A DNA stretch of 64,000 nucleotides from Microbacteriaceae bacterium PS02068 (GTDB lineage Bacteria; Actinomycetota; Actinomycetes; Actinomycetales; Microbacteriaceae). The stretch's first letter is position 1. The number at the start of each line of letters is the position of its first letter. The stretch covers positions 1 through 64,000 of the forward strand of contig JASCPF010000010.1 in the NCBI GenBank assembly GCA_029959325.1, in the 5' to 3' direction. Shown piece after piece: positions 1-64,000 of the stretch. Position numbers and translations under genes: made by a program. The notes under the pieces were generated by a model. The model had not been told where the DNA came from. It saw only the letters and a list, made by a program, of their open reading frames with translations, and made no database searches.

Positions 1-1097
1 CGCCCACGCTGGCCGCCGAGGCCCCCGCACCTGCGGCGCCTGCCCCTGCAGCCCCCGCGCCTGCGGCTCCCGCAGCCGCTGCCCCGGCTCCGGCCGCCGC
101 GCCAGCTCCCGCTGCTGCTCCGGCTCCTGCCGCTGCTCCGGCTCCCGCGGCACCGTCGCTCGCAGTGTCGGAAGACGACGTCACCACCTACGTCACGCCG
201 CTCGTGCGTCGCCTGGCACAGCAGCAGGGCATCGACCTCGCATCGGTCACCGGCACCGGCGTCGGTGGACGCATCCGCAAGGAAGACGTGCTGCAGGCCG
301 CTGAAGCAGCAAAGGCGGCGCCCGCCGCAGCGGCGCCGGCTGCCCCTGCCGCTCCCGCGGCGCCGACACTCGAAGTCTCGCCGCTGCGCGGCACGACGCA
401 GCCGATGTCGCGACTGCGCAAGGTGCTCGCCGAGCGTGCCGTGGCATCCATGCAGCAGACGGCGCAGCTCACGACGGTGGTCAAGGTCGACGTGACCGCG
501 GTCGCGGCGTTCCGCTCGTCCGTGCAGAAGGACTTCGTCGCCGCGACCGGCGGCAAGCTGTCGTTCCTGCCGTTCTTCGTGCTGGCCGCCGCCGAGGCGC
601 TGCAGGCCTTCCCCGTCATCAACGCGACGGTCGATGGCACCGACATCGTCTACCCGGCAACCGAGAACCTCTCGATCGCCGTCGACACCGAGCGTGGCCT
701 GCTCACCCCGGTGCTGCGCGATGCCGGTTCGAAGTCGCTGGCCGACATCTCTCGCGAGATCGCCGACCTGGCCGCACGCACGCGCGACAACAAGCTGAAG
801 CCCGACGAGCTCGCCGGCGGCACCTTCACGGTGACCAACACGGGTTCGCGCGGCGCGCTGTTCGACACGCCCGTCGTGTTCCTGCCGCAGTCCGCGATCC
901 TCGGCACGGGCGCCGTCGTCAAGGAGCCCGGGGTCGTGTCGGTGGGCGGCACGGATGCCATCGGCATCCGCTCCTATGTCTACCTGGCGCTCTCGTATGA
1001 CCACCGCATCGTCGACGGCGCGGATGCCGCGCGCTTCCTGGGCGCCGTCAAGGCCCGCCTCGAGGCCGCCGACTTCACGCCGCAGCTCGGCATCTGA
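1..1097 (+). CDS. sucB: Dihydrolipoamide acyltransferase (E2), 5' truncated by window edge
   Basis: The reading frame is open from base 3, so the gene starts upstream; 364 residues of the C-terminal part are visible. They begin in a long Ala/Pro linker, then a peripheral-subunit-binding domain (about residues 64-100, containing GTGVGGRIRKEDV), a second Ala/Pro linker, and the catalytic acyltransferase core ending with the DHRIVDG active-site motif (His about residue 334, Asp 338). The lipoyl domain(s) must lie upstream. It transfers acyl groups from lipoamide to CoA. Such genes are often called sucB, but in actinobacteria the free-standing E2 usually serves pyruvate dehydrogenase (DlaT), whose E1 (aceE) is also in this window. 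In the M. tuberculosis arrangement lipB and lipA follow; here they do not. Confidence 0.93.
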   Translation, partial: PTLAAEAPAPAAPAPAAPAPAAPAAAAPAPAAAPAPAAAPAPAAAPAPAAPSLAVSEDDVTTYVTPLVRRLAQQQGIDLASVTGTGVGGRIRKEDVLQAAEAAKAAPAAAAPAAPAAPAAPTLEVSPLRGTTQPMSRLRKVLAERAVASMQQTAQLTTVVKVDVTAVAAFRSSVQKDFVAATGGKLSFLPFFVLAAAEALQAFPVINATVDGTDIVYPATENLSIAVDTERGLLTPVLRDAGSKSLADISREIADLAARTRDNKLKPDELAGGTFTVTNTGSRGALFDTPVVFLPQSAILGTGAVVKEPGVVSVGGTDAIGIRSYVYLALSYDHRIVDGADAARFLGAVKARLEAADFTPQLGI

Positions 1098-1116
1098 ACG
1101 GGCCCGTTCCGCGCGA

Positions 1117-2442
1117 TCATGGCTGGTCTGCGACGTCGTATACGTCGCGGACCAGCCATTTTCCGTCTGCGGCGACCAGCACGAGGATCTGCGGCAGCTG
1201 ATCGGATGCCTCGACTCGGAACACCGCGACTCCCCCGTACTCGTCGAGCAGGGTGACGGCGCGGGGCGTGTCGGTGCTCACGACGCCGCTGGGGGCACTC
1301 GCGGCGGGGTTCTCCATGAGGCCGGCGCACGAGCCCGCGACGTCGGCGCACGCTGCGAGCGCCGTGAGAATCGCCGTTGCTGCGCTCTCGAGCGCTCCCG
1401 GGCCGGACGCGTCGGCCCGGGGTGCGGCCGTCGTCGACGGGCCGGCATCGGGAGCGTCGTCGGAGGGCTGTCGCTGTGGCGGCGAGGCTGCGGCCGAGGC
1501 GACGGGCGTGGTCGCGGGATCGCCGCCGGCGTCGCTCGCTGCGTCAGGCCACAGCATTCCCGCGACGATGATCGTGAGCGCCACCGCGGCCGCGACGAGC
1601 CACGGCGCACGTGGTCGCCGACCCTTCGGTGCCGATCCCTCGCCGGCATGACGTCGCCGCCGCGCCCACTCACGCAGGGCATCGGGCGCGGCGATGACGG
1701 TGCGCGCAGCCTCGCCGACGCGCTCGGCCCAGGCCGCGCCGGTCATCTGCGCCAGCCAGGTCTCCGCGGCGGGTGGCGCAGACGCGTGGCGACGCAGCGT
1801 GTCGGCGCGGCGGGGTGGCGGTTCTTCGCGGCCGCCGGGGTCGAAGCGATCGGACCTCTGCGACAGCGGGACGGGGTCGGCGGCGCGGAACAGAGCCTCT
1901 TCGCACGCGTCGGCCTCGGCCGTCGACCATCGTTCGCGAGCGAGAAGCTCACCGGACGCCACGAGGGCATCGCTGAGCGCCCCGCTCGCCTCGCGCGCGA
2001 GGCGGGCGAGGACGTCCGTGGCCTCGTCACGCCAGTGTGAACCCTCGACGGTGGGGGCGAGAACGGGTCGGCCTGTGGCATCCACCCACCACGTTCCGCT
2101 CGTCAACCCCTGCCGCTTCGCCTCGGCTGCTGCGCGAAGCAGGCTCACGGCGGTCGTCACCGCAGCCCCGGGGTGCACAGCGTCGCGTACGGCGTCGCCG
2201 AGCCGTTCCGGGCAGTGCGGCACGATCGCCGCGTGCCCGCGACCGTCGCGGGCCACGTCTACCGGCACGAGGACGTGTTCGTCGCCGTCGCAGCGCCACG
2301 CCTGCTCGGGGATGAGCGCCGGGTCGACCCACACCGTCTGCGGCGTCTCGGCATGCAGCCATCCGAGGTAAGGCGCTTCCGTGGCGGCCAGTCGCCGCAG
2401 AGCGACGCTTGTCTCGAGAAGTGGAAGTGGGGTCGACGCCAT
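1117..2442 (-). CDS. Predicted single-pass membrane protein, unknown function
   Basis: A 441-residue protein. The N-terminal about 270 residues are soluble with no motif I recognise. An Arg-rich stretch (about 260-278) precedes one hydrophobic helix (about 280-298), so the N-terminal part should be cytoplasmic. A low-complexity Ala/Pro/Ser/Asp segment (about 300-350) and a small C-terminal domain of about 90 residues (two cysteines in the segment LTALAACADVAGSC) would be outside. The layout resembles sensor or pseudokinase-type membrane proteins but no kinase motif is visible. It sits between sucB and DUF4191, where several actinobacteria carry lipB-lipA. The gene is convergent with sucB and shares its terminator hairpin. 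Confidence 0.8.
   Translation of the reverse strand: MASTPLPLLETSVALRRLAATEAPYLGWLHAETPQTVWVDPALIPEQAWRCDGDEHVLVPVDVARDGRGHAAIVPHCPERLGDAVRDAVHPGAAVTTAVSLLRAAAEAKRQGLTSGTWWVDATGRPVLAPTVEGSHWRDEATDVLARLAREASGALSDALVASGELLARERWSTAEADACEEALFRAADPVPLSQRSDRFDPGGREEPPPRRADTLRRHASAPPAAETWLAQMTGAAWAERVGEAARTVIAAPDALREWARRRRHAGEGSAPKGRRPRAPWLVAAAVALTIIVAGMLWPDAASDAGGDPATTPVASAAASPPQRQPSDDAPDAGPSTTAAPRADASGPGALESAATAILTALAACADVAGSCAGLMENPAASAPSGVVSTDTPRAVTLLDEYGGVAVFRVEASDQLPQILVLVAADGKWLVRDVYDVADQP
1119..1159. terminator. Bidirectional hairpin terminator between convergent genes
   Basis: An 18-bp stem: ATGGCTGGTC (1119-1128) pairs with GACCAGCCAT (1150-1159), and GCGACGT with ACGTCGC, with one T-G wobble between them and a 5-nt loop. 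On the minus strand the hairpin lies inside the last codons of the convergent gene (it encodes its RDVYDVADQP tail), so one hairpin can end both transcripts. A short T-run follows it on the plus strand. Confidence 0.75.
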
Positions 2443-2589
2443 CGTCCGAGTGTCGCCGAGCGCACCGCGCTTCGGATCGGCCGCCGACGATCTGTGGAGG
2501 GTTCCCGATGATCCCGCCCCTGGGGAGGAGGCGGCGCCCGAGAGCGCCAGGATGAAGGCCGGGGTGAAGAGATGACGGGGCTGCGACGG

Positions 2590-2595
2590 TAGGCT
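2590..2595 (+). promoter_or_regulatory. -10 element of a leaderless transcript (DUF4191)
   Basis: TAGGCT lies exactly 6 nt before the ATG at 2602 and no Shine-Dalgarno sequence intervenes, so transcription probably begins at or next to the start codon. Confidence 0.65.
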
Positions 2596-2601
2596 GTCAG
2601 C

Positions 2602-3312
2602 ATGTCATCCCGCAGTGCCGCGCCCGAGAAGCGCCCTGGATTCTTCGCGCAGCTGCGCTCGCTGTACACGTTCACGAAGGCCGAGTTCTCGTGGCTGCCA
2701 TGGATGCTCATCGCGATCGCCGTGGTTGCGGTCGGCCTCGGCGTGCTCGTCGGGTTCCTGATCCCGCCGGTCGCTGTCTGGAGCATCATCCTCTGGGGTT
2801 TCACCGGTCTCATGCTCGGCGTGCTCGGCGCGATGATCTCGCTGACCCGTCTCTCTTCGCGCGCGATGTACAAGAAGCTCGACGGCATGCCCGGCGCATC
2901 GGGGCACGTTCTCTCGACGTCGCTCGGTCGCAACTGGGTGGCATCCGAAATGCCCGTCGGCGTCAACCCGAAGACGCAGGATGCCGTGTACCGCGTCATC
3001 GGTCGCGGTGGCGTCGTCATCGTCGCCGAAGGTGCGCGCGGGCGGCTCACCCGCCTCGTCAACGACGAGAAGATGAAGGTGCAGCGCGTGGCCTCGGGTG
3101 TGCCGATCCAGGTGATCTACGTGGGCCACGGTGAGGGTGACGTGTCGATCGACAAGCTCTCGAGCACGATCAAGTCGCTGCCCAAGAAGGTCGACCGCAC
3201 GACGATGGCCGCCGTCGTGAAGCGCGTCGACTCGGTGTCGCAGTCGGTCACGTCGCTGCCGATCCCCAAGGGAATCGACCCGACGCGCGCACGCGCGCCG
3301 CGACCCCGGTGA
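2602..3312 (+). CDS. DUF4191 membrane protein
   Basis: A 236-residue protein with a basic N-terminus, two adjacent transmembrane helices (about residues 31-54 and 57-80) and a soluble C-terminal domain of about 150 residues rich in Val, Lys and Arg. Length and layout match the DUF4191 family, which in actinobacteria typically lies just upstream of the RDD/glnA locus (Rv2219 in M. tuberculosis). Its function is unknown. The ATG at 2602 is chosen because a TAGGCT box sits 6 nt before it. Its stop codon overlaps the GTG of the methyltransferase gene (GTGA), so the two are probably translationally coupled. Confidence 0.88.
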   Translation: MSSRSAAPEKRPGFFAQLRSLYTFTKAEFSWLPWMLIAIAVVAVGLGVLVGFLIPPVAVWSIILWGFTGLMLGVLGAMISLTRLSSRAMYKKLDGMPGASGHVLSTSLGRNWVASEMPVGVNPKTQDAVYRVIGRGGVVIVAEGARGRLTRLVNDEKMKVQRVASGVPIQVIYVGHGEGDVSIDKLSSTIKSLPKKVDRTTMAAVVKRVDSVSQSVTSLPIPKGIDPTRARAPRPR

Positions 3313-4169
3313 CGCAACCCGAAGAGCGCGTTGTCGGCTGGGAGGCCGCCCGCGCAGCCAACCTCGCCAACTGGGATGAGCGCGTGCCGCTGCACGAGGT
3401 CGCCTACGGGTTGGATGCCTTCGATGACCCCGATCACTTGAGCGACGTGGTCCGCGACGACCTTCCCGTCTTGACCCGATATCTTCCGGGGTCGAGCCTG
3501 TCGGGGCTCGACCTGTGCCACCTGCAATGCCATATCGGCACCGACACGCTCTCGCTCGCCCGCGCGGGTGCGCGAGTGGTCGGCGTCGACTTCTCCGCGC
3601 CCGCGCTCGCGGCGGCAGCGCGGCTGGCGGAGCGGCTCGGCCTGGACGCGCGCTGGGTGCACACCGACGTGATGGATGCCGCGGCCGCCGTCGGCGACCG
3701 ATTCGACGTGGTCTACACGAGCATCGGCACGATCGGCTGGTTGGCCGATCTCGACCGCTGGGCGGCGCAGGTCGCCGCACTGCTGCGCCCGGGTGGCGTG
3801 TTCTACATCCGCGATGGTCATCCGTTCCTGCTCACGCTCGACGACGAGGGCGGCGTCGATCTGCAGGTGGCGTATCGCTACTTCCCCGATGGTCGCGCGC
3901 AGGGGTGGGACGAAGAGGGCACGTACGTCGGCGACGGCACCGTGCAGAGCACCCGCACCTGGGAGTTCCCGCACTCGATCTCCGAGATCATCACGGCGGT
4001 GATCGGCGCCGGGCTCGAGATCGTCGCCTTCGCGGAGGGCGACACTCTGCCCTGGCAGTATTCGCCGGTGATGATCGAGCGGGCCGGCTCGTGGGTGTGG
4101 CCCGACGCCGTGCGCGACCGGGTGCCCTGCACCTTCACGCTGGTCGCGCGCCTGCCGACCGGTCCCTGA
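3309..4169 (+). CDS. Class I SAM-dependent methyltransferase
   Basis: A 286-residue protein. SAM-binding motif I is at about residues 66-96 (LDLCHLQCHIGTDTLSLARA followed by acidic GVDFS), with post-I and motif II-like segments (DVVYTSIGTIGWL, LLRPGGVFYIRDGH) after it. This is the usual Rossmann methyltransferase order; the substrate cannot be told. It starts with a GTG overlapping the DUF4191 stop by 4 nt. The last residues (PTGP) and the TGA stop are encoded inside the first unit of the tandem repeat at 4156-4241, so the present C-terminus looks as if it was set by repeat insertion or expansion. Confidence 0.88.
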   Translation: MTQPEERVVGWEAARAANLANWDERVPLHEVAYGLDAFDDPDHLSDVVRDDLPVLTRYLPGSSLSGLDLCHLQCHIGTDTLSLARAGARVVGVDFSAPALAAAARLAERLGLDARWVHTDVMDAAAAVGDRFDVVYTSIGTIGWLADLDRWAAQVAALLRPGGVFYIRDGHPFLLTLDDEGGVDLQVAYRYFPDGRAQGWDEEGTYVGDGTVQSTRTWEFPHSISEIITAVIGAGLEIVAFAEGDTLPWQYSPVMIERAGSWVWPDAVRDRVPCTFTLVARLPTGP

Positions 4170-4241
4170 GCTCGTCGACCGGTCCCTGAGCTCGTCGACC
4201 GGTCTCTGAGCTCGTCGACCGGTCCCTGAGCTCGTCGAAGG
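4156..4241. repeat. Tandem array of four 20-bp units (dispersed-repeat core)
   Basis: Four consecutive 20-bp units of the form CGACCGGTCCCTGAGCTCGT (4156-4175, 4176-4195, 4196-4215 with one C-to-T change, 4216-4235), then a partial unit reading CGAAGGGTC. The last copy, CCGGTCCCTGAGC followed by TCGTCGAAGGG, matches in reverse complement, with one difference, the sequence at 29383-29408 in the fabF terminator. It lies between the convergent methyltransferase and RDD genes and provides the stop codon of the former. Confidence 0.9.
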
Positions 4242-4242
4242 G

Positions 4243-4644
4243 TCAGCCGCGCAGCAGCACCGTGCCGGCGGCCTTGTCGTGCAGGCCGCGCTGGTCGGCG
4301 TCCCAGATCACCGCGGGGATCACCAGCGCCAGCAGCAGCGTGCGCACGATCGGTCGCCAGAGGCCCACCCAGCCACCGTGGACGAGTAGCAGTCGCAGGC
4401 CGAGGAGCCTGTGACCGGGGCTGCCGCCGAGTGTCGGCAGGAAGACGACCTGCACGGCGACGAAGATCGCCAGCGTGGCGAACGAGTCGTAGGCGAAGAA
4501 CGCGATCGACACGATGAGCGCACATGCCCAGTCGATGGCGAGGGCGGCCAGGCGGCGGCCCGGCCGGGCGATGCTGCCGGCGCCGATCTCGGGGAAGCCC
4601 AGGCGCTCGCCAGGATAGGAGTTCTCGCGCAGGGCATCCGTCAC
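4243..4644 (-). CDS. RDD family membrane protein
   Basis: A 133-residue protein of the RDD family, named for conserved Arg-Asp-Asp residues. RPGRRLAALAIDW in the first helix gives the Arg and Asp, and a later segment has GSPGHRLLGLRL. About three hydrophobic segments are present (roughly 30-45, 50-70, 90-112), and the C-terminal DQRGLHDKAAGTV is typical. RDD proteins are integral membrane proteins of mostly unknown role; some are implicated in cation/proton exchange. A small RDD gene next to glnA is a conserved actinobacterial arrangement. The GTG start at 4644 is preceded by TAGGCT with 6 nt spacing. Confidence 0.87.
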   Translation of the reverse strand: MTDALRENSYPGERLGFPEIGAGSIARPGRRLAALAIDWACALIVSIAFFAYDSFATLAIFVAVQVVFLPTLGGSPGHRLLGLRLLLVHGGWVGLWRPIVRTLLLALVIPAVIWDADQRGLHDKAAGTVLLRG

Positions 4645-4650
4645 TTCCTC

Positions 4651-4656
4651 AGCCTA
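4651..4656 (-). promoter_or_regulatory. -10 element of a leaderless transcript (RDD gene)
   Basis: On the minus strand TAGGCT is followed by 6 nt and then the GTG start at 4644. It is 11 bp from the edge of the glnA-side GlnR-like box, so the two divergent genes share a very short control region. Confidence 0.65.
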
Positions 4657-4667
4657 ACCGGGGCGCT

Positions 4668-4705
4668 GTAACATCCCCGAAACACGCGGGATACTGGTGG
4701 GCAAC
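4668..4705 (+). promoter_or_regulatory. Putative GlnR box upstream of glnA (four half-sites)
   Basis: Four 5-mers follow each other with exactly 6-nt spacers: GTAAC (4668-4672), GAAAC (4679-4683), GATAC (4690-4694), GCAAC (4701-4705). This matches the actinobacterial GlnR pattern of alternating GTnAC and GAAAC half-sites every 11 bp, i.e. a four-half-site box. It sits just upstream of a TAGCGT -10 candidate (4716-4721), a position suited to activating glnA under nitrogen limitation. Recognition of the pattern is established knowledge; GlnR binding here is inferred. Confidence 0.75.
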
Positions 4706-4774
4706 CCTCCCCCGATAGCGTCGAGTCGAGCCCGACTTCGTCGAACCGGTTCCACACCCGATCTTGGAGACTCC

Positions 4775-6199
4775 ATGTTCAAAGATTCATCTGAGGTGCT
4801 GAAGTTCATCAAGGACGAGGACGTCAAGTTCCTCGACATCCGTTTCACGGATCTTCCTGGTGTGCAGCAGCACTTCAACATTCCCGCCTCGACTGTCGAC
4901 GAGGAGTTCTTCACCGTCGGCCAGCTCTTCGATGGCTCGTCGATCCGCGGCTTCGCGAACATCCACGAGTCGGACATGCAGCTGATCCCGGATGTGTCGA
5001 CGGCCTACCTCGACCAGTTCCGCGAGGCGAAGACCCTCGTCATGATCTTCGACATCTACAACCCGCGCAACGGTGAGATCTACCACAAGGACCCGCGCCA
5101 GGTCGCCAAGAAGGCCGAGAAGTACCTCGCCTCGACCGGCATCGCCGACACCGCGTTCTTCGCTCCCGAGGCCGAGTTCTACATCTTCGACGACGTCCGC
5201 TACGAGGTGAAGCAGAACTCGAGCTTCTACTCCGTCGACTCCGAAGAGGGCGCCTGGAACACGGGTCGCGTCGAAGAGGGCGGCAACCTGGCGAACAAGA
5301 CCCCGTACAAGGGTGGATACTTCCCGGTCAGCCCCGTCGACAAGACGGCCGACCTGCGCGACGACATCACCCTCAAGCTGATCGAGGCGGGCTTCATCCT
5401 GGAGCGCTCGCACCACGAGGTCGGCACCGGTGGTCAGCAGGAGATCAACTACCGCTTCGACACCATGGTGCACGCGGCTGACGACATCCTGAAGTTCAAG
5501 TACATCGTCAAGAACACGTCCGAGCAGTGGGGCAAGGTCGCGACCTTCATGCCCAAGCCGCTCTTCGGTGACAACGGCTCGGGCATGCACGTGCACCAGT
5601 CGCTGTGGCTCGAGGGCAAGCCCCTCTTCTACGACGAGAAGGGCTACGGCGGACTCTCCGACGTGGCGCGCTGGTACATCGGCGGTCTGCTCGCGCACGC
5701 GCCTTCGGTGCTCGCGTTCACCAACCCGACGATCAACTCGTACAAGCGACTGGTCAAGGGCTACGAGGCGCCGGTCAACCTGGTCTACTCGGCCGGAAAC
5801 CGCTCGGCCGCGATCCGCATCCCGATCACGGGTTCGAACCCGAAGGCGAAGCGCCTCGAGTTCCGTGCTCCGGATGCCTCGGGCAACCCGTACCTCGCCT
5901 TCGCTGCGCAGCTCATGGCCGGCATCGACGGCATCGTGAACCGCATCGAGCCGCACGAGCCCGTCGACAAGGACCTCTACGAGCTTCCCCCCGAGGAGGC
6001 GAAGAGCATCCCGCAGGTGCCGAACTCGCTGCTCGACTCGCTTGACGCGCTCCGCGCCGACAACGAGTTCCTGACCCGCGGGAACGTCTTCACGCCCGAG
6101 CTGATCGAGACGTGGATCGAGTACAAGATCGAGAACGAGATCAAGCCGATCGCCGCGCGGCCGCACCCGTTCGAGTACGAGCTGTACTTCGGCGTCTGA
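4775..6199 (+). CDS. glnA: Glutamine synthetase type I (adenylylatable)
   Basis: A 474-residue protein making glutamine from glutamate, ammonia and ATP. Visible GS-I signatures are FDGSSIRGF, the catalytic-domain [19 protein letters not shown] and NRSAAIRIP. Tyr402 in [11 protein letters not shown] is the adenylylation target of GlnE, which is encoded 0.8 kb downstream, so this is the GS-I-beta type. The ATG at 4775, with GGAGA 5 nt upstream, gives the usual family length; an in-frame upstream start at 4697 lies in the promoter/GlnR region and is rejected. The upstream four-part GlnR-like box suggests transcriptional nitrogen control on top of the covalent control. Confidence 0.97.
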
Positions 6200-6218
6200 T
6201 CCTCATCTGACGCAGTAC

Positions 6219-6248
6219 ACAGGGCCCCGGGACATCCCGGGGCCCTGT
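6219..6248. terminator. Strong bidirectional terminator after glnA
   Basis: A perfect 13-bp inverted repeat, ACAGGGCCCCGGG (6219-6231) and its complement (6236-6248), with the 4-nt loop ACAT. It lies 20 bp past the glnA stop and 14 bp from the stop of the convergent membrane-protein gene, so it can serve both. Confidence 0.85.
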
Positions 6249-6262
6249 GGCGTCTGTGGCGC

Positions 6263-7021
6263 TCAGCCGTCCACGTAAACGCCGACGCGCCCGTCTTCGA
6301 GCACGAATCGGATGCCTCTACCCGTGCCGAAGCGCTCGCGCAGCGGCTCAGGCGAGGCGGCGTCGATCACGAACTGTGCCGATGCGGGGAACTGCTGCGC
6401 GCGGCATCCGGTGTACACACTTCCCTCGAGGGTGCCGGTATCGGCGCTGGCGTTGTAGTCGTCGGTCGTCATCACGACCAGGCACGGTTCCTCGTCTTCG
6501 GCGCCGAGCCCCGCCGTGGTCGAGATGGCGGTGAGACCCTCGAACGGGACGAAGCCACGAGTGTCTCCCCCCAGGAAGTTCGAGGGCGGCACGAAGGCGG
6601 GGTCGACCTCGAGAAGCGCGACGCGGTGAGATCCGCCGGCTGCGTTGGCGCCCGTGACCAGGATCGTCGCGGCGACCGCCAGCGTCGCCGTCACCACGAT
6701 CGACAGCACCCACGCGACGATGAGGCGGCGCCGTGCGAGGCGCCCGGGGCTTGCCGCCACGATCGGGGCGTCGGGCTGATCAGCAACGGGCTGCGGAGAT
6801 GCTGATGGAGTCTCGTCCTCCTTCCCGCCCGGAGAATCGTGCGGCGTGCGGTCCTCTACGACCGAGGGCGCGTCATCGATCGCCCGTCGCGCCTGCCGCT
6901 CGAGATCGGCAAGACGTCGCACCGCATCGGGGTCGTCGTCGATGTCAGCGGATGCCCCGTACGCGCGGGCGCGCAGGGCGCGCAGCTCGGCGTCATCGCC
7001 GCACTGGCGGTCTTCAGCCAT
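6263..7021 (-). CDS. Predicted membrane-anchored protein, downstream of glnE
   Basis: A 252-residue protein. The acidic, disordered N-terminal part (about 95 residues; PxxSP-rich near 70-92) is followed by ARRR and one membrane helix (about 100-123), then an extracytoplasmic domain of about 125 residues with two cysteines (EEPCLVV, YTGCRA) that could form a disulfide. No named family is recognised. The ATG at 7021 is preferred because it overlaps the glnE stop by 8 nt, indicating coupling to glnE. Upstream in-frame starts lie inside glnE and translate to atypical sequence. Confidence 0.78.
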   Translation of the reverse strand: MAEDRQCGDDAELRALRARAYGASADIDDDPDAVRRLADLERQARRAIDDAPSVVEDRTPHDSPGGKEDETPSASPQPVADQPDAPIVAASPGRLARRRLIVAWVLSIVVTATLAVAATILVTGANAAGGSHRVALLEVDPAFVPPSNFLGGDTRGFVPFEGLTAISTTAGLGAEDEEPCLVVMTTDDYNASADTGTLEGSVYTGCRAQQFPASAQFVIDAASPEPLRERFGTGRGIRFVLEDGRVGVYVDG

Positions 7022-10013
7022 AGAACAGCTTCTCGAAGTCGCGGCGTGCGCGGCGGGCTGTGCGCAGCCACTCCTCTTCGACGAGCGTGGCCGAGCGGGG
7101 CGGATACTCGAGAAGCCGTCCGATTCCGTCGAGTTTGCCGCGGTCGGTGGGCAGGACGTCGCTCGTATCGCCCGACAGCAGGGTGTTGGCGGATCGCAGG
7201 CGGCTGGCGAGGCGCCACGACTGTTCGAGGCGCTCGGCCGCGGCATCCGGAACCAGACCGGCGGCGCGCGCTGCCTCGAGCGCACCGAGCGTCGAGGTGG
7301 TGCGCATGTCCGGGATCTTGTGCGCGTGCTCGTGCTGCAGAAGCTGCACGAGCCACTCGACGTCGCTGAGGCCGCCGGGCCCGAGTTTCAGGTGGCGGCT
7401 GCGGTCGATCCCCTGCGGCAGACGCTCGTTCTCGACCCGCGCCTTGATGCGCTTGATCTCGCGCAGGTCTTGCACGGCGACGTGGCCCGGATAGCGGACG
7501 TCATCGGCGAGGGCCATGAACCGCTGCACCAGCTTGACGCTGCCGGCGACGCCCCGCGCGCGCAGCAGCGCCTGCGCCTCCCACGAGAGCGACCAGCGGC
7601 GGTAGTACTCCGCGTACGAGTCCAGCGACCGCACAAGCGGGCCGTTGCGTCCCTCGGGGCGCAGATCGGCATCGAGATCGAACGGCACGCGCTGGTCTTC
7701 GGAATAGGTGCGCAGGCCCGCGACCAGGCGCAGCGCGAGCTCGTGCGCCCGCTGTGGGTCGAGCCCGTTCGGCTCGTACACGTAGAGCACGTCGGCATCC
7801 GACCCGAATCCGAGTTCGCCGCCGCCGAACCGACCCATCGCGATGACCGAGAAGTCGAGGGCCGCATCTTCGGGCGGAACGACCTCACGGCGCACGGCGC
7901 GCAACGTCGCCTGGATCGTCACCTCGCTGACCGTGGTGAGCCCGTCGGCGAGCTCGTCGATCGTCAGGGTACCGAGAACCGAACCGAAAGCCAGCCGCAG
8001 GAGTTCGCGGCGCCGCAGGGCGCGCACCGCGCCCATCGCCTCGGCGATCGTCTCGTGCCGCGTCTGGATCGCCCGTGCCTCCTGTTGCAGAGCGTGGCCG
8101 CCGCGCGGGCGCAGCTGCTCTTCGACGTCGAGCCAGGCGACCGACTCGGGGATCCACTCCATCAGCTCCCCGATGTAGCGCGACCCCGAGAGCACCCGGG
8201 TCAGGCGCTCCGCCGCCCCCGACGAGTCGCGCAGCATCCGCTGGAACCACGGCGTGTTGCCGAGGCGCTCGCTCACCCGGCGGAACGCGAGCAGCCCATA
8301 GTCCGGGTCGACACCATCGGCGAACCAGCGGATCATGACCGGCATGAGGTGGCGCTGAATCGTCGCCTTGCGACTCAATCCGCCCGTCAGCGCGCCGATG
8401 TGGCGCAGGGCTCCGGCCGGGTCGCGGAAGCCGATCGCCGAGAGCCGGTCGTGCGCCTGGCTCGTGGAGAGCTGCTGCTCCTCGGCCGGAAGCGCCGCAA
8501 CTGCCGAGAGCAGCGGGCGGTAGAAGAGTCGCACGTGGATCTCGCGCACCTCGCGCTTGATCCCCTCCCACAGCCCCCACACGGCCGGCCCATCCGCGGC
8601 CAGCCGCGACGCGCGCGCCATGATGCGCAACCCGTCCGGCGACTGCGGCATGAGATGCGTGCGACGCAGATCGCGCAGTTGCGCTCGATGCTCGAGCACG
8701 CGGAGCATCCGGTAGTCGCGAGCGAAGGCGGCGGCATCGGTGCGGCCGATATACCCCTCGCCGACGAGAGACTCCAGAGCGTCGAGCGTGCCCCGCTGGC
8801 GGATGCGGTCGTCGGTGAGACCGTGCACGAGCTGCAGCAGCTGCACCGTGAACTCGATGTCTCGGATGCCACCCGGCCCGAGCTTGAGCTGATAGGGCAC
8901 CTCGGCGGCGGGAATATAGTCGGTCACCCGCTCGCGCATGCGCTGCACGCTGTCGACGAAATTCTCGCGCGCTGCACTGGTCCAGATCTTCGGCTGCACC
9001 GCCGCGACGTATGCCTCTCCGAGCATGCGATCTCCGGCGAGCGGGCGAGCCTTGAGCAGAGCTTGGAACTCCCAGCTCTTCGCCCACCGGTCGTAGTACG
9101 ACAGATGAGAGGCGAGGCTGCGGACAAGCGCTCCCTGCTTGCCTTCGGGGCGGAGGTTGGCATCGACCTCCCACAGCGGCGGCTCGATCTCGATGGAGGA
9201 GATCCCGCGCATCGTCTGCACCGCGAGGCGCGTGGCGATGTCGATCACGCGACTCTCGCCGACCGCTTCGGTGACCTCGTCAGAAGCGCCGCCGACGAAG
9301 ATGACGTCGACGTCGCTGACATAGTTGAGTTCGCGCGCGCCGGTCTTGCCCATGCCGATGATGGCGAGGTGCGTGCCCGCGACCTGATCGCGCGGAAAGA
9401 GCCCCGCACCGGCGACTCCCCCGGCCACGCGTGTGCGTGCCACGCAGAGGGATGCCTCGAGCGCGGCGCCCGCCGCGTCGGCAAGAGCGGCCGCGACCGG
9501 CGCGAGCACCTCGACCGGATCGACTGCGCCGAGGTCGTAGACCGCGATGCGGGCGAGGAGACGGCGGTAGCGCACGCGAAGCGCGACCCACGCGCTCTCG
9601 TCGCCTGCCGACGCGAAACCCTCGGCATCCGCCCCCACAGCATCGCGCAGTTCCGCGACGAGTTCCTCGGCTGACGGCAGATGACCTCCCGGCCCGGGAA
9701 CGTGGGCGAGTTCACCAGGGTGGCGCAGGTAGAACTCGCCGAAACCCAGCGATGCGCCGAGCAGCAGCCACAGTGTCGGCCCGATGCGTCGCACCGCCGC
9801 CGCGACAGCCGCGTTGTCGCGTCGCGCGACGCGGGCGAGCGCCGCGAGCGCGCCGTCGGGGTCGGCCGCCGCGTCAGCCCCTGCGAGGAGTTCCTCCCGC
9901 GGCATGCCGAGAACCTCGGCGAGCTCGGTCAACAGTTCGTCGGCCTCGCCGATCTCTCCGAAGCCGTCCCGCGCCAGCGCGGTCCGGGCGGACGTGCGCT
10001 CGAGCCCCGACAT
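7014..10013 (-). CDS. glnE: Bifunctional glutamine synthetase adenylyltransferase / adenylyl-removing enzyme
   Basis: A 999-residue protein with two nucleotidyltransferase halves, as in GlnE. The first has IGMGKTGARELNYVSDVDVIF (removal domain) and the second has MGRFGGGELGFGSDADVLYV (transfer domain); each is followed by an all-alpha GlnD-like helical domain containing the conserved KLGPGGIRDIEF and KLGPGGLSDVEWLVQ. It adenylylates Tyr402 of the GlnA encoded upstream. The ATG at 10013 is chosen because it lies 5 bp after the glnA2 stop; a longer form would overlap glnA2 by 60 bp. The order glnA2-glnE on one strand opposite glnA is the classic actinobacterial arrangement. Confidence 0.96.
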   Translation of the reverse strand: MSGLERTSARTALARDGFGEIGEADELLTELAEVLGMPREELLAGADAAADPDGALAALARVARRDNAAVAAAVRRIGPTLWLLLGASLGFGEFYLRHPGELAHVPGPGGHLPSAEELVAELRDAVGADAEGFASAGDESAWVALRVRYRRLLARIAVYDLGAVDPVEVLAPVAAALADAAGAALEASLCVARTRVAGGVAGAGLFPRDQVAGTHLAIIGMGKTGARELNYVSDVDVIFVGGASDEVTEAVGESRVIDIATRLAVQTMRGISSIEIEPPLWEVDANLRPEGKQGALVRSLASHLSYYDRWAKSWEFQALLKARPLAGDRMLGEAYVAAVQPKIWTSAARENFVDSVQRMRERVTDYIPAAEVPYQLKLGPGGIRDIEFTVQLLQLVHGLTDDRIRQRGTLDALESLVGEGYIGRTDAAAFARDYRMLRVLEHRAQLRDLRRTHLMPQSPDGLRIMARASRLAADGPAVWGLWEGIKREVREIHVRLFYRPLLSAVAALPAEEQQLSTSQAHDRLSAIGFRDPAGALRHIGALTGGLSRKATIQRHLMPVMIRWFADGVDPDYGLLAFRRVSERLGNTPWFQRMLRDSSGAAERLTRVLSGSRYIGELMEWIPESVAWLDVEEQLRPRGGHALQQEARAIQTRHETIAEAMGAVRALRRRELLRLAFGSVLGTLTIDELADGLTTVSEVTIQATLRAVRREVVPPEDAALDFSVIAMGRFGGGELGFGSDADVLYVYEPNGLDPQRAHELALRLVAGLRTYSEDQRVPFDLDADLRPEGRNGPLVRSLDSYAEYYRRWSLSWEAQALLRARGVAGSVKLVQRFMALADDVRYPGHVAVQDLREIKRIKARVENERLPQGIDRSRHLKLGPGGLSDVEWLVQLLQHEHAHKIPDMRTTSTLGALEAARAAGLVPDAAAERLEQSWRLASRLRSANTLLSGDTSDVLPTDRGKLDGIGRLLEYPPRSATLVEEEWLRTARRARRDFEKLFYG

Positions 10014-10018
10014 GAGCT

Positions 10019-11356
10019 CTAGAGCATCTCGAGGTTGCTCTTCAGCTCGAAGGGCGTCACCTGCGAGCGGTACTCCTGCCATTCCTTGCGCTTGTTGAGC
10101 AGGACGTAGTTGAACACCTGCTCACCGAGCGTCTCGGCGACGAGTTCCGACTCTTCCATGTACTCGAGCGCGTGGTCGAGGCTTGCCGGAAGCTGCGCAT
10201 AGCCGAGCGCTCGGCGCTCGGCATCCGTCAGCGACCACACGTTGTCCTCCGCCTCGGGCGGCAGCTCATAACCCTCTTCGATGCCCTTGAGACCCGCGGC
10301 CAGCATGAGCGCGAACGACAGATAGGGATTCGCCGCCGAGTCGAGAGCGCGGTACTCGACACGGGTCGACTGACCCTTGTTGGGCTTGTACATCGGCACG
10401 CGGACGAGCGCCGAGCGATTGTTGTGACCCCAGCAGATGAAGCTGGGCGCCTCGTCGCCGCCCCAGAGGCGCTTGTACGAGTTGACGAACTGGTTCGTGA
10501 CGGCGGCGATCTCGTTGGCGTGCGTCAGCAGGCCCGCGATGAACTGCCGCCCCGTCTTGGAGAGCTGATACTGCGCGCCCTCTTCGTAGAAGGCGTTCCG
10601 GTCGCCCTCGAACAGCGACATGTGCGTGTGCATCCCACTGCCGGGCTTGCCCGACAGCGGCTTCGGCATGAACGTGGCGTAGACGCCCTGCTCGATCGCG
10701 ACCTCTTTGACGACGGTGCGGAAGGTCATGATGTTGTCGGCGGTCGCCAGCGCGTCGGCGTAACGCAGGTCGATCTCGTTCTGGCCAGGGCCACCCTCGT
10801 GGTGGCTGTACTCGACCGAGATGCCGAGGTCTTCGAGCATCCGTACGCTGCGGCGTCGGAAATCGTGCGCCGTGCCGCCGGGGACGTTGTCGAAGTAGCC
10901 CGCGGAGTCCACGGGCTCAGGTCCGTCGGGTCCGAAGGACGACGACTTCAGCAGGTAGAACTCGATCTCGGGGTGCGTGTAGAAGGTGAACCCGGCATCG
11001 GCGGCCTTCGCGAGAGTGCGCTTGAGGACGTGGCGCGGGTCGGACACGGCGGGCTGCCCGTCGGGTGTCGTGATGTCGCAGAACATCCGCGCCGTCGGGT
11101 CGATCTCGCCGCGCCACGGAAGGGTCTGGAAGGTCGTCGGATCGGGATGCGCGAGCAGATCCGACTCGTAGGTGCGCGTCAGTCCTTCGATGGCCGAGCC
11201 GTCGAAGCCGAGACCCTCGGCGAATGCACCCTCGACCTCAGCCGGCGCGATCGCGACGGATTTCAGGGTGCCGATCACGTCGGTGAACCAGAGCCGCACG
11301 AACTTCACGCCCCGCTCTTCGATCGTGCGCAGTACGAAGTCCCGCTGCTTGTCCAT
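10019..11356 (-). CDS. glnA2: Glutamine synthetase type I, GlnA2-like (no adenylylation Tyr)
   Basis: A 445-residue GS-I protein with FDGSAIEGL, the EIEFYLL metal ligands, KPLSGKPGSGMHTH and NRSALVRVP. At the place where GlnA has DLYELPPEE this protein has NVWSLTDAER, so the target Tyr is absent and GlnE is not expected to control it. The 25-residue insertion typical of GS-I-beta is also reduced (445 against 474 aa), matching GS-I-alpha/GlnA2. The ATG at 11356 has GAGAGGAC about 6 nt upstream, and a minus-strand TAGTCT (11405-11410) is a plausible -10 giving a leader of about 40 nt. The gene is probably co-transcribed with glnE and the downstream membrane-protein gene. Confidence 0.95.
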   Translation of the reverse strand: MDKQRDFVLRTIEERGVKFVRLWFTDVIGTLKSVAIAPAEVEGAFAEGLGFDGSAIEGLTRTYESDLLAHPDPTTFQTLPWRGEIDPTARMFCDITTPDGQPAVSDPRHVLKRTLAKAADAGFTFYTHPEIEFYLLKSSSFGPDGPEPVDSAGYFDNVPGGTAHDFRRRSVRMLEDLGISVEYSHHEGGPGQNEIDLRYADALATADNIMTFRTVVKEVAIEQGVYATFMPKPLSGKPGSGMHTHMSLFEGDRNAFYEEGAQYQLSKTGRQFIAGLLTHANEIAAVTNQFVNSYKRLWGGDEAPSFICWGHNNRSALVRVPMYKPNKGQSTRVEYRALDSAANPYLSFALMLAAGLKGIEEGYELPPEAEDNVWSLTDAERRALGYAQLPASLDHALEYMEESELVAETLGEQVFNYVLLNKRKEWQEYRSQVTPFELKSNLEML

Positions 11357-11404
11357 CGCGTCCTCTCACACTCGGCGCCGAGATGCGGCGTCGACTCGAA
11401 GGCC

Positions 11405-11410
11405 AGACTA
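11405..11410 (-). promoter_or_regulatory. Candidate -10 for the glnA2-glnE operon
   Basis: Minus-strand TAGTCT about 48 nt before the glnA2 ATG. Unlike many neighbours it has room for a leader with a Shine-Dalgarno sequence. Confidence 0.45.
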
Positions 11411-11453
11411 TCGGCCCGGTGTCCCGCGGTCGGTCACGACGTGCGACCGACCG

Positions 11454-11639
11454 TCACTCCTCTTCGGCAGCGTCTTCTTCGGCCCACGCGCGCGAGCGCT
11501 CGGCGAGCAGCTGCGGCGCGTTCGCCGCCTCTTCCTCGGTGTCGAACGGACCCGCACGATCGATCGCGGGCGACTCGAAGCCGCGCTCCACCGCGCCGGT
11601 GGTGAGGTTGTACCAGTACTTGTCTTCGCCGGAGGACAT
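11454..11639 (-). CDS. Small SPOR-like cytosolic protein
   Basis: A 61-residue acidic protein beginning MSSGEDKYWYNLTTGAVERG. The pattern KYWYN-x-TG-x-VE-x(8-12)-GPF-x-T-x-EEA is found in many short actinobacterial proteins annotated as SPOR-domain proteins. The function is unknown; full SPOR domains bind denuded peptidoglycan, but this protein has no signal peptide. The start at 11639 is supported by AAGGAG on the minus strand 6 nt upstream; an alternative ATG 5 codons earlier contains that site. It lies upstream of glnA2 on the same strand. Confidence 0.8.
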   Translation of the reverse strand: MSSGEDKYWYNLTTGAVERGFESPAIDRAGPFDTEEEAANAPQLLAERSRAWAEEDAAEEE

Positions 11640-11696
11640 CGCGGCTCCTTCCATGGTGCTCGTTCTGATCCTAACGAGACGCGGCGGCGACCTGGA

Positions 11697-11702
11697 TAGG
11701 CT
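11697..11702 (+). promoter_or_regulatory. -10 element of a leaderless transcript (ppgK)
   Basis: TAGGCT followed by 6 nt and then ATG at 11709, with no Shine-Dalgarno sequence. Confidence 0.65.
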
Positions 11703-11708
11703 GGACGC

Positions 11709-12494
11709 ATGACGACGAAGGCGACCCGTGCGGTCGGAGTGGACATCGGTGGCACGGGGATCAAGGGCGCACTCGTCGATCTCGACGCGGGAGAGCTGCT
11801 CAGCGGCCGCGTCAAAGTGGCGACACCCGCGGGCGCCGAGCCCGCCGACGTTCTACGCGCGGTGCAGAGCGTTCTCGAGACGCTCGATGTCACCGACTCG
11901 GACATCCCGCTCGGCGTGGCGTTCCCCGCCATCGTGAAGCACGGCCGCACGATGTCGGCGGCGAACGTCGCCGACACATGGATCGGGTTCGAGGCGGAGA
12001 AGTTCTTCGAGGACGGGCTCGGCCGCGAGATCCACTTCGCGAACGACGCGGATGTCGCCGGTATCGCGGAAGCGCGCTACGGCGCCGCGCGCGGCGTCGA
12101 CGGCCTCGTGCTGCTGACGACCCTCGGCACCGGCATCGGCACGGCCTTCCTGCACGACGGCGTGCTCGTCCCCAACTCCGAACTCGGCCACTTGCAGCGA
12201 GCGAACAAGTCGGGTGACTTCGAGCGGTGGGCGGCGTACTCCGCGGTCGAGCGCGAGCAGCTCAGTTGGTCGAAATGGGCCAAGCGACTGCAGGAGTACT
12301 ACAGCCACCTCGAGTTCCTGCTGAGCCCCGACCTGTTCATCGTCGGCGGCGGGGTCTCGAAGCATGCCGACGAGTTCCTGCCGCTGCTGAAGCTATCCAC
12401 CCCGATCGTGCCCGCCGTGCATCGCAACAACGCGGGCATCATCGGTGCGGCCGCGCTCGGGCTCGCGCACGAGGCGGGCGTTGCTCTGCGGTAG
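11709..12494 (+). CDS. ppgK: Polyphosphate glucokinase
   Basis: A 261-residue ROK-family kinase that phosphorylates glucose with polyphosphate (and usually ATP). Visible are the phosphate-binding GVDIGGTGIKGALVD at the N-terminus, FANDADVAGIAEARYGAARG, the second glycine-rich loop TLGTGIGTAFLHDG and NSELGHL, which is characteristic of PPGK. Length matches the family. The leaderless TAGGCT-N6-ATG arrangement fixes the start. It is divergent from the SPOR-like gene and convergent with the RNase P RNA gene. Confidence 0.93.
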   Translation: MTTKATRAVGVDIGGTGIKGALVDLDAGELLSGRVKVATPAGAEPADVLRAVQSVLETLDVTDSDIPLGVAFPAIVKHGRTMSAANVADTWIGFEAEKFFEDGLGREIHFANDADVAGIAEARYGAARGVDGLVLLTTLGTGIGTAFLHDGVLVPNSELGHLQRANKSGDFERWAAYSAVEREQLSWSKWAKRLQEYYSHLEFLLSPDLFIVGGGVSKHADEFLPLLKLSTPIVPAVHRNNAGIIGAAALGLAHEAGVALR

Positions 12495-12514
12495 GTCGGA
12501 CGTCGGGCGGGGCG

Positions 12515-12894
12515 AATGGGTCGGCCTGTACGCCGGGTTCTGTCCGGGCCACCCCCGCTCGGAAGCGGGGGTGGCCGTGGACGGCCATCTCTCTCGGCGA
12601 CGCGTTGCCGCGCCGCTCTAGCGGTCTACCCGGGGACTCGGCGGGCCGCGTCAACATCCCCTGTCTGACCTTGCTCCGGGCGAGGTTTGCCGTGCGGATC
12701 GTGTCACCACGATCCCGGTGGTCTCTTACACCACCCTTTCACCCTTACCTCGTCATGGACGAGGCGGTCTGCTCTCTGTGGCACTGTCTCGCGGATCGCT
12801 CCGGGTGGGTGTTACCCACCGCCCTGCCCTGTGGAGCCCGGACGTTCCTCGGTGCGGATCTCTCCGCCACGTGACCGTCCAGCCGACCCATTCG
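12515..12894 (-). ncRNA. rnpB: RNase P RNA (bacterial type A)
   Basis: On the minus strand the RNA begins near GGGTCGGCTGGACGG and contains the universally conserved GAGGAACGTCCGGGCTCCAC, then ACAGGGCAGG, the GGGTGAAAGGGTG region and GTAAGAGACCACC; the 3' end has ACAGAACCCGGCGTACAGGC followed by CGACC, pairing with the 5' end. At about 380 nt it has the length of actinobacterial type A RNase P RNA. Ends are set by the terminal complementarity (CGAATGGGTCGGC at the 3' side and its complement at 12882-12894) and may be off by a few bases. It is the catalytic RNA that matures tRNA 5' ends. Most of the 495 bp between ppgK and the surface-protein gene is this RNA. Confidence 0.96.
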
Positions 12895-12901
12895 CCCGTC
12901 G

Positions 12902-12907
12902 AGTCTA
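12902..12907 (-). promoter_or_regulatory. -10 element of rnpB
   Basis: Minus-strand TAGACT lies about 7 nt before the predicted 5' end of the RNase P RNA, the spacing expected for a transcription start. Confidence 0.6.
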
Positions 12908-12989
12908 CGTCGCCTGCGGCGATGGTGTGCTACGGTGGCGCTACGAGGCCCGGCTGGGGGGTTGGGCTCGTGTGCCTGGGGGGGCAATC

Positions 12990-13679
12990 ATGAACAGAGC
13001 AGTACTTTCGTTCGCCTGCGCCGTTGTGCTGACGCTGGGATCCGGTGGAGCTGCGATGGCAGCCGCTGAGCCGGGTGACCCGGGGAGTTACGCGCCGCCG
13101 CCGCCGCCGCCGACGCCGAGTCTGGTGGGATCGTCGGTCGATGTGGCCTGCGTGCGCGACGTTCCGACGATCGCGTATCACGTCGTCGTGAGCGACCCGG
13201 GTAGCCTCACGGGAAGCGGCACCGCGGTGCTCGTCCTCAGCGATGGCGTCAACCGCGTCGACGTGACGCTGGGCGATGTGCGTTCGGGATCTCTCGACGG
13301 CACGGTCCTGTGGCCGGGAGCCTCGGTGGACGCGAACGGCGAAGCGAACGGCTGGCCTGGCTGGGTGTTCCGCGATGGAGCATGGTCAGAGACCGACGGG
13401 AACTACGCCTGGACGCGCGGAGCCATCTCGGCGACGATCCGGGTCAACCCGGAGATCCAGGTCGCGCTGTCGTATCCACCGGCAACGTCGGCCTGCGTGT
13501 CGCCGAAGGTCGGGGGCACGCTGGTGTCGGCGGGCTACCGACCTCTCGTCTCGGCGGAGAGCACGTCGCTCGCGGCCACGGGCGGTCAGGTCGGTGTCGT
13601 CGCAGCGATCTCGGCGGCTGCCGTCGGTGCCGTTGCTCTCGGTGGCGTCGTGCTCGTTGCACGCCGTCGTCGTGTCTGA
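12990..13679 (+). CDS. Secreted surface protein with sortase-E-type LAATG sorting signal
   Basis: A 229-residue protein with an N-terminal signal peptide (MNRAVLSFACAVVLTLGSGG to an AAMAAAEP cleavage region), a short poly-Pro stretch and an extracytoplasmic domain of about 150 residues with few cysteines. The C-terminal sorting signal is LAATGG, then a hydrophobic helix and RRRR. LAxTG is the motif recognised by class E sortases of high-GC Gram-positives, so cell-wall attachment is predicted. The ATG at 12990 gives a clean signal peptide and has a run of G about 6 nt upstream. A longer in-frame start would lie inside the RNase P RNA and is rejected. Ligand and function are unknown. The next gene overlaps by 8 nt. 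Confidence 0.82.
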   Translation: MNRAVLSFACAVVLTLGSGGAAMAAAEPGDPGSYAPPPPPPTPSLVGSSVDVACVRDVPTIAYHVVVSDPGSLTGSGTAVLVLSDGVNRVDVTLGDVRSGSLDGTVLWPGASVDANGEANGWPGWVFRDGAWSETDGNYAWTRGAISATIRVNPEIQVALSYPPATSACVSPKVGGTLVSAGYRPLVSAESTSLAATGGQVGVVAAISAAAVGAVALGGVVLVARRRRV

Positions 13680-15420
13680 GACTCGAACCCCACGCACACG
13701 CCACCCGATTCGACTTCGTACGCTCCTGCTGTGGTGCGCCGCCGCGCTGCTCCTTTTGGCGATCGCGTACGCCTGGATGGGCTTTCGGGTCGGCGCGGCG
13801 CTGGGACATCTCCAATCGGCTCGTGACGACGCTGAACGGGCTGTCGCTGCGGCCTCCGCGGGTGATCGGGACAGTCTCGCCGACGGGGCACGCGCGCTGT
13901 CAGACGAGCTCACCGCGGCTCAGGAGGCCAGCGACGACCCGACGTGGGCGGTCGCGATGCTGGCTCCGGTGATCGGGCGCGACCTCGATGCCGTCCGCAC
14001 CCTCGCGCAGGCGCTCGGCCCCGCAGCCGCGACGTCAGAGCCGCTGGTGGGTGCGCTGCGCAGCGGCACAGTCGATGTGGCCGGCGCCACCAAGAGTCTC
14101 GGCGCGCTTGCCGAACGGGTCGCACGCGCTCACGATGCCCTCGCCGAGGTCGACACCGCGCCGCTGCTCAGCCCGGTCGCCGATGCGGTGGAGCGAACGC
14201 GCACCCTCTTGAACGAAGCACAGCCCACGTTGAGCGCCGCTGCGGCTCTCGCTCCACTGGGCGACGTCGTCGGCGGTGCGGGGCCGACACGGATCCTGGT
14301 CATGCTGCAGAACAACGCAGAGCTTCGCACCGGCGGAGGCATCACCGGGGCGTACCTCCAGATCACCGCGGCAGACGGCACCTACAGCCTCGATGCGCAG
14401 AGCTCGTCCGGCGACTTCACCCCGCGAATGACACCCATCGTCGACACCCCCGCAGCCCTGACGACGCTCTACGGCGACGTCGTGGGTCGCTTCGCGCAGA
14501 ATGCGTCCATGCCCGCTGACTTCGCGACCACAGCGCGGCTCGCGTCGGCATGGTGGCAGGAACGCGGCGGCGCGGCCCCTGATCTCGTCGTCTCTGTCGA
14601 TCCTGTCATCCTCGTCGCGGCACTTCGTATCACCGGACCGATCGCTCTCGCAGATGGATCGATGCTGACGGCAGACGACGCGATCACACGCCTACTCGTC
14701 GAGCCCTACTACACGCTTGACGCGGATGGGCAGACGGCGCTCATGCAGGATGCCGCGGCGCGCGTCTTCGCCCACCTCACGGCAACCCCGCCCGACCCAT
14801 TCGCCTGGGCGGCAGCGCTGGCGGAGCCGGTGATGGCGGGACGGATCTCGGCGTGGTCCGCAGACCCGACAACGGAGGCCGCACTGTCCTCCGGCCCGCT
14901 CGGCGGCCCAGGGGCGCGTCTGGAGGCAGCGGGGCCCGATGGCTATGGACTATGGCTCAACGACGGCACCGGAGGCAAGATGGGCGGATTCCTCGACCTC
15001 GCCGTCGCGATCGAGACATCCCAGTGTCGGGCCGATGGCCGCGCCGATGTGCTCGTGCGGTTGACGATGACCAGCACGGCACCGCAGGACGCGGGGTCGG
15101 TGCTGCCGGGCGACGTCACCGGCCGAGGCATGTACGGAACGGGGATCGGAGACATCGGCACGAGCGTCGCGATCGCCGCCCCGGCGGGAACCTTCCTGTC
15201 GTCGGTGACGAAGGAAGGATCGCCGGCTCGCGTGGCGCAAGCCGTCGAAGACGGCCGGCCGACGACCCTGCTCCGCGTCAATCTGTCTCCCGGCGAAGTC
15301 AACGTCGTCGACTTCCGCTTCGTCACGGCGCAGCCGGAACACGCGATGCCGGTTCTCGTCCATACGCCGATGCTGAGCGAACCGCGCATCGCCGAGACGA
15401 CCACACTCGCGTGCGGCTGA
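13672..15420 (+). CDS. DUF4012 membrane-anchored extracytoplasmic protein
   Basis: A 582-residue protein with a basic N-terminus, one transmembrane helix (about residues 17-38), a helical stalk (about 45-190) and a large extracytoplasmic domain containing RILVMLQNNAELRTGGG and the long GSxL/DxxF-type blocks typical of DUF4012. Its function is unknown; the family is envelope-associated in actinobacteria. The GTG at 13672 overlaps the stop of the LAATG surface-protein gene by 8 nt and gives the membrane helix at the expected position. Earlier in-frame starts lie in the surface-protein gene. The tight coupling suggests that the two products act together at the cell surface. Confidence 0.85.
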   Translation: MSETRTPRTRHPIRLRTLLLWCAAALLLLAIAYAWMGFRVGAALGHLQSARDDAERAVAAASAGDRDSLADGARALSDELTAAQEASDDPTWAVAMLAPVIGRDLDAVRTLAQALGPAAATSEPLVGALRSGTVDVAGATKSLGALAERVARAHDALAEVDTAPLLSPVADAVERTRTLLNEAQPTLSAAAALAPLGDVVGGAGPTRILVMLQNNAELRTGGGITGAYLQITAADGTYSLDAQSSSGDFTPRMTPIVDTPAALTTLYGDVVGRFAQNASMPADFATTARLASAWWQERGGAAPDLVVSVDPVILVAALRITGPIALADGSMLTADDAITRLLVEPYYTLDADGQTALMQDAAARVFAHLTATPPDPFAWAAALAEPVMAGRISAWSADPTTEAALSSGPLGGPGARLEAAGPDGYGLWLNDGTGGKMGGFLDLAVAIETSQCRADGRADVLVRLTMTSTAPQDAGSVLPGDVTGRGMYGTGIGDIGTSVAIAAPAGTFLSSVTKEGSPARVAQAVEDGRPTTLLRVNLSPGEVNVVDFRFVTAQPEHAMPVLVHTPMLSEPRIAETTTLACG

Positions 15421-15421
15421 C

Positions 15422-17170
15422 TCAGGACTTGGCCGCGTCGGGGGTGATGCGCAGATCGAGCGGGAAGTCGATCGGGAAATCGCCGAAGAGCAGCCGCGCG
15501 GCGCGCTCTGCACCCGCGCGGATCGCCTCGGCGACCCCGTCGGCCTGAGCGACCGGGGTGTGCACGATGATCTCGTCGTGCAGGAAGAAGCACAGGTGGG
15601 CCCGCCGGGAGAAGACTGCGCCGGATGCCACAGCGCCGCCCTCCGGGAGATCCGACACCGGGGGCAGCGCGGCGAGGCTGCCGCGCACGTCGGCCAGCCA
15701 GGCGAGCGCCCACTCGGCGGCGGTCCCCTGCACCACGAAGTTGCGGGTGAAGCGGCCGCGGTCACGGGCGGATCGCCGCGCGCGAGACTGGTCGGCCTCG
15801 GTGGCATCCGGCCCTCCGGCGCGGTCTTGCACCTCACGCCACAGCGCCGAAGCCGCAGGGCTCGTGCGTCCCAGCCACGTACTCACGATTCCGCCGTCGT
15901 CTCCTGTGCGTGCCGCCGCGTCGACCAGACCCATTGCACGCGGATAGGCGCGGCGAAGCGCCGGGACGAGCCGCCCGCTGTCACCGGTGGTGGCGCCGTA
16001 CATCGCCCCGAGCATCGCGATCTTCGCCTCTTGTCGCGACGCGACGATGCCGCTCGCCACGATCCCGTCATAGAGGTCACGACCACGCGCCGCATCGGCG
16101 AGGGCCAGGTCGCGCGACATCGCCGCGAGCACCCGGGGTTCGAGCTGGGCGACATCGGCGACGACGAGCGTCCACCCGGGGTCGGCGTGTACCGCGGGGC
16201 GCAGCTGCCGCGGGATCTGCAGCGCTCCCCCACCGGATGACGCCCACCGCCCGGTGACGACGCCGCCGGGGACGTACACGGGACGAAACCGTCCGTCGCC
16301 CGCCCACTCGTCGAGCCAGGCCCATCCGTTCGCGCTCGCGAGCCGTGTGAGCTTCTTGTACTGCAGAAGCGGCTCGATCACCGGATGGTCGTATTCGGCG
16401 AGCTCCCACCGACTCGTCGATCGAGCGAGCACACCGACTCGGTGCAGGCTCCGCAGCAGCTTGGGCTGTGAATCGAGGCTCGCGGTCTCGTCGCTCAGGG
16501 CGGCGCGGACGATCGCACCGAGTTCTTGCACCTTCCGTGCCGTTGCACCGGTGGCGGGGCGCGGCCCCAGCGCGTCCTCGAGGATCCGCTCGTGCACCGC
16601 CCGACTCCACGGCACGCCTGCCGCATGCATCTCAACGGCGAGAACCGCTCCGGCAGACTCGGCGGCGAGCAACAGCCGCAACCGCGAGGGATCGGATGCC
16701 CCGTGCACGGCCTCCTGCTGGCGAAGGAACTCCGCGAGAACCTCGTCGATCTCGTCGGGCACACCGGTCGCGTTCGCCGGTTGCTCGTCGATGTCGAAGA
16801 GTGTCTGCGCGGCGGTCGCCGCCCCGGCGGGCAGGGGGGTCTCGTCCGTCGCGGCCTGCCAACGCGGCGCATCGCGCAACGCCGTGCGGGCCGCTCCGTC
16901 GCTGACGAACTCGCTGGCGTGCAGAATCGCGTGGCACAGCCGCAGATCGTGGCACCGCGCGATCTCGATCCCGCGCGCGAGAAGCGCACCGTACCACCGT
17001 GTCGTGTCGTTCCAGACCCAGCGACTGATCGGATCGGCGTGCGATGCGACATCGTGCCACTCGCCTTCCGTCAGACGTCGACGTGCGAGCTCTGTGAGGT
17101 CATCCTCGAGGTCGACGACCACGATCGCGTCTCGGCTGCGGCCGACGACCCGCCACCGTGGCGTCGTCAC
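15422..17170 (-). CDS. Family A DNA polymerase-like protein (degenerate 3'-5' exonuclease domain)
   Basis: A 582-residue protein of the actinobacterial bifunctional 3'-5' exonuclease/DNA polymerase type. Palm motif A is VVADVAQLEPRVLA (PolA: DYSQIELR; the catalytic Asp is kept), the O-helix is RQEAKIAMLGAMYG (Arg, Lys and Tyr kept), and motif C is LHDEIIVHTP with the catalytic Asp. The N-terminal about 180 residues are shorter than a PolA exonuclease domain and lack a clear DxE exonuclease motif. It is distinct from the main PolA and its substrate is unknown. It is convergent with DUF4012, the stop codons lying 1 bp apart. Stops and motifs are seen; activity is inferred. Confidence 0.88.
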   Translation of the reverse strand: MTTPRWRVVGRSRDAIVVVDLEDDLTELARRRLTEGEWHDVASHADPISRWVWNDTTRWYGALLARGIEIARCHDLRLCHAILHASEFVSDGAARTALRDAPRWQAATDETPLPAGAATAAQTLFDIDEQPANATGVPDEIDEVLAEFLRQQEAVHGASDPSRLRLLLAAESAGAVLAVEMHAAGVPWSRAVHERILEDALGPRPATGATARKVQELGAIVRAALSDETASLDSQPKLLRSLHRVGVLARSTSRWELAEYDHPVIEPLLQYKKLTRLASANGWAWLDEWAGDGRFRPVYVPGGVVTGRWASSGGGALQIPRQLRPAVHADPGWTLVVADVAQLEPRVLAAMSRDLALADAARGRDLYDGIVASGIVASRQEAKIAMLGAMYGATTGDSGRLVPALRRAYPRAMGLVDAAARTGDDGGIVSTWLGRTSPAASALWREVQDRAGGPDATEADQSRARRSARDRGRFTRNFVVQGTAAEWALAWLADVRGSLAALPPVSDLPEGGAVASGAVFSRRAHLCFFLHDEIIVHTPVAQADGVAEAIRAGAERAARLLFGDFPIDFPLDLRITPDAAKS

Positions 17171-17183
17171 GGCGACGGTGCGG

Positions 17184-17915
17184 TCACAGGCCGGTTTCGT
17201 CCGAGCGCACGAGGATGGCGCCGCATTCCGGGCACATCACCACGTCGTCGTCGGCCGCCTGCCGGAGCGTCTGCAGGTCGGTGCCGGAGAGCACCATGTG
17301 GCATCCCTCGCACGTCCTGCGCCGCAGCAGACCCGCGCCGACACCGCGTGCGGCGAGCCGGTCATAGAGGCCCAGAAGTTCCGCGGGCACCTGTGCGGCG
17401 ACGGCGGCACGGTCACGCGTCGCCGCCTCCCACGAGGCGGTCGCGGCGGCGACGGCCGCCTTGCCCTCAGCGCTCACGCGCGCGCCCTCGTCGTTCGTGG
17501 CGGCGATGATCGCCTCTTGCTCGGCGACGGCGGCATCTGCCGTCTCGAGTCGCTCCATGAGCTCGAGCTCGGCATCTTCGAGGGCGCTTTTGCGGCTCGC
17601 GAGCGAGGCGAGCTCGTGCTCAAGGCCTTGAGCCTCCTTGACGTTGGACGTCGACGCGAGTCGCTCCTGGTCGCGGGCGACGCGAGCGTCGACGAGTTCA
17701 ACGTCCGACTCGAGGCGCGCGATCTCGGCGCGCGCATCGTCGCGGTCGCCCAGCAGGGTCGTCAGGATCGCGGACTGCGCCTGGCGCTGCGCCATCAGTT
17801 CGTTCACGCGCGCGGTCTGGGCGGGATTGCGTCGAGCGTGGTCGGCTGCACGGATGGTCGCGTCGAGACCGGCGACCTCGATGAGCAGGAGCTGGTCGGC
17901 GGGGCGGGCTTTCAC
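17184..17915 (-). CDS. Coiled-coil zinc-ribbon protein (CT398/zf-RING_7 type)
   Basis: A 243-residue protein with a long helical, charged coiled coil (about residues 15-180) followed by a C-terminal zinc ribbon: CEGCHMVL and CPECGAIL give two CxxC pairs. This matches the widespread bacterial C4 zinc-ribbon protein of the CT398 family, whose role is poorly defined (RNA polymerase and secretion-linked partners have been reported in other bacteria). The GTG at 17915 is chosen because minus-strand TAGGTT lies 7 nt before it and the product then begins at the coiled coil. The polymerase-like gene follows after 13 bp, probably in one operon. Confidence 0.85.
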   Translation of the reverse strand: MKARPADQLLLIEVAGLDATIRAADHARRNPAQTARVNELMAQRQAQSAILTTLLGDRDDARAEIARLESDVELVDARVARDQERLASTSNVKEAQGLEHELASLASRKSALEDAELELMERLETADAAVAEQEAIIAATNDEGARVSAEGKAAVAAATASWEAATRDRAAVAAQVPAELLGLYDRLAARGVGAGLLRRRTCEGCHMVLSGTDLQTLRQAADDDVVMCPECGAILVRSDETGL

Positions 17916-17922
17916 GGTGTCC

Positions 17923-17928
17923 AACCTA
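17923..17928 (-). promoter_or_regulatory. -10 element of a leaderless transcript (zinc-ribbon gene)
   Basis: Minus-strand TAGGTT, 7 nt, then GTG at 17915; no Shine-Dalgarno sequence. Confidence 0.55.
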
Positions 17929-18047
17929 CCGTGGCGAGACGACAGCCGCCCCATCCCGGCCAGAGCGCACCGGCCCTCCTGCGTGCGCGAGCCTGCCGCT
18001 AGCATGTGGTCTCACACGGCCGCTCGGGCCGCGGCGAGGAGGACGAC

Positions 18048-19550
18048 GTGAGTGTGATGCGGACGAAGTCGGTCGAGAGGTCGATCGCCGACACGGAAGA
18101 ACCCGAGTTCGAACTCAAGAAGTCGCTGTCGGCCCTCGACCTCACCGTGTTCGGTGTCGGCGTCGTGATCGGCGCGGGCATCTTCACGCTCACGGGGCGC
18201 GCGGCGCACGACGTCGCCGGACCGGCGATCGTCGTGAGCTTCATCGTCGCGGCCATCGCCTGCGCGCTCGCGGCCATGTGCTACGCCGAGTTCGCGTCGA
18301 CGGTTCCCGTCTCGGGTTCCGCGTACACGTTCTCGTACGCATCTCTCGGAGAGCTGTTCGCGTGGATCATCGGCTGGGATCTGATCCTCGAGATGTTCCT
18401 CGGTGCGAGCGTCGTCGCGCAGGGCTGGAGCGCCTACCTCGGCGTGCTGCTCGAACAGCTCGGGGCGCCGATTCCGGCCGCGATCGGGTACGGCGGGGTG
18501 GTGGACGTGATGGCGATCCTGCTGGTGGTCGTGCTCGGCGTCTTGATGACCCTCGGCATCCGCGAATCGATGCGCGTCAACCTCGTGCTCGTCGGGGTGA
18601 AGCTGTTCATCGTGCTGTTCGTCATCGTGGCCGGCATCATGTTCATCGACCCCGCGAACTACTCGCCGTTCGTTCCGGATGCCACGCCGCGTGAGACCGC
18701 GACCGGTCTCACCCAGCCGCTGCTCCAGTTCCTCTCGGGCGCCGAGCCGTTCGCGTTCGGGGTGGGCGGCATCTTCGCCGGCGCCGCTCTCGTCTTCTTC
18801 GCGTACATCGGCTTCGATGTGGTCGCGACGACCGCGGAAGAGACCAAGAATCCGCAGCGCGACATGCCGATCGGCATCATCGCCTCGCTGGCGATCTGCA
18901 CCCTGCTGTACTGCGCGGTCGCGCTCGTCGTGACCGGGATGGTCCCCTTCGACCAGCTCGACCCCGCCGCGGCCTTGGCCAACGCCTTCGCCGCGCACGG
19001 GCAGACGTGGATGGCAACGGTCATCTCCGCCGGCGCCGTCGCGGGTCTGACGACCGTCGTGCTCACCCTGCTGATCGGAGCGACGCGCATCATCTTCGCG
19101 ATGTCGCGCGACCACCTCCTTCCCGCCGGGCTCGCAAAAGTCCACCCGACGAGGCGCACGCCGTGGCTGATCTCGGTGATCGTCACCGCCATCGTCGCGG
19201 TGGTCGCGGGATTCACCCCGATCGGCGTGCTCGAAGAGATGGTCAACATCGGCACCCTCTCAGCCTTCGTGCTCGTGTCGGTCGGCGTGGTCGTGCTGCG
19301 CCGCAGCCGCCCCGACCTGAAGCGTGGCTTCCGGGTGCCGTGGAGCCCGTTCCTGCCGATCCTCTCGGCCCTGATCTGCGTGTACCTGATGCTCAACCTC
19401 ACGGTCGAGACGTGGCTGCGCTTCCTCATCTGGCTCGTCATCGGGTTCGTGATCTACTTCGCCTACTCGCACCGGAACTCGCGCCTGGGCAAGGACGCAG
19501 ACCCCTACCTCAACCCCGCCGAGCCGCGCGTCGTCGGTCGCGACGGCTGA
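18048..19550 (+). CDS. APC superfamily amino acid permease (cationic amino acid transporter type)
   Basis: A 500-residue integral membrane protein with about 12 hydrophobic helices. The first carries the APC signature VFGVGVVIGAGIFTLTG, which forms the unwound substrate site; later segments include FFAYIGFDVVATTAEETKNP, conserved in CAT/YfnA-type permeases. It probably imports an amino acid with protons. The GTG at 18048 is preferred to an upstream ATG at 18006 because GAGGAGG ends 7 nt before it. The 3' end overlaps the convergent lysR gene by 46 bp. Substrate specificity cannot be read from the sequence. Confidence 0.9.
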   Translation: MSVMRTKSVERSIADTEEPEFELKKSLSALDLTVFGVGVVIGAGIFTLTGRAAHDVAGPAIVVSFIVAAIACALAAMCYAEFASTVPVSGSAYTFSYASLGELFAWIIGWDLILEMFLGASVVAQGWSAYLGVLLEQLGAPIPAAIGYGGVVDVMAILLVVVLGVLMTLGIRESMRVNLVLVGVKLFIVLFVIVAGIMFIDPANYSPFVPDATPRETATGLTQPLLQFLSGAEPFAFGVGGIFAGAALVFFAYIGFDVVATTAEETKNPQRDMPIGIIASLAICTLLYCAVALVVTGMVPFDQLDPAAALANAFAAHGQTWMATVISAGAVAGLTTVVLTLLIGATRIIFAMSRDHLLPAGLAKVHPTRRTPWLISVIVTAIVAVVAGFTPIGVLEEMVNIGTLSAFVLVSVGVVVLRRSRPDLKRGFRVPWSPFLPILSALICVYLMLNLTVETWLRFLIWLVIGFVIYFAYSHRNSRLGKDADPYLNPAEPRVVGRDG

Positions 19551-20458
19551 ACCGCGCGTGAGACCAACAGCGCAGCGTGGGCGCGCAATCGGTCGATGAC
19601 CGCACGCACCGCCGAGCGATGGAGTGTGTCGGGGCGACTCAGGATGTCGATGTGTCGGTGCACGGCGATCGCCGGATCGAGCGGCCGTAGCCGCACGCGA
19701 TCATCGAGGTAGCCTGCGCCGGTGTGGCGCGCGATGAGCGCGACACAGTCCGACTCGACCAGCAGCCGGGATGTCACTGCCCAGTCGTTCACGCGGTGCC
19801 GGATCGTCGGCTCTCTGCCCGTAGACATCCCTACCCGTGCGAGCGAGTCGGCGAGCGGAAACGCTTCGTGCACGTGGATCCACGCGGCATCCGACAGCTC
19901 GGCCGCCGTTGCCGGATCGTCCCGGTCGAGGGGGTGACCGCGGCGCACCGCCAGATCGAGCGGCTCCTCGAGCAGCGGGATGGCGTGCACCGTCGACGGC
20001 CATGGCGCACGCCCGGGCAGGCGGTGCGCGATGACGATGTCGATCTGAGCCGTGAGCAGTGCGTAGTCGGCGTGCTCGACATCGAAGTCGGTCAGCGTGA
20101 GCTCGGCCGCCCCCCGCGGCGCCGCGCCGAGCAGCGCGGGAAAGAACGTCATCGCCGCGGACGAGAGCGCCGATACCGAGACCGATGCGTGGGGAGCGGA
20201 CTGGAATCGGACGACGGCCTCCCGCGCGTCCGTCATCGCCGACTCGACGCCCACTGCCGCCTCTGCCAACGCCAGGCCGGCATCGGTGAGCACGGTGCGA
20301 CGTCCGTCCAACCGCGTGAGGTGCACTCCCGTCGATCGCTGCAGCGCGGCGATCTGCTGCGACACGGCCGAGGGTGAGACGCGGAATGCCTCTGCCACGG
20401 CGGCGATGGATCCTCTGTCGCGCAGTTCTCGCAGCGCTCGCAGCTGTGCCACTTCCAT
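19505..20458 (-). CDS. LysR-family transcriptional regulator
   Basis: A 317-residue protein with the N-terminal LysR winged helix-turn-helix (about residues 3-62; GSIAAVAEAFRVSPSAVSQQIAALQ) and a periplasmic-binding-like effector domain (about 90-295). It probably controls the divergent eamA exporter gene, whose start is 73 bp away, and itself. The start at 20458 abuts a 14-bp palindrome that holds overlapping divergent -10 boxes, so binding there would shut both genes. There is no Shine-Dalgarno sequence, consistent with a leaderless mRNA. The C-terminus overlaps the permease gene. The effector is unknown. Confidence 0.9.
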   Translation of the reverse strand: MEVAQLRALRELRDRGSIAAVAEAFRVSPSAVSQQIAALQRSTGVHLTRLDGRRTVLTDAGLALAEAAVGVESAMTDAREAVVRFQSAPHASVSVSALSSAAMTFFPALLGAAPRGAAELTLTDFDVEHADYALLTAQIDIVIAHRLPGRAPWPSTVHAIPLLEEPLDLAVRRGHPLDRDDPATAAELSDAAWIHVHEAFPLADSLARVGMSTGREPTIRHRVNDWAVTSRLLVESDCVALIARHTGAGYLDDRVRLRPLDPAIAVHRHIDILSRPDTLHRSAVRAVIDRLRAHAALLVSRAVQPSRPTTRGSAGLR

Positions 20459-20471
20459 AAGTTGTAACTTA
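20458..20471. promoter_or_regulatory. Palindrome with overlapping divergent -10 boxes (lysR/eamA)
   Basis: TAAGTT-GT-AACTTA is a 6+2+6 inverted repeat, strikingly AT-rich for this genome. Minus-strand TAAGTT (20466-20471) lies 7 nt before the lysR ATG, and plus-strand TAACTT (20465-20470) is a -10 candidate for eamA. The T and A ends fit a LysR operator. The symmetry is seen; operator function is inferred. Confidence 0.55.
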
Positions 20472-20530
20472 CGCTATGCGTCAGAAACCAACGCCTGGTC
20501 TGATGGGTCGAGCGGGCGCAGGATGTGATC

Positions 20531-21490
20531 ATGACTTCCCCGAGACGGCTTCGCGCTGTCGATCTGGCGCTGTTCCTGGGCGCCGTGTGCTGGGGGTCGA
20601 CCTACCTCTTCGCGAAGGATCTGCTTGGCGAGCCGGCGTTCGCGCCGGTCGTCGTCGCCACGCGGATGCTGCTCTCAGCCGTGATCCTCGCCGGGCTGTC
20701 GGTGCTGTTTCGTCGCGGTCGAGCGACTGCTGCGGAGTGGCGGTGGGGCATCCTTCTCGGTCTTCCGCTCAGCGCCGTGTTCGCGCTGGAGACCTACGGT
20801 CTTGCGCAGACCAGCGTGACGAACGCGGGGGTGCTCATCTCGCTGTGCATCGTGTTCGTTCCCTTCGCGGAATCGGCCGTGCAGCGCATTCGGCTGCGTC
20901 GTTCGCTCGTGGCGCTGTGCGTGGTCGCCGTCATCGGTGCTGCCCTCCTCGCTTCGGGCGGAGGTCTCACGAGCCCTTCCGCCGGTGACGTCCTCATCCT
21001 CGGCGCCGCACTCGCCCGCGTCGTGCACGTGACGACGAGCAGCGCCGCCCAGAGTCGTCGTCCCCTCGACCCGCTCCGGCTCACCGCGATCCAGTTGGGC
21101 ACGGTGGGGGTCGTCTTCGCTCTCCTCTGCCCGCTCATCAACGCTCCGGTCGCCGAGTTCTTCGGCAGCCTCACGCCTACGAAACTGGCGAGCCTGCTGT
21201 ATCTGGCGGTCGTCGCGGGCGCCCTCGTGTTCGCCGTGCAGACGTGGGGCATCGCTGCGACGTCGGCGACCCACGCCAGTCTGCTGCTGGGCACAGAGCC
21301 GGTCTGGGCTGCCTTGTTCGGCGTCATCATCGCCGGCGACCGACTCGCGCCCTGGGGAGCAGTCGGCATCGCGCTCACCCTCGGCGCAGTGCTGGCCGCG
21401 CAGCGGATCAGTTCTCGATCGCCGTCGGGCCCGGCGCCTCGCCGTACGGAATCGAAGAGTCGTGAGGGCGTCGCCGTTCCCCTGCAGTGA
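20531..21490 (+). CDS. EamA-family (DMT) metabolite exporter
   Basis: A 319-residue membrane protein with about ten helices in two EamA repeats. The first starts ALFLGAVCWGSTYLFAKDLL, and the C-terminal repeat contains TSATHASLLLGTEPVWAALFG, typical of RhaT/YdcZ-like drug and metabolite transporters. The ATG at 20531 is used; a GTG two codons earlier is also possible. The divergent LysR gene is the likely regulator, a common pairing in which the regulator senses the exported compound. The substrate is unknown. Confidence 0.88.
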   Translation: MTSPRRLRAVDLALFLGAVCWGSTYLFAKDLLGEPAFAPVVVATRMLLSAVILAGLSVLFRRGRATAAEWRWGILLGLPLSAVFALETYGLAQTSVTNAGVLISLCIVFVPFAESAVQRIRLRRSLVALCVVAVIGAALLASGGGLTSPSAGDVLILGAALARVVHVTTSSAAQSRRPLDPLRLTAIQLGTVGVVFALLCPLINAPVAEFFGSLTPTKLASLLYLAVVAGALVFAVQTWGIAATSATHASLLLGTEPVWAALFGVIIAGDRLAPWGAVGIALTLGAVLAAQRISSRSPSGPAPRRTESKSREGVAVPLQ

Positions 21491-21504
21491 CTGCGGTGCG
21501 CGTC

Positions 21505-21579
21505 TGGTGGCCGATGCCAGGATCGAACTGGCGACCTTCTCCGTGTAAAGGAGCTGCGCTACCGCTGCGCCAACCGGCC
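21505..21579 (-). tRNA. tRNA-Val (UAC anticodon), CCA encoded
   Basis: The minus strand folds as a complete cloverleaf: acceptor GGCCGGT with ATCGGCC, D arm GCGC/GCGC, anticodon loop TTTACAC (anticodon TAC, reads GUA/GUG), T arm GCCAG-TTCGATC-CTGGC, discriminator A and encoded CCA. A minus-strand TATGAT (21589-21594) 9 nt before the 5' end is the likely -10. Confidence 0.96.
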
Positions 21580-21634
21580 CACTCGGGCATCATACGCGCG
21601 CGGGGCAGGCATCCGCCGCGCGCGCGATTGTGAC

Positions 21635-21640
21635 TAGGCT
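21635..21640 (+). promoter_or_regulatory. -10 candidate of aceE
   Basis: TAGGCT about 90 nt before the aceE start. The implied leader of about 84 nt contains an 18-codon ATG frame (21649-21705) beginning 8 nt after the box; whether it is translated is unknown. Confidence 0.5.
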
Positions 21641-21730
21641 GAGCGAGGATGCCTTGTCGCCGCCCCACAAAGCCGCGGGCATTCGAAGCCGCACGCCTGG
21701 CATGATCTGCCAGAAGACGAAAGGTCTCCC

Positions 21731-24475
21731 GTGACTGTCAACGATCAGGATCCGTACTCGCAGGGCCCGCAGGACAGCGATCCCGAAGAAACCGGCGAAT
21801 GGGCGGAATCGCTCCAGCAGCTGGTGGATGCCAAGGGCGCGGGCCGCGGCCGCGAGATCATGCTGAGCCTGCTCAACAAGTCGCACGAGCTGCAGCTGAA
21901 CGTGCCGCAGGTGCCCGTCACCGACTACATCAACACGATCGCGCCCGAGAACGAGCCGGAGTTCCCCGGTGACGAAGAGTTCGAGCGCCGCTACCGCCGC
22001 TGGATCCGCTGGAACGCCGCCGTGACGGTGCACCGTGCGCAGCGCCCCGGCATCGGCGTGGGCGGCCACATCTCGAGCTACGCCTCGTCGGCGTCGCTCT
22101 ACGAAGTGGGCTTCAACCACTTCTTCCACGGCCTCGACGACCCCTCCGGCGGCGATCAGGTCTTCATCCAGGGGCACGCCTCCCCCGGCATCTATGCGCG
22201 TTCGTTCCTCGAGGGTCGCCTCTCCGAGGACCAGCTCGACGGCTTCCGTCAGGAGAAGTCGAAGGCTCCCGATGGCATCCCGTCCTACCCGCACCCGCGC
22301 CTCATGCCGGAGTACTGGCAGTTCCCGACGGTGTCGATGGGTCTGGGGCCGATCAACGCCATCTACCAGGCGATGACGAACAAGTACCTCACCAACCGCG
22401 GCGTCAAGGATGTCTCGAACTCGCACGTCTGGGCCTTCCTCGGCGACGGCGAGATGGACGAGGTCGAGTCGCGGGGTCAGCTGCAGGTCGCGGCGAACGA
22501 AGGCCTCGACAACCTGACCTTCGTCGTGAACTGCAACCTGCAGCGCCTCGACGGCCCCGTGCGCGGCAACGGCAAGATCATCCAGGAGCTCGAGGCGTTC
22601 TTCCGGGGTGCGGGCTGGAACGTCATCAAGGTCGTCTGGGGCCGCGGCTGGGATGACCTGCTGAAGGCCGACCAGGACGGTGCGCTGGTGGGGCTCATGA
22701 ACACGACGCCCGACGGCGACTTCCAGACGTTCCGCGCGGAAGACGGCACCTTCATCCGTGATCACTTCTTCGGGCGCGACGAGCGCACGGCGGCGATGGT
22801 CAAGGACTGGTCCGACGAGGACATCTGGGGCAAGCTGCGCCGCGGTGGCCTCGACTACCAGAAGCTCTACGCCGCCTACAAGGCCGCGGTCGAGCACAAG
22901 GGTCAGCCGACGGTCATCCTCGCCAAGACCATCAAGGGCTATGGCCTCGGCCACCACTTCGAGGGGCGCAACGCGACGCACCAGATGAAGAAGATGACCC
23001 TGGACGACCTCAAGCACTTCCGTGACTCGATGCGCATCCCGATCAGCGACGCGCAGCTCGAAGAGAACCCGTACCAGCCGCCGTACTTCAACCCGGGCCT
23101 CGAAGACGAGACCATCCAGTACATGGTCGAGCGCCGCCGTGCCCTCGGCGGGTTCCTGCCCGAGCGCCGCACGCACCACGTGCCCATCACCCTGCCCGAC
23201 GACAGCGCCTACGCGTTGCCGAAGAAGGGCTCGGGCACGCAGGAGATCGCGACGACGATGGCGTTCGTCCGCCTGCTGAAGGATCTGCTGCGCTCGAAGG
23301 ACTTCGGCAACCGCATCGTGCCGATCATCCCCGACGAGGCCCGCACCTTCGGTCTCGACGCGTTCTTCCCGACGGCGAAGATCTACAACCCGAACGGCCA
23401 GAACTACACGTCGGTCGACCGCGAGCTGCTGCTGGCCTACAAGGAGAGCCCGCAGGGCCAGATCCTGCACGTCGGCATCAACGAGGCGGGCGCCGTCGCG
23501 GCGTTCACCGGCACCGGCACGGCCTACTCGACCCACGGCGAGCCGCTGATTCCGGTCTACATCTTCTACTCGATGTTCGGCTTCCAGCGCACGGGCGACG
23601 CGCAGTGGGCCGCGGGCGACCAGATGGCGCGCGGATTCATCATGGGCGCGACCGCAGGGCGCACCACGCTGACCGGCGAAGGCCTGCAGCACGCCGACGG
23701 TCACTCGCACCTGCTGGCATCGACCAACCCGGCGACGGTGTCGTACGACCCCGCCTACGGCTACGAGATCGCCCACATCGTGCGCTCGGGCCTGGAGCGC
23801 ATGTACGGCGGCAACCACCCCGACCCGAACGTCATGTACTACATCACGCTCTACAACGAGCCGATCGTGCAGCCGGCCGAGCCCGAGGGCGTCGACGTCG
23901 AGGGCATCGTCCGCGGCATCCACCGCATCTCCGAAGGCACCTTCAACGAAGGTCAGAGCGAGGGGCAGCGCGTCCAGTTGTTCGCCTCGGGCGTCGGCGT
24001 GCCGTGGGTCCTCGAGGCGCAGCAGCTGCTGCGCAACGACTGGGGCATCGCTGCCGACGTCTGGTCGGTCACCAGCTGGACCGAGCTCCGCCGCGACGGC
24101 CTCGCCGTGGACGAGCACAACTTCCTGCACCCGACCGATGAGCCGCGCACGGCGTACCTCACCGAGAAGCTGAGGGATGCCCAGGGCCCGGTGATCGCGG
24201 TGAGCGACTCGATGCGCGCCGTGCAGGACCAGATCCGCGAGTGGGTCCCGGGTCGCTTTGCCAGCCTCGGCGCCGACGGATTCGGCTTCTCCGACACCCG
24301 CGCCGCCGCGCGGCGGTTCTTCAAGATCGACGGTCCGTCGGTCGTCGTGCGTGCGCTGCAGGCGCTGGCCGACGACGGTCTGGTCGATCGGTCTCTGTCG
24401 GCGCAGGCGATCGAGAAGTACCGCCTGTACGACGTCACCGCCGGCACCTCCGGGAACGCCGGCGGCGAGAGCTGA
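21731..24475 (+). CDS. aceE: Pyruvate dehydrogenase E1 component (homodimeric)
   Basis: A 914-residue thiamine-diphosphate enzyme decarboxylating pyruvate and acetylating lipoyl-E2. The length and single-chain organisation are those of AceE. The ThDP/Mg motif is GDGEMDE at about residue 238, followed by the conserved [16 protein letters not shown]; the second half carries the pyrimidine-binding domain ([20 protein letters not shown]) and transketolase C-terminal domain. The GTG at 21731 has AAAGG about 8 nt upstream. The E2 partner is the truncated gene at the start of this window. It is placed just before the fatty-acid operon, so acetyl-CoA production is next to its use. Confidence 0.97.
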
Positions 24476-24483
24476 CCGGCTTC

Positions 24484-25695
24484 ATGCCCGCAGTCCCGAC
24501 GCCGCAGGAGAAGGCGGAGACGCTCGCCTGGCTCCGGCGCATCTCGGGCGACCTCGCGACGGCCACGATCAAGCGGCTCGAGGATTCGCTGCCGTGGTAC
24601 GCCGCCATGCCTCCGGCGCGCCGTTCGGCCGTGGGTCTCGTGGCGCAGGCGGGCATCGCGTCGTTCATCCAGTGGTACGACGATCCGGGGTCGACGCCCT
24701 GGATCGCTGCCGACATCTTCGCCGCGGCTCCCCGTGAGCTGCTGCGCAGCGTCAGCCTCACGCAGACGCTGCAGCTGATCCGCGTCACGGTCGCCGTGAC
24801 GGAAGAGCGGGTCGCGGGGCGCGGCGAAGACCTGCGCGAGAGCATCCTGCTGTTCTCGCGCGAGGTCGCGTTCGCGTCGGCGGATGTCTATGCCCGCGCC
24901 GCCGAGGCACGCGGGCTGTGGGATGCCCGGCTCGAGGCGCTCGTCGTCGACTCGATCCTCACGGGCGAGGCCGACGAAGAGCTGCCGAGCCGCATCGCCG
25001 CGCTCGGCTGGCACGGCCACGGCGAGGTCGCCGTGCTCGTCGGCACGACGCCGCCGCAGTTCGACGTCGATCAGCTGCGCCGGATCGCGCGGAAGATGGG
25101 CGTCGACGTGTTGATCGGGGTGCAGGGCTCGCGGCTCGTGCTCGTGCTCGGAAGATCCGATACACCGATGAAAGACGAGAGCGGCGAACTGCCGTTTCCC
25201 GAGATCGCCCGGCGCCTCGAGCCCGGATTCGGGCCTGGCCATCTCGTGCTGGGGCCGGCCGTTCCGGCGCTCGTCGATGCGGGCCAGAGCGCCCGTGCGG
25301 CTCTCGCCGGGTTCGCCGTTGCGGGAGCGTGGCGCACCGCACCACGCCCGGTCGAGGCCGACGACCTGCTGCCCGAACGCGCCCTCGCGGGAGATTCGGC
25401 AGCCAAGGCGACCCTCATCGAGCGGATCTACCGCCCGCTGCAGGCGCACTCGTCTGATCTCGTGACGACCCTGTGGAGCTACCTCGACAACGGACGCTCA
25501 CTCGAAGCCACGGCGCGTGAACTGTTCGTGCACCCGAACACCGTGCGTTACCGCCTGAAGCGGGTATCGGATGTGATCGGCTGGGATGCCACGGGCCCGC
25601 GTGAGGCCCTCATTCTGCAGACCGCTCTCATCATCGGTTCGATCGGCACCGAGGTCACCCGGCGGCGCACGATCGGCGCTCGACGCCCCAACTGA
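24484..25695 (+). CDS. fasR: PucR/CdaR-type transcriptional regulator of the fatty-acid operon
   Basis: A 403-residue protein with an N-terminal sensory part, a GGDEF-like middle region and a C-terminal helix-turn-helix (about residues 338-365; SLEATARELFVHPNTVRYRLKRV), the PucR-type layout. Its location immediately before fabD-fabH-acpP-fabF is that of Streptomyces FasR, the activator of that operon, so the same role is inferred. The ATG at 24484 is 8 bp after the aceE stop, so co-transcription with aceE is likely. A small hairpin AAGGC-N5-GCCTT followed by TCTT (25732-25750) after the stop could attenuate read-through to fabD. Confidence 0.85.
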   Translation: MPAVPTPQEKAETLAWLRRISGDLATATIKRLEDSLPWYAAMPPARRSAVGLVAQAGIASFIQWYDDPGSTPWIAADIFAAAPRELLRSVSLTQTLQLIRVTVAVTEERVAGRGEDLRESILLFSREVAFASADVYARAAEARGLWDARLEALVVDSILTGEADEELPSRIAALGWHGHGEVAVLVGTTPPQFDVDQLRRIARKMGVDVLIGVQGSRLVLVLGRSDTPMKDESGELPFPEIARRLEPGFGPGHLVLGPAVPALVDAGQSARAALAGFAVAGAWRTAPRPVEADDLLPERALAGDSAAKATLIERIYRPLQAHSSDLVTTLWSYLDNGRSLEATARELFVHPNTVRYRLKRVSDVIGWDATGPREALILQTALIIGSIGTEVTRRRTIGARRPN

Positions 25696-25798
25696 GGCCG
25701 AGTCGCCCGCGCTCGACTGTTCGACACACACAAGGCATCCCGCCTTTCTTGTGACATGTCCCCCAGCGGGCGCGTCGAGATCTTGACAGGATGGATCA

Positions 25799-26719
25799 GT
25801 GATCATCACCGTCTTCCCCGGGCAGGGTTCGCAGACTCCCGGCTTCCTGGGGCCCTGGCTCGCCCTCGACGGCGCCCGAGACCTGCTCGCGCAGTACTCC
25901 GCCGACAGCGGCGTCGACCTTGTGGCGGCCGGAACCGAATGGGATGCCGATCGCATCCGCGACACGCAGATCGCTCAGCCCCTCATCGTCGCCGCGGGCC
26001 TGCTGTCCTACCACGCACTCGTCGAGGCGTCCGGTGCGACGCCCGCCGGCGTCGCCGGGCACTCGGTCGGCGAGATCGCCGCACTCGTGGCCGCGGGCGT
26101 GCTCACCGACGCTGAGGGCATGCGCCTCGTCGGCCTGCGCGGCCGCGCGATGGCCGAGGCCGCTGCCGCCGAGCAGACCGGCATGAGCGCCATCCTCGGT
26201 GGCGATCGTGACGCTGTGCTCGCGCGACTCGACGAGCTCGACCTCACGCCGGCGAACCACAACGGCGCGGGCCAGATCGTCGCCGCCGGCGCACGTGGGC
26301 CGCTCGCCGAGCTCGCCGCCGCACCCGTCGCCGCGAGCCGTGTGATCCCCCTGCAGGTCGCGGGTGCATTCCACACGCGGTATATGGCACCCGCTGTCGA
26401 GACGCTGCGCCTCGCTGCGGCGGATTCCGAGGCATCCGACCCCTCGCTCACTCTCTGGACCAATCACGACGGATCCGTCGTCACGAACGGGCGCTTGGCG
26501 CTCGACCTGCTGGTGAACCAGGTCGCCTCGCCCGTCCGCTGGGACCTCTGTATGGAGTCGTTCGCCGAGCACGGCGTGACCGGCATCATCGAGCTCGCCC
26601 CCGCGGGCACCCTCGTCGGGCTCGCGAAACGCGCGCTCCGCGGCGTTCCCACCGTCGCGGTGAAGACGCCCGACGACCTCGCGGCCGCGGCCGCACTGCT
26701 GACAGGAGAAGGCGCGTGA
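25799..26719 (+). CDS. fabD: Malonyl-CoA:ACP transacylase
   Basis: A 306-residue enzyme loading malonyl groups onto ACP for type II fatty acid synthesis. Visible are the N-terminal FPGQGSQ, the catalytic serine Ser89 in GHSVGEIAAL, and the conserved His region GAFHTRYM. The GTG at 25799 gives MIITVFPGQGSQ, a normal N-terminus. Its stop overlaps the fabH GTG by 4 nt (GTGA). It is first in the fabD-fabH-acpP-fabF operon; the 103 bp before it separate it from fasR. Confidence 0.96.
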   Translation: MIITVFPGQGSQTPGFLGPWLALDGARDLLAQYSADSGVDLVAAGTEWDADRIRDTQIAQPLIVAAGLLSYHALVEASGATPAGVAGHSVGEIAALVAAGVLTDAEGMRLVGLRGRAMAEAAAAEQTGMSAILGGDRDAVLARLDELDLTPANHNGAGQIVAAGARGPLAELAAAPVAASRVIPLQVAGAFHTRYMAPAVETLRLAAADSEASDPSLTLWTNHDGSVVTNGRLALDLLVNQVASPVRWDLCMESFAEHGVTGIIELAPAGTLVGLAKRALRGVPTVAVKTPDDLAAAAALLTGEGA

Positions 26720-27717
26720 GCATCACCATCACCCAGCCGACCGGCCCCGCGCATACCCGCATCTACGCGTACGGTGCGGCCCGCGGCGAGAACTTCGTTC
26801 CGAACGACGACCTCATCGGCCCGATCGATTCGAGCGACGAGTGGATCCGTCAGCGCACCGGCATCGTGACACGGGTGCGCGCGAACGCGGAGACGACCGC
26901 GATCGACTTGGCGGCGGATGCCGCCGCCGAGGCGGTGGCGCGCTCCGGCGTCGCCGCAGACCAGATCGACGCCGTCATCGTGGCGACGATCTCGAACCCC
27001 AAGCAGACGCCGTCGGTGTCGGCGATCGTCGCGGACCGGATCGGCTCGAACCCGGCCGCCGCCTACGACCTCAACGCAGCCTGCGCGGGCTTCGCCTACG
27101 GCGTCGCCCAGGCCGACGCGCTCATCCGCGCCGGTGCCGCGCACTACGTCGTCGTCGTCGGTGCCGAGAAGCTCAGCGACGTCGTCGACCCCACCGACCG
27201 CTCCATCTCGTTCCTGCTCGGCGACGGTGCGGGCGCTGCCGTCGTGGGCCCGAGCGAATTCCCCGGCATCGGCCCGACGATCTGGGGCTCTGACGGCTCG
27301 AAGGCCGAGGCCGTCGGCATGAACCACACCCTCACCGAGTTCCGCGACGGGCTCGCCCCCTGGCCGACGCTGCGTCAGGAGGGCCCCACGGTCTTCCGCT
27401 GGGCGGTGTGGGAGATGGTCAAGGTCGCGCGTCAGGCGCTCGACGCCGCCGGCATCGAGGCATCCGACCTCGCCGCGTTCGTGCCACACCAGGCCAACAT
27501 GCGCATCATCGACGAATTCGCCAAGCAGCTGAAGCTGCCCGATTCGGTCGTCATCGGTCGCGACATCGAGACGACCGGCAACACCTCGGCGGCCTCTATC
27601 CCGCTCGCGACGCACCGCCTGCTCGAAGAGCACCCCGAACTCAGCGGCGGACTCGCGCTGCAGATCGGCTTCGGCGCCGGCCTCGTGTTCGGCGCCCAGG
27701 TCGTCGTGCTCCCCTGA
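26716..27717 (+). CDS. fabH: Beta-ketoacyl-ACP synthase III
   Basis: A 333-residue condensing enzyme that starts fatty acid chains from acyl-CoA and malonyl-ACP. The active-site triad is visible: Cys123 in NAACAGFAYG, His in FVPHQANMRI and Asn in GNTSAASIP. The GTG overlaps the fabD stop, with GGAGAAGG 5-8 nt upstream inside fabD. In this group FabH normally uses branched starters (anteiso/iso lipids); that specificity is family knowledge, not visible here. Confidence 0.96.
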   Translation: MSITITQPTGPAHTRIYAYGAARGENFVPNDDLIGPIDSSDEWIRQRTGIVTRVRANAETTAIDLAADAAAEAVARSGVAADQIDAVIVATISNPKQTPSVSAIVADRIGSNPAAAYDLNAACAGFAYGVAQADALIRAGAAHYVVVVGAEKLSDVVDPTDRSISFLLGDGAGAAVVGPSEFPGIGPTIWGSDGSKAEAVGMNHTLTEFRDGLAPWPTLRQEGPTVFRWAVWEMVKVARQALDAAGIEASDLAAFVPHQANMRIIDEFAKQLKLPDSVVIGRDIETTGNTSAASIPLATHRLLEEHPELSGGLALQIGFGAGLVFGAQVVVLP

Positions 27718-27735
27718 ACGCGACGCCGTCAACCC

Positions 27736-27741
27736 TAGACT
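27736..27741 (+). promoter_or_regulatory. Internal -10 candidate before acpP
   Basis: TAGACT in the 77-bp gap between fabH and acpP, about 54 nt before the acpP ATG. It would allow extra acyl carrier protein synthesis from inside the operon. Confidence 0.45.
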
Positions 27742-27794
27742 GATCCCCGACCCGCCCGGGTCGGATCCCCACCACGAAATACAAGGAGAATCCC

Positions 27795-28043
27795 ATGGCA
27801 TTCAGCAACGAAGAGGTCCTCGCCGGGCTCGCCGAGCTCGTCACCGATGAGACCGGAATCTCGGCCGACGAGGTCGCACTCGAGAAGTCGTTCACCGACG
27901 ACCTCGACATCGACTCGATCTCGATGATGACGATCGTCGTCAACGCCGAGGAGAAGTTCGGTGTCACGATCCCCGACGAAGAGGTCAAGAACCTCAAGAC
28001 CGTCGGCGACGCCGTCACCTTCATCACCAGCAACCAGGCCTGA
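27795..28043 (+). CDS. acpP: Acyl carrier protein
   Basis: An 82-residue acidic protein that carries growing acyl chains on a phosphopantetheine arm. The attachment serine is Ser41 in DDLDIDSISMM. A strong Shine-Dalgarno AAGGAGA sits 6 nt before the ATG, stronger than those of its neighbours, consistent with high expression. It is third in the fab operon. Confidence 0.97.
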   Translation: MAFSNEEVLAGLAELVTDETGISADEVALEKSFTDDLDIDSISMMTIVVNAEEKFGVTIPDEEVKNLKTVGDAVTFITSNQA

Positions 28044-28106
28044 CTCTGTCGACCGGTGGGGGCCATGCCCCCACCGGGGCATCCCCCACACTTTGGTGAG
28101 GACACC

Positions 28107-29345
28107 ATGAGCATTCCCCGAATCGTCGTGACCGGCATCGGCGCATCGAGCCCGATCGGCGGCACGGCGCCCGAGAGCTGGTCGGCGCTGCTGGCCGGAG
28201 TCTCCGGCACGAGCACCCTCGAGTACGACTGGGTCGAGCAGTACAACCTGCCCGTCACGTTCGCCGCACAGGCTGCCGTGCGCCCCGACACCGTCCTCGA
28301 GCGTCCCATCGCGAAGCGCCTCGACCCGTCGTCGCAGTTCGCGATGGTCGCGGCGATGGAGGCATGGGCCGACGCCGGCAGCCCCGAGGTCGACCCCGAC
28401 CGCCTGGGTGTCGACTTCGCGACCGGCATCGGTGGGCTCTGGACACTGCTGGATGCCTGGGACACCCTGCGCGAGAAGGGACCTCGCCGGGTTCTGCCGA
28501 TGACGGTGCCGATGCTCATGCCCAACGCGGCGGCCGGCAACCTGTCGTTGCACTTCAACGCGCGCGCCTACGCGCGCACGGTGGCCAGCGCGTGCGCCTC
28601 GAGCACCGAGTCGATCGTCAACGCGATCGAGCACCTGCGTGACGGCCTCGCCGACATCGTGATCGCCGGTGGCACCGAATCGGTCATCCACCCCGTCACG
28701 ATCGCGTCGTTCTCGTCGATGCAGGCGCTCTCGAAGCGCAACGACTCCCCCGAGACGGCGTCGCGCCCCGGCAGCATCGACCGCGACGGCTTCGTCATGG
28801 GCGAAGGCGCCGGTGTGCTGATCCTGGAGACGGAAGAGCACGCGAAGGCGCGCGGTGCCAAGATCTACGCGGCTGTGGTCGGCGGCGGCGTGACGGCCGA
28901 CTCGTACCACATCACGGCCAACGACCCCGAGGGTACCGGAGCTGCGCGGGCCGTGAAGCTCGCCCTCGAGATGGCGGGCGCATCGACCTCCGATGTCACC
29001 CACATCAACGCGCACGCGACCTCGACGCCGGTCGGCGACCCGAGCGAGTACGTGGCGCTGCACAGCGTGTTCGGCGACCGGATCGACGAGATCCCGGTGT
29101 CGGCCACGAAGGCATCCACCGGTCACCTCCTCGGCGGCACGGGCGCGCTCGAGGCGATCTTCACGGTGCTGGCGCTGCAGAACCGCGTGGCCCCGCCGAC
29201 GATCAACCTCACCGAGCAGGACCCGGCCGTGCCGTTCCGCATCTCGGGTGAGCCGACGCCGCTCGGCGCCGGCGATCAGCTCGCGATCAGCAACTCGTTC
29301 GGCTTCGGCGGGCACAACGCCGTCGCCGCGTTCGCCTCGGTCTGA
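28107..29345 (+). CDS. fabF: Beta-ketoacyl-ACP synthase II
   Basis: A 412-residue elongating condensing enzyme. The catalytic Cys163 lies in VASACASSTE, with the two histidines in HINAHATSTPVGD and KASTGHLLGG, and GFGGHN near the C-terminus. The ATG at 28107 with GAGGAC upstream is preferred over an in-frame ATG at 28056 that adds an unlikely Pro-rich extension. It is last in the fab operon, followed by a strong hairpin terminator. Confidence 0.96.
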   Translation: MSIPRIVVTGIGASSPIGGTAPESWSALLAGVSGTSTLEYDWVEQYNLPVTFAAQAAVRPDTVLERPIAKRLDPSSQFAMVAAMEAWADAGSPEVDPDRLGVDFATGIGGLWTLLDAWDTLREKGPRRVLPMTVPMLMPNAAAGNLSLHFNARAYARTVASACASSTESIVNAIEHLRDGLADIVIAGGTESVIHPVTIASFSSMQALSKRNDSPETASRPGSIDRDGFVMGEGAGVLILETEEHAKARGAKIYAAVVGGGVTADSYHITANDPEGTGAARAVKLALEMAGASTSDVTHINAHATSTPVGDPSEYVALHSVFGDRIDEIPVSATKASTGHLLGGTGALEAIFTVLALQNRVAPPTINLTEQDPAVPFRISGEPTPLGAGDQLAISNSFGFGGHNAVAAFASV

Positions 29346-29369
29346 TCTGACAGCACCGCCCATGTGAGA

Positions 29370-29420
29370 GGGCCCCTCCACCGACCCTTCGACAAGCTCA
29401 GGGACCGGGCGGAGGGGCCC
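29370..29420. terminator. fabF/DUF3145 bidirectional terminator with dispersed repeat in its loop
   Basis: GGGCCCCTCC (29370-29379) and GGAGGGGCCC (29411-29420) form a perfect 10-bp stem; TTCT follows on the plus strand. The loop carries GACCCTTCGACAAGCTCAGG and CACCGG-like flanks (29383-29408), with CCCT/AGGG arms of its own; this is the reverse complement of the repeat unit at 4216-4241. Confidence 0.8.
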
Positions 29421-29517
29421 TTCTGGGTGAGGCGGCGGGTACGCGATCTCCGTCCCCGGGAAGCGGTCCGAGGCGGGTACGGGCGCAACGGCGCCGCCTG
29501 GTCTTTAGTTGTCTGTG

Positions 29518-30030
29518 TCAGCCCACCTTGTGCAGCCACACGACGGGTGCGTCGTCGCTCGCGTGCCGGAAGGGCTCGAGCTCTTCGTCCCAGGCCGCAC
29601 CGAGGGCGACCTGCAGCTCGCGCTGGAGTTCGAACATGTCTCCCGCCGCGATCTCCATCGCGTAGCGGACGCGGTCTTCGCCGATCACGACGTTGCCGGC
29701 CGTATCGGTCTGCGCGAAGTGGATGCCGAGGCTCGGGGTGTGCAGCCACCGTCCACCGTCACTGCGCGGCGTCGGGTCTTCGGTCACCTCGAAGCGCAGG
29801 TGCTCCCACCCGCGGATCGCGGTCGCCAGCGCCGCTCCGGTGCCGGTGGGGCCTTCCCAGTAGAACTCGGCGCGTCGGCTGCCGCCGAGTACGGGCTGGT
29901 CGGCCCACTCGAAGTTCACGGCACGCCCGAGGGCGCGGCCTACCGCCCACTCGAGGTGGGGGCACAACGCGCGTGGCGCCGAGTGAATGTAGATCACTCC
30001 GCGCGCCAGTGTGGTCGCCTGTGTCGCCAT
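29518..30030 (-). CDS. DUF3145 protein
   Basis: A 170-residue soluble protein matching DUF3145, a conserved actinobacterial family (GVIYIHSAPRALCPHLEWA at the N-terminus, several conserved Trp). Its function is unknown. The gene regularly sits at the end of the fabD-H-acpP-F locus in actinobacteria, here convergent with fabF. The ATG at 30030 has GGAG 7 nt upstream; the longer in-frame version starting at 30141 has an atypical N-terminus and is rejected. The 172-bp gap to fabF holds the terminator and otherwise nothing I recognise. Confidence 0.88.
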   Translation of the reverse strand: MATQATTLARGVIYIHSAPRALCPHLEWAVGRALGRAVNFEWADQPVLGGSRRAEFYWEGPTGTGAALATAIRGWEHLRFEVTEDPTPRSDGGRWLHTPSLGIHFAQTDTAGNVVIGEDRVRYAMEIAAGDMFELQRELQVALGAAWDEELEPFRHASDDAPVVWLHKVG

Positions 30031-30162
30031 CGGATTCTCCGTTTCTTCAGGTACGTCTTCCCCTACGACCTGAACGTCGGATCCTGCGGCGGGCTCTGCA
30101 GTTATGCGCCCAGTATGACGGATGCCGGGGCGAAATGACAACCGTGTGATTCCTGCGATGTG

Positions 30163-30236
30163 TAGGGCGGGTGGGACTTGAACCCACGATCGTCGGGTTA
30201 TGAGCCCGCTGCCTTGACCAGCTTGGCCACCGCCCC
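30163..30236 (-). tRNA. tRNA-Met (CAU anticodon), no encoded CCA
   Basis: The minus strand folds as a cloverleaf: acceptor GGGGCGG with CCGCCCT (G1-U72 wobble), D arm GCC/GGC, anticodon loop CTCATAA (CAT), T arm GTGGG-TTCAAGT-CCCAC. The anticodon stem has three G-C pairs, an initiator trait, but the C11-G24 pair is elongator-like, so elongator Met (or a lysidine-modified Ile2) is more likely than initiator. Confidence 0.92.
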
Positions 30237-30282
30237 CTGGGTGATACAGGGTGATGCACCGGCAGAACCGGCGGGATCGAGC

Positions 30283-31359
30283 TTACCGGGGCTTCGAATC
30301 CTTGCGATCGCGCACCGGCGGCTCCGGCCACACCTTGGAGACGGCATCGGTGAGCTTCTCGGAGTTCGTCCGCGGCTCTCCGGGCTTTCGATCGCCGCCG
30401 CGCGCGATCGGGATCTCCTGGCTGTCGCTGATGACCTGCGGATGGAACCGCGCGAGCAGGAACACTCCGGCGACTGCCAGAGCGCCCGCGACCACGAAGC
30501 CGACGTAGGCGCCGAACGGGGCGCCGTCGGCTTCGTGCAGTACCGCGAGGCCGATCACGATTGCGACGATCGGGTCGACCACGGTGAGCCCTGCGATGAC
30601 GAGGTCGGGCGGACCCGAGGCGTAGGCGGTCTGCACGAAATAGGCCCCCGACGCGGTCGCTGCGAGCAGCGCGACGATGCAGACGATCGTCAGCCAGTCG
30701 AAGTTCCCGTTCTGCACGCGGTTGATGACGACCTTCGCGAGCGTCGCGACGAAGCCGTAGATCATGCCCGCCGCCACGATGTAGAACAGCGCCGACACGC
30801 GGCTGCGCAGCCACACCCACGTCCCGCCGAGCGCGATGATCACGACCGCCAGGATGATCAGCACCGTGATCAGCTGGGCGTTGGTGATCGGTGTCTCGGT
30901 GGCGTACAGCGCCGCGATCGTGACGAAGATGAGGATGCCCGCGATGCACAGCGCGATCGCCATGGTCGAGCGCCCGGTGGGCTTGTGGCCGCTGATCCGC
31001 GCGTTCAGCAGGGTCGTGATGACGAGCGAGACGGCGCCGATCGGCTGTACCAGGATCAGCGGGGCGTACGAGAGTGCCGCCAACTGGCAGACGATCGCGA
31101 GGCCCAGCATCACCGTGCCCGCCACCCACGAGGGCCGGCGGAGCAGATTCCACATCTGACCGCCGGTCAGCCCGGCCCCACCGTTCTTCTGGGTCAGGCG
31201 CTCGACCTTCTGTACGCCGCGGTGCTGGTATTGCGCGCCGAACGACATGAAGACCGCACCGAGCAGCGCCAGCGGGATTCCGATCAGGATCCGGGGGTCT
31301 TTGAAGACGCCGACCAGCTGATCGGCGACGTCTCCCAGATCTGCGGCCCAGACATCCAT
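30283..31359 (-). CDS. DMT-family multi-helix membrane transporter (NIPA-like)
   Basis: A 358-residue integral membrane protein with about nine or ten helices, starting after a short amphipathic N-terminus, and a cytoplasmic charged C-terminal tail of about 50 residues. The segment LALLGAVFMSFGAQYQHRGV and the helix pattern resemble actinobacterial DMT proteins distantly related to NIPA magnesium transporters; the substrate is unknown. The ATG at 31359 is preceded on the minus strand by TAGTGT with 6 nt spacing. It is divergent from def; both have leaderless promoters within 42 bp. Confidence 0.82.
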   Translation of the reverse strand: MDVWAADLGDVADQLVGVFKDPRILIGIPLALLGAVFMSFGAQYQHRGVQKVERLTQKNGGAGLTGGQMWNLLRRPSWVAGTVMLGLAIVCQLAALSYAPLILVQPIGAVSLVITTLLNARISGHKPTGRSTMAIALCIAGILIFVTIAALYATETPITNAQLITVLIILAVVIIALGGTWVWLRSRVSALFYIVAAGMIYGFVATLAKVVINRVQNGNFDWLTIVCIVALLAATASGAYFVQTAYASGPPDLVIAGLTVVDPIVAIVIGLAVLHEADGAPFGAYVGFVVAGALAVAGVFLLARFHPQVISDSQEIPIARGGDRKPGEPRTNSEKLTDAVSKVWPEPPVRDRKDSKPR

Positions 31360-31365
31360 CCCACG

Positions 31366-31394
31366 ACACTAACCCGGGGCAAGCTCGATAGGCT
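31366..31394. promoter_or_regulatory. Back-to-back leaderless promoters (DMT transporter / def)
   Basis: Minus-strand TAGTGT (31366-31371) is 6 nt before the transporter ATG at 31359. Plus-strand TAGGCT (31389-31394) is 6 nt before the def GTG at 31401. The two -10 boxes are only 17 bp apart, so the two polymerases must overlap at this site. Confidence 0.6.
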
Positions 31395-31400
31395 CGAGGC

Positions 31401-31967
31401 GTGGCCGTACTTCCGATTCGCATCATGGGCGATCCCGTGCTGCACGCTCCCGCTTCGCCCGTCGGCGAGATCACCGATGAGATCCGCGATCTGGTCGCCG
31501 ACATGTTCGAGACGATGGATGCCGCGCCCGGTGTCGGCCTCGCCGCACCCCAGGTCGGCGTGGGACTGCGGCTGTACACGTACACCTATCAGGACGATGA
31601 CGGCGCCCCGTGGCGCGGCGTGATCATCAATCCCGAGCTGTGGATGACGCCTCTCGAACCGGGGGCACCAGACCCCGATGAGGAGTCAGAGGGGTGCCTG
31701 TCGTTCCCGGGCGAGCGATTCCCGTTGCGCCGCTCCGACCGGGTGGTCGTCACCGGCACGGACCTCGACGGAGCGCCGGTGCGCATCGAGGTCGACGGCT
31801 GGCGCGCGCGCATCATGCAGCACGAGTTCGACCACCTCGATGGCATCCTCTACATCGACCGCCTCGACGACGGCGACTGGAAGACGGTGCAGAAGATCGC
31901 CCGCAAGCGCGGCTGGGGCAAGCCCGGCGCGGCGTGGACCCCGGGCATCGACGACCTCGACGCCTGA
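31401..31967 (+). CDS. def: Peptide deformylase
   Basis: A 188-residue metallohydrolase removing the formyl group from nascent N-terminal Met. All three motifs are present: GVGLAAPQ (about residues 44-51), EGCLSFPG (97-104, metal-binding Cys) and HEFDHLDG (141-148, metal-binding His pair and catalytic Glu). The GTG at 31401 is fixed by the TAGGCT box 6 nt upstream. Confidence 0.96.
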   Translation: MAVLPIRIMGDPVLHAPASPVGEITDEIRDLVADMFETMDAAPGVGLAAPQVGVGLRLYTYTYQDDDGAPWRGVIINPELWMTPLEPGAPDPDEESEGCLSFPGERFPLRRSDRVVVTGTDLDGAPVRIEVDGWRARIMQHEFDHLDGILYIDRLDDGDWKTVQKIARKRGWGKPGAAWTPGIDDLDA

Positions 31968-32004
31968 CACGTCTGAATCGTCATCGACCGCGGGCGGGAA
32001 CGAA

Positions 32005-32036
32005 GAACGGCCCCAGAGTGGAGTCTGGGGCCGTTC
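32005..32036 (-). terminator. Terminator of tRNA-Asn (also faces def)
   Basis: A perfect 13-bp stem, GAACGGCCCCAGA (32005-32017) with TCTGGGGCCGTTC (32024-32036), loop of 6 nt. On the minus strand it starts 1 nt after the tRNA 3' end and is followed by TTCGTTCC; on the plus strand it is 37 nt after def. Confidence 0.85.
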
Positions 32037-32037
32037 G

Positions 32038-32110
32038 CTCCCCGGCTTGGACTCGAACCAAGAACCTGCCGGTTAACAGCCGGCTGCTCTGCCAATTGAG
32101 CTACCGAGGA
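32038..32110 (-). tRNA. tRNA-Asn (GUU anticodon), no encoded CCA
   Basis: The minus strand forms a cloverleaf: acceptor TCCTCGG with CCGGGGA, D arm GCTC/GAGC, anticodon stem GCCGG/CCGGC with loop CTGTTAA (anticodon GTT), T arm with TTCGAGT, discriminator G. CCA must be added post-transcriptionally. Confidence 0.96.
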
Positions 32111-32195
32111 TCAGTCACCTGCGCGCAGGCAACCCGACCATACTAGCAAGTCTCAAGCGGTGCTGACGACCACGGGTGCCGCTTCGCGGCGGCGC

Positions 32196-32969
32196 TCACG
32201 AGGCGAGCCGCGTGCCTTCGTCGGGTGTCCACAGCACGTCGGTCGTGCCGTGGCCGAAGCCGACAGGATGCCCCGCACGCAGCACCAGCACGTCGGCGTC
32301 GAGCTCTCGCACCGTCTCGGCGTCGTTCGTCACGACCACGATCGCCATGGCGTGCTCGTCGCGTCGGCGCAGCAGCGCATCGCGGGCCGCCTGGCGAACC
32401 TCGAGATCGAGGTTCGCGTACGGATCGTCTCCGACGAAGATGCGCGGGTTGAGCACGAGCGAACGCGCCAGGGCGACGCGCTGGCGCATGCCCGAACTGA
32501 GCTCGTACGGATACTTCGACGCCAGACCGAGCGGAAGCTGCAGTTCGTCGAGGAGCCCGGCGATCTGCAGCGAGAGCGCGCGCTGGTTGACGCGACGGTC
32601 GCGCGAGGTCACGGGCTCGCCGATGGTCTCCGCGACCGTGAGCCGCGCGGGCAGATCGGTTCCGGCGCGCTGGGCGAGATACCCGGTGAAGTAGGTGCGG
32701 ACGCGCAGCGATCGGCCGCGCTTGCGGGCGGAGATGCCCTCGATCTCGGCCGACCCGCCGACGATCGACAGCGAAGGTTCGTCGACCCCGGCGAGCACGG
32801 CCGCGAGACTCGACTTGCCGGCACCGGTCGGCCCCATGATCGCCACGGCCCCGCCCGGCGCGAGTCGCAGCGTGATCCCCTCGGCCACGCGCACTCCCCC
32901 GCGCGCGATCGACAGGTCGTCGCAATGCACGGCGAGATCGGAGGGGCGGCGTCGCTGCATGGGCTTCAT
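32196..32969 (-). CDS. ABC transporter ATP-binding protein with altered catalytic residues
   Basis: A 257-residue ABC ATPase. Walker A is GPTGAGKSS (46-54), the signature is LSSGMRQR (157-164) and Walker B is IFVGDDP (177-183). The residue after the Walker B Asp is Asp rather than the usual Glu, and the switch position reads VVVTND (Asn205) instead of His, so both hydrolysis-linked residues are changed. It is closest in style to oligopeptide/nickel importer ATPases, but no permease or binding protein is nearby. It may have low turnover or a non-transport role. The ATG at 32969 is used; MQRRRP at 32960 is an alternative. Confidence 0.82.
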   Translation of the reverse strand: MKPMQRRRPSDLAVHCDDLSIARGGVRVAEGITLRLAPGGAVAIMGPTGAGKSSLAAVLAGVDEPSLSIVGGSAEIEGISARKRGRSLRVRTYFTGYLAQRAGTDLPARLTVAETIGEPVTSRDRRVNQRALSLQIAGLLDELQLPLGLASKYPYELSSGMRQRVALARSLVLNPRIFVGDDPYANLDLEVRQAARDALLRRRDEHAMAIVVVTNDAETVRELDADVLVLRAGHPVGFGHGTTDVLWTPDEGTRLAS

Positions 32970-33017
32970 CCTGCCCCGTTCACGGCCCGATCGCCAGCCG
33001 AGGCACGGACTCGCACA

Positions 33018-34907
33018 TCACGCGCCCTCGGCCAGGGCGCGTCGCCGTGCGTCGAGGTCGCGCAGGCGCAGACGCACCGTGCGGCCGTCTTCCGAGTCGG
33101 GCGGCACCCGCTGGATCGCGCCCAGCAGCTCGCTCTTCTCACGCTCCAGTGCACGGATGCGCAGCTTTCGCGCGAGTCCTCGAGTGGATGCCAGCGCCTC
33201 GGCCTCGGTCAGCGCCGGAAAGCTCGCGGTGAGCAACTCGACGCCGAGCGAGCGGTACGGCTCACGCACGGACTCGACGGCGGTGGATGCCCATCCGATG
33301 CGCGATCGGTCGGGTTGCGCCTGCACCGACTGGCGCACGGCGTCGAGCGCCGCGATCTGCATCGGAAGGGCGAGCGCCTCGTCGATCTCACCTGCGTCGA
33401 TGAGATGGCCGTACTGCAGGATGCCCATCAGGGCATCGCGTTCGAGCGCGGCATCCGCCGTTCGCGGCAACGCCGCAATCGTGGCGCGGACGACGGTCGC
33501 GGGTTCGTGCCCGTCGGTGGGGCTCTCGGCGGGTGCGGGCGGGCCGCCCGGGCGATCCGCACTGCCCTCGGCACGTGCGTCCGCCGCGCGCGACATGCGC
33601 CCGGCGCGCTCGACCGCCGAACGCACCTCGGCGAGGTCGAGGCCGAGCTTGCGTGCGAGCACGCGCGTGTAGCCAGGGCGAAGCGACGTGTCGCGGATGT
33701 CGCTGACGATCGGCGCCGCCGCACGCAAGGCGCCGACGCGGCCTTCGACGGTCGCGAGATCGAACCCCGCGAGGCGTTGATCGATCACGAACTCGAACAT
33801 GGGCGCCTTGGCATCCATGAGGGCGCGCACCGCGGCATCCCCCTTGTTCAGCCGCAGGTCGCACGGGTCGAGTCCGTCCGGCGCGACGGCCACGTAGGTC
33901 TGCGCGGCGAACCGCTTCTCGTCGCCGAACGCACGCAGCGCCGCCTTCTGGCCGGCGGCATCGGGGTCGAAGGTGAACACGACCTCACCCGACGCCGAGT
34001 CGTCGCCCATCACGCGCCGGAGCACCGTGATGTGATCCGATCCGAAGGCCGTTCCACAGCTCGCGATGGCGGTCTCGACGCCGGCGAGGTGACACGCCAT
34101 CACGTCGGTGTAGCCCTCGACCACCACGACCCGATGCTCGCGCGAGATGTTCTTCTTCGCGAGGTCGAGGCCATACAGCACCTGCGCCTTCTTGTAGATC
34201 GGCGTCTCGGGGGTGTTCAGGTACTTCGGGCCCTTGTCATCGTCGTAGAGGCGCCGCGCACCGAACCCGATCGTCTGCCCGGTGACATCCCGGATCGGCC
34301 AGATGACGCGTCCTCGGAAGCGGTCGTAGACACCGCGCTGGCCCTGCGAGAGGATGCCTGCGGCCAGCAGTTCATCGTCGGTGTAGCCCTGCGACTTCAG
34401 CGCGTCGCGCGCACCGTTCCAGCCCTTCGGCGCGTAGCCGACGCCGAAGGCCGCCGCAGCGCCCGCATCGAAGCCCCGCTCGCCCAGGAAGCGGCGCGCG
34501 GCATCGGCTTCGGGTATCGCGAGCTGACTGCGGAACCACTCGGCCGCGGCGGTGTTCGCCTGGTACAGCCGGGTGCGGCCGCTCGTCTCGGGCGCCGCTC
34601 CCCCGTCTTCGTAGTGCAAGGCGTAGCCGATGCGCCCGGCGAGGCGTTCGACAGCCTCGGAGAACGACAGATGGTCCATCGCGCGCAGGAAGGAGTAGAC
34701 GTCGCCCGACTCACCGCACCCGAAGCAGTGGTAATAGCCGACCTGCGGCCGCACGTGGAAGCTCGGGCTGCGCTCGTCGTGGAAGGGGCAGAGCCCCTTG
34801 AGCGAGCCGACGCCGGCAGACTTCAGTGCGACGCGCTCGCCCACGATGTCGGCGATGTTGGTGCGCGCCTTGACCTCTTCGACGTCGGCCTGCGCGATGC
34901 GGGCCAT
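33018..34907 (-). CDS. dnaG: DNA primase
   Basis: A 629-residue enzyme making RNA primers for replication. The N-terminal CHC2 zinc finger is seen (Cys40, His43, Cys61, Cys64 in CPFH and HCFGC), then the RNA polymerase domain with the TOPRIM motifs VVVVEGYTDVMA and FDPDAAGQKA, and a C-terminal helical helicase-binding region after an Ala/Pro-rich linker. The ATG at 34907 overlaps the dgt stop by one base (TGATG); a longer form into dgt is rejected. It belongs to the dusB-dgt-dnaG operon. Confidence 0.96.
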   Translation of the reverse strand: MARIAQADVEEVKARTNIADIVGERVALKSAGVGSLKGLCPFHDERSPSFHVRPQVGYYHCFGCGESGDVYSFLRAMDHLSFSEAVERLAGRIGYALHYEDGGAAPETSGRTRLYQANTAAAEWFRSQLAIPEADAARRFLGERGFDAGAAAAFGVGYAPKGWNGARDALKSQGYTDDELLAAGILSQGQRGVYDRFRGRVIWPIRDVTGQTIGFGARRLYDDDKGPKYLNTPETPIYKKAQVLYGLDLAKKNISREHRVVVVEGYTDVMACHLAGVETAIASCGTAFGSDHITVLRRVMGDDSASGEVVFTFDPDAAGQKAALRAFGDEKRFAAQTYVAVAPDGLDPCDLRLNKGDAAVRALMDAKAPMFEFVIDQRLAGFDLATVEGRVGALRAAAPIVSDIRDTSLRPGYTRVLARKLGLDLAEVRSAVERAGRMSRAADARAEGSADRPGGPPAPAESPTDGHEPATVVRATIAALPRTADAALERDALMGILQYGHLIDAGEIDEALALPMQIAALDAVRQSVQAQPDRSRIGWASTAVESVREPYRSLGVELLTASFPALTEAEALASTRGLARKLRIRALEREKSELLGAIQRVPPDSEDGRTVRLRLRDLDARRRALAEGA

Positions 34908-36295
34908 CAGTGCCCCTCGAGCGGCCAGAGACCGTCGATCGGCTCGGGCAGCGCGAAGCTCGGGTGCGCGACGGACCGGCCGTCGCTCGACCACAAGCCC
35001 AGCTCGCGAAGATCGACGGGGCCGATCAGGCGGGCGTGCCACTCGATCGCGAAGCGGTCGGTGAGGCTCGCGACCTGATCGACGACCACGCGGCGGCGCG
35101 CGGCGTCGGTCTCGGCGACGCGGAAGTCCTCGGCGTGCAGACGATCAAGGTGCTCGGGTCGATCCCACAGCGCGCTCGCGATCCGCTTCAGCACGCGGCG
35201 CTGCTCTTTGTAGAGGCCCTTCCGACCGTCGATCGAGACCACGAAAGCGCCGATGATGCCCTTCAGCACCGCCATCTCGGCCTCGACGATCCGGGGAACG
35301 ACCACGCGGCCACGATAACGAGTGAGCGCGGGAGCCGTGTAGTGCTCGCGGGTCGCGGTCGTCGCAGCGCGCGCGAAGCGCCCGATGAGGTCGGAGGTGA
35401 GGTTCTTCAGCCCGGCGACGGCGGCGCGGTCGCCCGCGAACGAGGTGAGCCAGTCAGGAAGCCGCGTGAGGCGATAGAGGGCGTCTTCCAGTTCGTCGCG
35501 GCGGAAGCCGTAGCCCACCCAGCTCTGGATGGCGGTCAGCAGCGCCTCGCGCTCGCGCGGGTCGCTGAGCCGTGCCGGGTCGAGATAGCCGTTGAGGACC
35601 GCGTCTTCGAAGTCGTGCACCGAATAGGCGATGTCGTCGGAGAGGTCCATGACCTCGGCCTCGATGCACCGCAGACGCCCGGGAGCCCCCTCGCGCATCC
35701 AGTGGAACAGCGGCTCGTCGTCGGGGTAGACCCCGAATTTGTCGCGTCCGCCCGGGTCGGGCACAGCGTGCTCGACCGTCCACGGGTACTTGCACGTGGC
35801 ATCGAGACTCGCACGGGTGAGGTTCAGGCCGACGCTGCGGCCCGAGGCATCCACGACCTTCGGCTCGAGCCGCGAGAGGATCCGCAGCGTCTGCGCGTTG
35901 CCCTCGAACCCGCCGATGCTCTCGGCCCATTCGTTGAGCGCCCGCTCCCCGTTGTGTCCGAACGGGGGATGCCCGATGTCGTGGCTGAGGCACGCGGTGT
36001 CGACGACATCGGGCGACAGCTCGAGGGCGATCGCGAGCTCGCGGCCGACCTGTGCGACTTCGAGCGAGTGGGTGAGGCGGTTGCGCGCGAAGTCGGCGGG
36101 GCTGGCGGGGCTGAGCACCTGAGTCTTGGATGCCAGACGGCGCAGCGCCGCCGAATGCAGAACCCGGGCGCGGTCGCGCGCGAAGCTGTCGCGCTGCGAG
36201 CGGTGGGTCTCGGTGAGAAAGCGTTCCGCGTCGTGATCGTCATAGCCCGCGGGCCGGCCGGGTGCGACGCCGACTCCGCCGCCGTCACCCGCCAC
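34907..36295 (-). CDS. dgt: Deoxyguanosinetriphosphate triphosphohydrolase (HD-domain dNTPase)
   Basis: A 462-residue dNTP triphosphohydrolase releasing tripolyphosphate. HD-domain metal ligands are visible in NRLTHSLEVAQ and ACLSHDIGHPPFGHNGE; later DLSDDIAYSVHDFED supplies the further Asp. The gene between dusB and dnaG is the standard actinobacterial order. The start is uncertain: GTG at 36295 (11-nt overlap with dusB) gives the normal length, while an ATG at 36331 would add 12 residues. Translationally coupled to dnaG. Confidence 0.93.
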   Translation of the reverse strand: MAGDGGGVGVAPGRPAGYDDHDAERFLTETHRSQRDSFARDRARVLHSAALRRLASKTQVLSPASPADFARNRLTHSLEVAQVGRELAIALELSPDVVDTACLSHDIGHPPFGHNGERALNEWAESIGGFEGNAQTLRILSRLEPKVVDASGRSVGLNLTRASLDATCKYPWTVEHAVPDPGGRDKFGVYPDDEPLFHWMREGAPGRLRCIEAEVMDLSDDIAYSVHDFEDAVLNGYLDPARLSDPREREALLTAIQSWVGYGFRRDELEDALYRLTRLPDWLTSFAGDRAAVAGLKNLTSDLIGRFARAATTATREHYTAPALTRYRGRVVVPRIVEAEMAVLKGIIGAFVVSIDGRKGLYKEQRRVLKRIASALWDRPEHLDRLHAEDFRVAETDAARRRVVVDQVASLTDRFAIEWHARLIGPVDLRELGLWSSDGRSVAHPSFALPEPIDGLWPLEGH

Positions 36296-37466
36296 TGGTG
36301 TCCAACTCGGCGTCGGCGAGGGTGCGGGCATCGTCGTGGTGCATCTCGCGGGAGTTGAGCCAGCCGTCCGGAAGCGCGGGGCGCTTCGGTGTGCCCGCGC
36401 GACCGCGCTGACCCTCCGCAGCGGCACCAGGGTAGGGCGCTGCGAGGTCCATCGTGGCGAGCAGATCGTCGATCTCGGCGAGCGTCGACGCGGTGGCCAG
36501 CGCCGCGCGCGTGTCACCGCCGACGGGGTATCCCTTGAAGTACCAGGCGACGTGCTTGCGAATGTCTCGGCATCCACGCCCCTCGTCCTCGAAGAACTCG
36601 ACGAGCAGCTCGGCGTGCCGACGGAACGCACCTGCGACGAACCCGAGCGTGGCGTCGGGGCGGATGCCCGGCGCACCGAACGCGGCCGCGAGGTCGCCGA
36701 ACAGCCAGGGCCGGCCGAGGCAGCCGCGCCCGACGACCACGCCGTCGCAGCCGGTCTCGGCCATCATCCGCACGGCGTCTTCGCCCGACCAGATGTCGCC
36801 GTTGCCGAGCACGGGAACGCTCGTGACGGCCTGCTTGAGCTGCGCGATCGCCGCCCAGTCGGCCTGGCCCGAGTAGAACTCCGATGCGGTACGGGCGTGC
36901 AGCGCGACCGCGGCGACCCCGGCGTCTTCGGCAATGCGGCCGGCGTCGAGGAAGGTCAGGTGATCGGGGTCGATGCCCTTGCGCATCTTCACCGTGAGGG
37001 GCACATCACCCGCGGCGCGCGCCGCGCGAGTGACGATCTCGCGGAAGAGATCGGTCTTCCAGGGCAGAGCTGCTCCCCCGCCCTTGCGCGTGACCTTCGG
37101 CACGGGGCATCCGAAGTTCAGGTCGATGTGGTCGGCGCGGTCTTCGTCGACGAGCAGCCGCACGGCGGCCTCGGTCGTCGCCGGATCGACGCCGTACAGC
37201 TGGATCGAGCGCGGCGTCTCAGACTCGTGGTGGGTGATGAGGCGCATCGTCGTCGCGTTGCGCTCGACGAGGGCCCGCGTCGTGATCATCTCGCTGACAT
37301 AGAGACCGGCGCCGTACTCGCGGCAGAGCCGGCGGAATGCGGTGTTCGTGATGCCCGCCATCGGTGCCAGAACGACGGGCGCATCGAGCGTGATGGGGCC
37401 GATCCGCAACGCAGGAACAGCGGCCGCCGGAGTTGCGGTCGGTGCGGGAGCGGCGATCGTGGACAT
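36285..37466 (-). CDS. dusB: tRNA-dihydrouridine synthase
   Basis: A 393-residue flavoprotein reducing uridine to dihydrouridine in tRNA D-loops. The FMN barrel begins with APMAGITNTAFRRL; the catalytic Cys is in NFGCPVPKVTRKGGGAAL; HARTASEFYSGQADW and GNGDIWS with VGRGCLGRPW complete the Dus pattern. The start at 37466 has GGAGAGG adjacent; an ATG three codons upstream (37475) is the alternative. The C-terminal about 40 residues after PYPGAAAEG are an extension beyond the usual Dus fold. It is first gene of dusB-dgt-dnaG. Confidence 0.94.
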   Translation of the reverse strand: MSTIAAPAPTATPAAAVPALRIGPITLDAPVVLAPMAGITNTAFRRLCREYGAGLYVSEMITTRALVERNATTMRLITHHESETPRSIQLYGVDPATTEAAVRLLVDEDRADHIDLNFGCPVPKVTRKGGGAALPWKTDLFREIVTRAARAAGDVPLTVKMRKGIDPDHLTFLDAGRIAEDAGVAAVALHARTASEFYSGQADWAAIAQLKQAVTSVPVLGNGDIWSGEDAVRMMAETGCDGVVVGRGCLGRPWLFGDLAAAFGAPGIRPDATLGFVAGAFRRHAELLVEFFEDEGRGCRDIRKHVAWYFKGYPVGGDTRAALATASTLAEIDDLLATMDLAAPYPGAAAEGQRGRAGTPKRPALPDGWLNSREMHHDDARTLADAELDTSGG

Positions 37467-37515
37467 CCTCTCCATTCTCCCAGACTCCCGCGCCCCTGGC
37501 CGCCGTGTGCGGGCC

Positions 37516-37521
37516 TATCGT
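37516..37521 (+). promoter_or_regulatory. -10 element of a leaderless transcript (glutathione peroxidase)
   Basis: TATCGT, 7 nt, ATG at 37529; no Shine-Dalgarno sequence. Confidence 0.55.
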
Positions 37522-37528
37522 GGACAAC

Positions 37529-38032
37529 ATGGCTGACACGCTCACTGTGGATATCCGCGACATTCCCTTCCACGGCGCTGACGGCGCCGAGCGCACGCTC
37601 GCCGAGTTCGGCGACAAGGCGCTGCTCATCGTCAACGTGGCATCCAGATGCGGTCTCACGCCGCAGTACGAACAGCTCGAGCAGCTGCAGAAGACCTACG
37701 GCGAACGGGGCCTGCAGGTCATCGGATTCCCGTGCAACCAGTTCATGGGTCAAGAGCCCGGGTCGATGGACGAGATCCTCGAGTACTGCTCGGTGACGTA
37801 CGGCGTGACCTTCCCGGTGGTCGACAAGATCAGGGTGAACGGCTCGCACGCCGCGCCCCTCTACAAGGCGCTCAAGAAGGCGAAGAACCCCGAGGGTGCC
37901 AAGGGCCCCATCCTGTGGAACTTCGAGAAGTTCCTCGTCACGCCGGACGGCGCGGTGCACCGGTTCCGCCCGCAGACGAAGCCGGATGCCCCGGAGGTCA
38001 TCGCGGCGATCGAAGCGAGCCTGCCCGCCTGA
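37529..38032 (+). CDS. Glutathione peroxidase family thiol peroxidase
   Basis: A 167-residue protein of the GPx fold. The peroxidatic Cys41 is in NVASRCGLT, followed by GFPCNQFMGQEPG (Gln71) and WNFEKFLV (Trp130-Asn131), the catalytic tetrad. In actinobacteria, which lack glutathione, such enzymes are usually thioredoxin-dependent. Cys69 and Cys87 are candidates for the resolving cysteine. The ATG at 37529 gives the normal length; upstream in-frame starts are in the dusB promoter region. Confidence 0.94.
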   Translation: MADTLTVDIRDIPFHGADGAERTLAEFGDKALLIVNVASRCGLTPQYEQLEQLQKTYGERGLQVIGFPCNQFMGQEPGSMDEILEYCSVTYGVTFPVVDKIRVNGSHAAPLYKALKKAKNPEGAKGPILWNFEKFLVTPDGAVHRFRPQTKPDAPEVIAAIEASLPA

Positions 38033-38068
38033 GCCGATCGGGTCGGCTGCGGCGGGCAGGCGTCGCGA

Positions 38069-39106
38069 TCAGTGGGTGGGTTCGACGGGCGCGTCGGTCG
38101 GACCCGACACCGGCGGTGCCTGGGGCGCCGTCGCGGGCTGTGCGGGAGCCGCCGCGGGCTGTGCGGGAGCCGCGGCGGGCGGCACCGGGGCGCCGCCGTA
38201 TGCCGGAACGGGCTGTTCTGCCGCGGGCTGTGCCGGAGCGGGCTGCAGGGGTGCGTTCGGGTCGAACGGCTCGGCAGATCCTTCGCGACGCACGCGGGCG
38301 GCCGCCCGGAAGTACTGCACGACGCTGAAGATCGTGAGCAGGGCGCCTGCCGCGAGCGGGTACCAGAAGACTCGATAGGTGTAGTTGCCCGAGGCATCCG
38401 GCTGCGCGAAGACGACCTGGAAGAACGGGACGGCCGCGCCGATGACGAAGACGGCCGCCCACAGGACCACCATCCAGCGCAGGCGCTTCAGCGAGGCTTG
38501 CTGGACCTTGCCCTTCTTGTTCTCGGTGGCCGGCAGCAGACCCGTCTGCTTGCGCGTCAGCAGTGCGAACAGCAGCGCGAGGATGAGGAGCACGACGGCG
38601 ACGATCAAGACGATCAGCCAGCCGATGTATGACGGATCTCCTGCCGTCTTCAGGTACGTGTTGTACTCGTCGGCCGTGGCGTCGTAGGCATCGAACGCCG
38701 CGCCCAGATCGGTCTCGGCCTGAGTGAGCGCGGTGGAGTCCTGGCTCGTGAATGCATCGGCGATGGCCGTCGAGGCATCCGCCATCTTGCCGGACTCATC
38801 GGCGAACCGGCCCGCGAAGCGAGCGACGTCGCCGTCTGTCGCGTCGGCAATGCTCTGGAAGTCGGTCTGGGCGGTCTGCGCGTCGCTCGTGAAGGTCTGC
38901 GCTGCCGCGAGAACCTCCTCGTTCGAGGTCGTCTGATCCGAGTACACCGAAATGAACGCGTCGACCGCGGTGGAAAGCGTACTGTCGACCGCCGTGAGGT
39001 CGTCGTTCGAATCCGCCCAGGCGGCCGTCGGAATGCCGATCACCATCAGCAGCGCCACTACTACCGCCGTGATCGCGTTCGTGCCGCGCCGGGTCGTCAA
39101 AGCCAT
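38069..39106 (-). CDS. Membrane protein with extracytoplasmic helical domain and Pro-rich tail, unknown
   Basis: A 345-residue protein: signal-anchor or signal peptide (1-31, cleavage possible after AWADS), a helical acidic region (about 32-155) resembling coiled-coil sensor stalks, three more transmembrane helices (about 161-184, 211-233, 247-268), and a C-terminal tail of about 70 residues made mostly of Pro, Ala and Gln. No recognised family. The ATG at 39106 has AGGAGAGA 5-8 nt upstream. It is convergent with the peroxidase gene. Confidence 0.78.
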   Translation of the reverse strand: MALTTRRGTNAITAVVVALLMVIGIPTAAWADSNDDLTAVDSTLSTAVDAFISVYSDQTTSNEEVLAAAQTFTSDAQTAQTDFQSIADATDGDVARFAGRFADESGKMADASTAIADAFTSQDSTALTQAETDLGAAFDAYDATADEYNTYLKTAGDPSYIGWLIVLIVAVVLLILALLFALLTRKQTGLLPATENKKGKVQQASLKRLRWMVVLWAAVFVIGAAVPFFQVVFAQPDASGNYTYRVFWYPLAAGALLTIFSVVQYFRAAARVRREGSAEPFDPNAPLQPAPAQPAAEQPVPAYGGAPVPPAAAPAQPAAAPAQPATAPQAPPVSGPTDAPVEPTH

Positions 39107-39220
39107 CGGTCTCTCCTCTGGGGCCAGCGTGCCCCGGTCGTCGCGGCACACACCGCTGTCCGACTCTATGGCATGGCTATGACCCCGGCGAAGTCGACGG
39201 CGGCGAGCTCGTGCGACCGC

Positions 39221-39886
39221 TCAGGCGGTCTGCTTCTCCGCCCAGACCTGGCGCGCGATCTGCGCGAACGCCTCGGGCGGCTGCGCGCCGCTGACGCCGT
39301 ACTTGCCGTCGATGACGAAGAACGGCACTCCCTGGATGCCATAGGCCTGCGCCTGCGCCTGATCGGCGCGCACGTCGGCGAGATGCCTGTCCGACTCGAG
39401 GGCCTCGCGCGCGGCATCTGCGTCGAGACCCGCCTCGCTCGCGAGGGCGACGAGGTCGTCGACCCGGCCCACGTGGCGACCTTCGGTGAAGTACGCCGAC
39501 ATGAGCCGCTCCGTGACCTCGTGCTGGGCGCCCTGCGCCTTCGCGAAGTGCAGCAGCTCATGCGCCTTCACCGTGTTGGTGTGCTTGAGCAGGTCGAAGC
39601 GGTACTCGAGCCCTGCGTTCGCGGCCACGCCCGTGACGGTCTCGAGCATCTCGCGGACGCCCTCGCGAGGCATCCCCTTGTGTCCGGCGAGGAAGTCGAC
39701 CTCGTCACCATCGAAGTCGACCGGGGTGTCGGGAGAGAGCTCGAACGAGTGGAAGACCACCTCGACCTCGGGCGCGTCGTCGTCCGACTGCGCGTCGGCG
39801 AGGCCCTTCTCGAGATTGCGCTTGCCGATGTAGCACCACGGGCAGGCGATATCGCTCCATACGTCGATCTTGATTGCGTCTGTCAC
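39221..39886 (-). CDS. DsbA-family oxidoreductase (FrnE-like)
   Basis: A 221-residue cytoplasmic thioredoxin-fold protein. The active site is CPWC (residues 15-18) in WSDIACPWCYIGKRNLEKGL, the late cis-Pro is in GIQGVPFFVIDGKYGVSGAQ, and the inserted helical domain lies between. There is no signal peptide, so it is of the FrnE/2-hydroxychromene isomerase-like DsbA subgroup. The GTG at 39886 is preferred, with CCCAGG just upstream; an ATG at 39913 is possible. The longer in-frame reading into uppS is an artefact. Confidence 0.9.
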   Translation of the reverse strand: MTDAIKIDVWSDIACPWCYIGKRNLEKGLADAQSDDDAPEVEVVFHSFELSPDTPVDFDGDEVDFLAGHKGMPREGVREMLETVTGVAANAGLEYRFDLLKHTNTVKAHELLHFAKAQGAQHEVTERLMSAYFTEGRHVGRVDDLVALASEAGLDADAAREALESDRHLADVRADQAQAQAYGIQGVPFFVIDGKYGVSGAQPPEAFAQIARQVWAEKQTA

Positions 39887-39932
39887 ACCTGGGACAACCG
39901 CGGGCGGTCGCATCGGTATTCCCGACCCCCTG

Positions 39933-39965
39933 CGTTTCGACTCGCTTCGCTCGCTCAACGACCGG
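39933..39965. repeat. Dispersed repeat at the uppS 3' end
   Basis: The minus strand reads CCGGTCGTTGAGCGAGCGAA followed by GCGAGTCGAAACG. From memory, this resembles an intergenic repeat found in Microbacterium and relatives, often downstream of genes. The TGA of uppS (39955-39957) is inside it and the last residues SGR come from it. Confidence 0.75.
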
Positions 39966-40767
39966 AAGATGTCGGCGTATCGATGGCGCCGCCGAAGCGA
40001 CGGTTGCGGCCCTGGTAGAGGTCGATCGCGTGCCACAGATCGGTGCGAGAGAAATCGGGCCACAGCGTGTCGAGGAACACCATCTCGGCGTAGGCCGACT
40101 CCCACAGCAGGAAGTTCGAGGTGCGCTGCTCGCCGCTCGAGCGAAGGAAGAGATCCACGTCGGGCATATCGGGCACGTAGAGGTGCCTGCGCAGCGTCTT
40201 CTCGGTGATCGCCGACGGCTTGAGCCTTCCGGCGGCGATCTGCTCGCCCATCGCGCGCATCGCGTCGATGATCTCGTGGCGCCCGCCGTAGTTGATGCAC
40301 ATCGTGAGGGTCAGAGTGGTGTTCTCGCGCGTCAGCTGCTCGGCGACCTGCAGCTCCTTGATGACCGAGCCCCACAGCCGCGGCTTGCGCCCCGCCCAGC
40401 GGATGCGGACGTCCCATTCGTTGAGCTGGTCGCGGCGGCGGTGCAGGACGTCGCGGTTGTACCCCATGAGGAACCGCACCTCGTCGGGCGAGCGCGCCCA
40501 GTTCTCGGTCGAGAACGCGTAGACGCTCAGGTGCTTCACGCCCGCCTGGATCGCCCCCGCGACCACGTCGAGCAGCACCTCTTCGCCGGCCCGGTGGCCC
40601 TCGATGCGGGTGAGGCCCTGGCGGTTCGCCCAGCGACCGTTGCCGTCCATGACGATCGCGATGTGCTCGGGAACGCCGCCGCGCGGAAAGGTCGGCGGCT
40701 GCAGGCCGGTCCAGTCGAGCGGGCGGTAGGGCACCGCGTCGCGGTGCGTGTAGGGCTTCGGGGTCAC
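39955..40767 (-). CDS. uppS: Isoprenyl (undecaprenyl/decaprenyl) diphosphate synthase
   Basis: A 270-residue cis-prenyltransferase making the lipid carrier for cell-wall precursors. The catalytic motif is [15 protein letters not shown] (Asp41), then [36 protein letters not shown], all family signatures. The GTG at 40767 overlaps the recO stop by 4 nt (GTGA). The stop codon and final residues fall in a dispersed repeat. The recO-uppS pair is typical of actinobacteria. Confidence 0.96.
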
Positions 40768-41492
40768 CGGCGCTTCTCCAGGTGGGACAGCGAGCGGATG
40801 CCACGCTCGAGGTGATACTGCGTATAGGCGGCGACCAGACCGGACGCGGCTGCCGAGGTACTCTCGGCCGCGGCATCCACCTCGTCCCACTCCCCCGCGA
40901 TCAGCGATCTGAGCAGGTCGCGCGTCTCGGGACGCACGCGTGCCGAGCCGGCCGGTGCGCAGTCGCCGCAGATGCTGCCGCCGAGCTGCGCGACGAACCA
41001 GTCGTGCGGGCCGACGGTGCCGCAGCGGGCGCACTCGTCGAGCGCCGGCGCCCAGCCCGAGAGGGCCATCGCGCGCAGCAGGTACGAGTCGAGCACCGAT
41101 CGCGGCGCATGGGCACCCTGCGACAGCGTGCGCAGGCCCCCGACGAGCAGCAGGTATTGCTGCGGAGTGGCCTCCGCCTCGTTCAGCCGGTCGGCGGTCT
41201 CGACCATCGCGTGCGCCGACGTGTAGCGGTCGTAGTCGGCCGCGATCGGGGCGCCGTACGAACCGAGCGACTCGGCCTGCTGCACGATGTCGAGCGTGCG
41301 GCCCTGGTACAGCTGCACGTCGGCGACCATGAACGGCTCGAGCCGCGCGCCGAAGCGCGACGAGGTGCGCCGCACGCCCTTGGCGACCGCGCGCACCTTG
41401 CCGTGACGGCGGCTGAGCATCGTCACGATGCGGTCCGCCTCCCCGAGCTTGTGGGTACGCAGGACCACGACCTCGTCGCGGTATGTCGGCAC
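40764..41492 (-). CDS. recO: DNA repair protein RecO
   Basis: A 242-residue recombination mediator loading RecA on SSB-coated DNA. The N-terminal OB fold begins [19 protein letters not shown], then a helical region and a zinc finger (CARC about residue 155 and CGDC about 179). The GTG at 41492 follows minus-strand GATAAT by 6 nt, so the mRNA is probably leaderless. It is coupled to uppS downstream. The start region forms a perfect inverted repeat with the divergent TRIC gene. Confidence 0.94.
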
Positions 41493-41572
41493 CCGTCCAT
41501 TATCGTCGGTGGCGGCGACACGGGGCGGGGTGACACGGGGTCGCCCGCTGCACTGGCGAGAATGGACGGGTG
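41490..41572. repeat. 12-bp perfect inverted repeat spanning both start sites (recO / TRIC gene)
   Basis: CACCCGTCCATT (41490-41501) and AATGGACGGGTG (41561-41572) are exact reverse complements. Each includes the GTG start codon of its gene and the 9 nt before it. The -10 sequences are GATAAT for recO (41499-41504) and the weaker GAGAAT for the channel gene (41558-41563). Confidence 0.8.
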
Positions 41573-42256
41573 ACCGAACCCGTCTTCGTCATCCCGCTCT
41601 GGGCCGACCTCACCGCCGTCGGACTCGGCGGCGTGCAGGGTGCCCTGTTCGCGTCGGGGTTCCTCGGTCAGCGCCGGCTCGACCTGCTCGGTGTCGCGAT
41701 CATCGGCATCGTGATGGGCATGGGCGGCGGTCTCATCCGCGACCTGCTGCTGAACGTGAGCCCGACCACGCTGCAGAGCAACTGGTACCTGATCACCGCG
41801 ACGGCTGCGGCACTGGTCGGCATGCTGCTCGCGAACATCTTCCGGCGGCTCAACGGGGTGATCGTCGCACTGGATGCCATCGTCATCGGCCTCTTCGGAG
41901 CCTTCGGCACCTCAAAGGCGCTAGTGCTCGGCCTGCCGGTCGTGCCTGCGGTGTTCGTCGGGGTGTGCGCGGCCGTCGGCGGAGGCATCCTGCGCGACGT
42001 CATCGTGGGGCTTCCGGTCGCCGTCATGCACGTGGGGTCGCTGTACGCCGTCGCCGCCGCGGCCGGCTGCGCCGTACTCGCCGCGGCGACCGCGCTGGGC
42101 GCGCCGATCGCGGCCGGCGCGGTGGCGTGCGTCATCGTGACCGCGGTGATCCGGCTGCTCGCGGTGATCTTCGACATCTCGCTGCCCGAGCAGCGCGCGC
42201 TGCACCGTCGCAAGGTCGCGATCGAGACCTCGGCGATCCCGATCATCAAGCCCTGA
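41570..42256 (+). CDS. TRIC (trimeric intracellular cation channel) family protein
   Basis: A 228-residue membrane protein with about seven helices in two three-helix repeats, each carrying the family motif: [11 protein letters not shown] and [11 protein letters not shown]. Prokaryotic TRIC proteins (formerly UPF0126) form trimeric K+ channels. The GTG start at 41570 follows GAGAAT-N6, giving a leaderless mRNA. A Gly-rich interface and basic C-terminal tail are normal for the family. Confidence 0.92.
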
Positions 42257-42292
42257 CCCGCGGGCGCGGACCGGCGCGGCGGGGCCCTTCCC

Positions 42293-42365
42293 GGTGAGAC
42301 CCGCTCAGGGCGCCGAAACCCGGTGTTTCGGCGCGGGGTTTCGGCGCGTGGAGGCGGTCTCAGCG
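42293..42365. repeat. Long palindromic element, copy 1
   Basis: About 73 bp. Outer arms are TGAGACC and GGTCTCA, then a mismatch block, a partially paired CTC/GAG spacer, and an inner stem CGCCGAAACCC with GGGTTTCGGCG. The TGA of the adjacent minus-strand gene (42360-42362) is part of the right outer arm. It lies 36 bp after the convergent TRIC gene. Confidence 0.85.
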
Positions 42366-43364
42366 TCTGCGCTCTGCGGGCGCGGACGTGGGGCGCGGTT
42401 GGGGGCGCAGCGCTGCAGCCAGCGTGCGCAGCGGTTCGGCGTGTTCCGGGCTGGCGAGCGGCAGGCCGGCGGCGCGGAGCAGGGAGCGCAGCTGCTTGTA
42501 CGCGACGACGTCGTCCCACGCCCAGTGTGCGGTGGCAGACACGCCGCGGTCGCCCAGGCGCGCGTCGCGCCGGTTGCGCGCGCGCAGCGCTTCTCGGGCG
42601 TCGCCCAGCTCACCGCTGTACTTCCGACCGCCGTCAGCCTCGCCGGCGATACGCCACCGATCCCACCAGAAGTCCACACGATCGTCGTCCGCACCGGTCG
42701 GACCGAGGATCCACTTCTGCAGCTCGGGCGCGGGAAATCCAAGCCATTCGATGACGGCGAGGCTCACGGCCTCGAGCGGCGACTCGGGGGTGCCGGTTGC
42801 TCGCGCGCACACCCACACCGCACGCAGCCGCCCGCGCTTCGACACCCGGTGCGCATCGCAGTTCTCGATGTCGGCGACCGTGAGCGCGGGGTCAGCGCGC
42901 AGCGCAGCGCACGCGATCGCCAGGCCGACCGACGGATGCCGAAGCCGCGCGATGTCGACCACGGTGTCGACAACGCTCGCCACCCACACCGCGCCGACGC
43001 GTTCGACTACAGGCATCCGCTCTGCAGAGTGCACACGGATGCCCCCCTGCGCACGCGTCTTCTTCGGCGCTGCGACCAGCACGTGCACGTCTCTTGGCTC
43101 CCCGAAGATCGGGAGACCCCTCAGCACTGCGGCAGATTCGAGCACGAAGATCGCGTCCGGCCAGGCCAGGGCGACGGCATGCACGCGTACGAGATAACGA
43201 CTCCACGGCGGGAGGGCGCGATAGGCTGCCGCCTCGGCATACACACCCCGCGTCAGGCGGACAAGTGCACCAGAGCGCGCCGCGCGGTCAGCGTGCGGTG
43301 AATCGGATGCCAGGATCAGCGCAACGGGGCATTCGACCACGTCGTCCGGCGTCAGGAGTGTCAC
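42360..43364 (-). CDS. AbiEi-like / DUF559-like protein (possible nuclease fold)
   Basis: A 334-residue protein. The N-terminal about 60 residues look like the winged-helix of AbiEi antitoxin-type proteins (SGALVRLTRGVYAEAAAYRAL), the middle has an AbiEi-like beta-rich part, and the C-terminal part has RVDFWWDRWRIAGEADGGRK, i.e. D-x(n)-E-x-D-x(3)-K, similar to the Vsr/DUF559 PD-(D/E)xK core. This domain pair is common in actinobacterial orphan proteins; no partner toxin is adjacent. Its GTG start has GAGGTGGGGG upstream. It is bracketed by palindromic elements, one of which supplies its stop codon. Function unknown. Confidence 0.75.
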   Translation of the reverse strand: MTLLTPDDVVECPVALILASDSPHADRAARSGALVRLTRGVYAEAAAYRALPPWSRYLVRVHAVALAWPDAIFVLESAAVLRGLPIFGEPRDVHVLVAAPKKTRAQGGIRVHSAERMPVVERVGAVWVASVVDTVVDIARLRHPSVGLAIACAALRADPALTVADIENCDAHRVSKRGRLRAVWVCARATGTPESPLEAVSLAVIEWLGFPAPELQKWILGPTGADDDRVDFWWDRWRIAGEADGGRKYSGELGDAREALRARNRRDARLGDRGVSATAHWAWDDVVAYKQLRSLLRAAGLPLASPEHAEPLRTLAAALRPQPRPTSAPAERRR

Positions 43365-43460
43365 GCCCCCACCTCACACCATCCCGGGCCCGCGCCGACA
43401 CCCGGCACCCACATCCGTGGACAACTCCCCCAGTCCCCGGCCTGTGGAAACTCATCCTGC

Positions 43461-43534
43461 CGATGAGACCCGCTCTGCGCGCCGAGACCCCGCAAACATT
43501 TGCGGGGTCTCGGCGTGCAGAGGCGGTCTCAGCG
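43461..43534. repeat. Long palindromic element, copy 2 (most perfect hairpin)
   Basis: About 74 bp. Inner stem of 17 bp, CGCCGAGACCCCGCAAA with its complement, 2-nt loop CA; then a G-T wobble and CTCTGC/GCAGAG, a 2-nt mismatch, and TGAGACC-type outer arms with GGTCTCA. It can pair over nearly its full length. It lies 50 bp downstream of leuA and 97 bp upstream of the AbiEi-like gene, so it may also terminate leuA. Confidence 0.9.
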
Positions 43535-43584
43535 AAAATCGGTCGGCGCAGCGCGCGCGGCCGCGGCCGCTGCGCGCCGCGGCG

Positions 43585-45464
<1,880 letters not shown>

Positions 45465-45470
45465 GGAGAC

Positions 45471-45510
45471 AGAGTACACCCGCCGCGAGGGGCGACACGC
45501 GCGTTAGGGT
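45471..45510. promoter_or_regulatory. Divergent leaderless promoters: leuA leader peptide and oxidoreductase
   Basis: Minus-strand TACTCT (45471-45476) with 6 nt to the leader ATG at 45464; plus-strand TAGGGT (45505-45510) with 6 nt to the ATG at 45517. Confidence 0.6.
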
Positions 45511-45516
45511 GCTGAC

Positions 45517-46452
45517 ATGGCTCAGCACTGGATCGCCCGCCGCCCTGGATCGCCGTCGAACTGGGAGTTCGTCGACGTCGACATCGCTGCTCCGGTCCCC
45601 GGAGAAGTCACGATCCGCGTCATCGCCGCCGGGGTCAATCCCGCCGACGCGAAGCACGTCGCCCGGGAGAACGGGCAGTCCTGGCCGGTCGCGATCGGCT
45701 ACGAGGTCTCGGGTGAGATCACCGCCGTCGGGCCCGACACTACGATCGCGTCGGGGGCCGTCGCCGTCGGCGACGGGGTCGTGGCCTTCCGCGTGCAGGG
45801 CGGCTACGCGACGGAACTGACGGTGGATGCCACGCTGGTGTTGCACAAGCCGTCGACGCTGACCCATCCCGAGGCCGCCAACCTGCTGCTGGTCGGGACC
45901 ACGGCCGCCGAGATGCTGTCGGTCACCGCTGCGGCGCCGGGAGAGCTGATCGTGCTGCACGGGGCATCGGGAGCGGTCGGCGTGAGCGTGCTGCAGCAGG
46001 CCGCCGCCCGGGGCATCCGCGTGATCGGTACGGCGTCACCGTCCTCGTTCGATCGCGTGCGTGCGTGCGGTGGCACGCCGGTCGCCTACGGCGAGGGCCT
46101 GCTTGATCGGCTGCGTGAGGCGGCCGGCGACACCCCGATCGTTGCGGCGCTCGACGCGATCGGCACGGCCGAAGCGCTGGATGCCTCGCTCGCGCTCGTC
46201 GCCGATCGCAGCCGCATCGTGACGATCGTCGACCGCGATCGCGCCCAGGCCGAGGGCATCCGGTGGATCGCCGGTGCCGTGCCCGAGAGCGCCCGGTTCC
46301 GCGCCGCGGTCCGCCCCGAGCTCATCGCCCGCGCCGAGGCTGGGCGGCTCGAGGTGCCCGTGGCGCAGACCTTCGCTCTGGCCGACGCGCCTGCGGCGCA
46401 CGAACTCCTTGCCACGGGGCATCCGGGCGGCAAGCTCGCGCTGCTGGCCTGA
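45517..46452 (+). CDS. NADP-dependent oxidoreductase (medium-chain, zinc-free quinone reductase type)
   Basis: A 311-residue medium-chain dehydrogenase/reductase. The N-terminal GroES-like domain begins after SNWEFVDVDIAAP and contains GYEVSGEITAVG; the Rossmann loop is VLHGASGAVGVSVLQQAAARG. It lacks the structural zinc cysteine cluster, as in quinone oxidoreductases. Physiological substrate unknown. It is convergent with era, the stop codons being 18 bp apart. The start is fixed by the leaderless TAGGGT box. Confidence 0.9.
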   Translation: MAQHWIARRPGSPSNWEFVDVDIAAPVPGEVTIRVIAAGVNPADAKHVARENGQSWPVAIGYEVSGEITAVGPDTTIASGAVAVGDGVVAFRVQGGYATELTVDATLVLHKPSTLTHPEAANLLLVGTTAAEMLSVTAAAPGELIVLHGASGAVGVSVLQQAAARGIRVIGTASPSSFDRVRACGGTPVAYGEGLLDRLREAAGDTPIVAALDAIGTAEALDASLALVADRSRIVTIVDRDRAQAEGIRWIAGAVPESARFRAAVRPELIARAEAGRLEVPVAQTFALADAPAAHELLATGHPGGKLALLA

Positions 46453-46470
46453 CGCGTCGGCGCGGCGGGG

Positions 46471-47382
46471 TCAGAAGCCGAGGCGCCCGAGCTGCTTCGG
46501 GTCGCGCTGCCACTCTTTCGCGACGCGCACGTGCAGCTTCAGGAACACGTTCGTGCCGACGAGCGGCTCGATCTGGGCGCGCGCGCGGGCGCCGACGTCG
46601 CGCAGGCGCGAGCCCTTGTGCCCGATGATGATCGCCTTCTGGCTGTCGCGCTCGACGACGAGGTTCGCGTGGATGTCGGTCATCGAGCCGGTGTCGCGCT
46701 CTGCGATGTCTTCGATGGTCACGGCGATGGAGTGCGGCAGCTCGTCGCGCACGCCCTCGAGCGCGGCTTCGCGGATGATCTCGGCGATGCGGTCTTCGAG
46801 GGATTCGTCGGTGACGACGCCCTCCTCGTAGAGCGGCGGGCCCACGGGCATGAGCGCCAGCAGCTCGTCGGCGAGGACGTCGAGCTGGCGGTGCTCGTCG
46901 GCATCGTCAGACGCGAGCGCAGAGAGCGGGATGACGGCGGCCCAGTCCTCGCGCAGGCTGTCGACCTCGAGCAATCGCTCGGTGATCTGGTCGCGCCCGG
47001 CGATGTCGGTCTTCGTGACGATCGCGACCTTCTTCGCGCGGCCGTAGCCGTCGAGCGAGGCCGCGATGCGACGGTCGCCCGGCCCGACCTTCTCGGTCGC
47101 CGGCACCAGGAAGCAGATCGCGTCGACGTCGCCCAGCACCTGCTCGACGAGGTCGTTCAGGCGCTGGCCCAACAGGGTGCGGGGCTTGTGGATGCCGGGC
47201 GTGTCGACGATGATCAGCTGCCCTGCGGGGCGGTTCAGGATGCCCCGGATCGCGCGGCGCGTCGTCTGCGGCTTGTCGCTGGTGATGGCGACCTTCTCAC
47301 CGACGAGAGCGTTCGTCAGCGTGGATTTGCCGACGTTGGGGCGCCCCACGAACGTCACGAATCCGGATCTCGACTCGGTCAT
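46471..47382 (-). CDS. era: GTPase Era
   Basis: A 303-residue ribosome-assembly GTPase binding 16S rRNA. G1 is GRPNVGKSTLTNAL, the switch region is KPQTTRRAIRG, G3 is VDTPGIHKPRTLLGQRL, G4 is TKTD, and the C-terminal KH domain has IIGHKGSRLRDVGARAR. ATGA overlap with the upstream CNNM gene stop indicates coupling in the rsmE/HIT-to-era operon. Confidence 0.97.
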   Translation of the reverse strand: MTESRSGFVTFVGRPNVGKSTLTNALVGEKVAITSDKPQTTRRAIRGILNRPAGQLIIVDTPGIHKPRTLLGQRLNDLVEQVLGDVDAICFLVPATEKVGPGDRRIAASLDGYGRAKKVAIVTKTDIAGRDQITERLLEVDSLREDWAAVIPLSALASDDADEHRQLDVLADELLALMPVGPPLYEEGVVTDESLEDRIAEIIREAALEGVRDELPHSIAVTIEDIAERDTGSMTDIHANLVVERDSQKAIIIGHKGSRLRDVGARARAQIEPLVGTNVFLKLHVRVAKEWQRDPKQLGRLGF

Positions 47383-48737
47383 GAGGCGTCGCCTTTCTGC
47401 GCGGAGACTTTCTGCGTGGGGACCTTCTGAACGGGGACGGCACCCGTGCGCGGCGCGCGGCCGCCGAACGCGGCATCCGCCGCCTCGAGCGCGTCGGATG
47501 CCTCGACGAACACGGTGGCGAGGCCCCGCCCGCGGCCGCGCGAGGTGCCGCCGGTCATGATGAGGCCGCCGTACTCGGCCATGGCACCGGGCTGCGGCAC
47601 GCGCTCGAGCATCTTGCCGAGCAGGCCGCCGATCGAGTCGACGTCCTCGTCTTCGAGGTCGATGCCGAAGAGCTCGCCCACCTCGTCCAGCCCGAGGCGC
47701 GCGCTGACGCGATAGCGTCCGTCGCCGAGGTCGACGACCTCGGACGCGCGCGGGTCGTACTCGTCGGCGATCTCACCGACGAGCTCTTCGATGAGGTCTT
47801 CGAGGGTCACCAGGCCCGCGACGCCGCCGTACTCGTCGACGACGAGGCAGACGTGCACGGCATCCCTCTTCATCTGCTGCAGCAGGGTCTCAGCCTTCAT
47901 CGACTCGGGGACGAACACCGCCGGCCGCGCGATCTGCGCCACGGGCGCGTCGCGCCAGGCCGACTCGTCGCGGAACGCGAACTGCACGAGGTCCTTCAAG
48001 TAGACGACCCCGGTGATGTCGTCGGCGTCGGCGACCGGCACCCGCGAAACGCCCTTGTCGAGAAAGAGCTGCATGGCCTCTTGGGTGGTGGCCGAGGCAT
48101 CCATCGTCACCATGTCGGTGCGCGGCACCATGACGGCGCGGACGAACGTGTCGGTGAAGTCGAAGACCGAGTGGATGAGCTCACGGTCATCCTCTTCGAT
48201 GAGGTCTTGCGAGGCGGCCTCGTCGACCATCGACAGCAGCTGCTCTTCGCTCGCGAACGAGGTGCCCCGCTGCACTCCCGGCGTCACGCGATTGCCGAGC
48301 ACTACCAGCAGGTGCGCGAGCGGGCCGAGGAAGATGCGCGCGCCGCGGACGATCGGGGCGCAGGCCCGCAGGAGTCCGCGCGCGTGCTGGCGCCCGACGG
48401 CGCGCGGGCTGGCACCGACCAGCACGAACGAGACGGCGGTCATCAGGATCGCGGCGGCGAGCATCGCCCACCAGATGCTGTCGAACAGGATCGTGAACGC
48501 GGCCGTCACGAGCACGGCCGCCGTCGTCTCGGTGAGGATGCGGATGAACACCACGGCGTTCGCGTGCGCCTCGGGATCGGCGGCGATGCGCGAGAGCGCG
48601 GGGCCGTTCCGCCCGCTGGCGGACAGGTCGACGAGGTCGGCGCGCGAGGTCACGCCGAGAGCCGCGTCGAGCGCGGCCATCAGGCCGCCGAGCGCGACGA
48701 GAAGGACCGCCGCAACCAGAAGAAGGGCGGCGGTCAT
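47379..48737 (-). CDS. CNNM/HlyC-CorC family membrane protein with CBS domains
   Basis: A 452-residue protein: a transmembrane CNNM domain (about residues 1-150, helices near 2-25, 66-90, 92-112), two CBS domains (MVPRTDMVTMDASATTQEAM, then HVCLVVDEYGGVAGLVTLED), and a C-terminal CorC_HlyC domain (DIDLEDEDVDSIGG-type region). Family members transport or sense Mg2+/Co2+. The ATG at 48737 overlaps the ybeY stop (ATGA); its stop overlaps era in the same way. The last about 40 residues are a low-complexity tail (PVQKVPTQKVSAQK), unusual for the family. Confidence 0.93.
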   Translation of the reverse strand: MTAALLLVAAVLLVALGGLMAALDAALGVTSRADLVDLSASGRNGPALSRIAADPEAHANAVVFIRILTETTAAVLVTAAFTILFDSIWWAMLAAAILMTAVSFVLVGASPRAVGRQHARGLLRACAPIVRGARIFLGPLAHLLVVLGNRVTPGVQRGTSFASEEQLLSMVDEAASQDLIEEDDRELIHSVFDFTDTFVRAVMVPRTDMVTMDASATTQEAMQLFLDKGVSRVPVADADDITGVVYLKDLVQFAFRDESAWRDAPVAQIARPAVFVPESMKAETLLQQMKRDAVHVCLVVDEYGGVAGLVTLEDLIEELVGEIADEYDPRASEVVDLGDGRYRVSARLGLDEVGELFGIDLEDEDVDSIGGLLGKMLERVPQPGAMAEYGGLIMTGGTSRGRGRGLATVFVEASDALEAADAAFGGRAPRTGAVPVQKVPTQKVSAQKGDAS

Positions 48738-49201
48738 GACCGTCGTCGTCGCTCGGAGCTGTGGAACGCCGCGATCAGATCGCGCTGCAGGCCGAACATC
48801 TCCTTCTCTTCCTCGGGCTCGGCGTGGTCGAAGCCGAGCAGGTGGAGCGTGCCGTGTGTCGTGAGCAGGATCAGCTCGTCCACCGTCGAATGCTTCGCTG
48901 CCGCCGCCTGCGTCTCGGCGACCTGCGGGCACAGCACGATGTCGCCGAGCAGGCCGGCGGGAGTGGGCTCTTCCTGCGTACCGGGGCGCAGTTCGTCCAT
49001 CGGGAAGCTCAGCACATCGGTCGGGCCGGGCTCATCCATCCACTGCACGTGCAGTGCCTCCATGGCGCCCTCGTCGACGAGAAGGATCGCGAGGTCGGCA
49101 TCCGGGCTCACGTTGAGCTCGGCGAGGTTGTGCTCGGTGAGGCGCAGCAGCACCGTCTCATCGATGTCGATCCCCGACTCGTTGGTGATCTCGATCGTCA
49201 T
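48734..49201 (-). CDS. ybeY: rRNA maturation endoribonuclease YbeY
   Basis: A 155-residue metalloendonuclease for 16S rRNA 3' end maturation and ribosome quality control. The zinc-binding H3xH5xH motif is complete in THGTLHLLGFDH. Start and stop both overlap neighbouring genes by 4 nt (ATGA), so phoH, ybeY, CNNM and era form one tightly coupled unit. Confidence 0.96.
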   Translation of the reverse strand: MTIEITNESGIDIDETVLLRLTEHNLAELNVSPDADLAILLVDEGAMEALHVQWMDEPGPTDVLSFPMDELRPGTQEEPTPAGLLGDIVLCPQVAETQAAAAKHSTVDELILLTTHGTLHLLGFDHAEPEEEKEMFGLQRDLIAAFHSSERRRRS

Positions 49202-50340
49202 GACAGGCCTCGCTTGGGGTGGTTGTCTCGGGGTCCGCCGGGGCGGGACTGCTGACCGCGACGCTGCGCGCGGTTCGCGCCGCCCGCGCCGCCGCTCGCG
49301 GCCTCGCGTGCGGCGATGAAGGCGGATGCCTCGTCGCGCTCGTGCCGCGCGGCGATGCGCTGCTCGTCGTATTCGGTGTAGGCATCCACAATGCGCCCGA
49401 CGAGAGTGTGGCGCACCACGTCGTCGCTCGTGAGGTAGCTGAACGCGATGTCGTCGATGTCGCTCAGCACCCGGGTCACCAGGCGCAGGCCCGAGGCGCC
49501 CGCGGGCAGGTCGACCTGCGTGATGTCGCCCGTCACCACCATGCGCGTGCCGAACCCCAGCCGGGTGAGGAACATCTTCATCTGCTCGGGCGTCGTGTTC
49601 TGCGCCTCGTCGAGCACGACGAACGAGTCGTTGAGGGTCCGTCCCCGCATATACGCCAGGGGCGCGACTTCGATGGTGCCGGATGCCATGAGCTTGGGCA
49701 CGAGCTCGGGATCCATCATCTCGTTGAGCGCGTCGTAGAGCGGTCGCAGGTAGGGGTCGATCTTGTCGTTCAGTGTGCCCGGCAGGAAGCCGAGCCGCTC
49801 CCCCGCCTCGATCGCCGGGCGGCTGAGGATGATGCGACTGACCTCTTTGCGCTGCAGCGCCTGCACGGCCTTCGCCATGGCGAGATACGTCTTGCCGGTG
49901 CCGGCGGGGCCGATGCCGAACGTGATGGTGTTCTCGTCGATCGCGTCGACGTAGGCCTTCTGCCCGAGCGTCTTCGGGCGGATGACCCGCCCCCGCGACG
50001 AAAGGATCGCTTCGCCGCCGAGCACGTCGGACGGACGCTGCTCGGTCTCGGCACGCAGGATGCGATCGCTCGTCGCCACATCGGCAGGGTCCAGACCCTG
50101 GCCGCTGCGCGACATCGCGATGAGCTCGTCGACGAGCGCGTGGGCGCGGGCCACGGCATCCGGTGCGCCGCTCAGGGTGATCTCGTTGCCGCGTACATGC
50201 ACCTGCACGTCGCGGTGCTCGCGCTCGACGACGCGGAGCAGGCGGTCTTGCGGGCCCAGCAGCTGGACCATGGCGACGCCGTCGGCGTAGATCCGCTCGA
50301 CGACGGGCTCGTCGGGGGTGGGCTCGGCGCTGTCAGCCAC
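49198..50340 (-). CDS. phoH: PhoH family P-loop ATPase
   Basis: A 380-residue protein with an N-terminal KH-like region (about 28-75; VHVRGNEITLSG) and a PhoH P-loop domain: Walker A GPAGTGKTYLA (about 144-154), Walker B SFVVLDEAQNTT. It acts with YbeY and Era in RNA metabolism by genomic association; an RNA helicase-like role is inferred. The C-terminal about 30 residues are basic and Gly/Arg-rich. The GTG at 50340 overlaps the HIT gene stop by 8 nt; a longer in-frame start inside the HIT gene is rejected. Confidence 0.93.
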   Translation of the reverse strand: MADSAEPTPDEPVVERIYADGVAMVQLLGPQDRLLRVVEREHRDVQVHVRGNEITLSGAPDAVARAHALVDELIAMSRSGQGLDPADVATSDRILRAETEQRPSDVLGGEAILSSRGRVIRPKTLGQKAYVDAIDENTITFGIGPAGTGKTYLAMAKAVQALQRKEVSRIILSRPAIEAGERLGFLPGTLNDKIDPYLRPLYDALNEMMDPELVPKLMASGTIEVAPLAYMRGRTLNDSFVVLDEAQNTTPEQMKMFLTRLGFGTRMVVTGDITQVDLPAGASGLRLVTRVLSDIDDIAFSYLTSDDVVRHTLVGRIVDAYTEYDEQRIAARHERDEASAFIAAREAASGGAGGANRAQRRGQQSRPGGPRDNHPKRGLS

Positions 50341-50680
50341 CGAGGCTCCCTTCGGCCAGACCGCCGGCAAGCACGTGCGCGTGCACGTGGAAGACCGTCT
50401 GACCCGCGCCTGCGCCCGTGTTGAAGATGAGGCGGAAGTCACCGTCGGCGTGCTCGGCAGCCAGCGAGTTCGCGAGCCCGATCATCTCGGTGAGCAGTGC
50501 GGGATCGCCGGCGGCGAGCTCGACGACGTTCCGATACTCCGGCGTCTTCGGGATGACGAGCAGGTGCACGGGCGCCTGCGGCGCGATGTCGCGGATGGCG
50601 AAGACATTGTCGGTCTCGGCGATGATCTCGGAGGGGATCTCGCCCTCGAGGATTCGGGTGAAGATCGACGGCTCGCTCAT
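50333..50680 (-). CDS. HIT domain protein
   Basis: A 115-residue HINT-type nucleotide hydrolase/transferase. The histidine triad HVHAHV (His98, 100, 102) is intact, and N-terminal IFTRILEGEIPSEII is typical. It probably hydrolyses adenosine phosphoramidates. It overlaps phoH by 8 nt. Upstream (150 bp to rsmE) lie a degenerate dispersed repeat (50719-50740) and palindromic element copy 3. Confidence 0.95.
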   Translation of the reverse strand: MSEPSIFTRILEGEIPSEIIAETDNVFAIRDIAPQAPVHLLVIPKTPEYRNVVELAAGDPALLTEMIGLANSLAAEHADGDFRLIFNTGAGAGQTVFHVHAHVLAGGLAEGSLGG

Positions 50681-50718
50681 GCCTCCCAGTCTACGGCGAG
50701 CCGCGTCCGGCCCGCCGT

Positions 50719-50740
50719 TCCCCGAACTTGTCGAGGGGTC
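50719..50740. repeat. Degenerate copy of the CCCTGAGC/TCGAAGGG-type dispersed repeat
   Basis: TCCCCGAACTTGTCGAGGGG followed by TC; it resembles the repeat unit CCCTGAGCTCGTCGAAGGGT at 4222-4241 with five mismatches that keep the end symmetry (CCCC/GGGG). It sits 4 bp from palindromic element copy 3. Confidence 0.6.
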
Positions 50741-50744
50741 GCCC

Positions 50745-50820
50745 CCGGTGAAACCCGGTCGAGACGCCGAAACCCGCCCAGATCTCGCCGGGTCTCGGCG
50801 CCTGGGGCGGGTCTCACCGG
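50745..50820. repeat. Long palindromic element, copy 3
   Basis: About 76 bp with outer arms CCGGTGAAACC and GGTCTCACCGG (one mismatch) and inner stem CGCCGAAACCCG with CGGGTCTCGGCG (one mismatch). Same architecture as copies 1 and 2. It lies 10 bp downstream of the rsmE stop and 65 bp before the HIT start, so it could split this operon. Confidence 0.85.
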
Positions 50821-50830
50821 AACGGGGCGG

Positions 50831-51583
50831 CTACCAGCGGCCGAGGCGGGCGTTCAGCAGGGCGAGGGCGGCGGGGCCGGCGGTCGAGGTGCGCAGCACC
50901 GTGTCGCCGAGACGCACGAGGGTCGCGCCGACCGTGGTGAGCGCGTCGAGCTCGTCGGGCGCGATTCCGCCCTCGGGGCCGACGATCAGGACGAGATCGC
51001 GGGCGTCGCCGGGCTCTCCCGCGAGCGACGACAGGCCGATGGATGCCGTGGGCTCGAGCACCAGCAGCCGCGCGCCCGACCGCGCCGCCAGCTGTTTCGT
51101 CGACACGGGCTCGCCCACGGTGGGCACCCAGGCACGGTGCGCCTGCTTCGCGGCCTCGCGCACGATCTGCTGCCAGCGCGCGACGCCCTTGGCGGCCTTG
51201 GCGGAATCCCATCGCGACACGCTGCGGGATGCCTGCCACGGCACGATCTCGTCGGCGCCGAGCTCGGTCGCCGCCTGGATCGCCAGCTCGTCGCGATCGC
51301 CCTTGGCCAGAGCCTGCACGAGAACCAGTCGCGGCGCGGCCGCAGGGAACTCGCGCCGTCCGTCGACACGCACCGTGACGCGCTTCGGCGCGGCATCCTC
51401 GACCTCACCTGTCAGCCAGACGCCGCGGCCATCCCCCACCGTGACCTGCTCGCCCGCCCGCACACGACGGACGACCGCGGCGTGGTGTGCTTCCGCACCG
51501 GTCAGCGCGACGACGTCGCCGACGACCGCGCGAGCGACCTCATCGCTCGTCGCCTCGTCGTCGGCGAGGAAGTGCAGCGCCAT
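50831..51583 (-). CDS. rsmE: 16S rRNA (uracil-N3) methyltransferase RsmE
   Basis: A 250-residue SPOUT methyltransferase modifying U1498 of 16S rRNA. N-terminal PUA-like domain (HHAAVVRRVRAGEQVTVGDG), then the knotted SPOUT domain with LVLIVGPEGGIAPDEL and LGDTVLRTSTAGPAALALL, the RsmE signatures. The ATG at 51583 lies 1 bp past the dnaJ stop, so it is co-transcribed with dnaJ. Confidence 0.95.
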   Translation of the reverse strand: MALHFLADDEATSDEVARAVVGDVVALTGAEAHHAAVVRRVRAGEQVTVGDGRGVWLTGEVEDAAPKRVTVRVDGRREFPAAAPRLVLVQALAKGDRDELAIQAATELGADEIVPWQASRSVSRWDSAKAAKGVARWQQIVREAAKQAHRAWVPTVGEPVSTKQLAARSGARLLVLEPTASIGLSSLAGEPGDARDLVLIVGPEGGIAPDELDALTTVGATLVRLGDTVLRTSTAGPAALALLNARLGRW

Positions 51584-51584
51584 C

Positions 51585-52697
51585 TCAGCCGCGGAACCTG
51601 TCGCGCAGCTTCGAGAACAGCCCCTGATGGAACTGCGCGAGCTGCGGTGCGGGCGCCTTCGTCTTCTTGGCGAAATCCTCGATGAGGGCGCGCGAGCGGG
51701 CATCCAGCTTCGTCGGCGTCACGACCTGCACGCCGACCCGCAGATCGCCGCGGTTGCCACCGCGCAGCGGCGTGATGCCGCGCCCCTTGATGGTCAGCAC
51801 GTCGCCCGACTGCACGCCGGCGCGCACCTCGAGGTCGACCGCGCCGTCGAGCGAGGTGATCGAGGTGTTCGTGCCCAGGATGGCATCGGGCATCGACACC
51901 TCGAGGGTCGCGAGCAGGTCGTCGCCGTCGCGGCTGAAGACGTCGTCGTGCGCGACGGTGACCTCGAGGTAGAGGTCGCCGTTCGGGCCGCCCGCGGGCC
52001 CCACCTCGCCCGACCCGGGCAGCTGCAGGCGCAGACCCGTCTCGACGCCGGCGGGGATGTCGACCGACACGGTGCGGCGCGCGCGTACGCGCCCCTGTCC
52101 CTGGCAGCTCGCGCACGGGTACGGAATCGTCGTGCCGTAGCCCTGGCAGGTCGTGCAGGGCTGCGAGGTGACGACGTTGCCGAGCAGGCTGCGCACCGTG
52201 CGCTGCACCTGACCCGAGCCGTGGCAGATGTCGCACGTCACGGGCTGGGTGCCGGGCTGGCAGCACGAGCCCTCGCAGGTCTCGCAGAGCACAGCCGTGT
52301 CGACCTCGAGGTCGCGGTGGGTGCCGAACACGACGTCCTTCAGGTCGAGCGTCACGCGGACGAGCGCATCCTGCCCCCGCTCGCGGCGCGAGCGCGGACG
52401 CCCGGCGCGCCCCCCGCCGCCCCCGCCGAAGAAGGTCTCGAAGATGTCGCTGAAGCCGCCGAAGTTGGCGCCCCCGCCGCCGAACGGCGATCCGTCGCCG
52501 CCCATGTCGTAGCGCTGCCGCTGCTCGGGGTCGCTCAGCACGTCATAGGCGTGGGTGACGAGCTTGAAGCGCTCGGATGCCTCTTCGCCGGGGTTCACAT
52601 CGGGGTGCAGTTCGCGGGCGAGACGGCGGTACGCCTTCTTGATCTCGTCGGGGGTCGCCTCGCGCGAGACGCCCAGTACTTCGTAGTGGTCGGCCAC
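51585..52697 (-). CDS. dnaJ: Molecular chaperone DnaJ
   Basis: A 370-residue DnaJ: J domain (about 3-66) with HPD at 31-33, a Gly/Phe-rich stretch (about 70-100), a zinc-binding domain with four Cys motifs, and C-terminal substrate-binding domains. The first Cys motif reads CETCEGSC, i.e. Cys replaces the final Gly of CxxCxGxG; the others ([24 protein letters not shown]) are normal. The GTG at 52697 has AGGAAAGG upstream. Located after hrcA, it is the heat-shock-type dnaJ2 of actinobacteria; the apparent longer frame through hrcA is an artefact. Confidence 0.95.
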
Positions 52698-52747
52698 AAT
52701 CGCCTTTCCTGCCCGTCCGGGCGCGGTGAGAGTCGAGCGAGCGAAGC

Positions 52748-53821
52748 TCAGCGCGACGAGTCGTCCTCGTCGAGGAGCCTGCTCAGATAGTGCGCGACGG
52801 CGCGGACCGTCGCGAGGTTCGTGGGGTAATCCATGCGGGTCGGGCCCAGCAGTCCGATGCGCGCCCGCGCACCGGCTGCGTCGTAGTCGCCGGTGACGAC
52901 GGATGCCTCGGCGAGCCCGAAGGACGCATTCTCGCGACCGATGCTGGCGGCGAGGCCCTGGTCGTCGGCCACCATCTCGCCCATCAGGCGCAAGAGCGTC
53001 ACCTGTTCTTCGATGGCATCCAACAGCGGCGAGATGCTGCCGCGGAAGTCGCCTTCGCGACGCGCGAGGGTCGCGCTGCCCGCCATGACGAGGCGGTCCT
53101 GGCGGAACTCGTCGAGCTCTTCCGCCACGACGCGCGCGATCGTCCGCACCGCGTCGGTCGCGGGCGGGCTCAGCACGGGGCCGGAGAGCCCCGCGGCGGC
53201 GGCACCGGAGGCATCCGACGCCAACAAGTCGGCGATCGCCTGCGCCGCCTCGCCGACGGGCCGCCCCGTGACGAGCTCTGACACGGCGCGCTTGACCCGC
53301 ACGCCGTCCTCGTCGGAGAGTTCGTGCTGCAGCAGCAGCACACGCTGCGATACGCGGCCCGTGTCGGTCACGACGATCACGACGACGCGAGCGCCGCCGA
53401 GCTGCACGAACTCGACGTGCGACACACTCGCACGTGCGAAGGAGGGGTACTGCACGATCGCGACCTGGCCCGTGAGCTGCGTGAGCGCTCGCACGGTGCG
53501 CATCAGCAGGTCGTCGAGGTCGACCGGGTCGCTCAGGAACGTCGAGATCGCTGCGCGCTGGGCGGTCGAGAGCGGGCGCAGCTGTGCGAGGTGATCGACG
53601 AACACCCGGTAGCCCTTGTCGGTCGGCACACGACCCGACGAGGTGTGCGGGGCGACGATGAGCTCTTCGTCTTCGAGCAGCGCCATGTCGTTGCGGATCG
53701 TCGCCGCCGAGACGCCGAAGGCGTGCCGATCGACGATCGTCTTGCTGCCGACGGGCTCGTTCGTGTCGACGTAGTCCTGCACGATCGCGCGGAGGACCTG
53801 CAGGCCGCGTTCCGAGACCAT
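52748..53821 (-). CDS. hrcA: Heat-inducible transcriptional repressor HrcA
   Basis: A 357-residue repressor with N-terminal winged helix (about 1-75; [23 protein letters not shown]) and GAF-like core. It binds CIRCE elements and is released on heat shock. A CIRCE element lies 24 bp upstream, indicating autoregulation and heat control of the hrcA-dnaJ-rsmE operon. The ATG at 53821 has GGGAGGAGG about 6 nt upstream; an adjacent in-frame GTG at 53824 is less well spaced. Confidence 0.96.
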
Positions 53822-53844
53822 CACCCCTCCTCCCGTCGGAGCTC

Positions 53845-53869
53845 TGGCACTCCGAACCGTCGAGTGCCA
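53845..53869. promoter_or_regulatory. CIRCE operator (HrcA binding site)
   Basis: TGGCACTC-N9-GAGTGCCA is a perfect 8-bp inverted repeat with the 9-nt spacer characteristic of CIRCE (consensus TTAGCACTC-N9-GAGTGCTAA). It lies in the 69-79 bp between hrcA and the divergent esterase gene, so HrcA may also affect the esterase. Confidence 0.93.
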
Positions 53870-53886
53870 ATCTTACCGCGGCGCCC

Positions 53887-53892
53887 TACGAT
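53887..53892 (+). promoter_or_regulatory. -10 element of a leaderless transcript (esterase)
   Basis: TACGAT, 7 nt, ATG at 53900. It is only 18 bp from the CIRCE element. Confidence 0.5.
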
Positions 53893-53899
53893 GAGCCGT

Positions 53900-55345
53900 A
53901 TGCGCGCCGATGCCATTCCCTCACCGACGATCACGACCTCGACCGGCGCGGTGATCGGCATTCAGGCTGACGGGATCGCGCGCTACCTCGGCATCCCCTA
54001 CGCGCTGCCGCCGTTCGGTGAGCGCCGCTTCGATCTGCCGCAGCAGGTGCCCGCGTGGGAGGGGGTGCGGGATGCCTCGGCCTTCGGCCCCACCGCGCCG
54101 CAAGACCCCTACTCGGGCGACCTCGGTGTGCTGCTGGGGAGCGTGGAGATCCCGGGCGACGACATCCTGACCGTGAACGTGTGGATGCCGGCGGGGCCGC
54201 CACCGGCGAACGGCCGGCCGGTCATGGTCTGGTTCCATGGCGGCGCGCTCGAGCGCGGCACGCCCGCCCTCCCCGGCTACGACGGCACGGCCTTCGCGCG
54301 GGACGGCATCGTCTTCGTGTCGGTGGGTCATCGCGTCGGGGCGGAGGGCTTCTCCGTGCTGGACGGCGCACCGCGCAATCTGGGACTCGCCGACGCCGCG
54401 GCGGGGCTGCGCTGGGTGCAGCGCGAGATCGCGGCGTTCGGCGGCGACCCCGATCGCATCACGATCTTCGGCGAATCCGCCGGCGGCGCGCTCGTGGCGG
54501 CGCTGCTGTGTCGCCCCGACACCGCGAGCATCCCGAGCGCTGCGATCATCCAGTCGGGGCCCCTTGAGGCATCCACTCCACAGCGCGCCGCACGTGTCAC
54601 GCGCGCGCTCGCGAAAGAACTGGGAATCGCCGCGACACGGGATGCCTTCGCCGCCGTCACGCCGCGACAGCTTCTCGATGCGCGCCGCCGGATCGCCGCG
54701 GGCGCGACGGCCCTGTCGAGCACGCCGGGATACGCGCTGGCCGTCGACCCGGATTCACTGCCCGTCTCACCCCACGAGGGCCTGCGTGACGTCACGATTC
54801 CGCTGATCGTCGGCACGAACACCGACGAGTACCGGCTGTGGCTCACGCCGGCCGAGCTGGCAGCGATCTCGCCCACCAAGCTGCTGCTGGCCCGCGTCGC
54901 GATGAAGCTCCGCGGCAGCGTCGTGCGCGCCTATCGCGCGGCGCTGCCGGGTGCAGCGCCGGGCGAGGTGCTGGGGCAGATCGTGACCGACCGCCTGTTG
55001 CGCGCGCCGGCCATTCGGGTCGCGCAGGCGCGCACCGCCCCGACCTCGCCGACGTACGTGTACGAGTTCGCGTGGCGCTCACCCGTGCGCGAGCTGTGGG
55101 CAGCGCATGCTGTCGAGATCGCCTTCGTCTTCGACGGTGTGCGCACGGCGTCTGCCGCGCCGCTGATCGGCGACAACCCGCCGCAGGAGCTGGCCGATGC
55201 CATGCACGGCACCTGGGTGCGCTTTGCGCGCAGCGGCGACCCCGGCTGGCCCCGCTTCGGCGCGGACCGCGTGGTGCAGATCTTCGACGGCGTGGTCCGC
55301 TCGCAGTCGCTGCCGCGCGGAGCCGCCCTCGACTCTCTCGGCTAG
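53900..55345 (+). CDS. Type B carboxylesterase (alpha/beta hydrolase)
   Basis: A 481-residue carboxylesterase/lipase of the type B family. Oxyanion-hole HGG is in VMVWFHGGALERG (113-115), the nucleophile Ser192 is in FGESAGGAL, and the acid and His lie in the C-terminal half (DEYRLWL region and HAVEIAFVF). No signal peptide, so cytoplasmic; the substrate is unknown. The ATG at 53900 is preferred by the leaderless box; an ATG 3 codons earlier is possible. A longer in-frame reading back into hrcA is an artefact. Confidence 0.9.
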   Translation: MRADAIPSPTITTSTGAVIGIQADGIARYLGIPYALPPFGERRFDLPQQVPAWEGVRDASAFGPTAPQDPYSGDLGVLLGSVEIPGDDILTVNVWMPAGPPPANGRPVMVWFHGGALERGTPALPGYDGTAFARDGIVFVSVGHRVGAEGFSVLDGAPRNLGLADAAAGLRWVQREIAAFGGDPDRITIFGESAGGALVAALLCRPDTASIPSAAIIQSGPLEASTPQRAARVTRALAKELGIAATRDAFAAVTPRQLLDARRRIAAGATALSSTPGYALAVDPDSLPVSPHEGLRDVTIPLIVGTNTDEYRLWLTPAELAAISPTKLLLARVAMKLRGSVVRAYRAALPGAAPGEVLGQIVTDRLLRAPAIRVAQARTAPTSPTYVYEFAWRSPVRELWAAHAVEIAFVFDGVRTASAAPLIGDNPPQELADAMHGTWVRFARSGDPGWPRFGADRVVQIFDGVVRSQSLPRGAALDSLG

Positions 55346-55364
55346 GCCGTCTGGTGCGCGGTCA

Positions 55365-56582
55365 TCATTCCGTGAGCGCGCGCACCACGGCATCGGCCAG
55401 CAGCCTCCCGCGGCGGGTCAGGACCACGCGTCCGCGGACGGCGGCAACGCCGTCGATCAGACCGTCGGCGATGAGGGATGCCACGGCGTGCCGCCCCTCG
55501 CCCTCGAGCTCCGCGACGGCGATGCCCTCGGCGATGCGCGATCGGAGCAGCACGTCTTCGAGGCGCCGCGCCGCGGCATCCGGGCGCTCTCGCGCGGCCG
55601 CCGGCGACTCGCCGAGCGACAGGCGCTGAGCGTAGGCGGCCGGGTGCTTGACGTTCCACCAGCGCAGGCCGTCGACGTGGCTGTGCGCGCCCGGTCCGTA
55701 GCCCCACCAGTCGGTGCCGCGCCAGTACGCGAGGTTGTGGCGCGAGCGATGCTCGACAGCGGTCGCCCAGTTCGACACCTCGTACCAGTCGAACCCGGCA
55801 GCCGCGAGCAGGTCGTCGACCAGCTCGTACATATCGGCCTGCAGATCGTCGTCGGGCTCGGGAACCTCACCACGCCGGATCTGCCGCGCGAGCTGGGTGC
55901 CCTCTTCGACGATCAGGGCATAGGCCGAGATGTGGTCGGGACCGAGCGCGATCGCCGTGCGAACAGATGCCTCCCAGTCGGCGAGCGACTCCCCCGGCGC
56001 GCCATAGATGAGGTCGACGCTCACGTCGAGCCCGGCCCCGCGCGCGGCGGCGACCGCGGTGGCGACGTTCGCGGGGTCGTGCGTGCGGTCGAGCGCGGCG
56101 AGCACGTGCGGCACGGCCGACTGCATGCCGATCGAGAGGCGCGTGACGCCGGCATCCGCCAACTCTGCGGCCAGCCCGGGGGTCACCGTGTCGGGATTGG
56201 CCTCGACGGTGACCTCGGCGCCGGGCGCGAGGCCGAACGTCGAACGGATGCCGTCGAGCATGCGCGCCAGGTCACCGCCGGGCAGCAGCGTCGGCGTGCC
56301 GCCGCCGAAGAAGACCGTCTGCGCCGGGCGCAGGGCTCCGCGCGCCGCCAGCACGTCGCGCGAGAGCGCGATCTCGCGCAGCACCTCGTCGGCGTAGGCG
56401 TCTTGCCGTGCACCGCGCAGCTCGGTCGCGGTATACGTGTTGAAGTCGCAGTAGCCACAGCGCACGCGGCAGAACGGCACGTGCAGGTAGACGCCGAAGT
56501 CGCGCGCAGGATCGATCGTGACGTCTGCCGGAAGCGCGCCGTCGGTCGGGGCCGGGTCGCCGATCGGGAGGGCCGACCCCAT
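55365..56582 (-). CDS. hemW: Radical SAM protein HemW (heme chaperone)
   Basis: A 405-residue radical SAM enzyme. The cluster motif is CRVRCGYC (Cys38, Cys42, Cys45) in VPFCRVRCGYCDFNTY, followed by GGGTPTLL and the HemW-type DLIYGAPGE. HemW proteins, long annotated as oxygen-independent coproporphyrinogen oxidase, bind heme and act in its insertion. The ATG at 56582 overlaps the DUF1990 stop by 1 nt (TGATG). The locus lies near lepA, as in many actinobacteria. Confidence 0.94.
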   Translation of the reverse strand: MGSALPIGDPAPTDGALPADVTIDPARDFGVYLHVPFCRVRCGYCDFNTYTATELRGARQDAYADEVLREIALSRDVLAARGALRPAQTVFFGGGTPTLLPGGDLARMLDGIRSTFGLAPGAEVTVEANPDTVTPGLAAELADAGVTRLSIGMQSAVPHVLAALDRTHDPANVATAVAAARGAGLDVSVDLIYGAPGESLADWEASVRTAIALGPDHISAYALIVEEGTQLARQIRRGEVPEPDDDLQADMYELVDDLLAAAGFDWYEVSNWATAVEHRSRHNLAYWRGTDWWGYGPGAHSHVDGLRWWNVKHPAAYAQRLSLGESPAAARERPDAAARRLEDVLLRSRIAEGIAVAELEGEGRHAVASLIADGLIDGVAAVRGRVVLTRRGRLLADAVVRALTE

Positions 56583-57232
56583 CAGGACGGTGACGCGAAC
56601 AGCGGCGAGATCGCGCGCAGGTAGCCCTGGAAGAGCTCGCGGCGGCGGCGCTTCACGAGGGGCGGCAGCAGGCGATAGAGGAGGGCCGTCGGGCGGTCGA
56701 AGGCGCGCACGACGAAGCGGACCTCGTCAGAGTCGTCCCACTCGATCGTGAAGGACTCCTCGCCGCTGACGACCGACCCGCCGACCGTGCCGAGAGTGAA
56801 CCCGACACGGCGCGGCTCTTCGATGGCCGAGATGACGCGCAGCTCAGCGTCGGCGTTCATCCCTTTGACGCGGCCGTGCACCCGCACCGTCGTGCCCGCG
56901 GCGACGTAGGGCGTGCCGTCGGCGTCGAAGCGCTGCTCGGACTCGAGGCGGCTCGGGGCGACCGGAGCCCCCTCGGCATCGAACCCCACGCCCGAATACA
57001 TGGGCCCCGCGGCCGGTCGCACGTCGGCGATCTCGAGCCCCGCACCGCGCAGTGCGCTCCACGACAGGAGCGAATCGGCCGACGAGGCAAACCGCGCCTC
57101 GCCGCTGCCGAGCCGCCAGGACGCCTCGGCCGGCACGCTGCGCTCGGGCGGATAGGTCATGAGGTCGTGGGCGTGGGTGGCCCCCACTGCCGCGTAGTCG
57201 ACGGTGTCTTCCTGGAAGTTCCCGCGGCGCAT
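56582..57232 (-). CDS. DUF1990 protein
   Basis: A 216-residue protein of DUF1990, an actinobacterial/plant family of unknown function (YPPERSVPAEASWRLGSG, EEPRRVGFTLGTVGGSVVSG, EESFTIEW). A lipid- or ligand-binding START-like fold has been proposed for the family. Translationally coupled to hemW. The ATG at 57232 follows minus-strand TAGGCT by 7 nt. Confidence 0.87.
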   Translation of the reverse strand: MRRGNFQEDTVDYAAVGATHAHDLMTYPPERSVPAEASWRLGSGEARFASSADSLLSWSALRGAGLEIADVRPAAGPMYSGVGFDAEGAPVAPSRLESEQRFDADGTPYVAAGTTVRVHGRVKGMNADAELRVISAIEEPRRVGFTLGTVGGSVVSGEESFTIEWDDSDEVRFVVRAFDRPTALLYRLLPPLVKRRRRELFQGYLRAISPLFASPS

Positions 57233-57239
57233 GGCATCC

Positions 57240-57245
57240 AGCCTA
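57240..57245 (-). promoter_or_regulatory. -10 element of a leaderless transcript (DUF1990-hemW)
   Basis: Minus-strand TAGGCT, 7 nt, ATG at 57232. Confidence 0.6.
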
Positions 57246-57313
57246 CCGAGCGGGCATCGGCGACGAGGTCAGGCGAGTCGCGCGATGTCGCTCGTGCGTG
57301 CGAAGATCCCGGG

Positions 57314-58048
57314 GTGTCGCGCAGCCCCTTCGATCAGCCGCCCGTCGTCGCCGTGCGCCGCGCGGCGGACGCGCAGCCCGAGGCCGACCGATGGCCGCTC
57401 ACGGTGCCGGCGGTCGCACAGGCGCTGAACGACGGCATCGCGCTCGGCGACGGCGTGACGTTCCTCGTGGGCGAGAACGGGTCGGGCAAGTCCACGGTGC
57501 TAGAGGGCATCGCTCTGGCCTACGGCTTCTCGCCAGAAGGCGGATCGAATCAGGCCCGCCACACGACGCGGCGCAGCGAATCGCCGCTGTCCGACTGGCT
57601 GACCATCCAGCGCGGCGTCGGGGCGAGCCGGTGGGGGTTCTTCCTGCGCGCCGAGACGATGCACTCGTTCTACACCTACCTCGAAGACAACCCCGGAGCG
57701 GGCCCCGAGCCGGTGTTCCACGAGATGAGCCACGGCGAGTCGTTCCTGGCGATCCTCGACACCCGTTTCAACAGACCGGGGTTCTACTGCCTCGACGAGC
57801 CGGAAGCGGCCCTGTCGTTCTCGTCGACCCTGACCCTGCTGACGACCCTGCAGCACATCGTCGACGGCGGAGGGCAGGTGCTGTGCGCGACCCATTCGCC
57901 CGTGCTCGCGTCGTTGCCGGGGGCGCGCATCCTCGAGTTCGGCGAGTGGGGCGTGCGCGAGTCGACGTGGGAAGACCTCGAGCTCGTCCACCACTGGCGC
58001 GCGTACCTCGCCTCGCCGCAGCGCTACCTGCGGCATCTGCTCGACTGA
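57314..58048 (+). CDS. AAA family ATPase (SMC/ABC-like, single protein)
   Basis: A 244-residue ATPase: Walker A GENGSGKST (53-61), an ABC-type signature-like SHGESFLAIL, Walker B FYCLDEPEAALS and switch ATHSP. It resembles the predicted ATPases of COG3910-type that occur alone in many bacteria; the biological role is unknown. The GTG start at 57314 follows GAAGAT by 6 nt, a weak leaderless arrangement. The in-frame upstream extension overlaps DUF1990 and is rejected. It is convergent with lepA (12 bp between stops). Confidence 0.85.
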   Translation: MSRSPFDQPPVVAVRRAADAQPEADRWPLTVPAVAQALNDGIALGDGVTFLVGENGSGKSTVLEGIALAYGFSPEGGSNQARHTTRRSESPLSDWLTIQRGVGASRWGFFLRAETMHSFYTYLEDNPGAGPEPVFHEMSHGESFLAILDTRFNRPGFYCLDEPEAALSFSSTLTLLTTLQHIVDGGGQVLCATHSPVLASLPGARILEFGEWGVRESTWEDLELVHHWRAYLASPQRYLRHLLD

Positions 58049-58060
58049 GCCGGCGCCGCG

Positions 58061-59905
58061 CTACTTCTTCGTCTCGACGTCTCCGGACAGCGCCGCGATG
58101 AACGCCTCCTGCGGCACCTCGACGCGACCCACCATCTTCATGCGCTTCTTGCCCTCTTTCTGCTTCTCGAGCAGCTTGCGCTTGCGGGTGATGTCACCGC
58201 CGTAGCACTTGGCGAGGACGTCCTTGCGGATCGCGCGGATGTTCTCGCGGGCGATGATGCGCGCGCCGATGGCCGCCTGGATGGGCACCTCGAACTGCTG
58301 GCGCGGAATGAGCTTGCGCAGCCGCTCGGTCATGAGGGTCCCGTAGGCGTAGGCCTTCTCTCGGTGGACGATCGAGCTGAAGGCATCCACCTTCTCGCCC
58401 TGCAGCAGGATGTCGACCTTGACGAGATCGGCGACCTGCGATCCGGCGGGTTCGTAGTCGAGGCTGGCGTAGCCCTGCGTCTTCGACTTCAGCTGGTCGA
58501 AGAAGTCGAACACGATCTCGCCGAGCGGCATGTTGTAGCGCAGCTCGACGCGGTCTTCGCTGAGGTAGTCCATGCCGAGGAGCGTCCCGCGGCGCTGCTG
58601 GCAGAGTTCCATGACGGTGCCGACATAGTCCTTCGGCAGGAGGATGCCGACCTTGACGACCGGCTCCGACACGGATGCCACGCGGCCGTCCGGATACTCA
58701 CTGGGATTCGTCACGACGACGGTCTCGCCCGTATCGGTCGACACCGTGTACGTCACCGACGGGGCCGTCGTGATGAGGTCGAGGTCGAACTCGCGGCTCA
58801 GTCGCTCGGTGATGATCTCGAGGTGCAGGAGGCCCAAGAAGCCGCAGCGGAAGCCGAAGCCGAGGGCGACGGAGGTCTCGGGCTCATACTGCAGCGAGGC
58901 ATCCGACAGCTTCAACTTGTCGAGCGCCTCGCGGAGGTCGGCGTAGTCGCTGCCATCGATCGGGTAGATACCCGAGAAGACCATCGGCTTCGGGTCGGTG
59001 TAGCCGGGCAGCGCCTCGGCTGCGGGCTTGCGGTGGTTCGTGATCGTGTCGCCGACCTTCGACTGGCGTACGTCCTTCACGCCCGTGATGAGGTAGCCCA
59101 CCTCACCGACGCCGAGACCCCGCGACGGCACGGGCTCGGGGCTCGAGACCCCGATCTCGATGAGCTCGTGGGTCGCGCGCGTCGACATCATCTGGATGCG
59201 CTCGCGCGGTTCGAGCTTGCCGTCGATCATGCGCACGTACGTGACGACGCCGCGGTACGCGTCGTACACCGAGTCGAAGATCATCGCGCGGGCGGGGGCC
59301 GTGGCGTCGCCGGTCGGGGCGGGGATCTTCTCGACGATGAGATCGAGCAGTTCCTCGACGCCCACGCCGGTCTTGCCGCTCACGCGCAACACGTCTTCCG
59401 GCTTGCCGCCGATGAGGTTCGCGAGCTCGGCCGCGTACTTCTCCGGATCGGCCGCCGGCAGGTCGATCTTGTTCAGCACGGGGATGATCTGCAGGTCGTT
59501 CTCGAGCGCGAGGTAGAGGTTGGCGAGCGTCTGCGCCTCGATGCCCTGCGCCGCGTCGACGAGCAAGATCGCTCCCTCGCACGCCGCGAGCGAGCGCGAG
59601 ACCTCGTACGTGAAGTCGACGTGCCCGGGAGTGTCGATCATGTTGAGCGCGTAGGTGCCGTCAGGGGTCGACCACGGCATGCGGACGGCCTGCGACTTGA
59701 TCGTGATGCCGCGCTCGCGCTCGATGTCCATGCGGTCGAGGTACTGGGCCCGCATGTCGCGGTCATTGACCACTCCGGTGATCTGCAGCATGCGGTCGGC
59801 CAGCGTGGATTTGCCGTGGTCGATGTGGGCGATGATGCAGAAATTGCGGATCAGCTCGGGAGGGGTCGCAGACGGCTCGAGAGGCTTCAGGGCGCGGGGT
59901 GACAT
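58061..59905 (-). CDS. lepA: Elongation factor 4 (back-translocating GTPase)
   Basis: A 614-residue translational GTPase. G1 is [15 protein letters not shown], the switch 1 region has [15 protein letters not shown]3 is [13 protein letters not shown]4 is NKIDLP; then EF-G-like domains and the unique LepA C-terminal domain with [16 protein letters not shown]. The length is normal. The minus-strand -10 TAGACT (59915-59920) is 9 nt before the ATG, giving a leader of only a few nt. Confidence 0.97.
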
Positions 59906-60036
59906 GTCTGGGCAAGTCTACCGGCGCGCCGAGCGTGTGAACGGCGGATGCCACGGGGCCCGCCGCGAACTCTAGCGCCGCGTGGTGGAACACGCCGAGA
60001 AACCAGCCCGTGAGAAAGAGTTAACCGATCTGACCC

Positions 60037-60066
60037 TTGCCACGGGCTCCCGATGCGAAGAATGCT
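60037..60066 (+). promoter_or_regulatory. Promoter candidate of the secreted nuclease gene
   Basis: TTGCCA (60037-60042), 18 bp, AATGCT (60061-60066). The region 59940-60080 is less GC-rich than its surroundings. The rest of the 227-bp gap between lepA and the nuclease gene shows nothing else I recognise. Confidence 0.45.
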
Positions 60067-60132
60067 CAATCTGGCGGCCGTCGTCTGCGCGAAATCCCCC
60101 TTCGTGCGCGGACCGCTTTCGGAGAGAACATC

Positions 60133-63100
60133 GTGACTGACGCGCCGCCGGTTTCCACAGCACTCCCCCTCACCCTGGAGCGGCGGCGTTCGCGTCGCGC
60201 ACTCGCGGTCGCGACGGTCGTCGCGACCGCTGCTGCGAGCGTGATCCTTGCGCCGTCGGTGGCGCAGGCAGCCGTCGCCCCGACCGCCCCTGTGGTGATC
60301 TCGGAGGTCTACGGCGGCGGAGGCAACACCGGAGGCGCCTACGCGCGCGACTTCATCGAACTGGCGAACGTGTCGAACGCGCCCGTCGACCTGTCCGGTT
60401 ACAGCGTGCAGTACGCCTCAGCCACCGGCACGTCGTGGCAGGTGACCGCGCTCACCGGCATCACGGTGCCGGCCGGCGGACAGGTGCTCGTCGGCGAGGC
60501 ATCCGGCGCCGACACGACGCTGCCGGGCTTCACCCCCGACGTCGAAGGCGCGATCGCGCTGTCGGGCTCGCAGGGCAAGGTCGCCCTGGTCTCGAACCAG
60601 ACCGCCCTCTCCGGGGCGACCGGGCTCGTGACGCTCGACCAGGTGGTCGACTTCGTCGGCTGGGGCGGCGCCACCCACTTCGCGGGCACGGCGGCGGCCC
60701 CCGCGACCACGAACGGCACGAGCGTCGCACGCTCGGCGACATTCGCGAACACGGCCGACAACAAGGCCGACTTCATTGCGGGGGCACCGACGCCGACCGG
60801 CCTCGCGGCAGCCCCGACAGATCCCACAGATCCGACCGACCCGCCCGTCGATCCCACCGATCCGCCCGTCGATCCGACTGACCCGCCGGCTCCGACGATC
60901 ACCGCGATCGCCGCTGTCCAGGGCACCGGCGCGGCATCGCCGCTCGTCGGCCAGACGGTCACGACCGAAGGCGTCGTCACGGCGAGCTACCCCACCGGAG
61001 GTCTCGACGGCTACGTGATCCAGACCGCGGGCACGGGTGGCGCGATCGACCTCGCCGCGCACGCGGCATCCGATGCCCTCTTCGTCTACGCCCGCACCGC
61101 GACCGGCGAGGTCGCCGTGGGCGACACCGTGCGGGTCACGGGCGTCGTGTCCGAGTTCAACGGACTGACCGAGCTCACCGTGGCCGCAGGCGGCGCCGTG
61201 AAGATCGCCGCGCAGACCGCCCCGACCCCCGCGACGGTCGCCTGGCCCGCCGATGCGGCGAAGCGTGAGTCGCTCGAGTCGATGCTCGTGGCGCCGCAGG
61301 GGGCGTTCACCGTCTCGAACACGTACTCGACGAACCAGTACGGCGAGGTCGGACTCGCGGCGGGTACGACGCCGCTGCGCCAGCCCACCGACGTCGCCCC
61401 CGCCGGAACGCCCGAGGCGGCGGCCGTCGCCGCCGACAACGCCGCGCGGGCCGTCACCCTCGACGATGGCACGAGCATCAACTACCTGTCGGCCGCGAAC
61501 AGCGCGCTGACCCCGGCGTATGTCTCGCTGACCGAGCCGATCGTCGTCGGGGCATCCGTCACCTTCAGCGCACCGGTCATCGTCGACTACCGCAACAACA
61601 CCTGGAAGCTGAACCCGACGGCGCCGCTTGCGGGCGATGGCACGGGCACCGACGGCGTGGTCTTCAGCGACCCGCGCACGACGGCGCCCGACGCGGTCGG
61701 CGGAGATGTCCGCCTCGCCTCGTTCAACGTCCTGAACTACTTCACGACGCTCGGCACCGACAACGCCTCCTGCGTCGCGTACACCGACCGGCTGGGCGAT
61801 GGCGTCACGGTCCGTGACGGCTGCCCGCAGCGCGGCGCGTGGGATGCTGCCGACCTGAAGCGTCAGCAGGACAAGATCGTCGCGGCGATCAACGCGCTGG
61901 GTGCCGACGTCGTCGGCCTCATGGAGATCGAGAACTCCGCCGCCCTCGGCGAGACCCCCGACGAAGCGACCTCGACCCTCGTCGCGGCGCTCAACGCCGC
62001 CGCCGGCGCGGGCACGTGGTCGTTCGTGCCCTCGTCGTCCGACCTGCCGCCTGCCTCGGAGCAGGACGTCATCACCAACGCGATCATCTACCGCACGGCA
62101 TCCGTCGACCGCGTCGGCGCGTCGCGCGCCCTGGGCGACCAGAGCGACAGCGGCGAGGCGTTCCAGAACGCTCGCGAGCCGATCGCGCAGGTGTTCGCGC
62201 CGGCCGCGGGCGGTGACCCGTTCCTGTTCGTCGTGAACCACTTCAAGTCGAAGGGCTCGGCCGGCCCCTGGCCGGGCGACGTCGACGCCGGTGACGGACA
62301 GGGCGCCTCGAACGAGTCGCGCGTGCGTCAGGCCACGGCGCTCCGTGACTGGGTGGGGCAGATCCAGGGCGACGTCGACACGGTCGCGCTCGCGGGTGAC
62401 TTCAACTCGTACACGCACGAGGCTCCGTTGAAGGTTCTCTACGACGCGGGCTACGTCGATGCGGCGCAGGCCTTCACCGTGGGGACGTCGTCGTACAGCT
62501 TCTCGGGGCTGTCCGGCTCGCTCGATCACATCCTGCTGAGCGGCGCCGCCAAGAGCCGCGCCACGGGCGCAGACATCTGGAACATCAACTCCGGCGAGTC
62601 GGTCGCGCTCGAATACAGCCGCTTCCGCAGCCACGGCACCGAGTTCTATGCGCCGGATGCCTACCGCTCGAGCGACCACGACCCGGTGCTGGTCGGGCTC
62701 TCGGCGAAGGCCGCTCCGGTCGAGCTGACGCTGCTCGGCATCAACGACTTCCACGGGCGCATCGACGGCAACACCGTCGCGTTCGCCGGGACGATCGAGC
62801 AGCAGCGCGCCGCGGCATCCGGTCCGACCCTGTTCCTCTCCGCCGGCGACAACATCGGCGCATCGCTGTTCGCGTCGTCGGTCGCGAAGGACCAGCCCAC
62901 GATCGACGTGCTCAACACGCTCGGTCTGCAGGCCTCGGCGGTCGGCAACCACGAATTCGACCGCGGCTTCGCCGACCTTGCCGGTCGCGTGACGGATGCC
63001 TCGAAGTACCCGCAGCTCGGAGCGAACGTGTACCTCAAGGGCACGACCACCCCGGCGCTGCCCGAGTACCAGCTGCTCGATGCGGGCGGGCTCACGGTCG

Positions 63101-64000
63101 GTGTCATCGGCGCCGTCACCGAAGAGACCCCGACGCTCGTCTCGCCCGCCGGCATCACCGAGCTCGACTTCGGCGACCCGGTGGCGGCAGTGAACCGCGT
63201 CGCGGGGCAGCTGACCGACGGTGACCCGAGCAACGGCGAAGCCGACGTGCTGGTGGCGCTGTACCACGAGGGCGCGGGCGCGGGAACGCCCGACGGCGCG
63301 ACCCTCGAGCAGGAGCTCGCCGCGGGTGGCCCGTTCGCGGCCCTCGTGAACGACACCACTCCGAGGGTCGCCGCGATCTTCACCGGTCACACGCACAAGG
63401 AGTACGCATGGTCGGCGCCCATCCCGGGCACCGACCGTACCCGCCCGGTCGTGCAGACCGGATCGTACGGTGCGAACCTCGGTAAGATCACGCTGACGCT
63501 CGACGGCTCTGACGGCACCGTCACGGCCCACGCCGAGACGATCGTGAAGCGCACGACCACCCCGGCCGCCGAGCTCATCGCGACCTACCCCAAGGTCGCC
63601 GCGGTGGATGCCATCGTCAAGAAGGCTCTCGCCGCTGCGGCCGAGGTCGGCAACACCGCCGTCGGCGAGGTATCGGGCGACATCACCACCGCGTACTCGG
63701 GCGGCTCGTTCGTGAACGGCGTCTGGACGGGCGGCACGCGCGACAACCGCGCGGCGGAGTCGGCGCTCGGAAACACCGTCGGCAACATGCTGCGCGACAG
63801 CCTGTCGTCGCTGCCGAACGGCGCCGTCATCGGTGTGACGAACCCCGGCGGGCTTCGCGCCGAGCTGTGGGACACACAGGCCGAGTTCGGGGCGACGGCC
63901 GTGCCGGGGCTTGCCGACGGGACGATCTCGTTCTCGCAGGCGAACGCCGTGCTGCCGTTCAACAACACGCTGGCGCTCGTGTCGCTCACCGGCGCGCAGT
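60133..64000 (+). CDS. Secreted ExeM/NucH-like nuclease fused to 5'-nucleotidase, 3' truncated by window edge
   Basis: A frame open from GTG 60133 (GGAGAG 7 nt upstream) to the window end; at least 1289 residues. Order: signal peptide (about 1-47, RRRSRRALAVATVV to AQAA), lamin-tail domain (about 52-170; VVISEVYGGGGN), a Pro-Thr-Asp repeat linker (about 228-254), an OB-fold-like region (about 255-510), an endonuclease/exonuclease/phosphatase domain (about 523-853; RLASFNVLNYF, GLMEIEN, VVNHFKSKG, AGDFNS, DHILL, SSDHDPV), then a metallophosphatase 5'-nucleotidase domain (about 860-1140; GINDFHGR, SAGDNIG, VGNHEFDRG, TGHTHKEY) and the start of its C-terminal domain. It probably degrades extracellular DNA to nucleosides plus phosphate. 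No stop is visible. Confidence 0.94.
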   Translation, partial: MTDAPPVSTALPLTLERRRSRRALAVATVVATAAASVILAPSVAQAAVAPTAPVVISEVYGGGGNTGGAYARDFIELANVSNAPVDLSGYSVQYASATGTSWQVTALTGITVPAGGQVLVGEASGADTTLPGFTPDVEGAIALSGSQGKVALVSNQTALSGATGLVTLDQVVDFVGWGGATHFAGTAAAPATTNGTSVARSATFANTADNKADFIAGAPTPTGLAAAPTDPTDPTDPPVDPTDPPVDPTDPPAPTITAIAAVQGTGAASPLVGQTVTTEGVVTASYPTGGLDGYVIQTAGTGGAIDLAAHAASDALFVYARTATGEVAVGDTVRVTGVVSEFNGLTELTVAAGGAVKIAAQTAPTPATVAWPADAAKRESLESMLVAPQGAFTVSNTYSTNQYGEVGLAAGTTPLRQPTDVAPAGTPEAAAVAADNAARAVTLDDGTSINYLSAANSALTPAYVSLTEPIVVGASVTFSAPVIVDYRNNTWKLNPTAPLAGDGTGTDGVVFSDPRTTAPDAVGGDVRLASFNVLNYFTTLGTDNASCVAYTDRLGDGVTVRDGCPQRGAWDAADLKRQQDKIVAAINALGADVVGLMEIENSAALGETPDEATSTLVAALNAAAGAGTWSFVPSSSDLPPASEQDVITNAIIYRTASVDRVGASRALGDQSDSGEAFQNAREPIAQVFAPAAGGDPFLFVVNHFKSKGSAGPWPGDVDAGDGQGASNESRVRQATALRDWVGQIQGDVDTVALAGDFNSYTHEAPLKVLYDAGYVDAAQAFTVGTSSYSFSGLSGSLDHILLSGAAKSRATGADIWNINSGESVALEYSRFRSHGTEFYAPDAYRSSDHDPVLVGLSAKAAPVELTLLGINDFHGRIDGNTVAFAGTIEQQRAAASGPTLFLSAGDNIGASLFASSVAKDQPTIDVLNTLGLQASAVGNHEFDRGFADLAGRVTDASKYPQLGANVYLKGTTTPALPEYQLLDAGGLTVGVIGAVTEETPTLVSPAGITELDFGDPVAAVNRVAGQLTDGDPSNGEADVLVALYHEGAGAGTPDGATLEQELAAGGPFAALVNDTTPRVAAIFTGHTHKEYAWSAPIPGTDRTRPVVQTGSYGANLGKITLTLDGSDGTVTAHAETIVKRTTTPAAELIATYPKVAAVDAIVKKALAAAAEVGNTAVGEVSGDITTAYSGGSFVNGVWTGGTRDNRAAESALGNTVGNMLRDSLSSLPNGAVIGVTNPGGLRAELWDTQAEFGATAVPGLADGTISFSQANAVLPFNNTLALVSLTGAQ

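Follow-up and report, generated by a model that had tools for sequence, protein, structure and literature searches.

A palindromic element flanking and co-varying with the gene of a predicted Vsr-type nuclease in Microbacteriaceae: a possible non-HUH counterpart of REPIN-RAYT units

Main finding

A gene in the 64,000-nucleotide stretch of DNA analysed here ("the window") probably encodes a DNA-cutting enzyme, in which structural modelling predicts an AbiEi-like DNA-binding part and a Vsr/I-Bth0305I-type nuclease, and it lies between two copies of a long palindromic element. Sequence comparison of its homologues makes the cognacy of palindrome and enzyme well supported, and we give about an even chance to the reading that the two form a unit that is organised and works like REPIN-RAYT systems while being built on an unrelated, non-HUH enzyme.

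The window locus

The features that concern us are the following (window positions):

41570-42256, plus strand: Gly_transporter (TRIC-like) gene, a flanking gene (Pfam)
42295-42362, plus strand: element copy 1, a 68-bp palindrome directly downstream of the nuclease gene (from the sequence and the covariation of the family)
42360-43364, minus strand: nuclease gene, 334 amino acids, GTG start, with an AbiEi-like part and a predicted Vsr/I-Bth0305I-type nuclease domain
43365-43463, minus strand: 99-bp gap between the gene start and the upstream element
43464-43531, plus strand: element copy 2, a 68-bp palindrome upstream of the nuclease gene, 53 bp past the end of leuA
43585-45345, minus strand: leuA, a flanking gene (Pfam)
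50749-50816, plus strand: element copy 3, a solo copy with a HIT-family gene on one side and the 3' end of an RNA-methyltransferase gene on the other

An earlier note on this DNA had claimed that two similarly oriented copies of an element bracket the gene and that the left one supplies its stop codon, and the sequence bears this out: the copies are exact 68-bp units (42295-42362 and 43464-43531), each has CGCTC in its left arm and GAGGC in its right arm when read by eye, and the last three bases of the left copy, TCA, are TGA on the minus strand. Pfam also agrees with the neighbours named there, leuA, RecO and the TRIC-like gene (Gly_transporter). Both copies have the ends TGAGACC...GGTCTCA, and the pattern TGAGACCN{30,60}GGTCTCA was observed twice in the window compared with a mean of 0.03 in shuffled windows. 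The promoter of the nuclease gene is presumably in the 99-bp gap 43365-43463, where no sigma-70-like site was found.

Several familiar identities for the locus were rejected. A scan of positions 42200-43700 gave no U-tract or terminator-like site at either flanking element, so they are not ordinary intrinsic terminators; nor do they belong to an Rfam family, as the only window matches at gathering thresholds are RNase P and three tRNAs. No AbiEii toxin was found among the neighbours, which are leuA, Gly_transporter and recO in the window and gcvP at 27 of 30 close homologues, and with no toxin partner beside the gene an AbiE type IV toxin-antitoxin system was set aside. The neighbours of the window gene include no methylase.

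The encoded protein

The description of the gene as AbiEi/DUF559-like in the earlier note holds in substance, in that the AbiEi models of PADLOC match the window protein (best E 8e-6, residues 26-153) and a Vsr-type domain is predicted, but not in its letter: there is no Pfam DUF559 match, and AbiEi_4 is below threshold. No NCBIfam model matched the window protein, and PHROGs gave no model for three proteins. An AlphaFold2 model of the window protein, made from 71 sequences, has a mean pLDDT of 93.5. Its residues 13-190 align with the Streptococcus agalactiae AbiEi antitoxin (6y8q) at a Z of 7.9 (164 residues aligned, rmsd 6.3), which is close to the level that the comparison tool calls common. 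The nearest solved fold for the C-terminal domain (residues ~193-305) is the homing endonuclease I-Bth0305I (3r3p; Z 10.4, 94 aligned, rmsd 3.0), and the same residues resemble Vsr (1cw0; Z 8.1, 101 aligned, rmsd 3.3). The model also resembles two mitoribosome chains (Z 8.4). Residues E198, D231, E242, D244 and K248 are unchanged in 71 of 71 relatives, and such invariance of the putative catalytic residues is as expected of a working nuclease.

Foldseek returned no PDB match at E <= 0.001 (the best was Mycobacterium tuberculosis Rv2827c, 1zel, which we take to be an AbiEi-type antitoxin, at E 0.0095; Vsr followed at E 0.25) and none at E <= 0.001 in BFVD, where the top rows, if named, were mostly nucleases. 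A profile search of the PDB sequences found no relatives. The family profile has a match in 239 of 394 genomes of the class at E <= 1e-15. A tblastn search with the window protein (P0001) gave no match in 72,556 plasmid and 50,697 phage records, which rules against phage or plasmid cargo, and the search of viral_contigs by single-protein peptide patterns gave no relative.

Copies, sequence and placing of the element

The element is a near-palindrome of 67/68 bp, and the draft genome that contains the window (G000) has 17 full-length copies according to R1, a covariance model built on 27 copies out of six genomes. Beyond these there is a half copy on contig C116, cut by the contig end, and a second half copy on C169 whose sequence is identical to the copy that ends C172. 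The first bases of C169 and C116 (L051 and L053) are inside an element; since contigs start within it, assembly seems to be interrupted at the palindromes, and counts from draft genomes may be lower bounds. The outer seven bases are fixed in the R1 alignment, in part by construction because the pattern that picked up most copies requires TGAGACC and GGTCTCA. The inner pairs covary, with both sides changed in 14 of 27 pairs and a score of 0.275 versus 0.104 for shuffled sequence (27-copy alignment). The hairpins are strong, and a few copies are 78/79 bp long, about one helical turn longer than the rest. Between clades the motif is wholly different (GAGACC, GAGACTGCA, GAGAAACC, ATAAACG and others), and element ends elsewhere, for example GCATAAACG, AAACC and CGAGACTGCA, differ from the TGAGACC/GGTCTCA of G000.

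Copies number ~5 to 36 per genome, with ~31 in G067 and ~36 in G140 (strand-matches halved in all cases). According to gene calls made with our own script for G000 and G067, the 17 copies of G000 lie between convergent genes (7), between tandem genes (5), within called ORFs (2) and at contig ends (3), and the 29 solo copies of G067 lie between convergent genes (16), between tandem genes (12) and within a called gene (1). Gaps between divergent genes hold none of the 29 and none of the 12 intergenic copies of G000 for which both neighbours were callable; a promoter regulon was rejected for this absence of solo elements from divergent gaps. In G067, 27 of the 29 solo copies are no more than 38 bp from a gene 3' end, and in six of the 29 (seven gene ends) the TGA of the element doubles as the stop codon of the neighbouring gene. 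One element (L043:3808-3875) is inside a called ORF, towards its 3' end, and may encode some of the tail of the protein, which we take to be an ABC-type ATPase. A different repeat, GGTCGTTGAGCGAG...CGCTCAACGACC, occupies the TRIC-leuA gap of G014 (L143:1355-1515); it is presumably widespread in Microbacteriaceae and might have an enzyme partner of its own.

Homologues are bracketed as well

Homologues of the gene at E <= 1e-10 are present in 160 of 198 Microbacterium genomes. That they too should be bracketed was a check proposed with the original observation, and they are: R1 matches flank 27 of the 30 best loci on both sides, two on one side (one of these is cut by a contig end) and one on neither, where palindromes of another type flank the gene. 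In this R1 set the nearest upstream element begins 94-255 bp ahead of the start codon. With a plain palindrome score that makes no use of R1, both sides reach 12 or more in 53 of 70 homologues and in 1 of 101 other genes, these controls being drawn partly from loci selected for an element; at a cut-off of 14 the values are 36/70 and 0/101. A separate set of named loci ("the named set", n = 78), supplied by a single scan of genome contigs, has palindromes on both sides of 60 homologues, as compared with 9 of 121 neighbouring genes. A downstream palindrome was scored for 82 of these 121 neighbours, many presumably belonging to the homologue itself.

Loci with a pair include ones from Microbacterium, Humibacter, Naasia, Frigoribacterium and Leucobacter, 5 of 7 Rhodococcus/Rhodococcoides loci and one Propionibacteriaceae MAG. 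Outside Microbacterium bracketing is patchy, with a pair at least 0.45 alike at 8 of 20 loci, and in the broad DUF559 family pairs occur at 7 of 30 loci by a crude test with crude upstream windows. A distant homologue in an Atopobiaceae MAG (L280), an organism that we take to be outside the window's class, has a matching palindrome pair with a similarity of 0.84.

Palindrome type goes with the gene

Bracketing palindromes are thus common, but is the sequence of the palindrome related to the gene that it flanks? For the named set, similarity between the palindromes up- and downstream of the same gene is 0.554 versus 0.178 between different genes, and the maximum of 10,000 permutations was 0.251; a gene's own partner palindrome ranks first in 40 of 60 cases and in the top three in 54. 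Element similarity also tracks protein identity (Mantel r 0.591 versus a 999-permutation maximum of 0.104) in a pooled sample of two sets, 142 loci in all, from which pairs above 93% protein identity were excluded, and it drops towards background under ~45% protein identity. Such co-variation of gene and flank is in part expected from shared descent, and comparison of paralogues within one genome is the stronger control. In ten same-genome paralogue pairs the palindromes are only 0.13-0.32 alike between paralogues, whereas the two palindromes of one paralogue are 0.40-0.89 alike (L117, at 0.17, is the exception), and for three paralogues a palindrome was found on one side only.

G000 itself has a second homologue (L295) with GAGCCGC-type palindromes on both sides, as read by eye. 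It also has two DUF559-family genes that lie between two palindromes, L331 (C113:65559) with a similarity of 0.64 and L355 (C77:34820) with a similarity of only 0.29.

The sequences differ among genes and the architecture recurs. An internal direct repeat of at least 6 is present in 99 of 139 loci; its shift is exactly 19 bp at 86 of these, and no peak in repeat spacing appears once the palindromes are shuffled. At most loci the element has four half-sites, in that each arm contains a direct repeat with 19-bp spacing and the other arm mirrors it, a layout that points to a protein that would read the DNA from one face.

Element number goes with presence of the gene

The earlier note had held that a unit would be refuted if the element were equally common at unrelated 3' ends genome-wide and the gene always present without it. 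In G000 and G067 many solo elements do lie at the 3' ends of unrelated genes (above), but the gene is not indifferent to the element: the median number of R1 strand-matches is 0 in genomes with no homologue and 19 in those with a close one. By homologue class, with 26 candidates scored per genome so that the high counts are lower bounds, the results are:

close homologue (E <= 1e-60), 58 genomes: R1 match in 57, at least 8 strand-matches in 50, median 19
best homologue 1e-60 to 1e-30, 74 genomes: R1 match in 61, at least 8 strand-matches in 28, median 5
best homologue 1e-30 to 1e-10, 28 genomes: R1 match in 21, at least 8 strand-matches in 13, median 6
no homologue at 1e-10, 38 genomes: R1 match in 14 and none in 24, at least 8 strand-matches in 3, median 0

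Six genomes without the gene have at least 6 matches (G021, G060, G107, G108, G127 and G162), and their elements may be relics or their homologue may have escaped detection. Five genomes with a close homologue have no more than 3 matches (G003, G027, G063, G109 and G179).

Inheritance and change of locus

The gene gcvP adjoins 27 of the 30 close homologues, and most have a gene for a CPBP-type protease (Rce1-like, Pfam) opposite. The three others are L076, where the CPBP side is followed by a contig end, and the genes of G000 (leuA-TRIC) and G177, which are away from gcvP and are bracketed in both cases; we take the neighbours of the G177 gene to be whiA-like and sodA-like genes. In the named set (n = 78) gcvP is within reach at 43 loci, only the CPBP gene at 6, leuA plus TRIC at 3 (L218, L219 and L226) and none of these at 26. 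The relocated genes (G000, L218, L219, L226 and G177) fall with gcvP-locus genes in a 14-member clade that has a support of 1.0; a clade of these five alone is unsupported (0.149). It appears that the Microbacterium gene stays mostly at one locus and that the unit has changed locus, rarely. Because the gene is mostly inherited vertically in Microbacterium, the bracketing is partly one inherited state.

Gene-less leuA-TRIC sites, another check proposed at the outset, exist in G008 and G013. The TRIC-leuA gap of G008 is bare, with 44 bp from stop codon to stop codon, and that of G013 is occupied by a solo element, of the type native to G013 (by eye), which has an R1 match. The gcvP-CPBP gap of G000 (L124:2880-3156) has no homologue and two TGAAACACAG-type palindromes, apparently the remains of another unit. 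Tandem copies (TGAGACACAG) that resemble the TGAAACACAG-type palindromes occur at ~1290 of L052.

Three genomes that are 94-95% identical at the homologue locus, G050, G140 and G514, have ~19, ~36 and ~16 elements (strand-matches halved). Eight of their element sites were compared: two could not be placed (G050:681795 and G140:1489232), one is common to all three genomes (G140:1074053) and five differ. The differing sites comprise a half-deleted copy (G050), an empty site (G514), other sequence, a different element type and, at the fifth, a whole gene between TGTCCC-type palindromes in G050 (L210:5353-6493) where G140 has a solo element. The matches of this G050 gene to MTES_1575 (E 0.004) and DUF559 (E 0.12) stay below threshold, and tblastn with P0001 does not match it. 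Several of the differing sites look like degraded or replaced copies; none of the compared sites, whose flanks have diverged, is a clean insertion with a target duplication. The suggestion of a mobile unit is only partly borne out: we see the unit relocated and its solo copies turning over, but no clean insertion with a target duplication. We infer that the enzyme mobilises the elements.

Relation to known systems

In REP/REPIN-RAYT systems, as the consulted parts of PMC2817692 and PMC3116915 describe them, a single gene lies between palindromic repeats that recur in intergenic DNA, each enzyme of a genome has a separate element type, and there is little transfer at the level of species. The window-type gene is similar in being flanked by palindromes (27/30 and 60/78), in the many dispersed intergenic copies, in paralogue-specific element types and in the scarcity of transfer between species. 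The differences are that RAYTs are Y1/HUH enzymes while the window protein matches only AbiEi models and a Vsr-type fold, in accord with the earlier remark that it has no tyrosine-transposase HUH motif; that REPs have a GT(A/G)G head and the present element does not (TGAGACC/GGTCTCA in G000); that the flanking REPs are inverted and the window copies direct, though the elements are near-symmetric and orientation was scored in the window alone; and that the present element is 67/68 bp long with four half-sites and 19-bp spacing. PF01797 (Y1 HUH transposase) had no match at E <= 0.001 in any of eight element-bearing genomes, and this absence, the other element ends and the direct orientation in the window led us to reject membership in REP-RAYT itself.

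The N-terminal part resembles AbiEi of type IV toxin-antitoxin systems (PADLOC E 8e-6; 6y8q, Z 7.9), which binds palindromes according to the part of PMC11062541 that was consulted. AbiE differs in that the window gene has no AbiEii nucleotidyltransferase neighbour, has a nuclease domain joined to it and has palindromes on both sides and dispersed. The likeness to Vsr, I-Bth0305I and DUF559 proteins of the PD-(D/E)XK type is in the C-terminal fold and the conserved acidic residues and lysine; the window-type gene is unlike them in its association with cognate flanking palindromes, which to our knowledge are no part of the definition of any of these three families. IS200/IS605 elements and MITEs have hairpins at their ends and gene-less derivatives. 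The consulted part of PMC2817692 covers some of these features. Hairpins that flank a gene and gene-less copies elsewhere recall both, but there is no HUH transposase domain, the present element is itself a complete palindrome, and no target duplication was seen at the compared G050/G140/G514 sites with their diverged flanks. Among the papers listed by searches of the open-access literature, none was seen to describe a palindrome-bracketed AbiEi/DUF559/Vsr-like gene, and we rate the system as categorically new in its parts, with an organisation like that of REPIN-RAYT.

Alternative explanations

The palindromes could be operators or insulators for the AbiEi-like part, which would then regulate its own gene and dispersed sites, with the nuclease having some other target such as incoming foreign DNA. 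Binding of two promoter palindromes and repression by AbiEi antitoxins (consulted part of PMC11062541) and the position of the nearest upstream element ahead of the gene start are what one would expect; an operator, however, needs no downstream copy abutting the stop codon, and the solos sit at 3' ends, with none between divergent genes among the 29 of G067 or the 12 callable intergenic copies of G000, so we consider this reading unlikely. The 3'-end placing, the strong hairpins and the covariation could also mean that the elements act in RNA as terminators, mRNA stabilisers or processing sites and that the Vsr-like domain handles RNA. RAP-domain proteins have a Vsr-like domain that handles RNA, Vsr-like folds occur among the mitoribosome chains, and FASTKD4 reportedly is a Vsr-like protein, to go by the title of one paper. 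Sense-strand G-T departures exceed A-C departures by 12 to 4 in the 12 tandem solos of G067, but the 110 downstream elements have fewer G-T than A-C (86 versus 130, p 0.003, a rough value as the sequences are related), the opposite of RNA pairing, and the upstream elements are neutral (115 versus 110). The test is equivocal and leaves the RNA reading weakened; both flanking window elements are also without a terminator-like site and the exact 19-bp direct repeat would better suit the helical phasing of DNA, and we find a role in RNA rather improbable.

The closeness of the fold to I-Bth0305I raises the prospect of a selfish or guarding nuclease, in homing, addiction or defence, for which the palindromes would be marked or protected sites belonging to the enzyme, much as a homing endonuclease or a restriction-like system would have, and the G050 gene between its own palindromes at an intergenic site where G140 has a solo element would suit this. 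Against it, the ~5 to 36 elements per genome would be self-targets, the window gene has no adjacent methylase, and P0001 has no tblastn homologue in the plasmid and phage records; we think it improbable. That palindromes simply gather at 3' ends, and that bracketing is chance or one inherited accident, would agree with the preference of solos for 3' ends, the single locus common to 27 of 30 close homologues and the 82 of 121 neighbouring genes with a downstream palindrome. Matching pairs of their own nevertheless flank paralogues at different loci and homologues from further genera, and the permutation results for same-gene similarity and for the protein-element correlation also oppose coincidence, to which we assign a very small probability.

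A proposed cognate nuclease-palindrome unit

The idea of a REP-like element that travels or co-evolves with its gene, put forward from the window sequence alone, is supported by the bracketed homologues, the gene-less leuA-TRIC sites and the dependence of copy number on the gene. In a cognate nuclease-palindrome unit the half-sites would be bound by the AbiEi-like part, acting as a dimer or tetramer, and the Vsr-like part would nick or cut the element in what may be a cruciform or single-strand hairpin form. Cutting would lead to the element being copied or moved inside the genome, a copy arriving at a 3' end would survive because no gene is harmed, and the bracketing pair would tie element and enzyme together by descent. 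Cutting, copying and the form of the substrate (duplex, cruciform or hairpin) are the conjectural steps here. Enzyme-driven spread of repeats within a genome has been proposed likewise for RAYTs and REPINs (PMC2817692 and PMC3116915, consulted parts), and AbiEi has been reported to bind two promoter palindromes and repress (PMC11062541, consulted part).

More broadly, we rate at slightly under an even chance the existence across Actinomycetota (Microbacterium, Rhodococcus and the Atopobiaceae MAG) of a whole class of units that pair a nuclease with its cognate palindrome. In them an AbiEi-like reader and a Vsr-type nuclease would recognise a palindrome of four half-sites with a fixed 19-bp geometry and spread it through the genome. 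The class would be convergent with REPIN-RAYT while lacking an HUH enzyme, and its DNA specificity would have diversified into dozens of matched pairs. The persistence and upkeep of REP-like repeats have so far been tied to one enzyme class, the RAYTs. If the reading is true, a second, unrelated enzyme with repeats of its own would mean that such nested partnerships arise repeatedly and that their rules can be tested. The natural matched protein-site pairs would be a data set on how a small DNA-reading domain shifts its specificity, and the finding suggests a role for a common AbiEi/DUF559-like family in Actinobacteria.
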